37,788 bases of DNA from assembly GCA_019115455.1 (NCBI GenBank), contig DXDN01000023.1:1-37788 (forward strand), read 5' to 3'. Origin of the DNA: Candidatus Eubacterium faecigallinarum. GTDB lineage: Bacteria > Bacillota > Clostridia > Oscillospirales > Acutalibacteraceae. A model generated the notes under the pieces. That model saw nothing but the letters and a program-made list of their open reading frames with translations, was not told the DNA's origin and ran no database searches. This document shows positions 1 through 37,788 of this stretch, in pieces; within the stretch, counting starts at the first letter, position 1; each line of letters starts with the position of its first letter. Position numbers and translations under genes: made by a program.

Positions 1-2
1 AG

Positions 3-791
3 TTAAATGATGAGGCGAAAGTTAAAATTCTTAATGAGTACGCACCAAAGTTTTGGATTGCTAAGGATGAAAAATATATGCCTTCAAGCATAGAATATGC
101 TATCAATAGTCCTGACACAACAATTGACGAAGAAAACAACATTTTCGTTGACGGTATGGTAAAAGGTGACGAAATTATTGATTACTTCTATGGCGATTTG
201 TCAACAGCGAAGGTTTATTCATACTGGGTAGATAAAAGCGGCGATTATGTTGATTTGGTTTACTTTGTATTTTGCCCATATAATGAAAGCAAGAAAATTG
301 CAGGAAAATGGTGGAATAACCATATTGGTGACTGGGAACATGCATCAGTAAGAATTAAGGTTACAGAAAGTGGTGTTGTACCTGTAAAGGTTGCATATCA
401 AACACACTCATTTGTAGACTATGCGGTATGGAGTGATGCTGAAAAAGAAGAAACTCATCCTGTTGTTTACATATCAAAAGGAAGCCACGGAATGTGGAAA
501 CAAGAAGGGGATAATGCATATTTTGATATTGGCATTTTCAAATTGGTTGACGAATGTTCAAAAGGGACTGCCTGGAACTCGTGGGAAAACGATACTTTGG
601 AAACATACACATTTGACCCTATTACAAAAACAGGTGCAGGACTTGGGGACACAGAATGGACCGGATGTTTTGAATATGAAAACTCAACAATAAAGCGTTG
701 GGGAAATAAAAAATTAAATTCAACATTATCAGACGGGCCTGAAGGTCCACAAAGAAAAATACCGCTTAAAAATTATATTGAATTTAAATAA
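3..791 (+). CDS. Vps62-like domain protein, 5' end cut by window edge
   Basis: The frame is open to the left edge and reads as good protein upstream of the first in-frame ATG at 78, so the gene almost certainly begins outside the window. The visible 262 residues carry features I associate with the Vps62/DUF946 family: a 'YAPKFW...DEKYMPSS' segment near the start, 'GDWEHASVRIK' in the middle and 'HPVVYISKGSHGMW' about 40 residues later. These D/E/H-rich blocks lie on beta-rich sheets in that family. The biochemical role of bacterial members is not established. No signal peptide can be judged because the N-terminus is missing. The gene is clearly more AT-rich at third codon positions than the housekeeping genes further right, which suggests recent acquisition. 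It ends at a hairpin terminator 100 nt downstream. The family call is from motif memory. Confidence 0.6.
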   Translation, partial: LNDEAKVKILNEYAPKFWIAKDEKYMPSSIEYAINSPDTTIDEENNIFVDGMVKGDEIIDYFYGDLSTAKVYSYWVDKSGDYVDLVYFVFCPYNESKKIAGKWWNNHIGDWEHASVRIKVTESGVVPVKVAYQTHSFVDYAVWSDAEKEETHPVVYISKGSHGMWKQEGDNAYFDIGIFKLVDECSKGTAWNSWENDTLETYTFDPITKTGAGLGDTEWTGCFEYENSTIKRWGNKKLNSTLSDGPEGPQRKIPLKNYIEFK

Positions 792-891
792 CTGTATTAG
801 AATATAGTATAAATTGACGCAGAAAAGGGACTATTTCATTACGCAAAAGAAAAACACGCAGTACGATATGCCGATTAATGTCGAAAATAAC

Positions 892-929
892 AAAAGCCCT
901 AAAACTCTTTACGAGTTTTAGGGCTTTTT
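892..929. terminator. Rho-independent terminator, probably bidirectional
   Basis: AAAGCCCTAAAACTC and GAGTTTTAGGGCTTT form a stem of about 15 bp around a TTTAC loop, followed by a T-run on the plus strand and preceded by an A-run that gives a T-run on the minus strand. It sits between the convergent Vps62-like gene (+) and aldo/keto reductase gene (-), so it can serve both. Confidence 0.85.
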
Positions 930-1026
930 ACAGTCTGAAAACTGTTAAAAACATCTTATTTTGTATAAAAGCTTATTGTATAATTTTTTTATCAATATAT
1001 TCTTTTACTTACAGGTATTAATTTTA

Positions 1027-1947
1027 TTACGGAAGAATGTGACCTGCAAAAAGATAGATTTTATACCATTCCTCACGGGTGAGTTCAAATTGTGTTCCTT
1101 TTACTATTTCCGCCATTCGGTCAGTATTGGTGGTTCCTGCAATCATCTGAATATTTGCCGGGTGCCTCAAAACCCAAGCTGTTGCCACTGCTGTGGGAGT
1201 TGCGTCGTATTTTTTGCTTAACTCTTTGAGTAAATCATTAAGCTCCGGAAAAGCTTTTCTGTCGTCAATAAAGGCACCTTTAAAAAATCCGTATAAAAAC
1301 GGCGACCAAGCCTGTATGGTAATTTTATTTATACGGCAGTAGTCAATTACGCTGCCGTCCCTGTCTATTGCTCCGTCTGTCAGCATATTTGCCTCAATTC
1401 CTGACGCTATCATATTTGAATGACAGACTCCGAACTGGAGCTGATTTACAAGAATATCCTGTTTTACGTATTGTTTTAAAAGCTCAATCTGCATAGGACG
1501 GTGATTTGAAACTCCGAAGTTTTTTACTTTTCCGGAATTTTGCAGAATATCAAAAGCCTCCGCCACTTCCTCGGGTTCAACTAATGCATCAGGTCTGTGA
1601 AGCACAAGCATATCAAGATAATCTGTATCAAGTCGGCTGAGTATTCCGTCTACTGATTTTAAAATATATTCTTTTGAGAAATCGTACATGCCTTTTCTGA
1701 TACCGCACTTTGACTGTAAAATAATGTCTTCGCGGTTCAATCCTGTTTCTTTAAATGCCTTTGCAAATACTTTTTCACAGTTTCCGCCGCCGTAAATATC
1801 TGCATGGTCGAAGAAATTCAGCCCCTGTTCAACGCAGTAATTAAGGTGATTTACAAGGTCCTTTTCTTCCATATCGCCTATTCTCATACAGCCTACCGCA
1901 ACGGCAGGCACTTTATTATCACTTTTTCCGAGCATTATATTTTTCAT
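1027..1947 (-). CDS. Aldo/keto reductase, YdhF-like
   Basis: This 306-residue protein is a single (beta/alpha)8 NAD(P)H-dependent oxidoreductase of the aldo/keto reductase superfamily, cytosolic, reducing carbonyl compounds; the physiological substrate cannot be told from sequence. The catalytic tetrad is visible: Asp and Tyr in 'FFDHADIYGGG', Lys in 'LQSKCG' and His in 'MLVLHRPDA'. The cofactor end is seen in 'IMIAGTTNTDRM'. The 'PDALVEPEEVAEAF' and 'GVSNHRPMQ' blocks fit the YdhF-type subgroup. I chose the ATG at 1947 because AGGAGAT lies 7 nt upstream; an upstream in-frame start at 2022 lacks a ribosome site and adds residues unlike the family. It follows the OYE-type gene on the same strand with a gap of about 140 nt. 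Confidence 0.9.
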   Translation of the reverse strand: MKNIMLGKSDNKVPAVAVGCMRIGDMEEKDLVNHLNYCVEQGLNFFDHADIYGGGNCEKVFAKAFKETGLNREDIILQSKCGIRKGMYDFSKEYILKSVDGILSRLDTDYLDMLVLHRPDALVEPEEVAEAFDILQNSGKVKNFGVSNHRPMQIELLKQYVKQDILVNQLQFGVCHSNMIASGIEANMLTDGAIDRDGSVIDYCRINKITIQAWSPFLYGFFKGAFIDDRKAFPELNDLLKELSKKYDATPTAVATAWVLRHPANIQMIAGTTNTDRMAEIVKGTQFELTREEWYKIYLFAGHILP

Positions 1948-2085
1948 AAAATCATCTCCTATATAAAAGATTATAACATGATTATATATGGAATAACAGC
2001 AAATATATGTTCTGTTAAGCATAAAAATTAATTTACAGGCAAAAGAGCTTGAAACGGTCGCAGTAATATCGACCTTTTTTTCTTT

Positions 2086-3279
2086 TTACTTAACTCTGCC
2101 GTAAAGGCATCGCGTGGGTTCTTTTTCAATTACAAGACCGCAGCAGTTACACATAATGCATTTTGCCTGCGTCTGCTTGCCGCTTTTCAGTTTTCTGACC
2201 AAATCGGGTTCACAGATAAACGGACGGCACATTGAAACGAAATCTGATTTGCCTGACTGAAGAATATATTCCATATCATTCAGTTTATGTATTCCTCCCA
2301 CTGCAATGACCGGAATTGAAACGGCTTTTTTTATTATTTCTGCGTTTTCTACATTAAAATTTTCAAGCGGGGTTGGCTGCTTAATCATTGGATTGACAAG
2401 ATTAGCCGCCGTGAGAGCTATTTTGGAAAACCAATTAGGAAATGAGGCACAGGGCTCCCTGTACTTAAATACGGCTTCCATAGGCATTATGCGGCTTCGC
2501 ATTGTGTTCATACCGTCTGCAACAGTACCGCAGGAAACCTCAACAGCATCGAGCCCTGCGTTTTCAAGAATATGCAGTATTTCTACAGTATCGTTTATGT
2601 TCATACCGTTTTTGCGATTGTCTACGGCGCTTATCTTAATCCATACGGGCAGGTTTGTGTTTTGTTTTATGCCTTCTGTTATCAGCTTGACAAAGCGGCA
2701 TCTGTTTTCCAAATTTCCTCCCCATTTATCATTGCGTCTGTTCCCGTGGCGGGAGAAAAAGTCGTGAATCAAGTAGCCGTGTCCGCCGTGGAGCTGAACA
2801 GCATCAAAGCCTGCTTTTTCCGCACTGACAGCGCCATGAATAAAATCATCTATGATTTTATTGATTTCACTGTCATCAAGAGGTTTTGCTTTATCAGGAT
2901 AAAAAGGGTGCAAAACATCCGAGGGCGCTACCTTTTGATACCCGATTGCCTTTGAAGATGTCTGACGGCCGCAATGGGCAAGCTGGAGAACAATTTTTCC
3001 CCCGCGTTTATGAACTGTGTCGGTAAGAAGACGGTAATTGTCAAGTCCTTTATCATTATATATAGTGAGCATTTTGGGATACGGGGAAACGCCGTTTCTG
3101 CTTACTGCGGCATATCCTGAAATAATACATCCGACTCCGCTTTCGGCTAAAAAACCGTATTTTCTTATCAGCTTTTCGCCTGGTGCGCCGTTTTCGTCAG
3201 CAAGTCCGTCGTGGGTTGCGGAACGAAATATCCTGTTTCTTACCACAAAGCCAGATATTTGTGCATTATCAAAAACCAT
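2086..3279 (-). CDS. NADH:flavin oxidoreductase, old yellow enzyme family (single domain)
   Basis: A 397-residue FMN-binding TIM-barrel oxidoreductase of the old yellow enzyme family, expected to reduce activated C=C bonds or related substrates using NAD(P)H. Family marks in order: 'VRNRIFRSATHDG' at the N-terminus, 'QLAHCGRQ', 'GFDAVQLHGGHGYLIHDFFS' with the substrate-binding histidines, 'NLENRCRF', 'IPVIAVGGI' and 'SMCRPFICEPDLV' for phosphate/FMN binding. A Cys-rich tail (C-x2-C-C, then CLYGR) resembles the iron-sulfur cysteines of long OYE-like enzymes, but the protein stops there and lacks the C-terminal flavin/NAD module. It may need a partner or hold only a residual cluster. The start at 3279 is preceded by GAGGT at proper spacing; an upstream ATG at 3318 has no such site. 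Transcription probably starts at the palindrome-overlapped promoter at 3310-3345. Confidence 0.88.
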   Translation of the reverse strand: MVFDNAQISGFVVRNRIFRSATHDGLADENGAPGEKLIRKYGFLAESGVGCIISGYAAVSRNGVSPYPKMLTIYNDKGLDNYRLLTDTVHKRGGKIVLQLAHCGRQTSSKAIGYQKVAPSDVLHPFYPDKAKPLDDSEINKIIDDFIHGAVSAEKAGFDAVQLHGGHGYLIHDFFSRHGNRRNDKWGGNLENRCRFVKLITEGIKQNTNLPVWIKISAVDNRKNGMNINDTVEILHILENAGLDAVEVSCGTVADGMNTMRSRIMPMEAVFKYREPCASFPNWFSKIALTAANLVNPMIKQPTPLENFNVENAEIIKKAVSIPVIAVGGIHKLNDMEYILQSGKSDFVSMCRPFICEPDLVRKLKSGKQTQAKCIMCNCCGLVIEKEPTRCLYGRVK

Positions 3280-3309
3280 ATGTTTTACCTCATTATCATT
3301 ACTAAGTTT

Positions 3310-3338
3310 AATATACAATATAAATATATCTTCTACAA
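3310..3338 (-). promoter_or_regulatory. Predicted promoter of the OYE-type gene
   Basis: Read on the minus strand, TTGTAG (3338-3333) and TATATT (3315-3310) are separated by exactly 17 nt. The -35 box lies inside the palindrome at 3324-3345. Confidence 0.55.
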
Positions 3339-3345
3339 GATATAT
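3324..3345. promoter_or_regulatory. Perfect 9-4-9 palindrome, candidate operator
   Basis: ATATATCTT-CTAC-AAGATATAT is a perfect inverted repeat that covers the -35 box of the minus-strand promoter. A dimeric repressor (for example MarR- or HxlR-like) bound there would block RNA polymerase. The regulator is not identifiable in this window. Confidence 0.5.
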
Positions 3346-3413
3346 TAATTAAATTTTGAACGCTTCAACGGAAAAACTGCAAATTGTTTGCGGTATGCTT
3401 GTTAAACTTTTTA

Positions 3414-3442
3414 TTGCTCAGAGTTTAATTGTATAATATAAT
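3414..3442 (+). promoter_or_regulatory. Predicted promoter of the flavodoxin/nucleotide cassette
   Basis: TTGCTC (3414-3419), 17-nt spacer, TATAAT (3437-3442), 23 nt before the first ATG of the four-gene run. A leader this short argues against upstream genes being co-transcribed. Confidence 0.65.
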
Positions 3443-3465
3443 GTAGAAAAAGGCAGGAGATTTGA

Positions 3466-4026
3466 ATGAAAGCGGTTTGTATTGTTGGAAGTGCAAGGAA
3501 TAACGGGAGCTCTAATTATTTGATTGATATGATAATCAAGGGGATGGCTGAAAACGGTATTGAGTCCAAGAAATATTGTGTTGGCGACATGAATATCAAA
3601 TACTGCCTTGGGTGCAAGAAGTGCTATACTGATGGGAAATGTGTTCAAAATGACGATGTTTACAAAATAGTTTCCGATATATTATCCTCCGATTATGTCG
3701 TGATTGCTGCACCGTCATATTGGGCAGATGTGCCCGGTAAGTTAAAAGTTTTCTTTGACAGAAATACGCCGTTTGGCGACACAAATACTAACAGAATTTT
3801 AATGGCGGAAAAGAAAATTAAGGGCATTGCCATTGCAGTAAGAGCAGGGGTGCGGCAAGCGGAAAACGATTTGATATTAAATTCCATTGAACATTATTTC
3901 GGGCATCTCGGTATTGAAACAGTTAAAAAGTTTTCTGTTTTGCAGACGAACACCCTTGACGATTTGCTCACAAATCATAAGGATGAAATAAATGAGATAT
4001 ACGAAGCAGGTAAGAGCATAAAATGA
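3466..4026 (+). CDS. Flavodoxin-fold NAD(P)H-dependent FMN reductase
   Basis: This 186-residue protein has the flavodoxin-like fold of the iron-sulfur flavoprotein/WrbA-like FMN reductases. The N-terminal phosphate-binding loop is 'IVGSARNNGSSNYL', followed by 'GCKKCYTDGKCVQNDD' (a three-Cys segment typical of Clostridial members) and 'VIAAPSYWADVPGKLKVFFDR', the usual flavin-ring contact region. It is predicted cytosolic and to transfer electrons to or from FMN; the substrate is unknown. AGGAG lies 8 nt before the ATG. Its last four bases overlap the next start (ATGA), so it is the first gene of a tightly coupled run with a deoxyribosyltransferase-like, a MazG-like and a Nudix protein. Confidence 0.85.
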   Translation: MKAVCIVGSARNNGSSNYLIDMIIKGMAENGIESKKYCVGDMNIKYCLGCKKCYTDGKCVQNDDVYKIVSDILSSDYVVIAAPSYWADVPGKLKVFFDRNTPFGDTNTNRILMAEKKIKGIAIAVRAGVRQAENDLILNSIEHYFGHLGIETVKKFSVLQTNTLDDLLTNHKDEINEIYEAGKSIK

Positions 4027-4322
4027 AAACAATTACAGTTTGCGGGGGCAGAAAATATAAAAATGAAATGACGCAGGCGGATTTAGAGCTGGAGCTAAAG
4101 GGAAATGTTGTGCTGATGCCGATATTTCCGCCGGATGGTGATGTTAATTATGACGAAAATGAGGTTGACATTTTAGGCAAAATGCACAAAGAGAAAATCA
4201 AAATATCAGATGCAATTTTTGTTGCCGACATTAACGGCTATATAGGCGAATCCACCAAAAGTGAAATAGAATTGGCAAAATCCTTAAACAAAGAAATAAT
4301 ATACTGCTCTTATGTTTTTTAG
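4023..4322 (+). CDS. Small nucleoside 2-deoxyribosyltransferase-like protein
   Basis: A 99-residue single-domain protein with the look of the short, Rossmann-like nucleoside 2-deoxyribosyltransferase/DUF4406 group. It has 'ITVCGGRKY' at the N-terminal nucleotide-binding strand, 'HKEKIKISDAIFVADING' in the middle and 'YIGESTKSEIELAKSLNKEIIY' at the end. The Gly-x-Ser-Thr-x-x-Glu segment matches the helix carrying the catalytic-type Glu in 2-deoxyribosyltransferases. True transferase activity is not proven for these very short members, which may only bind nucleotides. The ATG overlaps the stop of the flavin reductase gene by 4 nt, indicating translational coupling. Confidence 0.65.
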   Translation: MKTITVCGGRKYKNEMTQADLELELKGNVVLMPIFPPDGDVNYDENEVDILGKMHKEKIKISDAIFVADINGYIGESTKSEIELAKSLNKEIIYCSYVF

Positions 4323-4332
4323 GGAGATAGAG

Positions 4333-4647
4333 ATGATTAGAATTTATAAAAAGCTGGTTAGGGATAATATTCCTGACATATGCATTTCAAACAATCAAAT
4401 TCCTGATTACAGGGTTCTTGATGATGAAGAGTACCGCCGTGAGCTTAGAAAAAAGTTAAAAGAGGAAACAAAAGAATATCTGATAAGTCACAGTGAGGAA
4501 GAATTGGCGGATATTATTGAAGTGGTTGAGGCTCTTGCCAAAGTGCAGGGCGTCAGCTTTGAAAAATTGCTGGAAATAAAAGAACAAAAGGCAAAAAAGA
4601 ACGGGAAATTTGACAAAAGATATTTTCTTGAAAGCGTGAAGAAATAG
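4333..4647 (+). CDS. MazG/phosphoribosyl-ATP pyrophosphohydrolase-like protein
   Basis: A 104-residue all-alpha protein starting 'MIRIYKKLVRDNIPDIC', a start typical of stand-alone MazG-fold proteins related to phosphoribosyl-ATP pyrophosphohydrolase. The acidic metal-binding helices are visible as 'KLKEETKEYL' (E-x2-E) and 'EEELADIIEVVEALAKVQG' (E-x2-D), the arrangement used to hold Mg2+ for hydrolysing nucleoside triphosphates. It lacks the rest of a histidine biosynthetic enzyme, so a house-cleaning NTPase role is more likely than HisE. The ATG at 4333 was chosen because AGGGAGAT lies just upstream; an alternative start at 4312 overlaps the previous gene and has no ribosome site. Confidence 0.75.
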   Translation: MIRIYKKLVRDNIPDICISNNQIPDYRVLDDEEYRRELRKKLKEETKEYLISHSEEELADIIEVVEALAKVQGVSFEKLLEIKEQKAKKNGKFDKRYFLESVKK

Positions 4648-4658
4648 GAGAAATATAT

Positions 4659-5087
4659 ATGACAAAGGTAAAGTTTTACGATTCTGTAGACGACGAAAAG
4701 CTTAAATTTGCTGTTATTATTTCCAAGCATAACGGTATGTATGTGTTTTGTAAACACAAGGACAGAAGCACTTTTGAGATACCGGGTGGGCACAGAGAGC
4801 CGGGTGAGTTAATTGAAGAAACGGCGAAAAGAGAACTGCGAGAGGAAACCGGGGCAATAGATTTTGAGATATTTAAAATCTGCGTATATTCGGTTATTGA
4901 TGAGGACAATTTCGGCGGGCAGGAGACTTTTGGCATGCTGTTTTTTGCTGATATCAGAAGCTTTGAGCCTGAACTGCACAGCGAAATTGAGAAAATAATT
5001 ATTACAGACAAACTGCCGGACAACTGGACATACCCCCAGATACAGCCGAAGCTTTTGGAAAAAGCAAGGATAAGGGGCTTTATTTAA
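4659..5087 (+). CDS. Nudix hydrolase
   Basis: A 142-residue hydrolase of nucleoside diphosphate-linked compounds. The Nudix box runs from 'GGHREPGE' to 'RELREETGA' (about residues 44-67) and contains the full G-x5-E-x7-RE-x2-EE-x-G pattern with its metal-binding glutamates. The remaining sequence forms the usual beta-grasp flanks. Substrate is unknown. GGAGAAATATAT precedes the ATG and the gap to the MazG-like gene is only 11 nt, so both probably come from the 3414 promoter. Together with the two preceding proteins it suggests nucleotide-pool sanitation or nucleoside salvage. No terminator is visible between it and the glycosidase gene. Confidence 0.9.
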   Translation: MTKVKFYDSVDDEKLKFAVIISKHNGMYVFCKHKDRSTFEIPGGHREPGELIEETAKRELREETGAIDFEIFKICVYSVIDEDNFGGQETFGMLFFADIRSFEPELHSEIEKIIITDKLPDNWTYPQIQPKLLEKARIRGFI

Positions 5088-5144
5088 CGGCATCGAATTA
5101 GTAAATATAAAGTCGGTATTTAGCAACTAAAGAAAGGGAAATTT

Positions 5145-6896
5145 ATGAAAACGTACAGGACAGAACATCCTAATCCTCAGTTTGAGAGAGACGACTGGCA
5201 GTGCCTTAACGGAGAATGGGATTTTGGATTTAAGAAGGCTGTGCCGGGGTTCAAATTTTCAGCCGATGAATCCACGGCAGTTAAAATACGTGGTGACAAT
5301 AATTTTCCAACGAAAATCAATGTTCCGTTTTGCATAGAAAGCAGTCTTTCCGAAATAGGATTTACCGATTTCGTAAATATGGTATGGTACAGAAAAACGG
5401 TGGATATCAAAAAGAACTCAAAGCGTGTATTTCTGCACATTGGGGCGGCGGATTACTTGACCACTGTACTTATAAACGGCAAGGCGGCAGGCAGGCACAA
5501 AGGCGGATATACGTCCTTTAGCTTTGAAATAACTGAACTTATTAAAGACGGCGAAAACGAAGTATTTATTCTGTGCGAGGACAGTGTAAAAAATCCTTTG
5601 GTTATGCGGGGCAAGCAGAGCGAGCGCAGAAAAAGCCACGGCTGCGATTACACGAGAACCACGGGAATTTGGCAGAGCGTGTATTTGGAATACGTGCCTA
5701 AGGAGTACATAAAAAAGATTAAGATTTTCCCGGATGCGAAAAATTGCAGTGTTACGGTAAATGCGGAATTTTCGGGAGTTGCGGACTTCGTTTGCGAGGC
5801 ATTTTACAACGGAAAAGCAGTGGGAAGAGCAGAGCTTAAGCAGGCAAGCACCAATCGCTTTTTTGAGATAAAGCTCAGCGAAAAACATCTGTGGCAGCCG
5901 GGCGACGGAAAACTTTATGATTTGAAGCTGACTTTCGGAAATGACACGGTAAACAGTTATTTCGGACTCAGGGACATCAGGCTCGACGGGTTCAGGTTCC
6001 TTATCAATGATAAAAGCGTATTTCAGCGGCTGGTGCTTGATCAGGGCTTTTATCAGGATGGAATTTATACTGCGCCTGACGAGCAGGCTATGATAAATGA
6101 CATAGAACTTTCTTTTGCCCTGGGATTTAACGGTGCAAGGCTCCATCAAAAGGTGTTTGAGCCGAGATTTTTATATAATTGTGACAGGATGGGATATCTT
6201 GTTTGGGGAGAGTACGCCAACTGGGGGCTTGATTATTCTTCTGCCAAATCAGTTGCGGTGTTCCTCAGCGAGTGGAAAGAAGTTGTTGAGCGTGATTTTA
6301 ATCATCCGTCGATAATCGGCTGGTGCCCTTTTAATGAAACTTGGGATTACCACGGCAGAAGGCAGTATGACGAACTGCTCAGCACGGTGTATGACTTTAC
6401 AAAAACTGCCGACCCCACACGTCCGTGCATTGACACAAGTGGTAATTTTCATGTTAAGACGGATATTTATGACGTGCACGATTACAGCTATGACACGGAA
6501 TTTTTCAAGTCGAATTACGACAGGCTTGTAACGGAAAACGAGCTTTACGAACACGTGCTAAATGACAATCCGGGCAGGCAGAAATACGGCGGACAGCCTG
6601 TTTTTGTAAGCGAGTACGGCGGCATAAAATGGGAGACGGACAGCTCAGTTAAATCCTGGGGCTACGGCAAGGATGTTAAAACACCTCAGGAATTTGCTGA
6701 CAGGTACTGCAAACTTACGCAGGCGCTTCTTTCAAACAAAAAGATTATGGGCTTTTGCTACACTCAGCTTTATGATATCGAGCAGGAGCAAAACGGGCTC
6801 TACACATACCGGCGCGAAAAGAAATTCCCTGATGAAATTTACCGAAAAATCAAGGAAACGAATACCGCCGTTGCTGAGATAGAAAAGGATGAGTGA
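5145..6896 (+). CDS. Glycoside hydrolase family 2 (beta-galactosidase/beta-glucuronidase type)
   Basis: A 583-residue retaining glycosidase. Order of domains: jelly-roll sugar-binding domain (about residues 1-175, with 'NVPFCIESSLS' and 'MVWYRKTV'), an immunoglobulin-like sandwich (about 180-275) and a TIM barrel (about 280-575). The acid/base glutamate is E398 in 'CPFNETWDYHG' and the nucleophile is E490 in 'VFVSEYGGIKWE'. No signal peptide is visible, so it probably acts in the cytosol on imported oligosaccharides. Shorter GH2 enzymes of this type include beta-galactosidases, beta-glucuronidases and others; sequence alone does not fix the sugar. GAAAGGGAAATTT precedes the ATG. It may be co-transcribed with the Nudix gene 57 nt upstream. 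Confidence 0.92.
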   Translation: MKTYRTEHPNPQFERDDWQCLNGEWDFGFKKAVPGFKFSADESTAVKIRGDNNFPTKINVPFCIESSLSEIGFTDFVNMVWYRKTVDIKKNSKRVFLHIGAADYLTTVLINGKAAGRHKGGYTSFSFEITELIKDGENEVFILCEDSVKNPLVMRGKQSERRKSHGCDYTRTTGIWQSVYLEYVPKEYIKKIKIFPDAKNCSVTVNAEFSGVADFVCEAFYNGKAVGRAELKQASTNRFFEIKLSEKHLWQPGDGKLYDLKLTFGNDTVNSYFGLRDIRLDGFRFLINDKSVFQRLVLDQGFYQDGIYTAPDEQAMINDIELSFALGFNGARLHQKVFEPRFLYNCDRMGYLVWGEYANWGLDYSSAKSVAVFLSEWKEVVERDFNHPSIIGWCPFNETWDYHGRRQYDELLSTVYDFTKTADPTRPCIDTSGNFHVKTDIYDVHDYSYDTEFFKSNYDRLVTENELYEHVLNDNPGRQKYGGQPVFVSEYGGIKWETDSSVKSWGYGKDVKTPQEFADRYCKLTQALLSNKKIMGFCYTQLYDIEQEQNGLYTYRREKKFPDEIYRKIKETNTAVAEIEKDE

Positions 6897-6933
6897 GTCT
6901 TAATTAAGGGCAAAAATTAATATGGTTATGGGA

Positions 6934-7167
6934 TTAAAAATCAGATTTTTTATCATCTGAATCGTGGCTTTTGTGATTCCTTTCCCAAGTGTCAAGAATG
7001 GCTGAGTATTCGTGATATTTATGCGGTCTGACAGGTCTTATAAACGGTGGAGTGCAAAAATGAAGCAGCAGGCATTCTCCGATGCCAGGGTAATTTTCCA
7101 CATACTCATAGCCCTCAAGTTCGCCGTTTTTTATGCGCTGTTTTATTCGGTTGTGATACGGATACAT
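6934..7167 (-). CDS. Small conserved hypothetical protein
   Basis: A 77-residue basic/aromatic protein on the minus strand with GAGGG at good spacing before the ATG. It begins 'MYPYHNRIKQRIKNGEL', then has 'YPGIGECLLLHF' and 'PVRPHKYHEY'. The His/Tyr-rich core and absence of membrane segments suggest a small soluble protein; I do not recognise a functional family. It is convergent with the GH2 gene, with only 37 nt between the stops and no clear terminator in the gap. The composition looks like real protein rather than an accidental frame. Confidence 0.6.
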   Translation of the reverse strand: MYPYHNRIKQRIKNGELEGYEYVENYPGIGECLLLHFCTPPFIRPVRPHKYHEYSAILDTWERNHKSHDSDDKKSDF

Positions 7168-7256
7168 AAAACCGCCCTCGATAAAATGCGAATGTAAAAT
7201 CTGAAGATGTTGATTTGTATTATGGATTCTGAATGCTGACTAGATTTTATAAAATG

Positions 7257-7282
7257 TGTTACTTTTTCACAAAATTGTAACA
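7257..7282. promoter_or_regulatory. Inverted repeat upstream of the 62-residue gene
   Basis: TGTTAC and GTAACA flank 14 AT-rich bases. The repeat ends 20 nt before the start codon of the small gene at 7303, in the position of a repressor or activator site. No promoter of good quality could be read, so its role is only suggested. Confidence 0.35.
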
Positions 7283-7302
7283 TATTTTATGGAGGTGTCA
7301 GT

Positions 7303-7491
7303 ATGGATATTAATACAATCAGGAATATACTCAAGAGCGATTCTTCCGCTGTTTTGATCGCAGAAATCCAAAAGATTATAGACCTTGAGCTGGAAAAACC
7401 GCCTGAGGAAATCAATACAAAGCTGATTGACGAGTGCCTTGATTTGATGGAAAAATACGGCTCGAAAAATATACTCGGCGAGGATGACTGA
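7303..7491 (+). CDS. Small acidic hypothetical protein
   Basis: A 62-residue, acidic, helix-rich protein (begins 'MDINTIRNILKSDSS', ends 'ILGEDD') with a very good ribosome site (GGAGGTG, 6 nt before the ATG). The middle 'IIDLELEKPPEEINTKLIDECLDLMEKYG' looks like two amphipathic helices. I do not recognise a family; it resembles the N-terminal helical segment of larger Clostridial proteins, but nothing follows it here. It is monocistronic: an inverted repeat lies upstream and a strong terminator begins 51 nt downstream. Confidence 0.6.
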   Translation: MDINTIRNILKSDSSAVLIAEIQKIIDLELEKPPEEINTKLIDECLDLMEKYGSKNILGEDD

Positions 7492-7541
7492 AATACTGTT
7501 TTGATTATATGATATTTAATATTTGATATAATTATAATGTG

Positions 7542-7577
7542 ATGCTCTGCACAGTATATGCGCAGAGCATTGTTTTT
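7542..7577 (+). terminator. Rho-independent terminator after the 62-residue gene
   Basis: ATGCTCTGC (7542-7550) pairs with GCAGAGCAT (7562-7570) and is followed by TGTTTTT. It isolates the small gene from polA. Confidence 0.85.
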
Positions 7578-7601
7578 GGGGATGATAAGTATAAATAAAT
7601 G

Positions 7602-7630
7602 TTGGAGTATAACGGCGATTGTGGTATAAT
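7602..7630 (+). promoter_or_regulatory. Predicted polA promoter
   Basis: TTGGAG (7602-7607), 17-nt spacer, TATAAT (7625-7630), with the polA ATG 28 nt downstream of the -10 box. Confidence 0.7.
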
Positions 7631-7657
7631 ATATAAAAATGTTTACGAGGAATATTT

Positions 7658-10258
7658 ATGAGATTACTTGTTATTGACGGCAACAGCATTGTAAATCGTG
7701 CTTTTTACGGAATAAAACTTCTTAGCACTAAAAGCGGCTATTATACGAATGCTATTTACGGATTTTTAAATATCATGCTTAAGCTTAAGGAGGTCTGCTC
7801 GCCCGACGGTATAGCAGTCGCCTTTGACGTTCATGCCCCTACCTTCCGTCATAAAATGTATGACGCATACAAGGCAGGACGTCATGCTATGCCCGAAGAG
7901 CTGAGACAGCAGATGCCTGTGCTTAAGGATATACTTATGAATCTCGGTATCGCTACCATTGAAAAGGAGGGCTGGGAAGCTGATGATATTCTCGGAACTC
8001 TGGCTCAGGCTTGTCGCAGTAACGGCGACGAATGTTTTATTGCCACAGGCGACAGGGACTCTCTTCAGCTTGCACATTCGGGAGTTAAAGTGCTCCTTGC
8101 TCGCACAAAAATGGGTCAGGCTGTTACGGATATATATGATGAAAAGGCAATAATGGAGGAGTATTCGGTTACGCCTGAGGAGCTGATTCAGGTCAAAGCG
8201 CTTCAGGGCGACAGCTCGGACAATATTCCCGGAGTTGCGGGAGTCGGCGCAAAAACGGCGCTGGACCTTATTCAGAGATTTCACAATATTGATTATATCT
8301 ATGATAATCTTAATGAGATTGATATAAAGCCGGGAGTAAGGGCGAAACTTGAAAAGGACAAGGACAAGGCTTATCTTTCGCTTGAGCTTGGCACGATACG
8401 CACTGACGCTCCGATTGACACAAATATTGAAAACTACAGAGTTTCCGACGGAAACAAGCAGAAGGCGGTGGCTGATTTTATCAGGTTGGAGCTGTTTTCG
8501 CTTATTCCGAAATTTGACCTGGACCCCAACAGCGCCGTTGCTGTTCAGGAAGAGGAGGAGATAAAAAGGGAGATTACCCGCCTGACCTGCGTTGACGCAG
8601 ACTATCTGCTGGATAGAGTAAAGGGCAACGACGCATATTTTTATCCTATTATTAAAGACGGTGGCATTACGGAGCTTTATTTCAGCTTCGGCGATGAGAT
8701 AATCGTTATGCCTGCTGAAACCCCCGAGTACTCTTATTTTGTGAGAAATTTCTTTGAAGATGAGAGCACGGCTAAATATTCATACAACACCAAGGAGCTT
8801 CACAGGCTTGCGTGCAAATACGGAGTTGAGCTTAAGGGAGTTAAGGGCGACCTTATGCTTTCGGCATATCTTTTGAGACCGGGCGACAGCAATTATGACC
8901 TTGAGCACCTCTGCCTTGAATACGGTGTGGCGGTGCCTGTATTTACTGATTCTCTTGGTAATAAGGATATGACGGTGGCACTTTCCGCCACGATAAAGCC
9001 ATTGTTTGAAAAGACGGACCTCCTAATCGACGAGGCGGACGAACGCAGTCTGCTGACTCAGATAGAACTGCCGTTGTCTGCCGTGCTGGCAAAGATGGAA
9101 TATGCCGGCTTTGAGGTGGACAAGGAAGGAATTGAAAAGTTCGGCGATGCTCTGGCTGAAAAAATAGAAACTCTTATAGGTGAAATCTATGACAGCGTGG
9201 GGTACGAATTTAATATTAATTCACCCAAGCAGCTGGGAGTTGCGCTCTTTGAGAAACTGCAACTGCCCTGCAAAAAGAAGACTAAAACAGGCTACTCAAC
9301 AAATGCCGAGGTCTTGGAGGGGCTGGCGGACTATCACCCTGTAATAGGCAAGATACTGGAATACCGCACCCTTACTAAACTCAAATCCACATACTGCGAC
9401 GGTCTGCTGAAAGTTATTGAGGAGGATGGTCGCATCCACACAAGATTTAACCAGGTGGAAACGAGAACAGGCAGAATTTCATCCCTTGAACCAAATCTTC
9501 AGAATATCCCAATAAGGACGGAGCTGGGGCGTGAGATGAGAAAGTTTTTCATTGCCGGCAAAGGCAAAAAGCTTGTGGACGTGGATTACAGCCAGATTGA
9601 GCTTCGTGTTTTGTCCGACCTGGCAGGGGACGAAACGATGATAAACGCATTTAATAACGGCGATGACATACACACCATAACCGCTTCCCAGGTATTTAAT
9701 ATGCCGCTGGAAATGGTTACTCCCCAGATGAGGAGCCGTGCAAAGGCGGTTAATTTTGGTATCGTTTACGGTATCGGGGCTTACTCTCTTGCCAAGGATA
9801 TCGGAGTTACCAACAAAGAGGCAAAGCAGTATATAGATAACTATCTTGCTACCTACAGCGGCGTTGACGCATATATGCACCGAATGATTGAAATCGCCAA
9901 GGAAAAGGGATACAGCGAAACTCTCTTTCACAGGAAAAGATATCTGCCGGAGCTGGCTTCGTCCAACCATATGCTCAGGGCATTCGGCGAGAGAGTGGCA
10001 AGGAATATGCCTATTCAGGGCACGGCGGCGGATATTATCAAAATTGCTATGGTCAAGGTGGACGCAAGGCTGAAAGCGGAGAATATGGAATCCCACCTGA
10101 TTTTGCAGGTACACGACGAGCTTATAGTTGAAGCGCCTGACGATGAGGCACAGAAAGCTCTTGAGATAGTGACTCAGGAAATGGAAAACGCTTGCAAGAT
10201 GAAGGTGCTTCTTCGTGCGGACGGTAAAATAGGCAACACGTGGTATGACGCACACTGA
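7658..10258 (+). CDS. polA: DNA polymerase I
   Basis: An 866-residue family A polymerase for Okazaki-fragment maturation and repair. The N-terminal 5'-3' exonuclease domain (about 1-290) is complete: 'LLVIDGNSIVNRAFYG', 'EADDILGTLA', 'ATGDRDSLQL', 'QGDSSDNIPGVAGVGAKTA'. The middle region (about 300-470) has the RNase-H-like fold position but no recognisable proofreading D-E motif ('YFYPIIKDGG' instead), as in many Firmicutes. The polymerase domain has motif A 'DVDYSQIELR' (D643), motif B 'RSRAKAVNFGIVYGIGAYSLA' and motif C 'QVHDELIVEA' (D820). ACGAGGA precedes the ATG. rimI follows 24 nt later, so the two are probably co-transcribed. Confidence 0.98.
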   Translation: MRLLVIDGNSIVNRAFYGIKLLSTKSGYYTNAIYGFLNIMLKLKEVCSPDGIAVAFDVHAPTFRHKMYDAYKAGRHAMPEELRQQMPVLKDILMNLGIATIEKEGWEADDILGTLAQACRSNGDECFIATGDRDSLQLAHSGVKVLLARTKMGQAVTDIYDEKAIMEEYSVTPEELIQVKALQGDSSDNIPGVAGVGAKTALDLIQRFHNIDYIYDNLNEIDIKPGVRAKLEKDKDKAYLSLELGTIRTDAPIDTNIENYRVSDGNKQKAVADFIRLELFSLIPKFDLDPNSAVAVQEEEEIKREITRLTCVDADYLLDRVKGNDAYFYPIIKDGGITELYFSFGDEIIVMPAETPEYSYFVRNFFEDESTAKYSYNTKELHRLACKYGVELKGVKGDLMLSAYLLRPGDSNYDLEHLCLEYGVAVPVFTDSLGNKDMTVALSATIKPLFEKTDLLIDEADERSLLTQIELPLSAVLAKMEYAGFEVDKEGIEKFGDALAEKIETLIGEIYDSVGYEFNINSPKQLGVALFEKLQLPCKKKTKTGYSTNAEVLEGLADYHPVIGKILEYRTLTKLKSTYCDGLLKVIEEDGRIHTRFNQVETRTGRISSLEPNLQNIPIRTELGREMRKFFIAGKGKKLVDVDYSQIELRVLSDLAGDETMINAFNNGDDIHTITASQVFNMPLEMVTPQMRSRAKAVNFGIVYGIGAYSLAKDIGVTNKEAKQYIDNYLATYSGVDAYMHRMIEIAKEKGYSETLFHRKRYLPELASSNHMLRAFGERVARNMPIQGTAADIIKIAMVKVDARLKAENMESHLILQVHDELIVEAPDDEAQKALEIVTQEMENACKMKVLLRADGKIGNTWYDAH

Positions 10259-10282
10259 TGATATCTGACTGAATTCACAAAT

Positions 10283-10708
10283 ATGGAAATTAAAAAATTT
10301 GAAAAAAAGTATCTTGATGATGTATATAATATAGAAAAAATCTGCTTTTCAAACCCCTGGTCAAGGGAAGATCTCGAAAGTCAGATTGACAGCGGCACGG
10401 CGCATTTTCTTGTCGCCGATGTTGACGGCAGAGCAGTGGGATATATGGGACTCCAGATATTTTCCGGCGAAGGTTATGTTACAAATGTGGCGGTGCTTCC
10501 TGAATTCAGAGGGCAGGGGATTGCTTCGGCTCTGATTGCACGGCAGATGGAAAATGATATGGAGTTCATAACTCTTGAGGTGCGTCAGAGCAATCAGCCG
10601 GCTTTGAAACTCTACGAAAAAAGCGGCTTTGAAAGAGTGGGTATAAGACCGCATTTTTACTCGAATCCCGATGAAAACGCTGTTATAATGACGAGATATA
10701 TAAAATAG
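10283..10708 (+). CDS. rimI: Ribosomal protein alanine N-acetyltransferase-like GNAT
   Basis: A 141-residue GNAT acetyltransferase. It begins with the RimI-type 'YLDDVYNIEKICFSNPWSREDLE' block and has the acetyl-CoA pyrophosphate loop 'VLPEFRGQGIASALI' (R/Q-x2-G-x-A/G) and the C-terminal 'SNQPALKLYEKSGFERVGIR' segment. It is expected to acetylate the N-terminal amine of ribosomal protein S18 or other proteins from acetyl-CoA. Location between polA and tsaD fits, since rimI and tsaD are neighbours in many bacteria. No strong ribosome site is visible before the ATG, so translation may be partly coupled to polA. Confidence 0.88.
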   Translation: MEIKKFEKKYLDDVYNIEKICFSNPWSREDLESQIDSGTAHFLVADVDGRAVGYMGLQIFSGEGYVTNVAVLPEFRGQGIASALIARQMENDMEFITLEVRQSNQPALKLYEKSGFERVGIRPHFYSNPDENAVIMTRYIK

Positions 10709-10720
10709 CGCGAGGAAAGA

Positions 10721-10945
10721 TATGTCAAAAAAGGCAAAAAGCCAACAGGAATACAAAACGAAAGCATTGGAATAATAAAGGATTATTTTAACCATTATGT
10801 TATAAGCAATCCTGTTTCTTTTGACGGAATGTGATGAGTCAAGCGAAACATATAAAACCATTAATAATATAGCTCAAAAATACGGCAAAAATATAATCCA
10901 AATCGAAAACGATGAAGTCTTGGCAGAAACGTATTATAATTAAAA
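10721..10945 (+). pseudogene. Remnant of a small gene between rimI and tsaD
   Basis: After GAGGAAAG there is a start at 10721 giving 'MSKKAKSQQEYKTKALE' and then a stop. Good protein-like sequence continues in other frames: 'IIKDYFNHYVISNPVSFDGM' up to a stop near 10834, then 'DESSETYKTINNIAQKYGK' through 'NIIQIENDEVLAETYYN' to a stop at 10943-10945. The pieces have similar composition and lie in order, which is best explained by one small gene broken by at least two frameshifts/stops. I do not recognise the family. The last piece runs up to 36 nt before tsaD. A sequencing or assembly error is possible but would need several events. Confidence 0.5.
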
Positions 10946-10980
10946 GCATTTTACAGACAAAATCATTAAGAGGTAATAAC

Positions 10981-12000
10981 ATGAAAATTTTAGGCATAGA
11001 GTCCTCCTGCGACGAAACTGCTGCGGCGGTTGTTGAGGACGGAAGAAAAGTTTTGTCAAACGTGATAGCCTCCTCCCTTGAGGAGCACAAGCTTTATGGC
11101 GGCGTTGTGCCGGAGATTGCTTCACGCCGTCACGCTGAGTCCATAAGCGGAGTTGTCAGGGAGGCACTTGAAAACGCTGACTGCACGATGAAAGATATTG
11201 ACGCCGTGGCGGTAACTTATGCGCCGGGTTTGATAGGCGCTTTGCTGGTGGGTGTTAATTTTGCCAAAGGGCTGGCGCTGGCGTCGGACAAGCCTCTTGT
11301 GCCTGTGCATCACATCAGGGGACACATTGCGTCAAACTATATTTCCGGAGACGTTGAGCCGCCGTTTTTGTGCCTGATTGTCAGCGGAGGTCATTCGCAC
11401 ATTGTTGCGGTTAGGTCATATACTGATTTTGAAATTATCGGAAGAACCAGGGACGACGCAGCAGGAGAGGCTCTTGACAAGGCAGGCAGAACTATGGGAC
11501 TTGAATATCCCGGCGGAGTCAGCATTGACAGGCTCAGCCCTCAGGGAGATGAGAATGCTTTTAAGTTCCCAAAGCCGAAGGTAAGCTCAAGTGAGTATGA
11601 TTTTTCTTTCAGCGGACTTAAGACTGCGGTTATAAACACTATACATAACGCACAGCAGAAAAATATTGAGATTAACACGGCTGACCTTGCGGCGTCGTTT
11701 CAGAAAGCCGTGGTGGACTGCCTTGTTACAAATCTTGAAAAAGCGGCGTGTGACAGGGGATTTAACAAGATAGTTATAGCCGGGGGAGTGTCTGCAAACT
11801 CAAGACTCAGAAGCGAGAGCAAAAGGCTTTGTGCCAAGCACAAATGGCAGCTCTTCCTGCCTGAGTTAAAATATTGCGGCGACAATGCCGCAATGATTGC
11901 ATCTCAGGGATATTATGAATTTATCGGCGGTACTATAGCCGGCGAGGACCTTAACGCTTATGCCACAATGCCTATTGACAAGAATTACAAAACTGATTGA
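10981..12000 (+). CDS. tsaD: tRNA N6-adenosine threonylcarbamoyltransferase
   Basis: A 339-residue enzyme that transfers the threonylcarbamoyl group to A37 of ANN-decoding tRNAs, acting with TsaB and TsaE. ASKHA-fold marks: 'ILGIESSCDETAAAV' at the N-terminus, the metal-binding 'HHIRGHIASNY' (H111, H115), 'LIVSGGHSHIV', 'DDAAGEALDKAGR', 'IAGGVSANSRLR' and 'YCGDNAAMIA' (D301). The ATG at 10981 has AAGAGGT at good spacing; a longer frame from 10912 overlaps the remnant gene and is unlike the family. tsaB and tsaE are not in the window. Confidence 0.97.
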   Translation: MKILGIESSCDETAAAVVEDGRKVLSNVIASSLEEHKLYGGVVPEIASRRHAESISGVVREALENADCTMKDIDAVAVTYAPGLIGALLVGVNFAKGLALASDKPLVPVHHIRGHIASNYISGDVEPPFLCLIVSGGHSHIVAVRSYTDFEIIGRTRDDAAGEALDKAGRTMGLEYPGGVSIDRLSPQGDENAFKFPKPKVSSSEYDFSFSGLKTAVINTIHNAQQKNIEINTADLAASFQKAVVDCLVTNLEKAACDRGFNKIVIAGGVSANSRLRSESKRLCAKHKWQLFLPELKYCGDNAAMIASQGYYEFIGGTIAGEDLNAYATMPIDKNYKTD

Positions 12001-12048
12001 CGGTCTTTTACCTTATTGTTACATTTTAATGAATTTTTACCGCCGCTA

Positions 12049-12076
12049 TTGAATTTTTACTATTATTTGGTATAAT
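12049..12076 (+). promoter_or_regulatory. Predicted pckG promoter with upstream direct repeat
   Basis: TTGAAT (12049-12054), 16-nt spacer and TATAAT (12071-12076). The 11-mer TGAATTTTTAC occurs twice, at 12030-12040 and 12050-12060; the second copy overlaps the -35 box and the copies are 20 nt apart (about two helical turns), as expected for same-face regulator binding. Confidence 0.6.
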
Positions 12077-12141
12077 CTATTTGTGTGATTACCGAAAGGT
12101 ATATGCAAATTACAAACTATTAATAAAGGAGAATAGATGCT

Positions 12142-13923
12142 ATGGAAACAAATCTTACATCAAATAAGTCACTTCTTGATTGGCTTGATGAAAAGGTTGA
12201 ATTACTCAAACCATCTAAGATCGTCTGGATTGACGGCTCTCAGGAGCAGATTGAAGCTCTCAGAGCAGAGGCTTGCTCAACAGGCGAACTGATTAAGCTT
12301 AATGAAGAGCTTCTTCCCGACTGCTATCTTCACAGAACAGCAGTAAACGACGTTGCTCGTGTTGAGGATCGTACACTTATCTGCTCAAGAAGTGAAAAGG
12401 ATGCCGGTCCTACTAACCACTGGATGGATCCTGAAAAGGCATACAAAATGCTTTACGACATCGCAGCAGGTTCATATGAGGGAAGAACAATGTACATTAT
12501 CCCTTATTCAATGGGCCCTGTAGGTTCTCCGTTCTCTAAAATCGGTATTGAGATCACTGACTCTATCTACGTTGTTCTCAATATGTGCATCATGACAAGA
12601 GTAGGCAAGAAAGTTCTTGACGTTCTCGGCGATTCAAATGACTGGGTTCGCGGCATGCACTGCAAATGTGATATCGACGCAGAAAACAGATGGATCTGCC
12701 AGTTCCCTGAAGACAACACCATTATTTCCGTAAACTCAGGTTACGGCGGAAACGTACTTCTCGGTAAAAAGTGCTTTGCTCTTCGTATCGCTTCTTACCT
12801 TGGTAAGAACGAAGGCTGGCAGGCAGAGCATATGCTCATCCTCGGCCTCGAAAAGCCAAACGGAGAGACTAAGTATATCTGCGCAGCATTCCCGTCAGCA
12901 TGCGGCAAGACCAACCTTGCAATGCTTATTCCGCCTGAGGGATACAAGAAGAAGGGTTACAAGGTATGGTGCGTAGGCGACGATATCGCTTGGATCAGAA
13001 AAGGTCCTGACGGACGTCTTTATGCTATCAACCCTGAAAACGGTTTCTTCGGCGTAGCTCCGGGAACAAATGAAAAATCAAATCCGAACGCTCTTGAATC
13101 AACAAAGAAGGGCACAATCTTCACAAATGTTGCTCATAATCTTGACAACAACACAGTTTGGTGGGAAGGTCTTGACAAGAATCCGCCAACAAATGCTGTT
13201 GACTGGAAGGGCAATCCTTGGAACGGCGCTGAAAGCGAAGAAAAGGGCGCACATCCAAACTCAAGATTTACAGCTCCTGCTGTTAACTGCCCATGCATCT
13301 CAAGCGAGTTTGAAAATCCGCAGGGTGTTCCGATTTCAGCTATCGTATTCGGCGGCAGACGTGCTAAGCTTACTCCGCTGGTTTATCAGTCAAAGGATTG
13401 GAATCACGGTGTATTCGTTGGTTCAATCATGGGCTCTGAGACAACTGCTGCAGCAACAGGCGCAGTAGGTGTTGTTCGTCGTGATCCTATGGCTATGCTT
13501 CCGTTCTGCGGTTACAATATGGGTGATTACTGGAAGCACTGGATTGAGATCGGTGAGACTCTTGATCCTGACAAGGCTCCTAAGATCTTTAACGTTAACT
13601 GGTTCAGAAAGGACGACGAGGGCAACTTCCTGTGGCCTGGTTTCGGCGACAACCTTCGTGTTCTTGACTGGATTATCGACCGTTGCGAAGGCGATGTTGA
13701 CGCTCAGGAGACAGCTATCGGTTATCTTCCTTATGCTAAGGATATCAACCTTGAAGGTCTTGATATGACTGAGGCTGACCTTGACAAGATTCTTGACGTT
13801 GACAAGGATGCTTGGGAAGAAGAGCTCAAGGGCGTTGATGAGCTTTATGCTAAGTTCGGCGACACTCTTCCGAAAGAGCTTGCTGACGAGCTTGCTAAGG
13901 TTAAGGCTGACCTTGAGAAATAA
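12142..13923 (+). CDS. pckG: Phosphoenolpyruvate carboxykinase (GTP)
   Basis: A 593-residue GTP-type PEP carboxykinase interconverting oxaloacetate + GTP and PEP + CO2 + GDP. It is the GTP rather than the ATP type because of length and motifs: 'YIIPYSMGPVGSPFSKIGIEITDS' (substrate region), kinase P-loop 'FPSACGKTNLAML' with the reactive Cys254 and Lys256, 'VGDDIAWI' (Mg/Mn-binding Asp) and 'NWFRKDDEGNFLWPGFGDNLRVL' (nucleotide region). Codon choice is strongly biased toward a few preferred codons compared with flanking genes, indicating high expression. In anaerobes this enzyme often works in the PEP-carboxylating direction. AAAGGAGAAT precedes the ATG; two terminators follow. Confidence 0.97.
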   Translation: METNLTSNKSLLDWLDEKVELLKPSKIVWIDGSQEQIEALRAEACSTGELIKLNEELLPDCYLHRTAVNDVARVEDRTLICSRSEKDAGPTNHWMDPEKAYKMLYDIAAGSYEGRTMYIIPYSMGPVGSPFSKIGIEITDSIYVVLNMCIMTRVGKKVLDVLGDSNDWVRGMHCKCDIDAENRWICQFPEDNTIISVNSGYGGNVLLGKKCFALRIASYLGKNEGWQAEHMLILGLEKPNGETKYICAAFPSACGKTNLAMLIPPEGYKKKGYKVWCVGDDIAWIRKGPDGRLYAINPENGFFGVAPGTNEKSNPNALESTKKGTIFTNVAHNLDNNTVWWEGLDKNPPTNAVDWKGNPWNGAESEEKGAHPNSRFTAPAVNCPCISSEFENPQGVPISAIVFGGRRAKLTPLVYQSKDWNHGVFVGSIMGSETTAAATGAVGVVRRDPMAMLPFCGYNMGDYWKHWIEIGETLDPDKAPKIFNVNWFRKDDEGNFLWPGFGDNLRVLDWIIDRCEGDVDAQETAIGYLPYAKDINLEGLDMTEADLDKILDVDKDAWEEELKGVDELYAKFGDTLPKELADELAKVKADLEK

Positions 13924-13937
13924 TTAAATATTAAAAT

Positions 13938-13969
13938 AAAACAGGTGATCAGACGGTCACCTGTTTTTT
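13938..13969 (+). terminator. pckG terminator
   Basis: AAAACAGGTGA (13938-13948) pairs with TCACCTGTTTT (13957-13967) and runs into TTT. Confidence 0.85.
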
Positions 13970-13976
13970 ATTGCAA

Positions 13977-14011
13977 AAAAGCGACCTGTTTAATTTGAAC
14001 AGGTCGCTTTT
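13977..14011. terminator. Second, bidirectional terminator between pckG and the zinc-ribbon gene
   Basis: GCGACCTGTT (13981-13990) pairs with AACAGGTCGC (13998-14007), with an A-run before and a T-run after, so it can end transcription from both sides. Confidence 0.8.
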
Positions 14012-14029
14012 GTATTTGTCTTAACTTTT

Positions 14030-14548
14030 CTATCCTACATATGAAAATGATTCAAATAACTGATCATAGGCAACGCCCATTACGGCGATAAGGGCTATGT
14101 AGCAGAAAACAATTAAAATCCACAGTACGATAGGAACGACAATGCCGGCAATGCACAGCTTTCTTGTGCTTTTTATACTGTGCTGCAAATCATAGCTGAC
14201 AGGAAAGGCAATGTTTATTTCGTTAATTTTAACAATACCGATTACTCCGAAAACAATTCCCAGCAGAGGAACGAAAAGACCTACAATAATGGCGATAATG
14301 CCCATGGTTTTAGCATTGTCGATTTTTGAGCGAATCATAAGCTCATACGCCTGGGAATTGTACTGTTGGGCAAAGGGGTTGTTTTGGACATTCATATAAC
14401 CGTATGGCTGACCGGCATTATTGGCGCCGTTATATTCAAACGGCTGCTGGTTATAGTTGGTTTGAACAGGCTCGCCGCAGTTATTGCAGTAATATGTTCC
14501 GTCAGGAATGTTGCTGCCGCATTTTCTGCAAATCATATTATCACTCAT
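14030..14548 (-). CDS. Zinc-ribbon membrane protein (DUF4190-like)
   Basis: A 172-residue protein. The N-terminus is a short zinc ribbon, 'MICRKCGSNIPDGTYYCNNCGEP' in two C-x2-C knuckles. It is followed by a Q/N/Y-rich low-complexity linker (about 28-68), then two hydrophobic helices: one at about 80-105 ('IIAIIVGLFVPLLGIVFGVIGI') and one at about 132-158 ('IAGIVVPIVLWILIVFCYIALI'). The helix pair with intervening small residues is typical of the DUF4190 group. It is probably anchored in the cytoplasmic membrane with the ribbon in the cytosol; function unknown. Its stop is backed by the bidirectional terminator at 13977-14011. Confidence 0.75.
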   Translation of the reverse strand: MSDNMICRKCGSNIPDGTYYCNNCGEPVQTNYNQQPFEYNGANNAGQPYGYMNVQNNPFAQQYNSQAYELMIRSKIDNAKTMGIIAIIVGLFVPLLGIVFGVIGIVKINEINIAFPVSYDLQHSIKSTRKLCIAGIVVPIVLWILIVFCYIALIAVMGVAYDQLFESFSYVG

Positions 14549-14554
14549 TTCATC

Positions 14555-14595
14555 TTTGATAAATATATTCTATCAAATCATTCTATGCAAGTCAA
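14555..14595 (-). promoter_or_regulatory. Predicted promoter of the zinc-ribbon gene with inverted repeat over the -10 box
   Basis: On the minus strand TTGACT (14595-14590), 17-nt spacer, TAGAAT (14572-14567). TTTGATA (14555-14561) and TATCAAA (14571-14577) form a 7-9-7 inverted repeat covering the -10 region, a plausible repressor site. Confidence 0.55.
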
Positions 14596-14680
14596 TATAG
14601 CATAAAAACGAATAAACAAGCCAAAATTTTTTTATTTTCACGTTTTTAAAGGCGAATATAGATATGTTTATGAATAAAAA

Positions 14681-14720
14681 GCCCTACACGCACCATTAGT
14701 GTAGGGCAAATTTTTTGCCC
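14681..14720 (+). promoter_or_regulatory. Terminator/anti-terminator-like leader before the phage-derived cluster
   Basis: GCCCTACAC (14681-14689) pairs with GTGTAGGGC (14699-14707), followed by AAATTTTTT: a classic terminator. A second repeat, GGGCAAA (14704-14710) with TTTGCCC (14714-14720), uses part of the 3' arm of the first, so the two hairpins exclude each other. The nearest plus-strand gene upstream, pckG, already has its own terminators, so this hairpin more likely controls or insulates the downstream cluster. Confidence 0.6.
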
Positions 14721-14732
14721 TGCAAGTACGGT

Positions 14733-15083
14733 ATGGGAGATGATGATATTTCAAGAAAAAAGAAAATAAGCCGCAGGGATATAACCGACGGCTTAGGCAG
14801 GCTGGCGTTCGGAAATATTCAGGATTCCGTCAGGCTGCTTTACGAGTCCGAGGATAAGATACTTGAGGCTCTGCCCGAACTGAATTTATTTAATATTAGC
14901 GAAATAAAAAGGCAAAAGGGCGGAGGTACTGAAATCAGGTTTTTTGACAGGCTGAAAGCGTTGGAAAAGCTCGGAGAAATCACAGGAACTGAAGAAAAAC
15001 AGACTGCGCTGTCTTTTTATGACGCATTGGAAAAGAGTGCTGACAGAATCAGCAGACGGGAAACAGATGATATCCATGACTGA
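14733..15083 (+). CDS. Terminase small-subunit-like protein lacking an N-terminal DNA-binding domain
   Basis: A 116-residue protein whose 'RRDITDGLGRLAFGNIQDSVRLLY' and 'SEIKRQKGGGTEIRFFDRLKALEKLGEI' segments resemble the C-terminal (oligomerisation and terminase-binding) half of phage small terminases. The usual N-terminal helix-turn-helix of 50-60 residues is missing; only about 13 basic residues precede the matching part. It directly precedes and overlaps the large terminase gene, as small terminases do. The start is uncertain: ATG 14733 has a weak ribosome site, while an in-frame TTG at 14715 lies inside the leader hairpin. Gene transfer agent small terminases also lack specific DNA recognition, which would fit a non-selective packaging role, but that is inference. 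Confidence 0.6.
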   Translation: MGDDDISRKKKISRRDITDGLGRLAFGNIQDSVRLLYESEDKILEALPELNLFNISEIKRQKGGGTEIRFFDRLKALEKLGEITGTEEKQTALSFYDALEKSADRISRRETDDIHD

Positions 15084-16335
15084 GTTTACCCCCTTTTCAG
15101 CCAAGCAGCTTTTTGTTTTGAACTGGTGGTGCAGAAACAGCAGATACAGCGATAAAAACGGAATTATCTGCGACGGCGCTGTCAGAAGCGGAAAGACTGT
15201 TTGCATGAGCATATCATTTATTTGCTGGGCGTTTTACAATTTCAGCAACACGTCGTTCGCCATTTGCGGAAAGACGATTGCTTCTCTGAGACGGAATGTG
15301 ATAACGCCGCTGCTGCCTATTATCAGCGAACTGGGATTCAGCTGTGATTTTAAAATAAGCAGAAACTATCTGGAGATATCCAGGGACGGGCTGTCAAATC
15401 GTTTTTACCTTTTTGGAGGCAGGGACGAGTCCTCGGCGGCTCTTATTCAGGGGATGACGCTGGGAGGCGTTATGTTTGACGAGGCGGCTTTGATGCCGCG
15501 CTCATTTGTTGAGCAGGCGCTGGCAAGGTGTTCTCTTGAAAATTCCAAATACTTTTTTAACTGTAATCCGGAGCATCCGTATCACTGGTTTTACTTACAG
15601 TGGATAAAAAAGCACAGGGAGAAAAACGTGCTTTACGTTCATTTTACCATGGACGACAATCCGTCGCTGTCACAGGCAGTGAAAAACAGATACAAAAATC
15701 TGTATTCAGGAGCGTTTTACGAGCGATTCATTGAGGGCAGATGGGTGGCGGCAGACGGACTGGTGTATCCTATGTTTGACCACAGCCGCCATGTCAAACA
15801 GTGCGCATCAAAAGTGCATGAATATTATCTGTCCTGTGATTACGGTACGGTCAATCCTTTTTCTCTCGGCCTTTGGGGCAGAGGGGATGACGGATGGTAC
15901 CGGCTTGACGAATATTATCATTCCAGCCGTGACAAGGGCGTTCAGCTAACCGACGAGGAATATTATCAGGCGCTGCTGAAGCTGGCGGGAGACAGGAAAA
16001 TTAAGGCGCTTATTATTGACCCGTCCGCCGCATCTTTTATCCAGACGGTTAAAAGGCACAACCAATTTGCGGTGATAAAGGCGGACAACGACGTGCTAAG
16101 CGGAATTAACAGAGTGTGCCAGGCGCTTAAAGACGAGGAGATATTTATTTCTCCGAACTGCGCGGACGCTATCAGGGAATTTTCTGTTTACCGATGGGAT
16201 AACGGTATAAAAAAGGATGCCCCGAAAAAAGAAAACGATCATGCAATGGACGATATAAGATACTTTGTCTCCACAGTGTTTTATAAGCAGCAAAAGGCAG
16301 AAAGTTTTGCGTCCGTTGCAATAGAAAGGAAATAA
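15067..16335 (+). CDS. Terminase large subunit
   Basis: A 422-residue packaging ATPase/nuclease. ATPase: Walker A 'GAVRSGKTV' (K43), 'CGKTIASLRRNVI', Walker B 'GGVMFDEAAL' (D138, E139) and the coupling motif 'FNCNPEHPYHWFY'. Nuclease (RNase H-like): acidic residues D258 in 'LSCDYGTVNPFS', D318 in 'LIIDPSAAS' and D395 in 'HAMDDIRYF'. All catalytic residues I can name are present, so the enzyme looks functional. Length and motif spacing match the Terminase_6/XtmB (PBSX-like) type. The ATG at 15067 follows GACGGG and overlaps the preceding gene by 17 nt; ATG 15076 is an alternative. It would dock on the portal and translocate DNA into the prohead. Confidence 0.93.
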   Translation: MISMTEFTPFSAKQLFVLNWWCRNSRYSDKNGIICDGAVRSGKTVCMSISFICWAFYNFSNTSFAICGKTIASLRRNVITPLLPIISELGFSCDFKISRNYLEISRDGLSNRFYLFGGRDESSAALIQGMTLGGVMFDEAALMPRSFVEQALARCSLENSKYFFNCNPEHPYHWFYLQWIKKHREKNVLYVHFTMDDNPSLSQAVKNRYKNLYSGAFYERFIEGRWVAADGLVYPMFDHSRHVKQCASKVHEYYLSCDYGTVNPFSLGLWGRGDDGWYRLDEYYHSSRDKGVQLTDEEYYQALLKLAGDRKIKALIIDPSAASFIQTVKRHNQFAVIKADNDVLSGINRVCQALKDEEIFISPNCADAIREFSVYRWDNGIKKDAPKKENDHAMDDIRYFVSTVFYKQQKAESFASVAIERK

Positions 16336-16337
16336 TT

Positions 16338-17462
16338 TTGGGCTTATTAAATTTCAGAAAAAACAAAAATGACACGGTGGGAGCCTCAGCGGTACAGACT
16401 TCTTCTGCCTCAAGGCATCCGTATTACAGGCTTTCATCTTATATGCCGCTCAACGGCAAATCGAGAGTATATGCCCAGGTGAGGCAGGCGGTTCCGATTA
16501 TTGACGCGGCAGTTAACAAGATAATTAGGCTCACCGACGGCTTTAGGTTTGAAACGGGCGACGAGATGCTCGATATAAGAATGAACGATTATTTTAACAA
16601 TATAAATGTCGGCGGAAATCAGAGAGGGATTAGCGCGTTTATATCGAATTATCTGAGCCAGCTTTTAACCTTCGGTACTGCTGTAGGTGAAGTTGTGCTC
16701 TCAAATAACGGCATATATGCTCTTTATAACAGCGATTTGGCTGACCTGGAGCTTAAAAGGGCAGCAAACGGAATTGACGTGGAATTTTATAACTACAATG
16801 AAAAAATTCCCAATCCGTCCCTGGTGCTTTATTCCGTGCTTAATCCAAAGCCCGGCGATCTTTGCGGCACAAGTATTCTTGAGGGACTGCCGTTTATCAG
16901 CGATATTCTTATGAAGATTTATCACACGGTGGGAGAGAACTGGGAGCACGCCGGCAATGTCAGGTATGCCGTTATATGCAAACCATCCGCCGACGCCGAC
17001 GGCACAGACGCTCAGAGCAGAGCCAACACCATTGCCCAGGCGTGGAAGGACGCCATGGATTCCAAAAGCGTTAAGGATTTTGTCGCTGTGGGCGATGTGA
17101 GCGTTCAGGTAATAGGTGCTGACAACGTATGCCTTAACAGTGAAATACCGGTAAGGCAGATGCTCGAACAGATAGTCGCTAAGCTGGGTCTGCCGCCGTT
17201 TATGCTGGGGATTAACTGGTCGTCAACGGAGCGAATGAGCACCCAGCAGGCAGATATCCTTACCACGGAGCTTAAGGCGTACCGCCGGGTGCTCACTCCC
17301 GTGATAAGCAAGATCGGAAACATGTATCTGGCGCTTGCAGGTGAAAACTGCCGTGCTGAAGTGGTATGGGAGGACATCACGCTTCAGGATGAGTGCGACG
17401 GCGCCAAGGCAAAGCTGTACAACGCTCAGGCAGAAAAAATAGAAAGGGAAATTTCAGTGTAA
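16338..17462 (+). CDS. Phage portal protein
   Basis: A 374-residue portal-like protein, somewhat short for the SPP1/PBSX-like families. It carries 'RVYAQVRQAVPIIDAAVNKIIRLTDG' near the N-terminus (wing start), a central 'DLCGTSILEGLPFISDIL' segment and 'LEQIVAKLGLPPFMLGINWSSTERMSTQQADILTTEL' (the conserved portal signature and crown/stem region). It forms the dodecameric DNA entry ring. The start codon is TTG, 7 nt after GAAAGGA, and only 2 nt after the terminase stop, so coupling is tight. The C-terminus ends early ('KAKLYNAQAEKIEREISV') without the long tail seen in many portals. Confidence 0.85.
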   Translation: MGLLNFRKNKNDTVGASAVQTSSASRHPYYRLSSYMPLNGKSRVYAQVRQAVPIIDAAVNKIIRLTDGFRFETGDEMLDIRMNDYFNNINVGGNQRGISAFISNYLSQLLTFGTAVGEVVLSNNGIYALYNSDLADLELKRAANGIDVEFYNYNEKIPNPSLVLYSVLNPKPGDLCGTSILEGLPFISDILMKIYHTVGENWEHAGNVRYAVICKPSADADGTDAQSRANTIAQAWKDAMDSKSVKDFVAVGDVSVQVIGADNVCLNSEIPVRQMLEQIVAKLGLPPFMLGINWSSTERMSTQQADILTTELKAYRRVLTPVISKIGNMYLALAGENCRAEVVWEDITLQDECDGAKAKLYNAQAEKIEREISV

Positions 17463-17482
17463 ATCGCTGAAAAGGTGTGTTT

Positions 17483-18451
17483 ATGACCATTGGATATGTA
17501 GAAAAAGAATTCCTGCCCCAGGAGAGCGATATGCAGAAGATAAACACCTTTACAAGACACGAATTTTCTGCAGAGAGCCTTTACGTCTTCAGCGCTGCGC
17601 TTTGCAATAACGATGTGGACAGAGATTATGAAAAATTTTCTGTTGAGGCACTTATGCAGCTTAAAGAAAAATTCTTGGGCAAAACAGGTATCTGCGACCA
17701 CTCCATGAAAGCCGCTGACCAGAAAGCCAGAATTTTTGACACCTGGGTAGAAAAGGTGGATGGCAAAAAAACGGCTGACGGCGAAGACTTTTATCAGCTT
17801 AAGGCTAAGGCTTATATGGTTAGAAATCGTGAAAACGAGGAGTTTATAACCGAGATAGAGGCAGGAATAAAAAAGGAAATCTCTGTTTCCTGCTCAATGG
17901 GAAGCAGTGTGTGCTCAATATGCGGCAATGACAGAAAAAACGGTCGCTGCGAGCATATTCCTGGCAGGACGTATAACGGCAAAATCGCATTCACCGTGCT
18001 TTCGGATGCTTTGGATGCGTATGAATTCAGCTTCGTGGCGGTTCCGGCTCAGCGTGAGGCGGGAGTCACTAAATCATTAAAAAATATGAAAGGAAAAAAC
18101 TGTATGACGCAAATTATAAAATCACTTAAGGACTGCGGCGCTGAAATTGTTCTCACCCGGGAACAGGCGGACGAGATAGTAAAAAGCTATGAAAATCTTA
18201 TGGATGAAGCCGAACTGGGCAGGGAATACAAAAAAAGTCTGGCAGGCGAGGTTGTCAGCCTCTGCGCCAAGGCTATGCCCGATATGGACCTTAATGTGTT
18301 CAGCGGCGTGGCGCAGGTGATGACCACCAAAGAACTTCTTTCATTTAAAAAGGCGTTTGAAAAATCAGATAAAAAAGAGGGCGCACTTTTGCAGCTCAGA
18401 CCTGAAAAGCATGGTAATGCTGCCGCCGCTCATTCAAATTACAAAATTTAG
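17483..18451 (+). CDS. Prohead protease/scaffold-like protein with a Cys-His cluster
   Basis: A 322-residue protein between portal and capsid genes. The N-terminal about 200 residues resemble phage prohead maturation proteases: 'LYVFSAALCNNDVDRDYEKFS', 'GKTGICDHSM' (candidate catalytic His), 'ISVSCSMGSSVC' (candidate catalytic Ser) and 'EFSFVAVPAQREAGVTKSL'. Between them lies 'CSICGNDRKNGRCEHI', which could bind a zinc ion. The C-terminal about 110 residues are helical and charged ('EIVKSYENLMDEAELGREYKK') like a fused scaffold. It would assemble with the capsid protein and be digested. ATG 17483 lies 5 nt after AAAGGTG; GTG 17477 is less likely. Confidence 0.75.
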   Translation: MTIGYVEKEFLPQESDMQKINTFTRHEFSAESLYVFSAALCNNDVDRDYEKFSVEALMQLKEKFLGKTGICDHSMKAADQKARIFDTWVEKVDGKKTADGEDFYQLKAKAYMVRNRENEEFITEIEAGIKKEISVSCSMGSSVCSICGNDRKNGRCEHIPGRTYNGKIAFTVLSDALDAYEFSFVAVPAQREAGVTKSLKNMKGKNCMTQIIKSLKDCGAEIVLTREQADEIVKSYENLMDEAELGREYKKSLAGEVVSLCAKAMPDMDLNVFSGVAQVMTTKELLSFKKAFEKSDKKEGALLQLRPEKHGNAAAAHSNYKI

Positions 18452-18462
18452 GAGGAAAAATA

Positions 18463-19461
18463 ATGGCATTTGATAACATTAAACTTGAAAAAGGACTGTA
18501 CACAACAGGTAAATCATTCACCAAGGCACTTGAGGAGCTTGACCCGTCAGAAAACTACAAGGGCACTTCGCTTGAAGGACTTGACGCTTACGAAAGACAG
18601 CTTAAAAGATTTGACATTAAGGTGTCCGGCTCAAATTCCGACCCGGTGTCAAAATTCTTTGCCACAACTGATTCAGCTGCGCTTTTCCCGGAATACATTT
18701 CAAGAGCAGTTCAGCTTGGCATGACTGACAATAACAAGGTGGAAAGAATCGTTGCCACAACCACAGAGATTGACAGTATGGACTACAGGTCTGTCTCAAC
18801 AGGCAATCTTGCAGCAGATTTTGCGCTTTCGGAAGTTGACGAGGGCGAGGAGCTTCCTGAGCTTACAATCAAACTCAACGATAATCTTACTACCCTCAAA
18901 AAGCACGGCAAAATGCTCGTGTCATCATATGAGGCAATTAAATTCCAGAAACTTGACCTGTTTACCGCTGTGCTCAAGCATATCGGTACATACATCGCCA
19001 ACAGTGAGTTTGAGCAGGCGGTTGCTGCAATTGTTGCACATGAAAATATAAAATCTTTTGCAATTCAGAGCTCAAATCTTGATTTTGTTGATATTGTCAA
19101 TGTTTGGGCAACCTTTGCTCCGTACAACATGACAAGTCTTGTTATGAATTCAAATTCTCTTGCAAGACTTCTTCTCATGAATGAATTCAGGGATTCATAT
19201 GCCGGTCTTGATTCACATGCTACCGGTAATATGATTACTCCTTTCGGCGCTGAGCTCTTTACGTCTAAGGATTTGCCAAACAATACAGTTTTGGCATTTG
19301 ACAAAAACTGTACGCTTGAAAAGGTACAGGCAGGCGGAGTTCTGACGGAATTTGACAAGCTTATAGACCGCCAGCTTGAAAGAGCAACAATTTCAACAAT
19401 TGTCGGATTCTCGACAATTTACGGCGACGCGGCGACTGTGTTAAAGCCAGCCGGAGAGTAA
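18463..19461 (+). CDS. Major capsid protein (HK97-fold type)
   Basis: A 332-residue protein with an excellent ribosome site (AGGAGG, 8 nt before the ATG), as expected for the most abundant head protein. An N-terminal helical arm (about 1-60) is followed by 'DPVSKFFATTDSAALFPEYISRAVQLGM', a segment typical of HK97-like capsids. The P-domain/spine region follows, then 'LVMNSNSLARLLLMNEFRDSY' and 'FTSKDLPNNTVLAFDKNCTLE', the C-terminal A-domain pattern. No premature stop is present. It follows the protease gene by 11 nt. I infer a T-number-forming icosahedral shell, but particle size cannot be predicted. Confidence 0.82.
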   Translation: MAFDNIKLEKGLYTTGKSFTKALEELDPSENYKGTSLEGLDAYERQLKRFDIKVSGSNSDPVSKFFATTDSAALFPEYISRAVQLGMTDNNKVERIVATTTEIDSMDYRSVSTGNLAADFALSEVDEGEELPELTIKLNDNLTTLKKHGKMLVSSYEAIKFQKLDLFTAVLKHIGTYIANSEFEQAVAAIVAHENIKSFAIQSSNLDFVDIVNVWATFAPYNMTSLVMNSNSLARLLLMNEFRDSYAGLDSHATGNMITPFGAELFTSKDLPNNTVLAFDKNCTLEKVQAGGVLTEFDKLIDRQLERATISTIVGFSTIYGDAATVLKPAGE

Positions 19462-19472
19462 CGGCTTATCAT

Positions 19473-19826
19473 ATGACTGATTATACATTGATTAAACAGG
19501 AGCTTTTAAGGCTCCTGGGTTGCAGTGAGGACGAAGTTGAGCAGTATATGCCGTATATGGAAAATGCCGCGGCGAGCATTATGTCTACATTAAAAAATCA
19601 TGAAGATGAAAACGACTCACGCATTGTGAATTTGTGTGCAGTGACTGCGTATTATCAGATAGTGCTGTCACGTCAGGACGATGGCATAGTTTCCTTTAAG
19701 GCGGGGGACGTGTCCTATACCAGGGAAAACAATCAGGCGGAAAATGCGTATAAGCTGCTCAAAGCGGCGCAGAAGGACTGCGCCGCCCTTGTAAACGATA
19801 GCGGTTTCGCTTTTAAGGCGGTGTGA
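19473..19826 (+). CDS. Head-tail connector-like protein (gp6 type)
   Basis: A 117-residue, largely helical, acidic protein right after the capsid gene: 'LLRLLGCSEDEVEQYMPYMENAAASIM' then 'NLCAVTAYYQIVLSRQDDGIVSFKAGDVSYTREN'. The size, position and the helical core with a beta-hairpin between helices fit the gp6/YqbG group of adaptor proteins that bind under the portal ring. No good ribosome site is visible before the ATG, which lies 12 nt after the capsid stop, so it may depend on coupling. The assignment rests on position as much as on sequence. Confidence 0.6.
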   Translation: MTDYTLIKQELLRLLGCSEDEVEQYMPYMENAAASIMSTLKNHEDENDSRIVNLCAVTAYYQIVLSRQDDGIVSFKAGDVSYTRENNQAENAYKLLKAAQKDCAALVNDSGFAFKAV

Positions 19827-19827
19827 C

Positions 19828-20181
19828 GTGAAAAAAAGCATAATTAAAAATCAGATAGATATGACGGGCACCACTGTATATATCAAGGACGGCGACTGGA
19901 CCTCCGTGCCTTTTAAAGCATGTGTTTCGCATCTTTGGAGAAAAAAGTCAACGGCATTTGAGCCTGATTATGAAATGCTCGGAAAATCTCTGATTGAATA
20001 TTATCTTTATATCGGTCCTTATGACCATGATATTACTATGCTGTCAGATGACGCGATTTTTATGCTGGGTGACACTGCATATGAGCTCAGGTATGCCGAC
20101 GCTGTGAAATTTAACGGCGAGACAATCTACTTTACCGGTATATTAAAAAAGATAAAGGGGAATGAGTTCAATGAGAATTGA
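19828..20181 (+). CDS. Head-completion/stopper-like protein
   Basis: A 117-residue beta-rich protein starting with GTG, 1 nt after the previous stop. The pattern 'TTVYIKDGDWTSVPFKACVSHLWRKKS', 'YYLYIGPYDHDITMLSDDAIFMLGDTAYELRYADAVKFNGETIYFTGILKK' resembles stopper or minor capsid proteins of the YqbH/XkdH type that close the connector after packaging. It has the usual length and position of that gene. Its end overlaps the next gene by about 11 nt. No catalytic role is expected. Confidence 0.55.
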   Translation: MKKSIIKNQIDMTGTTVYIKDGDWTSVPFKACVSHLWRKKSTAFEPDYEMLGKSLIEYYLYIGPYDHDITMLSDDAIFMLGDTAYELRYADAVKFNGETIYFTGILKKIKGNEFNEN

Positions 20182-20566
20182 TACTATTTTGGACGCCGTT
20201 GAAGAACGCTTAAAGGCGGACGAGCTTTTCTCTAACATTAATATTATAAAAGCGTATCCCTGTAGTGCCGCTCCGAGCAGACTCTCACGTGAAACACTGG
20301 CGCTGGGACTGGACGAGATAAAGGTTACACCCGCAAGCGTTGACGATATTAACAAAACAGGGGAAATCTCTGTTTTTGCCGATATATTTATTCCGCTAAA
20401 AAATCCCAGCTCAAGAGCATTTGAAATACTGACGGCACTTTGCTCGTGTATGGACGATTTTAATGTTTTATCAGTAAGCGCCCAGCGCATTGCAGTTGAC
20501 AGGGACACCGCATCTTATGTTCTTAAAACTGTTTTTACTTTCAGAGATGAGATTGAGGTGATTTGA
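20171..20566 (+). CDS. Tail-terminator/head-tail joining-like protein
   Basis: A 131-residue protein of mixed alpha/beta composition: N-terminal helix 'MRIDTILDAVEERLKADELF', then strands, and a C-terminal 'AVDRDTASYVLKTVFTFRDEIEVI'. Size, position (third after the capsid) and pattern fit the tail terminator/tail completion class (XkdJ/gpU-like) that caps a tail tube at the head. This is noteworthy because the tube gene itself is missing from the cluster. ATG 20171 is preferred because AAAGGGG lies 10 nt upstream; ATG 20162 is too close to it. Confidence 0.5.
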   Translation: MRIDTILDAVEERLKADELFSNINIIKAYPCSAAPSRLSRETLALGLDEIKVTPASVDDINKTGEISVFADIFIPLKNPSSRAFEILTALCSCMDDFNVLSVSAQRIAVDRDTASYVLKTVFTFRDEIEVI

Positions 20567-20656
20567 ATGAATGAAGAAATTGATATGGCTAAGCAGATAA
20601 GCGAGATTATTCGCCTTGACCAAAAAAGGTATGACAAGAGCGGCGGTGAAGTCTGA
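20567..20656 (+). CDS. 29-residue peptide at the site of the missing tail module
   Basis: A short frame, 'MNEEIDMAKQISEIIRLDQK' then 'RYDKSGGEV', with a good ribosome site (GAGGTG, 7 nt before ATG). It sits exactly between the tail-terminator-like gene (no gap) and the LysM baseplate gene, which starts at the base after its stop. In related PBSX/Mu-like gene orders this is where sheath, tube, chaperone and tape-measure genes lie. The peptide is helical and charged; it could be a genuine small protein, a scar of a deleted gene, or only a translational relay keeping ribosomes on the message. Confidence 0.5.
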   Translation: MNEEIDMAKQISEIIRLDQKRYDKSGGEV

Positions 20657-21163
20657 GTGAAAATGCAATTTAAGGATTTTGTCTTTCCGACTAATCCGTC
20701 GAAGATAGAAATTTCGTCATCGTCAAGCTGTGCCGCCGACGATATTTATGACGGTAGCAACGTAGTCAGCAACATATCGACAAAGCCGGTAACTGTTACA
20801 GGAAGCGGAGAGTTTTATGGGGAAAGAGCCGCCGAGTACTGCGCTGTATTAAGCAATATGTTGCGTGACAGAACATGGGGATGGCTGTTCACCCCCGGCG
20901 CTGCTGCTCTCAAAGCTTATTTTACTGATTTTTCTTATGAGAGGGACTGTACAAAAAACAGCTTTGCCTACACTTTCAAATTTGTTGAAAACTGCTCCGA
21001 CGTAAAAGCAAAAAGGGAGATTACCAAAGTGGTTGCCGAAAGCGGTGAGAACGCTTTTGACATAGCCAACAAATGCTCGGTGACGGTGGATGATATTATG
21101 AAGCTCAACGACCTGAAAACACCTTTTGATATCAAAGAGGGAAGCGAAGTGACGGTAGGATGA
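20657..21163 (+). CDS. LysM-containing baseplate protein (XkdP-like)
   Basis: A 168-residue protein. The N-terminal about 115 residues ('FKDFVFPTNPSKIEISSSSS', 'KPVTVTGSGEFYG', 'TWGWLFTPGAAALKAYFTDFSYERD') match the pattern of XkdP/gp53-like baseplate proteins. The C-terminal about 45 residues ('GENAFDIANKCSVTVDDIMKLNDLKTPFDIKEGSEVTVG') form a LysM domain. In contractile-tailed particles this protein joins the tube end to the hub. The GTG start follows directly on the stop of the 29-codon frame, and its stop overlaps the next ATG (ATGA). Confidence 0.75.
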   Translation: MKMQFKDFVFPTNPSKIEISSSSSCAADDIYDGSNVVSNISTKPVTVTGSGEFYGERAAEYCAVLSNMLRDRTWGWLFTPGAAALKAYFTDFSYERDCTKNSFAYTFKFVENCSDVKAKREITKVVAESGENAFDIANKCSVTVDDIMKLNDLKTPFDIKEGSEVTVG

Positions 21164-22113
21164 AACTAATACTTGAAGCGGTAGACAAAACCGAATACAG
21201 TTTTGAGCAGGTGCTGGAGCTGGATTTTACACAGACGGTGGGAGTCCCCTGTGACAGCATCAGCGTAAGGCTGAAAAATGCGAATATGCCTAAGGAAATA
21301 GCAGGAGTAAAACTCTGTTTTAACGAAGAGATAGTTTTTAACGGATACTGCGACAACCAGAAAGTTAGCTGCGGTGACGACGGGTTTGAAACTTATATTT
21401 ACGCACGCTCAGGCGCTGCTGTTCTTGTGGATAATGAGGCGGAGCCTTTTACGTATAATATGCCTACTGCAAAACAGCTTTGCTATGTTTTTGCCAAGCC
21501 GCTGGGATTTACTGATGATTTGCCGGTTATTGAAAGCAGAGAAAAATACGAGATTCAGAAAGGAACGACTTGCTACGGAGCCATAAGCGGCTTCGTAGCA
21601 ATGGCGGCAGGTAAAAACATCTGCGTTATGCCTGACAACTGCATCAAAATCCTTGAAAAAAGCGATGATATAAAAGAACTCCCCTCACACAGATTAATCA
21701 GCGCTTGCGCTGTAATAAACAGAAGCGAACCGCTTACGGAAATCAGATTTAAAAAGGATTCCGCACTGGCAGGATATAAGACCAGAATGAGGTCAAGTGT
21801 AAATGAAACATACGGTCTTACTGAAAGAATAAAGTATGTGAATTTATCGTCGCTTCCCCAATGGCAGCGTGATAATACAATACTTCAGACGCTGAAAAAT
21901 TCATATGAGGATTATCGCATGCTGGAGGTAACTGTAGCAGGATATGTAAGCGAGCCGCTGCTCCAGAGATACTCTTATCATTCCCGTCTGGGAGATTATG
22001 AGGATTATGTTATGACGGAAAAGGAGTATATTGTCGGAGCGAATGGCGAATTCACACGGCTGGTGCTGAAAAAAGAAATTGACATAAAGGAGATAACATA
22101 TGTGGCTCAGTAA
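21160..22113 (+). CDS. Baseplate hub protein (XkdQ/gpD-like)
   Basis: A 317-residue protein with the tandem barrel pattern of late-control gpD/XkdQ hub proteins: 'FTQTVGVPCDSISVRLKNANMP' and 'VKLCFNEEIVFNGYCDNQKV' (first barrel), 'GFETYIYARSGAAVLVDNEAEP', then 'GAISGFVAMAAGKNICVMPDNCIKI', and a C-terminal 'LEVTVAGYVSEPLLQRYSYHSRLGDYEDYVMTEKEYIVG' closing barrel. It would form the trimer at the distal end of a tail, holding the spike. The start overlaps the LysM gene by 4 nt and the end overlaps the spike gene by 14 nt. Confidence 0.75.
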   Translation: MKLILEAVDKTEYSFEQVLELDFTQTVGVPCDSISVRLKNANMPKEIAGVKLCFNEEIVFNGYCDNQKVSCGDDGFETYIYARSGAAVLVDNEAEPFTYNMPTAKQLCYVFAKPLGFTDDLPVIESREKYEIQKGTTCYGAISGFVAMAAGKNICVMPDNCIKILEKSDDIKELPSHRLISACAVINRSEPLTEIRFKKDSALAGYKTRMRSSVNETYGLTERIKYVNLSSLPQWQRDNTILQTLKNSYEDYRMLEVTVAGYVSEPLLQRYSYHSRLGDYEDYVMTEKEYIVGANGEFTRLVLKKEIDIKEITYVAQ

Positions 22114-22456
22114 AAAAATGGTTTCTAAGGAAAGCACACCGGCGGTGCAGAGCGGCATAAGCACTCTTAACAGCAACGGCAAGGTGGAAGCGATATCCAC
22201 GGGAGCGGAAAGGGACATACGATTTTATTCGGCATACGGGTACAGCTTTTCTATTCCGTCAGGTGAGGAAATTTTAATGTCCCAAAGCAGCGGACAGCAA
22301 ACGGCATTCGGCACACTTATGAAAAACAGCGATATCGAAACCGGAGAGATAATGATAACCTCTCAGTCAGGAGCATACATCCACTTGAAAAACAATGGTT
22401 CGGTTGTGATAAACGGGCTGGAAATAGACAAAAACGGAGTGATAGTCAATGAATAA
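22100..22456 (+). CDS. Baseplate spike/assembly protein V (Mu gp45-like)
   Basis: A 118-residue beta-rich protein. The block 'GEEILMSQSSGQQTAFGTLMKNSDIETGEIMITSQSGAYIHLKNNGSVVINGLEIDKNG' resembles the C-terminal beta-helix region of Mu gp45/P2 gpV spikes, where repeats like 'SGAYIHLKNNGSVVING' wrap a trimeric needle. No metal-binding H-x-H tip is visible. It is somewhat shorter than typical (150-200), lacking much of the N-terminal OB-fold, so it may be reduced. The ATG follows AAGGAGATA within the hub gene. Confidence 0.65.
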   Translation: MWLSKKMVSKESTPAVQSGISTLNSNGKVEAISTGAERDIRFYSAYGYSFSIPSGEEILMSQSSGQQTAFGTLMKNSDIETGEIMITSQSGAYIHLKNNGSVVINGLEIDKNGVIVNE

Positions 22457-22736
22457 ACCTGAAAGTATTATAAATTCCATATTGACTGACTGTACTGCCG
22501 CTTTGGTTTGCCCCAGAGGTGAATTTTATCCCGACAAGGACTACGGTAGCCGTATCAGAAAAGAAATACAGGAAATTGATCTTCAAACTTTGCTCAGTTA
22601 TTCCAGGCAGGCATTAAGCGACATGGACGGCATTTTTGTGATATCGGCGGAAAAGGACGATGAAAAAATAATATTTAATATCAGCATAAATGATGATGAA
22701 AGGCAGGTGTTTGTTCCCGTTGAACAGGACTTATGA
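22449..22736 (+). CDS. Baseplate wedge protein (Mu gp46/XkdS-like)
   Basis: A 95-residue protein whose 'LVCPRGEFYPDKDYGSRI' segment is characteristic of the gp25/gp46/XkdS group, where a conserved 'GE...DYGS' turn initiates sheath contact. The rest ('DLQTLLSYSRQALSDMDGIFVISAEKDDEKIIFNISINDDERQVFVPV') matches the family's helix-strand pattern. In phages this wedge protein nucleates polymerisation of the contractile sheath, yet no sheath gene is present nearby. Start overlaps the spike gene by 8 nt. Confidence 0.7.
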   Translation: MNKPESIINSILTDCTAALVCPRGEFYPDKDYGSRIRKEIQEIDLQTLLSYSRQALSDMDGIFVISAEKDDEKIIFNISINDDERQVFVPVEQDL

Positions 22737-23790
22737 ACAGATAGTTGACGAAATGCTCAAGGCTTATTTTAATGAATCAGGACAAAAGCCGGATAAAAAT
22801 TCCCTTGAAATGAAAAGAATTGAGGCGGTCGCCAGCGAACTTTACGGGCTGTCGTGCTACGGCGATTTTATTTTTAAGCAGTCTTTTGTGCAGACGGCCA
22901 CGGGCGAATACCTTGACAGACACGGAGAGATAAGGGACTGTGCCAGAAAAGAAGCGTTCTGTGCAACAGGTTGGCTTGATTTTTATCTTGATGAGCCAAT
23001 AGAGGAAGATGTAGAAATTCCCCTGGGGACGATATGCTCTGTAAAAGATCAACCGTATCTGCAATTTGTTACTGATGAAAAGGGCGTTATAACAGCCGGA
23101 GAGACCAGCGTCAGTTTGGCCGCGTCGGCGATGTATCCCGGAAGTGATTATAACGTCAAGAAAGGCGAAGTCACAGTTATGGTGAACGCACCGGTCAAGG
23201 TATCCGGTGTTGTTAATAAAATAAGGTTTGAATACGGTGCGGATGCGGAAAATGATAATGTTTACAGAAAAAGAATAATGAGCAATTACAATGTTGCTCA
23301 AAACGGAGTCAATACGACTTCACTGGAGAATATTGTGCTTGACTTGGATTTTATTAAAGACTGCTATATTCCTGAGGCAATTTCACCCGGATATATGAAT
23401 GTAGCTATTTTGACCCATGACGGCTACATCACTACACAGGAAAGACTCGTTTTGGAAGATTCTATAGGAATACATAAAATCACAGGTGCAGAATTTAGTT
23501 TATCGATGGCGACTCCAAAAAATTATTCTATAACTGTTGATATCTATATTAGAGCAGGATTTGATCATGAAGAGGTAAAAGCAAAGGTTGAAGATATCGT
23601 TAAGGAAGTTAATGAAACTTGCAGAATCGGAAGATCTCTGTCAATTACTTTGATATCAAAACGGCTGTCATTGCTTGAGGAATTAACAGATTTTTATCTA
23701 TATTGCGATGAGGCTAACGGTGAAATTATCTCATGCCGTTATGATGAGTTCCTTGATCTGGAAGAGTTGAGGGTGAACTGTTTTGAATAA
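22720..23790 (+). CDS. Baseplate J-like protein (Mu gp47/XkdT-like)
   Basis: A protein of about 356 residues with the order expected of baseplate J proteins: N-terminal 'YEQIVDEMLKAYFNE', 'QTATGEYLDRHGEIRDCARKEA', 'IPLGTICSVKDQPYLQFVTDE', 'SVSLAASAMYPGSDYNVKKGEV', 'YRKRIMSNYN' and a C-terminal 'NYSITVDIYIRAGFDHEEVKAKVEDIV'. It makes the wedge frame of a contractile baseplate. The start is uncertain: TTG 22720 fits the family start and has GGCAGG about 12 nt upstream; ATG 22690 gives ten extra residues without a ribosome site. Its end overlaps the next gene by 8 nt. Confidence 0.8.
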   Translation: MNRTYEQIVDEMLKAYFNESGQKPDKNSLEMKRIEAVASELYGLSCYGDFIFKQSFVQTATGEYLDRHGEIRDCARKEAFCATGWLDFYLDEPIEEDVEIPLGTICSVKDQPYLQFVTDEKGVITAGETSVSLAASAMYPGSDYNVKKGEVTVMVNAPVKVSGVVNKIRFEYGADAENDNVYRKRIMSNYNVAQNGVNTTSLENIVLDLDFIKDCYIPEAISPGYMNVAILTHDGYITTQERLVLEDSIGIHKITGAEFSLSMATPKNYSITVDIYIRAGFDHEEVKAKVEDIVKEVNETCRIGRSLSITLISKRLSLLEELTDFYLYCDEANGEIISCRYDEFLDLEELRVNCFE

Positions 23791-24346
23791 CGAACAGATA
23801 TTTGAAAGACTTTCAGCCCTTTATGACAAACTTAATATAGATCATACGGCAGGTTCGCAGGAAAATGCACAGTTAAAGGCTTTCAGCAGCGGAATATCCC
23901 TTTTGCAAGAGCAATTTGACGAGTATTTTAAGCAAATATTTCCCGATACAGCCGAGGGCTTGGGACTGGCTTATTACTGCGAACTGCTTGACGTTGACTA
24001 TTCTCTTGAGGAGCAGGAAAGAAGAGATGAGATTATATACAGGTTGTCGGAGGACTACAGAAAGCTGGATTGCAGTTTGCTTAAAGAGCAAATTGAGGGA
24101 CTCGGCGAAGGCTTTTCCTATAGCTGCAACAATTTTACCATAACTATTGACGGCTCAATCAGCGGTAAGGAATATTTGCTGAAGAAAATTAACTCGATAA
24201 TTGAAAGGTTTATTTCGCCGTTTACTGTGGTGAATTTTGCCGGCGACGGAGCTGACTTTGACTACTGGGATTCCCTGGATTATTTTTTTGAAGATTATGA
24301 TTCCTTGGGGCTCAGATTTGAGCTTTTGGATACATTAAAATTATAG
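23783..24346 (+). CDS. Baseplate/tail protein (Mu gp48/XkdU, DUF2313-like)
   Basis: A 187-residue protein beginning with TTG 8 nt after GAGGGTGA. It has 'ENAQLKAFSSGISLLQEQFDEYFKQIFPDTAEGLGLAYYCELLDVD' followed by 'RRDEIIYRLSEDYRKLDCSLLKEQIE', the pattern of DUF2313/XkdU proteins: four-helix N-terminal part, then a small beta domain ('FSYSCNNFTITIDGSISGKEYLLKKINSIIERFISPFTVVNF'). It attaches tail fibres to the J-type wedge protein. Position directly after the J gene supports this. Confidence 0.7.
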   Translation: MNNEQIFERLSALYDKLNIDHTAGSQENAQLKAFSSGISLLQEQFDEYFKQIFPDTAEGLGLAYYCELLDVDYSLEEQERRDEIIYRLSEDYRKLDCSLLKEQIEGLGEGFSYSCNNFTITIDGSISGKEYLLKKINSIIERFISPFTVVNFAGDGADFDYWDSLDYFFEDYDSLGLRFELLDTLKL

Positions 24347-24361
24347 CTGAAAGGAGAAACA

Positions 24362-24844
24362 ATGAGCAGTACTAATAAGACGAAAAATTTGCAGCTTAAC
24401 AGCTGGATAGGTTCTGACAAGCCTAAAAGAGAGGATTTTAACGCTGATAACAGTATAATAGACAAGGCAATAACAGATCATGTTGAAGATAATACAGTAC
24501 ACATTACCTCCGAGGAAAGAGGCATTTGGAATAATTATATGTTTACCGGTACTTATTACGGAAACGGAACCACTGAAAGAGTAATTGAGACTGAGTGCCC
24601 GTTCGAAGCAAGAATAGGGTTTGTTTTCGCAAACAGCAGACCAACATCAATTGCCAGATTTTCCGACGGCAAAAAGAACAATTATTTCGGCGTTTTCGGA
24701 TTTATGGCTAATTCTCTGGGATTAAAGCTTGACAGCGGTGGCAAAAATTTTACCGTGGAGCAGAGCGCATATGCTATGACCTCAGGAGAATATGCCAACT
24801 ATAATGAATCAGGTGTAACATATCATTACATGATGTTCAGATAA
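24362..24844 (+). CDS. Tail-fibre-like protein, last gene of the cluster
   Basis: A 160-residue protein with an N-terminal 'KTKNLQLNSWIGSDKPKREDFNADNSIIDKAITDHVED', the attachment segment common at the start of Firmicute phage fibres. A short helical hinge ('HITSEERGIWNNY') follows, then a C-terminal beta-rich domain (about residues 60-160) ending 'YHYMMFR'. The C-terminal domain probably recognises a surface ligand, but I do not know its family. It is very short for a fibre. AAAGGAG precedes the ATG and a terminator starts 17 nt after the stop. No chaperone, holin or lysin follows. Confidence 0.6.
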   Translation: MSSTNKTKNLQLNSWIGSDKPKREDFNADNSIIDKAITDHVEDNTVHITSEERGIWNNYMFTGTYYGNGTTERVIETECPFEARIGFVFANSRPTSIARFSDGKKNNYFGVFGFMANSLGLKLDSGGKNFTVEQSAYAMTSGEYANYNESGVTYHYMMFR

Positions 24845-24861
24845 AATATAACAGATTACAG

Positions 24862-24897
24862 AGTACCCCGAATTTGACAGTTCGGGGTACTTTTTTC
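24862..24897 (+). terminator. Terminator ending the phage-derived cluster
   Basis: AGTACCCCGAA (24862-24872) pairs with TTCGGGGTACT (24881-24891), followed by TTTTTC. It separates the cluster from the ECF/coaX operon. Confidence 0.9.
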
Positions 24898-24926
24898 TTT
24901 ACTTTGTATGTATATTGTAATATAAT
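24898..24926 (+). promoter_or_regulatory. Predicted promoter of the ECF S component-coaX operon
   Basis: TTTACT (24898-24903), 17-nt spacer, TATAAT (24921-24926). It leaves a leader of about 95 nt before the ATG at 25030. Confidence 0.65.
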
Positions 24927-25029
24927 ATTTATCGCATTGTATCCGAGGCAAAAATATTATTTGCCGGGCGGTGTTGGTTGTGTGTTTTGCCGTGCCGCTT
25001 TGGAACAGTAGCAGAAAGGAAAATTTAAA

Positions 25030-25608
25030 ATGAAAACAAACACAAAGAAAATCGCCGGGACCGGTATACTTACCGCGGTAGTGGTGGTGCTGCAATTACT
25101 GGGCAGCTTTATAAAATTCGGTCCTTTTTCAATCTCGCTGGTGCTTATACCAATAGTAGTCGGAGCGGCGCTGTATGGTAAGGCGGCAGGTGCGTGGCTG
25201 GGAGCGGCATTCGGAGTAGCCGTGCTGGCTTCGGGAGACGCGTCGATGTTTATGGCAGTTAATCCGGCAGGAACGGTGATTACTGTTATGGCAAAGGGAC
25301 TTCTTGCAGGACTTCTTGCAGGTCTTGTTTACAGCCTTGTTGAAAAGAAAAACAAAATTGTTGCAACCATAGTTGCGGCGATTGTTTGTCCTGTGGTTAA
25401 TACAGGAGTGTTCCTGGTAGGATGTTCGCTGTTTTTTATGGACACATTAAAGGAATGGGCACAGGGTGCAGGCTTCGGTACATCGGTAGCGACATATATG
25501 ATAGTCGGTCTTGTGGGACTTAATTTCGTGTTTGAGCTTGTTATAAATATCGTGCTTTCGCCGGTAATTGTTAAGCTTGTAAGACTCGGGAAGAAGGAAA
25601 ATAAATGA
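25030..25608 (+). CDS. ECF transporter S component, probably pantothenate-specific
   Basis: A 192-residue membrane protein with six hydrophobic helices (about residues 9-30, 35-58, 62-88, 90-106, 112-138, 150-182). It has the S-component features of energy-coupling-factor vitamin importers: a short basic N-terminus ('KTNTKKIAGTGILTAVVVVLQLLG'), which provides small-residue packing with the shared T subunit, and 'MAVNPAGTVITVMAKGLLAGLLAGLVYS'. It captures substrate and delivers it through the shared EcfA/A'/T module, which is not in the window. The ATGA overlap with coaX makes pantothenate the likely ligand (PanT-like), although specificity is inferred from context only. AGAAAGGAAAA precedes the ATG. 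Confidence 0.82.
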   Translation: MKTNTKKIAGTGILTAVVVVLQLLGSFIKFGPFSISLVLIPIVVGAALYGKAAGAWLGAAFGVAVLASGDASMFMAVNPAGTVITVMAKGLLAGLLAGLVYSLVEKKNKIVATIVAAIVCPVVNTGVFLVGCSLFFMDTLKEWAQGAGFGTSVATYMIVGLVGLNFVFELVINIVLSPVIVKLVRLGKKENK

Positions 25609-26372
25609 TTTTAGCTATTGATATTGGAAATACAAATATAGTGCTCGGATTTCTTGAGGGCGAGGAACTGATTCACGAATGCCGCCTTACAACTGCGGCA
25701 GACGCTTCCGCCGATGAATACGCAATACAGTTTAAGAGCATTTTTGAAATATTTAAAATTAATGTTGAGGATATAGAGGGCAGCGTGCTGTCTTCTGTCG
25801 TGCCGCCTCTTAACAGAACTATTCCCAAGGCAATTATGATGATTACGGGCAAAAAGCCCGTTGTTGTAGGACCCGGTGTAAAAACAGGGCTTAACATTAA
25901 AATCAATAATCCTGCGGAATTGGGAGCCGATATGGTTGCCGGCGCAGTGGCAAGCGTGGCTAAATACCCGTGCCCACAGATAGTTTTTGATTTGGGTACT
26001 GCTACCACCGCTTCAGTTATAGACAGAAACGGCTGTTTCCTTGGCGGTTCAATTATCTGCGGAGTAAAGACAGGGCTTAATGCGCTTTCGCAATCTGCTG
26101 CTCAGCTTCCTCAGATAGAGATAGTAGCTCCGCCCACAGCAATATGCACAAATACTATAGATTCAATGCGCAGCGGCACTGTGTTCGGTACGGCGGCAAT
26201 GCTGGACGGAATGGTAAAAAGATTTGAATCCGAGCTGGGCGAGAAAGCTACCGTAATAGTTACAGGCGGTATCGGAGGCGTAATTGCCGGATACTGCGAA
26301 AGCGAAGTTATTGTTGATAAGCGTCTGCTTATTGACGGACTGCGTATTATATATGATAAAAATAAGTGCTGA
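25605..26372 (+). CDS. coaX: Type III pantothenate kinase
   Basis: A 255-residue ASKHA-fold enzyme phosphorylating pantothenate, the first committed step of coenzyme A synthesis. Motifs: 'MILAIDIGNTNIVLG' (phosphate-1, with the catalytic Asp), 'ELGADMVAGAVA' (substrate loop with the conserved Asp), 'IVFDLGTATTASVI' (phosphate-2) and 'VIVTGGIGGVIA' near the end. Length matches the family. It does not carry the type II extension. The start overlaps the ECF S component stop by 4 nt, so uptake and phosphorylation of pantothenate are co-expressed. Confidence 0.97.
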   Translation: MILAIDIGNTNIVLGFLEGEELIHECRLTTAADASADEYAIQFKSIFEIFKINVEDIEGSVLSSVVPPLNRTIPKAIMMITGKKPVVVGPGVKTGLNIKINNPAELGADMVAGAVASVAKYPCPQIVFDLGTATTASVIDRNGCFLGGSIICGVKTGLNALSQSAAQLPQIEIVAPPTAICTNTIDSMRSGTVFGTAAMLDGMVKRFESELGEKATVIVTGGIGGVIAGYCESEVIVDKRLLIDGLRIIYDKNKC

Positions 26373-26393
26373 TATAAGAGGATGATTTGATTT

Positions 26394-27635
26394 ATGGCAG
26401 TGTTTCGCGGCTTCAGGGCATACAGACCGTCTGAGGATAAACAGGCGCTGATACCGGCTCTTCCGTATGATGTTATGAATAAGCAGGAGGCAAGGGAAAC
26501 CGTAAAGGGTAATCCCTATTCGTTTCTGCATGTTGACAAGGCTGAGATTGATCTGCCTGATTCAACGGATATCTATTCAGATGAAGTATATGAAAAAGCA
26601 AAGGAAAATCTTTTGAATCTTGAGTCGTCAGGAGCTCTTGTTCAGGATAAAACGGCGTGTTTTTATATCTATAAGCAGGTTATGAACGGCAGGCAGCAGG
26701 TGGGAATTGCAGGCTGCGCATCCATAGATGATTACACTAATAATGTTATTAAAAAGCACGAGCATACACTCGCAAAAAAAGAAATTGACCGTATACGTCA
26801 CGTTGATACCTGCGACGCAAACACAGGTCCTATTTTTCTGACTTACAGGAAAAATGACGGCATAAACGAAATCGTCGACTGCTGGATGAAAGATCACGCT
26901 CCGGTCTATGACTTCTTTGCTGACGGCGCTCAGCAGACGGTGTGGGTAATAGACGACGGCGAAACTGTAAAAAGGCTGTCAGAGCTTTTTTTGACTGTCG
27001 AATCAATGTATATTGCCGACGGGCATCACAGATGTGCATCTGCCGTAAGGGTAGGTCAAATGCGCCGAAATGCCCATAAGGATTATACGGGCAATGAGGA
27101 ATTTAACTATTTTCTTGCCGTTGCTTTCCCTGCGGATCAGCTTAAAATAATGGATTATAACCGTGCTGTTAAAGATTTGAACGGCATGACCGTTTCGCAG
27201 TTTATATCAAAAGTTTCGGAAAAATTCACAGTAACAGAAGTGCCGGGCAGATACATACCGCCGAAAAAGCATACTTTCGGAATGTTGATAAAAGATAAAT
27301 GGTATGCTCTTGAGGCGAAAAAGGTAATTATTGACGAAATTGACCCGGTGCACAGGCTTGATGTGTCGATATTGCAGGACAATTTGCTGGGTCCGATTTT
27401 GAATATCACAAACCCCAAGGATGACGACCGAATTGATTTTATAGGCGGTATCAGAGGGCTTGAAGAGCTGGAAAAAAGAACGTCAGAGGATATGGAGCTG
27501 GCTTTTGCCATGTATCCTACCACCGTGGATGACCTTATGGCAATAGCTGACGCAGGGCTGATAATGCCACCCAAATCAACATGGTTTGAGCCAAAGCTCT
27601 TGTCAGGACTTTTTATCCATCATCTGACGGACTGA
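26394..27635 (+). CDS. DUF1015 family protein
   Basis: A 413-residue soluble protein with the hallmarks of DUF1015: 'VFRGFRAYRPSEDKQALIPALPYDVM' at the N-terminus, 'NPYSFLHVDKAEIDLP', 'KKHEHTLAKKEIDRIRHVDTCDANTGPIFLTYR' and 'YIADGHHRCASAVRV'. The last block resembles ParB/Srx-like nucleotide-binding loops (DGHHR), so a nucleotide-dependent kinase-like role has been suggested for this group, but function is not established. In some bacteria DUF1015 genes lie next to serine or phosphoglycerate pathway genes; here the neighbour is coaX. AAGAGGATG lies upstream of the ATG and the gap to coaX is 21 nt, so it may be the third gene of that operon. Confidence 0.88.
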   Translation: MAVFRGFRAYRPSEDKQALIPALPYDVMNKQEARETVKGNPYSFLHVDKAEIDLPDSTDIYSDEVYEKAKENLLNLESSGALVQDKTACFYIYKQVMNGRQQVGIAGCASIDDYTNNVIKKHEHTLAKKEIDRIRHVDTCDANTGPIFLTYRKNDGINEIVDCWMKDHAPVYDFFADGAQQTVWVIDDGETVKRLSELFLTVESMYIADGHHRCASAVRVGQMRRNAHKDYTGNEEFNYFLAVAFPADQLKIMDYNRAVKDLNGMTVSQFISKVSEKFTVTEVPGRYIPPKKHTFGMLIKDKWYALEAKKVIIDEIDPVHRLDVSILQDNLLGPILNITNPKDDDRIDFIGGIRGLEELEKRTSEDMELAFAMYPTTVDDLMAIADAGLIMPPKSTWFEPKLLSGLFIHHLTD

Positions 27636-27646
27636 ATAAATGCATG

Positions 27647-27675
27647 TTGCAATTAATGCTTTAATGTGATAAAAT
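27647..27675 (+). promoter_or_regulatory. Predicted promoter of the M28 peptidase gene
   Basis: TTGCAA (27647-27652), 17-nt spacer, TAAAAT (27670-27675), ahead of a GGAGGGG ribosome site. Confidence 0.55.
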
Positions 27676-27703
27676 TATCCTATAAATTTCGGAGGGGCAG
27701 AAT

Positions 27704-28963
27704 ATGAAAATAGCTAACGAATATTCGGACAAAATCGACCTTAAGAGAAATACGGAATACGCCGTGAAAGGCATAACTAAAATATGCAAAAAAATCGGTC
27801 CCCGTAAGCCGGGTTCTCCTGAGGAGCTGCGTGCTCAGCAGTGGATGGAAAAAGATATGAAGAACTATTGCGACAAGACGGAGATCGAGTCCTTTACTCT
27901 TCATAGGCAGGGCTTTATGGGATTTATTCCGTTTACCGTTGCCTGCGGTGTGGCGTCAGTATTTGTAAACTGGTTTGCTTCGCCGATAGCTGCTTTGGTG
28001 CTTTGCGTTTTGGCGTTTATACCGCTTTTGTTTGAATTCCTTATGTACAAACAGTTTGATGATTTTCTTTTCCCGAAGCAGACTTCGCATAACATGATTG
28101 CCACAAGAAGCCCTAAGGGAGAGGTAAAGCAAAGAATTATCCTTGTAGGTCATTCCGACAGCCAGTTTGAGTGGACGCTCAATTACCTTATGGGCGGACT
28201 TAAAGCAAAGCTGTTTGTTGAAATTCCCGCCGTTGTGGGACTTATCGTTCAGACGGTTTATGCCGTTGTGTGCCTTATCGTAGGTAAGGGAACGCTTGCG
28301 GCTTCTGATATAACAACGGCAAGATGGTTCTTTATCGCATTCTTTGTTGTGTCATGCGTTTTCATTCCGTTTGAGATAGCGTTTCTTTTCTTCCAGAGCT
28401 GGACTAAATCAGTGCCAGGTGCGTCAGACAACCTCTCAGGCTGCTATGCAGGAATGGCTACTATAAAGGCTCTTGCCGAGGCAGGAATAGAGTTTGAGAA
28501 TACCGAGGTAAGAATGATTTGCTCAGGTTCAGAGGAAGCAGGACTCAGAGGCGCAAAGGCATACGCTAAGGCTCATGAAAACGAGCTTAAGGATATCCCT
28601 ACTGCTGTTATTGCTATTGATACTTTCCGCGACCTTGAGGATATGGCGGTTTATGACCGTGACCTTTCAGGTACTGTACAGCATGACTGGGGCGTAAAGA
28701 ATCTTGTTAAAAACGCTGCGGCAAACTGCGGATACGATCTGCATTTTGAGTCGATATACATAGGCGGAAGCGACGCTGCCGCATTTACACAAAGGGGCAT
28801 TAAGGCAACCGGATTTGCCGCTATGAATCCGGATCCGCCACGCTATTATCACACTCGTCTTGATACTCCCGAAAACCTCAGACCTGAGGCTATCGAGGCA
28901 GGAATTGAGATTCTTTGTGAAACACTGTGTATGTATGACAAAGAGGGACTTCCTCAAAAATAA
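27704..28963 (+). CDS. M28-family metallopeptidase with embedded membrane helices
   Basis: A 419-residue zinc peptidase. The two-zinc site of the M28 family is complete: H150 in 'VGHSDSQ', bridging D242 in 'PGASDNLSG', E277/E278 in 'GSEEAGLRG', D306 in 'AIDTF' and H383 in 'YYHTRLDTP'. Unlike soluble members, four hydrophobic segments are inserted. Two come before the first ligand (about 71-90 and 91-113) and two fall between H150 and D242 (about 172-195 and 207-231), so the catalytic core is threaded with a membrane domain. It should act at the cytoplasmic membrane as an aminopeptidase-like enzyme; the substrate is unknown. GGAGGGGCAGAAT precedes the ATG. Confidence 0.85.
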   Translation: MKIANEYSDKIDLKRNTEYAVKGITKICKKIGPRKPGSPEELRAQQWMEKDMKNYCDKTEIESFTLHRQGFMGFIPFTVACGVASVFVNWFASPIAALVLCVLAFIPLLFEFLMYKQFDDFLFPKQTSHNMIATRSPKGEVKQRIILVGHSDSQFEWTLNYLMGGLKAKLFVEIPAVVGLIVQTVYAVVCLIVGKGTLAASDITTARWFFIAFFVVSCVFIPFEIAFLFFQSWTKSVPGASDNLSGCYAGMATIKALAEAGIEFENTEVRMICSGSEEAGLRGAKAYAKAHENELKDIPTAVIAIDTFRDLEDMAVYDRDLSGTVQHDWGVKNLVKNAAANCGYDLHFESIYIGGSDAAAFTQRGIKATGFAAMNPDPPRYYHTRLDTPENLRPEAIEAGIEILCETLCMYDKEGLPQK

Positions 28964-28980
28964 TTGAAAATTTTGTATAT

Positions 28981-29020
28981 ATCACCTGCTGTTGTGAAAA
29001 AATATAGCAGGTGATTTTTT
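28981..29020 (+). terminator. Terminator hairpin that contains the spoVAE ribosome site
   Basis: ATCACCTGCT (28981-28990) pairs with AGCAGGTGAT (29006-29015) and is followed by a T-run that ends directly at the spoVAE ATG (29021). The 3' arm holds the AGGTGA Shine-Dalgarno, so the same structure ends M28 transcripts and hides the next gene's ribosome site. Confidence 0.75.
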
Positions 29021-29374
29021 ATGATTTTTTTAAAGGCTTTTCTTGTGGGCGGTCTTATCTGCGTTGTGGGGCAGCTTTTGATTGATTTAACTAAGCTGAC
29101 TCCGGCAAAGATACTTGTTATTTTTGTATGTGTGGGTGTTCTTTTGGGCGGAATCGGAGTTTATCAGCCGCTGGTGGAATTTGCCGGCGCCGGAGCAACT
29201 GTGCCTCTGACGGGTTTTGGAAATTCTCTGGCAAGGGGCGTTAAGGAAGCTATTCAGGAAAACGGATTCTTGGGAGTAATAACCGGCGGACTTACTGCCT
29301 GCTCGGCAGGAGTGACCGTGGCGATGCTCAGCGCTCTTATGGTGGCGCTCATTTGCAGACCTAAGGATAAATAG
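29021..29374 (+). CDS. spoVAE: Stage V sporulation protein AE
   Basis: A 117-residue membrane protein with three to four hydrophobic segments, matching SpoVAE: 'FLKAFLVGGLICVVGQLLIDLTKLTPAKILVIFVCVGVLLGG', 'YQPLVEFAGAGATVPLTGFGNSLARGVKEA' and 'GFLGVITGGLTACSAGVTVAMLSALMVALI'. In spore formers it belongs to the SpoVA channel that moves Ca-dipicolinate into the forespore and out at germination. Here no spoVAC or spoVAD gene accompanies it, which is unusual. It may be a second copy or the operon has been split. Its ribosome site lies in the 3' arm of a terminator-like hairpin. Confidence 0.9.
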   Translation: MIFLKAFLVGGLICVVGQLLIDLTKLTPAKILVIFVCVGVLLGGIGVYQPLVEFAGAGATVPLTGFGNSLARGVKEAIQENGFLGVITGGLTACSAGVTVAMLSALMVALICRPKDK

Positions 29375-29418
29375 GCACATTTTATCGTAACGGGCTGCAT
29401 TTTGTCTTTTGAATTATC

Positions 29419-29447
29419 TTGAATTTTTTTACATTATGTGTTATAAT
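29419..29447 (+). promoter_or_regulatory. Predicted promoter of the SCP2-like gene
   Basis: TTGAAT (29419-29424), 17-nt spacer, TATAAT (29442-29447); GGAGG lies 29 nt further on. Confidence 0.65.
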
Positions 29448-29492
29448 TATACCACAAATAAAGTTATTATATTGTTTGTGGAGGTAATTCAG

Positions 29493-29819
29493 ATGGCAAT
29501 GACGTATGAATCCGTCGTTCAGGCGGCGAGAAAGAAATTTTTGAATACGGACGTATCTTCCGTACAGGGAACGCTTGCTTTTCAGATTAACCTTGTAGGC
29601 AAGGTAGAGGGTATATTCTACATTGAAATTAAAGATGGCCGAGTAAACGTTGAGCCATACGAGTATTATGACAGAAACGCTATCCTCACTATGAACGCCA
29701 CCAATTTCATGAAGCTTATCAACGGCAAGCTTGACCCGGTTATCGCATTTACAACCGGCAAACTTAAGGTTGACGGTGATGTCAATGCTGCCCTTGAAAT
29801 CGTTAAGTTTTTAAAATAA
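29493..29819 (+). CDS. SCP2 sterol-binding domain-like protein
   Basis: A 108-residue single-domain protein with the SCP2 fold pattern: N-terminal helix 'YESVVQAARKKFLNTDVSSVQGTLAFQINL', strands 'GVEGIFYIEIKDGRVNVEPYEYYDRNAILTMNATNFMKLINGKLDPVIAFTTGKLKVDGDVNAALEIVKFL' (here with 'KVEG' in place of the first residues), the last part being the diagnostic SCP2 'F..GKLK..GD...A..' segment. It is soluble and should bind a hydrophobic ligand. ATG 29493 with GGAGGT is chosen over a longer frame from 29409 that overlaps the promoter. A hairpin terminator follows. Confidence 0.8.
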   Translation: MAMTYESVVQAARKKFLNTDVSSVQGTLAFQINLVGKVEGIFYIEIKDGRVNVEPYEYYDRNAILTMNATNFMKLINGKLDPVIAFTTGKLKVDGDVNAALEIVKFLK

Positions 29820-29831
29820 TCTGAAACAGCA

Positions 29832-29860
29832 AAAGGATAGTGTTTTCACTATCCTTTAAT
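29832..29860 (+). terminator. Hairpin terminator after the SCP2-like gene
   Basis: AAAGGATAGTG (29832-29842) pairs with CACTATCCTTT (29847-29857) over a TTTT loop; the following T-tract is imperfect (AATTTTG). Confidence 0.65.
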
Positions 29861-29881
29861 TTTGATTTGAGGTGAATATCA

Positions 29882-30388
29882 ATGTTTAAATCCGTGGATT
29901 TCACAGACGTTAGCGAAAACGTTGTGGACCTTTTAAAAAACAGATGGGGACTTGTTACAGCCGGTGACAGCACGGCATGCAACACCATGACAGTGTCTTG
30001 GGGCGCCGTGGGCGAGCTTTGGGGCAAGGATATGGTTACGGTTTATATCCGCCCCCAAAGATATACTGAGGAATTCCTCAATAAAAACGACTATTTTACC
30101 CTGAGCTTTTACAGCCCTGAGGACAAGAAGCGCATTCACGGAGTCTGCGGATCTAAGAGCGGCAGGGATACCGATAAAATAAAGGAGTGTTCACTTACTC
30201 CGTGCTATGATGAGGCGGCTCCTTATTTTAAAGAAGCGAAAATTGTTCTCGTATGCAGGAAAATGGCAAAGAGTAAATTTGATCCGTCAGATTTTATTGA
30301 CGAAACGATTGCCGATGCATGGTATCCTCAAAAGGATTTTCATTATATCTATTACGGAGCAATTGAAAAGGTCTTGATTTCTGACTGA
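29882..30388 (+). CDS. Flavin reductase-like FMN-binding protein
   Basis: A 168-residue protein of the flavin reductase/split-barrel FMN-binding class: 'WGLVTAGDSTACNTMTVSWGAVGELWGKDMVTVYIRPQRYTEEFL' contains the conserved 'N.M..SWG' flavin loop and 'RPQRYT' phosphate contact. It is followed by 'YFTLSFYSPEDKKRIHGVCGSKSGRDTDKI'. The C-terminal 'FHYIYYGAIEKVL' closes the barrel. It is cytosolic; electron partner unknown. AGGTGAATATCA precedes the ATG. No terminator separates it from the SRP RNA, which has its own promoter. Confidence 0.82.
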   Translation: MFKSVDFTDVSENVVDLLKNRWGLVTAGDSTACNTMTVSWGAVGELWGKDMVTVYIRPQRYTEEFLNKNDYFTLSFYSPEDKKRIHGVCGSKSGRDTDKIKECSLTPCYDEAAPYFKEAKIVLVCRKMAKSKFDPSDFIDETIADAWYPQKDFHYIYYGAIEKVLISD

Positions 30389-30402
30389 TTATATAGTATA
30401 AT
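30374..30402 (+). promoter_or_regulatory. SRP RNA promoter
   Basis: TTGATT (30374-30379), 17-nt spacer, TATAAT (30397-30402), giving a start near 30409. Confidence 0.75.
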
Positions 30403-30408
30403 ATCTCA

Positions 30409-30580
30409 AGCGAAAAGGTAGGGGTTTTGTCCTTATTTCATAATGTAGCGTATGGGCCCTGTGCAACGGAGTGCTACGAACCTTGTCAGGCGGGGAACCG
30501 AGCAGCAATAAGTGGATTATTCTGTGTGCCGCAGACCAGTCTGTGCGTTACATTATGAAATAAGCAGCTTCTGCCTTTTA
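30409..30580 (+). ncRNA. ffs: Signal recognition particle RNA (long form)
   Basis: The Ffh-binding core is clear: GTCAGG on one side, AGCAGC on the other, closed by CGG-GGAA-CCG with a GGAA tetraloop. Outside it, TTATTTCATAATGTA near the 5' end pairs perfectly with TACATTATGAAATAA near 30550-30565, and AAAAGGTAG at 30413 pairs with CTGCCTTTT at the 3' end. This gives a rod longer than the E. coli 4.5S RNA, with a small extra loop region near the ends that resembles the Alu-type domain of Firmicute SRP RNAs. Position just before dnaX is typical. The 5' and 3' ends are approximate. Confidence 0.9.
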
Positions 30581-30607
30581 ATTGTATTAATCAGTGTCAG
30601 GGAGGTT

Positions 30608-32296
30608 ATGAACAGCGTGTACCAGGTTTTATACAGAAAATACAGACCAAAGAATTTTTCCGACGTGTACGGCCAGGATCACGTGGTCTCCACCCTGAAA
30701 AACGAGATAAAAGAGGGCAGGATATCCCACGCCTATCTTTTTACAGGCTCCAGGGGTACAGGCAAGACAACCTGCGCCAAAATATTGGCAAAGGCAGTCA
30801 ACTGCGAAAATCCCCGCGACGGCGAGCCGTGTAACGAGTGCGAGGTTTGCCGCGGACTTGACGCGTCAACGATTTATGACGTGGTTGAGATTGACGCGGC
30901 TTCCAACAACGGCGTTGACAATATCCGTGACCTGCGTGAAGAAGCTAATTACACTCCCAGCAGGGGACGTTACAGGGTATATATTATCGACGAGGTGCAC
31001 ATGCTCTCCACAGGAGCTTTTAATGCTTTGCTTAAAACACTTGAAGAGCCTCCGGCACACGTTATCTTTATACTTGCCACAACTGAGGTGCATAAGCTCC
31101 CTGCCACGATACTTTCACGCTGCCAGCGCTTTGATTTTAAACGTATTCAGCCTGAAACAATGGCTGTCAGGCTCAAGCAGGTGGCATCCCTTGAGGGTAT
31201 GACGCTTGACGACGATGCGGCGGTACTTATTGCCAGAATTGCCGACGGCGCTCTGCGTGATGGTTTGTCCATTCTTGATCAGTGCGGCAGCAGGAGCAAG
31301 ACGATTGATTCCACCCTTGTGTCACAGGTGGCTGGACTTGCCGGCAGGGAAGTGCTTTACAGCCTTACAAAATGCGTCAGCGAGAAAGACAGCTCAAAAG
31401 CGATGGAGATTATCTCAGACCTCTATCAAAACAGCTATGATATGGAACGGCTTTGCGTCGAAATGATTAATCATTTAAGGAATTTTATGATTGTCAAGAC
31501 TGTTAAAAACAGCCGTGAACTTATCGTTTGTACCGATGACGAGTATGCGGCTGCTGCGGAAAATGCCCGTCTGTTTACTCTTGAAAATATCCTTTATGCG
31601 CTTGACCTTTTTCAGCGTGCACTGACTAAGATAAAATCAGGCGCTAATCCGAGAGTGGAAACGGAAATGTCTTTTATCAAACTGTGCGAGCCTAAGCTGG
31701 ACGCTTCTCAGGAAGCAGTGCTGGAAAGAATTTCACAGCTTGAAAGAGCAGTTAAAAACGCCGGAGCAGTGCAGCAGGTAATTAAAGAAAATGTTGCGCC
31801 GGCTGTTTCTGAACAGAAGAATGATCCGCCTGCCGCTCAGCCTGAATTTGAGCCAAAGCAGAACGAAAATTATGCTCAAAGTGCAGTTGTACAGCCTGAA
31901 AAGCCCGAAATTTCTGTGAAAACAGAGGCGGAAAAGCCGCCAATGCCGACAGTACAGGCAGCCCCAGAACAGGGCGGCATAAGCGAGTTTGAACACTGGG
32001 CTGAGTTTATGGATATTATCCATAAAACGGATATTGCTCTTTTCGGAGTGCTCAGCGGCGCCGGCGCGCATTTTGACAGCGGACGATTTGTTATTGACAG
32101 TCCTAATCCTACGATTAAGCAGTTTATCCAGATACCCACCCATTTGAAAGCTATCAAGCAGGCGGTGGCGGAGATTACGGGTATGGCGTACAAAATCGCA
32201 GTCAGCAAGCCTAAGGCGCAGAACAATCAGCAGAGGGATCTGCTTGAGGATCTTATAAACAAAGCACAAAATAATATTGAAATAAAATTTGAATAA
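30608..32296 (+). CDS. dnaX: DNA polymerase III subunit gamma/tau
   Basis: A 562-residue clamp-loader ATPase. It starts 'MNSVYQVLYRKYRPKNFSDVYGQ' with GGGAGG just upstream; the longer frame starting at 30512 runs through the SRP RNA and is rejected. AAA+ marks: Walker A 'GSRGTGKTTCAKILAKAVNC', the four-Cys zinc module 'CENPRDGEPCNECEVC', Walker B 'VYIIDEVHMLS' and sensor 'FILATTEVHKLPATILSRCQRF'. Residues to about 370 form domains I-III; a Pro/Glu-rich linker (about 395-460) leads to a C-terminal tau-like domain. No slippery A-run is obvious for making a short form. It is the first coding gene of the dnaX-ybaB-recR unit. Confidence 0.97.
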   Translation: MNSVYQVLYRKYRPKNFSDVYGQDHVVSTLKNEIKEGRISHAYLFTGSRGTGKTTCAKILAKAVNCENPRDGEPCNECEVCRGLDASTIYDVVEIDAASNNGVDNIRDLREEANYTPSRGRYRVYIIDEVHMLSTGAFNALLKTLEEPPAHVIFILATTEVHKLPATILSRCQRFDFKRIQPETMAVRLKQVASLEGMTLDDDAAVLIARIADGALRDGLSILDQCGSRSKTIDSTLVSQVAGLAGREVLYSLTKCVSEKDSSKAMEIISDLYQNSYDMERLCVEMINHLRNFMIVKTVKNSRELIVCTDDEYAAAAENARLFTLENILYALDLFQRALTKIKSGANPRVETEMSFIKLCEPKLDASQEAVLERISQLERAVKNAGAVQQVIKENVAPAVSEQKNDPPAAQPEFEPKQNENYAQSAVVQPEKPEISVKTEAEKPPMPTVQAAPEQGGISEFEHWAEFMDIIHKTDIALFGVLSGAGAHFDSGRFVIDSPNPTIKQFIQIPTHLKAIKQAVAEITGMAYKIAVSKPKAQNNQQRDLLEDLINKAQNNIEIKFE

Positions 32297-32313
32297 AATA
32301 CAGGAGAATAGTT

Positions 32314-32658
32314 ATGAAAGCAAGACTTCCAAAGGGAATGGGCGGCGGCCCCCAGAATATGCAGAGCATGCTGCGTCAGGCTCAGAAAATGCAGGAAAAT
32401 ATAGAGGCAAAAAAAGCCCAGCTTGAGGAGAAGGAATACGTTGTGTCCTCAGGCGGCGGCATGGTTGAAATCACCATGATGGGCAATCATGAAATAAAGG
32501 CTATAGGTCTTAATCCTGAGGTCGTTGACCCTGACGATGTTGAAATGCTCGAGGATATGCTGGTGGCGGCATTCAATGAGGCAGTTCGCCAGATAGACGA
32601 GGAATCCGAAAGAGAGCTTGAAAAGGTTACCGGCGGTCTTAATATCCCCGGACTTTAA
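32314..32658 (+). CDS. YbaB/EbfC family nucleoid-associated protein
   Basis: A 114-residue DNA-binding protein of the YbaB/EbfC family. After a Gly/Met-rich start ('GMGGGPQNMQSML') come the long coiled-coil helix 'RQAQKMQENIEAKKAQLEEKEYV', the strands 'GGGMVEITMMGNHEIKAIGLNPEVVDPDDVEML' and the C-terminal helix 'VAAFNEAVRQIDEESERELEKVTGG'. It is a dimer that binds and bends DNA and may act with RecR. CAGGAGAATAGTT precedes the ATG; gaps of 17 nt to dnaX and 47 nt to recR fit the classic operon. Confidence 0.95.
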   Translation: MKARLPKGMGGGPQNMQSMLRQAQKMQENIEAKKAQLEEKEYVVSSGGGMVEITMMGNHEIKAIGLNPEVVDPDDVEMLEDMLVAAFNEAVRQIDEESERELEKVTGGLNIPGL

Positions 32659-32705
32659 TTTAAAACATAAATTTTCAGTAATTGATTTAGTGAACAGAGG
32701 TAGTT

Positions 32706-33305
32706 ATGGCGTTTAATCTTGCACCGCTTCAGAATTTAATAGACCAGTTTGAGCGTATGCAGGGCATAGGGCATAAGACTGCCCAGCGCATGGCTTTTTA
32801 CATTCTCGGCTTATCTGACAAGGAGGCTAATGATTTTGCAAAAGCCATTACCGAGGCTCACACTAAAATAAGACAGTGCAGAATCTGCTGTAATTTGGCA
32901 GACGATGAGCTGTGCCCCATCTGCAAAAGCAATGCCAGGGACAAGAGCGTTATATGCGTTGTTGAGGACCCCAGAGACGTTGCGGCAATAGAGCGCACTC
33001 ATGAGTATAACGGCACTTATCACGTGCTTCACGGCGCCATTTCGCCTATGGATAATATCGGACCCGACCAGATACGCATAAAGGAACTTATGGCGAGACT
33101 CGGCGATGATACGGTGGAGGAAGTCATTATGGCAACCAATCCCACTGTTGAGGGCGAGGCAACGGCAATGTACATAAGCAGACTGCTTAAGCCCATGGGC
33201 ATTACCGTCAGCAGACTTGCTTACGGTGTCCCTGTGGGAGCCGATCTTGAATATGCGGATGAAGTGACGCTTTCACGCGCCCTGGAGGGCAGAAGCCTTA
33301 TTTAA
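32706..33305 (+). CDS. recR: Recombination protein RecR
   Basis: A 199-residue RecFOR-pathway protein that forms a ring on DNA and loads RecA at gaps. It has the N-terminal helix-hairpin-helix ('[20 protein letters not shown]'), the C4 zinc finger '[16 protein letters not shown]' (about 58-73), the Toprim domain ('[17 protein letters not shown]', '[18 protein letters not shown]') and the C-terminal Walker-B-like '[23 protein letters not shown]'. Length is typical. Ribosome site AGAGGTAGTT lies before the ATG. Confidence 0.97.
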
Positions 33306-33324
33306 TGCAAAGGAGTGAAATACC

Positions 33325-33789
33325 CTGGACAGAAACGAAAAGCAGATTATAGCTAATAATAAAAAAGCATATCATGACTATTTTGTGCTTGAAACATACG
33401 AGGCGGGGATTGAGCTTTTTGGTACGGAAATTAAGTCCATTCGCAATTCAAGGGTGAATCTTAAGGACAGCTTTTGTTCTGTGGACGATGGAGAAATGTT
33501 TGTTATCGGTATGCATATTTCACCGTATGAAATGGGCAACCGCTTTAACCGTGACCCTATGCGAAAGAAAAAGTTGTTGCTCCATAAAAGGGAGATTATG
33601 AAGCTCTTTGGGCAGTCACAGCAGCAGGGACTTTCAATTATTCCGCTGAGTATTTATTTGAAAAACGGAAGAGCAAAGCTCGAAATCGGTCTTTGTAAAG
33701 GTAAAAAGCTTTACGACAAGCGCGCAGTTCAGGCGAAAAAAGATTCGGACAGACAAATCGAGCGTACTCTTAAAGAAAATTACCGCTGA
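33325..33789 (+). CDS. smpB: SsrA-binding protein SmpB, apparent CTG start
   Basis: A 154-residue partner of tmRNA that places it in stalled ribosomes. The family start ('[30 protein letters not shown]') extends upstream of every ATG, GTG or TTG that could be used: in this frame the first codon is CTG at 33325, 9 nt after AAAGGAG. Codons 2-20 match the family well. GTG 33385 would delete the first 20 residues, which form part of the RNA-binding OB-fold. Later motifs: '[19 protein letters not shown]', '[29 protein letters not shown]' and the positively charged C-terminal tail '[17 protein letters not shown]'. The tmRNA gene follows 8 nt after the stop. Confidence 0.9.
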
Positions 33790-33797
33790 TATTTTAT

Positions 33798-34149
33798 GGG
33801 GGTGAAAGGCTTTCGACAGGGTTGTTGAGCCTTGGTCAGCGAGTAGCGGAGTTGCACCGCTATAAAAGTAACAACTTAAAATTAACTGACAATAATAAAT
33901 CAGTAGCTCTTGCTGCTTAATTAGCGGCTTGCGTTCTTTTACAGAGTGCCACGGCTGTATAAGGGCGTCGACTTAGTGGCGAACATGAATGAAAGAGTGC
34001 CTCGGCTTTCATCAGGAATCAGAGGATACCGTAGGGCGCAGGCTGTCTGCCGCCGGCGCCTAAGGGGATAACTTAAAAGACAGACTACACTCGTAGAGCC
34101 CTTGGTAAGATGATTTTGGACGCGAGTTCGATTCTCGCCACCTCCACCA
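33798..34149 (+). ncRNA. ssrA: Transfer-messenger RNA (tmRNA)
   Basis: The gene is bounded by the tRNA-like acceptor stem: GGGGGTG (33798-33804) pairs with CACCTCC (34139-34145), then ACCA encoded at 34146-34149. The T-arm GTTCGATTC is at the 3' side. The tag reading frame is at about 33870-33920: N-N-L-K-L-T-D-N-N-K-S-V-A-L-A-A then TAA. The VALAA end is the usual proteolysis signal. The exact resume codon is uncertain (AAC at 33870 is the best choice, giving a 16-residue tag). smpB lies directly upstream. Pseudoknot arms fill the rest. Confidence 0.93.
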
Positions 34150-34196
34150 TATCTGCATAAAGCAGTCTTGTTTTCAGCGGCTAAATAATTTATAAA

Positions 34197-34230
34197 AAAC
34201 ACCGTCAGAATTTTTCCTGACGGTGTTTTG
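34197..34230. terminator. Bidirectional terminator between tmRNA and XRE gene
   Basis: AAACACCGTCAG (34197-34208) pairs with CTGACGGTGTTT (34217-34228), flanked by A- and T-runs, between converging genes. Confidence 0.85.
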
Positions 34231-34244
34231 CTTTAATGATAACA

Positions 34245-34847
34245 TTAGATTACTTTTTTATTCCATGATTTTTTGTGGCACTTAGGGCATCTCATATACC
34301 GTGTTCTGCCTGTGTGCGCCGCTAAAAGAACCTGCTTATATGTGGGGACATATTTGTGTCCGCATTTTCCGCATTGATAATAACCTGCTTTTTGCTCTAT
34401 TAAGATGCAGGTTGCTATAGCTATTGCCATAATAATAAGTCCAGCCACAAATATTACCACTTTTAATGCTGGGTTTTCTACCGCAAATATTGATAAAAAT
34501 ATTATAATTAGATAAGATACCGTCGCCGTACTGCCCAAAACCATTTCGGTAAAAAGCAGCCTTTTGTCACTGCTCTCCTTTTCTTTTTGAAGTTTTATAA
34601 TAACTTCTTCTGCTTTATTGTCATAATTTTGGGGCTCAATTCTTTCTCCGTTTAGCAGCTCGTTTACGCTTATATTAAGCTCATTGCACAAATTAAGCAT
34701 AATGGCAGAATCAGGCAGTGACCTGCCGGTTTCCCATTTTGATACTGCTCTGTCGGTTATATTCAGTTTTTCGGCAAGCTGCGCCTGAGTCATGTTTTTG
34801 CTTTTTCTTTCGGCGGATATGAATTTACCGATTTTTTCCTGGTCCAT
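34245..34847 (-). CDS. Membrane-anchored XRE-family regulator with zinc ribbon
   Basis: A 200-residue protein. Residues 1-65 form an XRE helix-turn-helix ('SAERKSKNMTQAQLAEKLNITDRAVSKWETGRSLPDSAIMLNLCNEL'). After a charged coiled segment come two hydrophobic helices (about 101-121 and 128-150), then a C-terminal zinc ribbon with two C-x2-C pairs ('CGKCGHKYVPTYK' and 'MRCPKCHKK'). The arrangement suggests DNA binding from the membrane, perhaps sensing a membrane signal. The start at 34847 has AGAGGTGA at proper spacing (an in-frame GTG at 34856 does not). It is divergent from the GPH transporter gene, so it is the likeliest regulator of that gene. Confidence 0.82.
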   Translation of the reverse strand: MDQEKIGKFISAERKSKNMTQAQLAEKLNITDRAVSKWETGRSLPDSAIMLNLCNELNISVNELLNGERIEPQNYDNKAEEVIIKLQKEKESSDKRLLFTEMVLGSTATVSYLIIIFLSIFAVENPALKVVIFVAGLIIMAIAIATCILIEQKAGYYQCGKCGHKYVPTYKQVLLAAHTGRTRYMRCPKCHKKSWNKKVI

Positions 34848-34868
34848 AAATATCACCTCTTTAGCTAA

Positions 34869-34897
34869 ATTATAGTAATTTCAGTGTGAAATGTAAA
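34869..34897 (-). promoter_or_regulatory. Predicted promoter of the XRE regulator gene
   Basis: On the minus strand TTTACA (34897-34892), 17-nt spacer, TATAAT (34874-34869). Confidence 0.7.
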
Positions 34898-34946
34898 CAT
34901 ACTGTCGGTTGAGTTTGTGAAATAAGATACAAAATCCCCATTTTCG

Positions 34947-34972
34947 TTAATGATTTGTTAAATCTGCATTAA
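34947..34972. promoter_or_regulatory. Nested inverted repeat in the divergent intergenic region
   Basis: TTAATG (34947-34952) and CATTAA (34967-34972) flank an inner GATTT-GTT-AAATC (34952-34964). It lies between the two divergent promoters, about 27 nt upstream of the transporter -35 box, where a regulator such as the XRE protein could bind. Confidence 0.35.
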
Positions 34973-34998
34973 AATTATCATCCAAAAATTAAATTTTA

Positions 34999-35027
34999 TT
35001 GCATATTGCCAAGTTCTCATATATAAT
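34999..35027 (+). promoter_or_regulatory. Predicted promoter of the GPH transporter gene
   Basis: TTGCAT (34999-35004), 17-nt spacer, TATAAT (35022-35027). The start point near 35034 leaves a short leader carrying GGGGGTGA before the ATG at 35049. Confidence 0.75.
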
Positions 35028-35048
35028 GATGCTATGGGGGTGACGGAT

Positions 35049-36521
35049 ATGGAAAAATTCGTGCCGAAAAAAGAACTGGTAGCTTATGCAGTGGGCGCTT
35101 TGGGTCAGGGCATGGTTTATGCCACAATGAGCTCATACATATCCGACTTTTATTTGTCGGTGCTTAAGCTTTCGCCTGTTTTCGTGCTTTTTCTCATGTT
35201 TTTTGCAAGAATATGGGACGCAATAAACGACCCGATTATGGGCGCAATAACGGACAAAGCCAATCCAAAGAGGGGCAAGTTGCGTCCGTATATTTTGGTA
35301 ACGCCGATTCCCATTGCGATATTAACAGTACTGCTGTTCACTTCTCCGCGGCTTTCCGCCACACAGCTTATGATTTATGCCACTGTGACGTATGTTTTGT
35401 GGGATATGATTTATACTGTTTCTGACGTTCCGTTCTGGGGACTTCCCAATGCTATGACGCCGAATCCCGACGAAAGGGGCAATATCATAAGCATCGCCAG
35501 AACAGCAAACGGAGTGGGCTCCGCCGTGCCCATGGCAATGTTTATGCTGCTGGGCTTTGTGCTGCCGTATATGAACCTTTCAGGCACTCAGCTTGAGGAA
35601 ACAAAGTATATGACCATTGCCCTTGTCTGCTCGGTTATAGGAAATCTTCTCTTTATACGCGTGTATTTCAAGACCAAGGAACGTGTGAACATCCCAATTC
35701 CTAAAAAGAGGGAAAAGACGGATAAAAGCGCCCTTAAGCTTATATTCACCTGCAAGCCGCTGATGCTGACGGCGCTTATGGGAGTACTTTCCGCAGGGCG
35801 CTATATGTACCAGGCAGGCGCTGTGCACGTAGCCAGATACAGCTTTTATATAGGCGGTGACCTGACAGGGCTTGATGCTGTACAGCGTGAAGCGGCATTG
35901 CAGTCAAATATCAGCACTGTATCAACGGTTTTCGCCGTTGCAACTGCGGCAGGCATGTTTGGAACAATGCTTGTTATGCCTTTGCTGTTTAAAAAATTCA
36001 ATTACAAGCAGATAGTTATCGGCACCAGCGTGCTGGGCTGTATAGCCTCCCTTGTCATATGGTTTATCGGCTACGATAATTTCTGGGCGTGTGTTCCGTT
36101 TTTGGTAATATCCTGCATACCGTGCGGCGCAATCAATATTTGCGTGTATGCCATGATAGGCGACAGCCTCGATTATATGGAGTGGAAAACAGGGGTGCGC
36201 CTTACAGGAATGGGCAGTGCTATCCAGAGCTTTGTTGCTAAATTCGGCAACGCTGTGGCAACGTCGTTTATCGTGCTTATGTACATAATAGTTAATCTTG
36301 ACGTAGCCAGCATAAATGCCGAAATAACGGCAAATCCGCTGGAAATGAGCCAGTCGGTGCGCACGGGTATGTTCAGCCTCGTGTCGATTATACCCGGTCT
36401 GTCGCTGCTGGTGTGCGTAATTCCGTTATTGTTCTACAACATTACAGGTAAGAAAAAGGAACAGATCACCGCTGAACTTGAAGAGCAGCGAAAAGCGAAA
36501 GGAATAGTTATTGAAAAATAG
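35049..36521 (+). CDS. GPH-family sugar:cation symporter
   Basis: A 490-residue, twelve-helix transporter of the glycoside-pentoside-hexuronide:cation symporter group (MFS superfamily). Family marks: 'YAVGALGQGMVYATMSSYISDFYL' in helix 1, the helix 2-3 loop 'RIWDAINDPIMGAITDKANPKRGKLRPYIL' (the Asp and Arg residues used for Na+/H+ and sugar binding), 'VPFWGLPNAMTPNPDERGNI' and, in the second half, 'AMIGDSLDYMEWKTGVRLTGMGSAIQSFVAKFGNA'. It brings a glycoside or sugar acid into the cell. No hydrolase gene is adjacent. I chose the ATG at 35049 because GGGGGTGA sits 6 nt upstream; ATG 35034 would be at the transcription start. Confidence 0.92.
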   Translation: MEKFVPKKELVAYAVGALGQGMVYATMSSYISDFYLSVLKLSPVFVLFLMFFARIWDAINDPIMGAITDKANPKRGKLRPYILVTPIPIAILTVLLFTSPRLSATQLMIYATVTYVLWDMIYTVSDVPFWGLPNAMTPNPDERGNIISIARTANGVGSAVPMAMFMLLGFVLPYMNLSGTQLEETKYMTIALVCSVIGNLLFIRVYFKTKERVNIPIPKKREKTDKSALKLIFTCKPLMLTALMGVLSAGRYMYQAGAVHVARYSFYIGGDLTGLDAVQREAALQSNISTVSTVFAVATAAGMFGTMLVMPLLFKKFNYKQIVIGTSVLGCIASLVIWFIGYDNFWACVPFLVISCIPCGAINICVYAMIGDSLDYMEWKTGVRLTGMGSAIQSFVAKFGNAVATSFIVLMYIIVNLDVASINAEITANPLEMSQSVRTGMFSLVSIIPGLSLLVCVIPLLFYNITGKKKEQITAELEEQRKAKGIVIEK

Positions 36522-36527
36522 TTAGTT

Positions 36528-36560
36528 AGGGACTGCCGGAAGAGCAGTCCCTTTGCTTTA
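36528..36560 (+). terminator. Transporter gene terminator
   Basis: AGGGACTGC (36528-36536) pairs with GCAGTCCCT (36544-36552), followed by TTGCTTT. Confidence 0.75.
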
Positions 36561-36581
36561 TGTCTAAAATTATTTATTGCC

Positions 36582-36610
36582 TTGACACTGTAATTTTTAT
36601 AATATATAAT
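36582..36610 (+). promoter_or_regulatory. greA promoter, full consensus
   Basis: TTGACA (36582-36587), 17-nt spacer, TATAAT (36605-36610): a perfect consensus for the housekeeping sigma factor. Confidence 0.85.
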
Positions 36611-36645
36611 AAATTAATTAAAAAATGCGATAAGGAGTTTTTATT

Positions 36646-37113
36646 ATGGCAACAAAACAATTTAAAATGACTGCGGCAGGTAAGGCTGAACTTGAAGCTG
36701 AACTTGATCACCTTAAAACCGAAGGCAGAATTGATATAGCTGAAAAACTTAAGGTTGCCCGTTCATACGGCGACCTTTCCGAAAACAGTGAGTATGACGA
36801 GGCAAAGTCAGAGCAGGCTAAGATTGAGGCGCGTATCAGCGAGCTTGAGTATCAGCTTGACAACGCCGTTATTATCGACGCAGCAGGCAACGATACAGTA
36901 AGCATGGGCTCAAAGGTAACCGTAAACAGGAAGAACGACGGCGTTCAGGCTGTTTACGAGATTGTGGGCTTTGCTCAGTCAAATCCCACAGAGGGCAAGA
37001 TTTCTGATGAAAGCCCTGTGGGCAAGGCTCTTATGGGCGCCAAGGTTGGCGAAACGGTTGTCGTTGAGGCACCGATAGGCAATCTTGAACTTGAGATTGT
37101 AACAATTGAGTAA
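36646..37113 (+). CDS. greA: Transcription elongation factor GreA
   Basis: A 155-residue factor that rescues backtracked RNA polymerase by stimulating cleavage of the transcript 3' end. The N-terminal coiled coil carries 'LKTEGRIDIAEKLKVARSYGDLSENSEYDEAKSEQAKIEARISELE', with the acidic tip residues D and E in 'GDLSENSEYDEAK' that coordinate Mg2+ in the polymerase active site. The C-terminal FKBP-like domain has 'VSMGSKVTV' and 'ISDESPVGKALMGAKVGETVVVEAP'. AAGGAGT precedes the ATG. It stands directly before lysS (15-nt gap), a common pairing in Clostridia. Confidence 0.97.
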   Translation: MATKQFKMTAAGKAELEAELDHLKTEGRIDIAEKLKVARSYGDLSENSEYDEAKSEQAKIEARISELEYQLDNAVIIDAAGNDTVSMGSKVTVNRKNDGVQAVYEIVGFAQSNPTEGKISDESPVGKALMGAKVGETVVVEAPIGNLELEIVTIE

Positions 37114-37128
37114 TGAGGTAACACTTTT

Positions 37129-37788
37129 ATGGCAGGAGTTTTTGAAATAACCAAGGCGGGCGACGGTACTTTTTCGTTTGAATTTATTGTGGACGATAAC
37201 GTGCTGGGTAAAAGCCCTGTGTTTGAAAAAGAAGATATGTGCAGGCGCGGCGTTAAGGCTGTTAAGAAGAACAGCAGGATGAAGGTTCAAAACGCCCTGC
37301 AAAAAGACGAGAAAAAGACAAATCCCAAATACCTTGTTGAGGCAGACGGCGACAAAGTTAAGTATACGCTGTTTCTCCAGACCGGCGCAGTTGCCCTTGA
37401 GGGAACTGCCGACGACGAGCAGCAGGCTCTTGAAAATATTGAGAAGATTGGCAACAATGCCAATGCGGCACAGATGAAGACCGCTGAGGTTGTCTTGTCT
37501 GAAAATGAGCAGAAGCAGATACGTATCAACAAGCTCAAGGAGCTTCAGGAGTCAGGCAACGACCCCTTTGAGATTACTAAGGCAGTGCAGACTCATAATG
37601 CGGCTCAGATAAATGAAAATTTCGAATCCCTTGAGGACACTGACGTTTCCGTGTGCGGACGTATCATGACCTGGAGAGATATGGGCAAGGCTAATTTTAT
37701 CGACGTTCAGGACAGAACAGGAAAGATTCAGGTCTATGTCCGTATGAACGATATCGGCGAGGAAGAATTTAAAGAGTTCAAGAAATGG
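37129..37788 (+). CDS. lysS: Lysyl-tRNA synthetase with N-terminal DUF1508-like domain, 3' end cut by window edge
   Basis: The frame is open from ATG 37129 (GAGGT about 9 nt upstream) to the end of the window, 220 residues. From about residue 131, 'IRINKLKELQESGNDPFEI' then 'VSVCGRIMTWRDMGKANFIDVQDRTGKIQVYVRMNDIGEEEFKEFKKW' match the start of class II lysyl-tRNA synthetase and its OB-fold anticodon-binding domain. The catalytic core would lie beyond the edge. Residues 1-55 ('GVFEITKAGDGTFSFEFIV...RGVKAVKKNSR') look like a DUF1508/YegP-type domain. Residues 60-115 may be a second, degenerate copy ('KYLVEADGDKVKYTLFLQTG...ENIEKIGNN'). This extension of about 130 residues is not part of standard LysS. 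Confidence 0.88.
   Translation, partial: MAGVFEITKAGDGTFSFEFIVDDNVLGKSPVFEKEDMCRRGVKAVKKNSRMKVQNALQKDEKKTNPKYLVEADGDKVKYTLFLQTGAVALEGTADDEQQALENIEKIGNNANAAQMKTAEVVLSENEQKQIRINKLKELQESGNDPFEITKAVQTHNAAQINENFESLEDTDVSVCGRIMTWRDMGKANFIDVQDRTGKIQVYVRMNDIGEEEFKEFKKW

Follow-up and report, generated by a model that had tools for sequence, protein, structure and literature searches.

A domesticated, tail-less phage cluster of gut clostridia and its reading as a GTA-like particle

Genes and missing functions at the locus

The window (the entire 37,788-nucleotide stretch of DNA that was analysed) carries a gene cluster at 14715–24844 that codes for a packaging motor, a capsid, a neck, and a baseplate. 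Fifteen ordinary ORFs run on the plus strand from TerS (14715/14733–15083) to a fibre-like gene (24362–24844), with intact frames and frequent overlaps, and an additional ORF of 29 aa lies at 20567–20656; the sixteen intact, often overlapping genes counted in the initial annotation are hence borne out. The same holds for their proposed packaging, capsid, connector, and contractile-type baseplate content, which agrees with Pfam and PHROGs profile searches of the 15 proteins as well as with AlphaFold and Foldseek. Profile backing extends to TerS, TerL, portal, capsid, LysM protein, baseplate hub, baseplate J, and Mu gp48—of which Mu gp48, TerS, and portal remain under the Pfam cut-off, the portal relying on phrog_30703. 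Counts out of 104 loci precede the removal of duplicates, after which 95 remain.

14715–15083, plus: TerS, small terminase without N-terminal HTH (ATG at 14733, TTG at 14715; PF03592 just under curated cut-off)
15019–16335, plus: TerL, large terminase (PF03237 3.5e-18, phrog_2 1.9e-52; start uncertain, about 15064–15076)
16338–17462, plus: portal protein (phrog_30703 3e-124)
17477–18451, plus: putative prohead protease/scaffold (by position; phrog_16951, function unknown, 6e-88; 103/104 loci)
18463–19461, plus: major capsid protein (PF25209 6e-13, phrog_3922 2e-78)
19473–19826, plus: c1, neck adaptor (by position; 101/104 loci)
19828–20181, plus: c2, neck stopper (by position; 94/104 loci)
20162–20566, plus: c3, predicted tail terminator (AlphaFold pLDDT 87.9; Foldseek matches)
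20567–20656, plus: 29-aa micro-ORF, putative tape-measure stub (gene order, conserved motif, low omega)
20657–21163, plus: XkdP-like LysM protein, tube/baseplate initiator (PF01476 1.3e-6; phrog_380 8e-6; gene-order place)
21160–22113, plus: XkdQ-like baseplate hub (phrog_177 2.5e-6)
22100–22456, plus: XkdR-like hub/spike protein (by position; phrog_25991, unknown, 8.7e-8)
22449–22736, plus: XkdS/gp25-like baseplate protein (by position; no Pfam match; 45/104 loci)
22690–23790, plus: baseplate J, XkdT (PF04865 1.3e-30)
23783–24346, plus: XkdU/Mu gp48-like baseplate protein (PF10076 1.5e-6, under curated cut-off)
24362–24844, plus: fibre/receptor-binding-type protein, weakly supported (phrog_33092 2e-5, phrog_27373 6e-4)
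24860–24893, plus: terminator-like hairpin 3' of the cluster (15 pairs, followed by a T run)
25030–26372, plus: flanking host genes for an ECF transporter component and for coaX, a type III pantothenate kinase (PF12822, PF03309; conserved neighbour)

A further terminator-like hairpin ahead of the cluster (13977–14011) fits the proposed location between two terminators; nevertheless, 22 such hairpins were detected in the region versus 10.5 expected, and any single one is therefore weak evidence. The Walker and nuclease acidic residues of TerL—a type present as a single copy in the window's own genome—are invariant in 10/10 aligned sequences, the window's included, so that the claimed retention of ATPase (K43, D138/E139) and nuclease (D258, D318, D395) residues stands, except that its numbering is off by one. 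For c3, the structure prediction identifies a tail terminator, with Foldseek matches to the lambda tail cap/gpU (1.5e-6), the diffocin collar, and the Mu terminator. The PHROG matched by the LysM protein (phrog_380) is labelled endolysin; since the XkdP proteins in the corresponding position of phiCD27 and BalMu-1 bear the identical label, it is read as XkdP-like. The fibre protein gave no match to the PDB by sequence, and PADLOC returned zero matches for the six proteins submitted.

The Phage_sheath_1 profile found no match in the window's own genome (3/14 control genomes matched), and neither did a lineage-type tube model that matched 7/7 known tube-bearing genomes, four of which had supplied its seeds. 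These whole-genome searches confirm the noted absence of a sheath and—as regards the lineage type—of a tube. They also leave the suggestion of tail genes elsewhere in this genome without support for these two components; a divergent tube or tape measure is not excluded. Integrase, repressor, and replication families were likewise unmatched among the 15 cluster proteins (Pfam/PHROGs), as had been stated. The companion statement that lysis genes are missing holds only in part: no holin-like match was obtained among the cluster proteins scanned and no other lysis gene was recognised in the cluster, but the LysM protein does match an endolysin-labelled family.

The tape-measure position and graded tail loss

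Judged from gene content, the relatives of the cluster form a graded series of tail loss, from loci with sheath and a short tape gene through tube only, baseplate only (the window), and a terminator–fibre fusion down to head only. The tube-bearing form is represented by loci L127 and L131 of Caproiciproducens faecalis and Faecalispora sporosphaeroides, two cultured relatives. The tail-less, baseplate-bearing form (class C) makes up 29/95 deduplicated loci, the window included. In class D (24/95), where the fibre-protein domain occurs fused to the terminator, and in the head-only class E (15/95), the whole baseplate is absent—a statement that refers to this locus only—and head and packaging genes are kept.

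Like in the PBSX/Mu-type phages phiCD27 and BalMu-1, the order in the window is XkdP, XkdQ, XkdR-position gene, XkdS, and XkdT. Before XkdP, those phages carry sheath, tube, XkdN, and a tape measure of 1429 or 1441 aa, whereas here 29 aa stand instead. The junction between c3 and the LysM gene measures 51–111 bp and holds this micro-ORF in 27/29 class C loci; its motif recurs in 27/29, its codon-position entropies are 0.90/0.48/1.44, and its omega is 0.026–0.289 (five pairs). The micro-ORF is probably a tape measure shrunk to a stub. None of the three tape-measure proteins checked (phiCD27, BalMu-1, and Roos) has this motif at its C-terminus; the identity is hence inferred from gene order and graded length instead of homology to long tape measures. 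The initial annotation was hence right that a full-length tape measure is lacking, but did not account for a conserved micro-ORF in its place.

The PBSX-like gene order and the baseplate might also suggest a PBSX- or tailocin-like killing particle with incidental DNA. Killing is likewise not excluded by the authors describing FpGTA, a GTA-like cluster in the gut clostridium Faecalibacterium, in the accessible part of their report (Borodovich et al. 2026, PMC12946183). However, the criterion for PBSX, a contractile phage, or a tailocin—sheath, tube, and tape measure—is unmet, and without a sheath there is no contraction-driven puncture. Moreover, class D and class E lack the baseplate at this locus yet retain head and packaging, which hints at DNA packaging as the retained function. 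We consider killing unlikely, though worth keeping in mind.

The window TerS aligns only to positions 55–133 of the 141 of the PF03592 profile; that of the relative L051 aligns to 1–127. In class C, few residues precede the TerS core (median 6), and an HTH is found in 0/22 loci of the window clade, in 20/20 of class D, and in 14/15 of class E. By these alignments, the window clade TerS is shown to have lost its DNA-binding domain—a proposed mark of GTAs, according to the accessible part of the source (PMC6854486). This mark is met in the window clade and unmet in classes D and E, whose retained HTH means that random packaging cannot be assumed lineage-wide. A protein-cargo or other non-DNA compartment made from the head would be compatible with a DNA content that has not been shown; nevertheless, the retention of TerS, TerL, and portal, their omega of 0.03–0.13 (pairs giving a value), and the invariant motor and nuclease residues (10/10) leave it only a slim chance.

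Inheritance and selection

The capsid gene is single-copy per genome in 112/200 sampled family members, the window's own genome included, and carries an internal stop in two of these 112 homologues. It is present in 51/60 f1 genomes of the order sample (genomes ≥90% complete), in which one genome (G418) bears two copies. As the capsid is absent from 88/200 family genomes (58 of the 158 complete ones), the cluster is dispensable or often lost. In total, at least 557 cluster loci were confirmed, and most of the data are metagenome-assembled genomes.

In the tree, 22/24 class C rows fall into a 23-row clade with support 1.0, whose remaining row is a cut contig. The search of related genomes at the coaX locus, as had been advised, found coaX and/or DUF1015 as a neighbour in 20/28 class C relatives; in four (L048, L066, L069, and L115, with at least 9.3 kb downstream), the shared neighbours were not seen. 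The selection test proposed alongside gave omega ≤0.41 wherever computable, and the reading frames show no neutral decay; on this sequence evidence, the cluster genes are under purifying selection. The cluster co-diverges with a host marker over 31 genomes (Mantel rho 0.58; 0/9999 permutations as high) and within f1 (rho 0.47, 21 genomes; 1/9999). Single copy, mostly shared site, purifying selection, and co-divergence rank among the shown features of the cluster.

Capsid-forming PICIs possess head and packaging genes without a tail. A satellite of this type, borrowing a helper phage's tail, would match a cluster that encodes terminase, capsid, and connectors of its own but lacks a tail, and head-only class E has such an appearance. 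It is nevertheless highly improbable: such elements are mobile and bear an integrase and regulators, whereas integrase, replication, and regulator genes went unrecognised among the cluster proteins scanned, the chromosomal site is common to most of the clade (20/28), the genes co-diverge with the host marker, and the cluster has its own baseplate. Finally, a recently deleted prophage remnant bound to decay—initially named as the simple alternative, head and baseplate without a tail being the expected leftover—is close to untenable and refuted for the clade, given the same form in 29/95 loci, the shared junction with the micro-ORF in 27/29, low omega, intact frames, and a mostly shared site, and no window-clade relative examined has the sheath or tube there that would have argued for such a deletion.

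Comparison with known systems and proposed working

Two GTA criteria are met by the cluster in addition to the TerS mark: phage structural and packaging genes without those for replication, integration, or control (15 proteins), and long vertical inheritance with purifying selection. GTAs in general also package random host DNA, with too little room for their own locus, and deliver it to other cells. With a probability of about 0.72, the cluster stems from a phage that was domesticated and passed on vertically, and most likely works as a tail-less GTA-like particle, whose DNA content and delivery are inferred. This supports the original proposal that selection keeps the set for a non-phage role, as a tail-less, baseplate-capped GTA-like particle, albeit without particle, DNA, or transfer data. 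On the best reading, the GTA-like DNA particle belongs to an Acutalibacteraceae-type family and is carried by many gut and rumen bacteria.

As far as the report on FpGTA is accessible, that system forms capsids of ~40 nm with no identifiable tails, packages 8.4–8.9 kb of DNA, and encodes baseplate, fibre, and lysis proteins in a second operon (PMC12946183). TerL, portal, scaffold (here a putative one), and capsid occur in both systems, and in both an evident DNA-binding domain is missing from TerS. Unlike FpGTA, so far as that partial account allows the comparison, the present cluster includes the baseplate itself, has no recognised holin, and is much wider spread. Homology between the two received no support from capsid, portal, and TerL models run on g217 genomes (not on the published FpGTA sequences): capsid and TerL found no match in four genomes, save one marginal TerL match (E 0.008), and portal none in three, in a search without positive control. 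We take g217 to be Faecalibacterium, presumably correctly, as a single protein matched two of the three g217 genomes given; a 16S probe for the genus was ambiguous (0/395 genomes; 5/247 with ≤1 mismatch, in five genera). The cluster hence resembles FpGTA in kind and is not detectably homologous to it. RcGTA and other alphaproteobacterial GTAs are also phage-derived clusters kept by their hosts. RcGTA has a full siphovirus-like tail, whereas the tail of the present cluster was of contractile origin and is lost. A TerS without N-terminal DNA-binding domain is common to both, going by the part of the source available (PMC6854486).

In the GTA-like particle proposed here, TerL would load host DNA into small heads irrespective of its sequence. 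The stack of portal, c1, c2, and terminator ring c3 would sit straight on the LysM initiator together with hub, spike, and J/gp48 wedges, and the 29-aa peptide would be the remainder of the tape measure. LysM and fibre proteins might attach to the cell wall of kin, and DNA might exit via neck and hub, its uptake perhaps being performed by competence proteins (ComEC). ComEC is near-universal (156/158 complete genomes) and thus uninformative on a link to competence.

A more far-reaching scenario, which we offer tentatively and which may well fail, is that of a single ancient GTA-like lineage in at least three families of the order, whose contractile tail was dismantled in stages—the tape measure shrinking from about 100–230 residues in sheath-bearing loci to about 29, the receptor-binding domain finally being fused to the neck—and which would account, as a source so far unidentified, for part of the random Ruminococcaceae/Oscillospiraceae DNA packaging described for faecal particles. 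Six virome records contain the cluster. They were set aside as packaging evidence, as MT835508, the only one checked in detail, is host chromosome (9/10 flanking proteins match cellular families, including rpoA and SecY); its phage label may be owed to the cluster.

For Gram-positive bacteria, the accessible part of the FpGTA report names two GTA-like systems, FpGTA and PBSX (PMC12946183). If the present reading is true, a lineage with hundreds of loci would be added for gut and rumen clostridia. The cluster can be compared directly with the published particle reads of three taxa (CAG-115, Ruminococcus callidus, and Onthomonas), for none of which that source, as far as accessible, reports an operon. 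The cluster series itself is natural material for asking what parts of the tail are expendable in a DNA-delivering particle and how short a tape measure can get.

Gene content and the proposed particle

Most likely, the cluster encodes a device in which host DNA fills a small head and the neck that closes this head is seated on a tail-less baseplate, whereby the steps from assembly to delivery are inferred. None of the cluster's genes was recognised as a holin; release would have to rely on the host or on unlinked genes. The features are as follows.

13977-14011, terminator-like hairpin
14030-14548, minus strand, zinc-ribbon membrane protein 5' of the cluster
14715-24844, plus strand, cluster of 15 ordinary ORFs and one 29-aa ORF
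19473-19826, plus strand, neck gene c1
19828-20181, plus strand, neck gene c2
20162-20566, plus strand, neck gene c3 (tail terminator)
20567-20656, plus strand, 29-aa micro-ORF
24860-24893, terminator-like hairpin

The initial annotation counted sixteen plus-strand genes between two terminators; terminator-like hairpins are indeed found on both sides, and the cluster comprises 15 ordinary ORFs plus a sixteenth of 29 aa. Family searches back TerS, TerL, portal, capsid, the LysM protein, the baseplate hub, baseplate J, and a Mu gp48-like protein—with the TerS, portal, and gp48 matches under their respective Pfam cut-offs. No credible Pfam family was obtained for c1, c2, or c3, and the names of c1, c2, and the protease/scaffold, XkdR-like, and XkdS-like proteins rest on gene position only. 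For c3, a structure model (pLDDT 87.9, built from 38 sequences) finds tail terminators or caps as top Foldseek matches, e.g., lambda gpU (1.5e-6), the diffocin collar, and the Mu terminator. As to the previously claimed absence of sheath and tube, neither Phage_sheath_1 nor a tube model from the cluster's lineage found a match in the own genome (1.71 Mb, 98.4% complete), which bears one TerL of the cluster's type. Near relatives encode homologues of the zinc-ribbon protein, of 31-55% identity, in the corresponding position.

Architectures and packaging among relatives

The window and relatives L031-L133 give 104 loci. Eight of these were removed as duplicates and one because it lacked a capsid ORF, which leaves 95. 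Class counts are not frequencies: 20 loci were hand-chosen among 112, and 80 are the most window-like relatives.

Architecture of the 95 loci
Class A: sheath and tube; 2/95
Class B: tube, without sheath; 15/95, plus one on a cut contig
Class C (the window's form): baseplate only; 29/95
Class D: terminator fused to a fibre domain, without baseplate; 24/95
Class E: head only; 15/95
Cut contigs: 9/95

In class D, a single ORF matches both terminator and fibre models in 24/24 loci (fibre E <= 7.9e-35 and terminator E <= 2.4e-11 for the eight ORFs detailed), the models being trained on the same loci as were scored. Four loci have a c2–tube fusion, and two have the tube joined to c3 instead. A model of the Caproiciproducens c2–tube fusion (pLDDT 88.1) matches tail-tube structures across about 125 of 227 residues—phage 812 neck/tail best (E 7.4e-5), also the phiCD508 tail, R4C tail tube, and monocin tube—and alignment with free tubes assigns the tube to its C-terminal half. 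Pfam (PF04984, 8e-13; PF17482, 4.5e-12) backs the sheath identity, as does resemblance to the sheath proteins annotated in Bacillus phage G and SuMu. Beyond the window's family, all seven loci retrieved from family f12 (28 matches in all) carry sheath, tube, and baseplate genes. Among the loci retrieved from family f22, six bear head genes and hub without sheath or tube; L215 has both, L214 the tube, and L213 neither. L201 and L202 (genus g250, f22) represent a distant form (capsid E about 1e-37), with only protease-like and capsid genes recognised. Many relatives, such as L042 (9124-9468, oriented), have an additional gene for about 114 aa that separates the capsid from the protease-like gene and is absent in the window. 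L046-L050 all have a 416-438-aa gene 3' of the cluster's fibre gene, and TerL of L065 (oriented), a metagenome-assembled contig, reads as three pieces by frameshift or misassembly.

The window's TerS matches PF03592 only at profile positions 55-133, that of L051 at 1-127. Class C loci have a median of 6 residues ahead of the TerS core, compared with about 60 in class D and 75 in class E. A search for a helix-turn-helix (HTH), confined to the 97 loci that extend far enough upstream, found it in 0/22 of class C, 20/20 of D, 14/15 of E, 2/2 of A, and 7/14 of B. Outside these classes, it was found in 2/6 of the hub-type f22 loci, with two near misses, and in 0/7 of f12, where one locus narrowly missed (E 0.003). 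The model was seeded by six loci from classes A, B, D, and E, all also scored; as neither class C nor f12 contributed a seed, a divergent HTH in these groups could escape. A TerS that has lost its DNA-binding domain has been proposed as a mark of gene transfer agent (GTA) terminases (PMC6854486). The window's clade shares this trait, whereas classes D and E retain the HTH; hence, its packaging traits need not extend to the whole lineage.

FpGTA is described together with random packaging reported in Ruminococcaceae, Oscillospiraceae, and Christensenellaceae, and a strong operon candidate came from one of four genomes named as searched, from Faecalibacterium (Borodovich et al. 2026, PMC12946183). 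Among the matches listed from the open-access literature, which excludes subscription papers and most preprints, no GTA in Acutalibacteraceae was found. Genus g217 is presumably Faecalibacterium, judged by a MAM protein sequence that matched 2/74 genomes, both g217, and not the third g217 genome. The g217 genomes searched gave no match to the capsid, portal, or TerL model built for the cluster's lineage, save a marginal TerL (E 0.008). The cluster hence probably works like FpGTA, but membership in the FpGTA lineage is not shown.

The tape-measure position

In phiCD27 and BalMu-1, a tape measure of 1429 and 1441 aa, respectively, follows the sheath, tube, and XkdN genes, in that order, and precedes XkdP. 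In sheath-bearing relatives, the ORF preceding the LysM (XkdP-like) gene has 96-229 aa in 11 loci and 195 aa in the twelfth, L133. For class B and C loci with a LysM gene, the gap before it is 51-172 bp in 40/43 (exceptions: L032 325, L048 382, L050 0), and the ORF inside has mostly 25-57 aa; longer values, up to 152 aa in some loci, come from reading the ORF from its earliest potential start codon, which lies within the preceding gene, with true starts undetermined. A motif like SEyiRLDskRYD is kept in 27/29 class C loci, and a similar RDxRRYD ends most sheath-bearing forms; the motif is missing from the three ordinary phage proteins checked. Codon-position entropies of 0.90, 0.48, and 1.44 (15 codons) and omega of 0.026-0.289 (five pairs) indicate that the micro-ORF is coding. 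From position and graded length, we infer that it is the tape measure. The earlier statement that no tape measure exists is only partly retained: it applies to a full-length protein, but a conserved micro-ORF occupies that position.

Spread, descent, and selection

Exactly one capsid homologue per genome is present in 112/200 sampled genomes of the window's family, its own counted (79/135 genera; 100/158 complete genomes), at 43-62% identity to the window's capsid, own excepted, and with an internal stop in 2/112. Order-wide, 101/395 sampled genomes at least 90% complete have a capsid match: 51/60 in f1—the window's family, Acutalibacteraceae-type by our label—28 in f12, 20 in f22, and one each in f6 and f13; G418 bears two copies, G485 and G536 fragments only. 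A GTDB contig scan confirmed at least 557 relatives from at least 599 candidates. The best 80 of these, which were retained, include Faecalispora and Caproiciproducens faecalis (L127), the latter with the same capsid as L046 of the same-family genome G025; NCBI places Caproiciproducens in Acutalibacteraceae and Faecalispora in Oscillospiraceae. Two records carry doubtful titles. L053 (MT835508.1, 46.7 kb), "Bacteriophage sp." in GenBank, consists of bacterial chromosomal DNA, with rpoA, SecY, and an anaerobic ribonucleotide reductase, flanking a head-only cluster, and L064 (JAMPEQ010000003.1), titled "Bacteroides sp.", has the capsid of G021:C26 from the window's genus and is probably mislabelled.

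In a midpoint-rooted FastTree of TerL, portal, and capsid (100/115 loci), a clade supported at 1.0 unites 22/24 class C rows with a single cut contig; the other two, L048 and L115, are placed among class B. Sheath presence requires 4 changes versus at least 8 in 500 shuffles, baseplate presence 3 versus at least 21. Sheath-bearing loci sit on several deep branches, making sheath loss the simpler reading—subject to the midpoint root. Particle and host TsaD distances, the latter from this one marker, correlate with rho 0.58 (31 genomes; 0/9999 permutations as high) and within f1 with rho 0.47 (21 genomes; 1/9999).

The initial annotation suggested a search of related genomes for the same block at the pckG/coaX locus; 20/28 class C relatives have it near coaX and/or a DUF1015 gene. 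Four of the remaining eight have less than 8 kb of downstream sequence; L048, L066, L069, and L115 have at least 9.3 kb without either gene. Between the window and L054, synonymous sites are saturated in six of 16 genes, and one portal pair gave no omega value. Wherever computable, omega (dN/dS) is at most 0.41 across eight pairs of relatives, in agreement with the selection formerly supposed for these genes.
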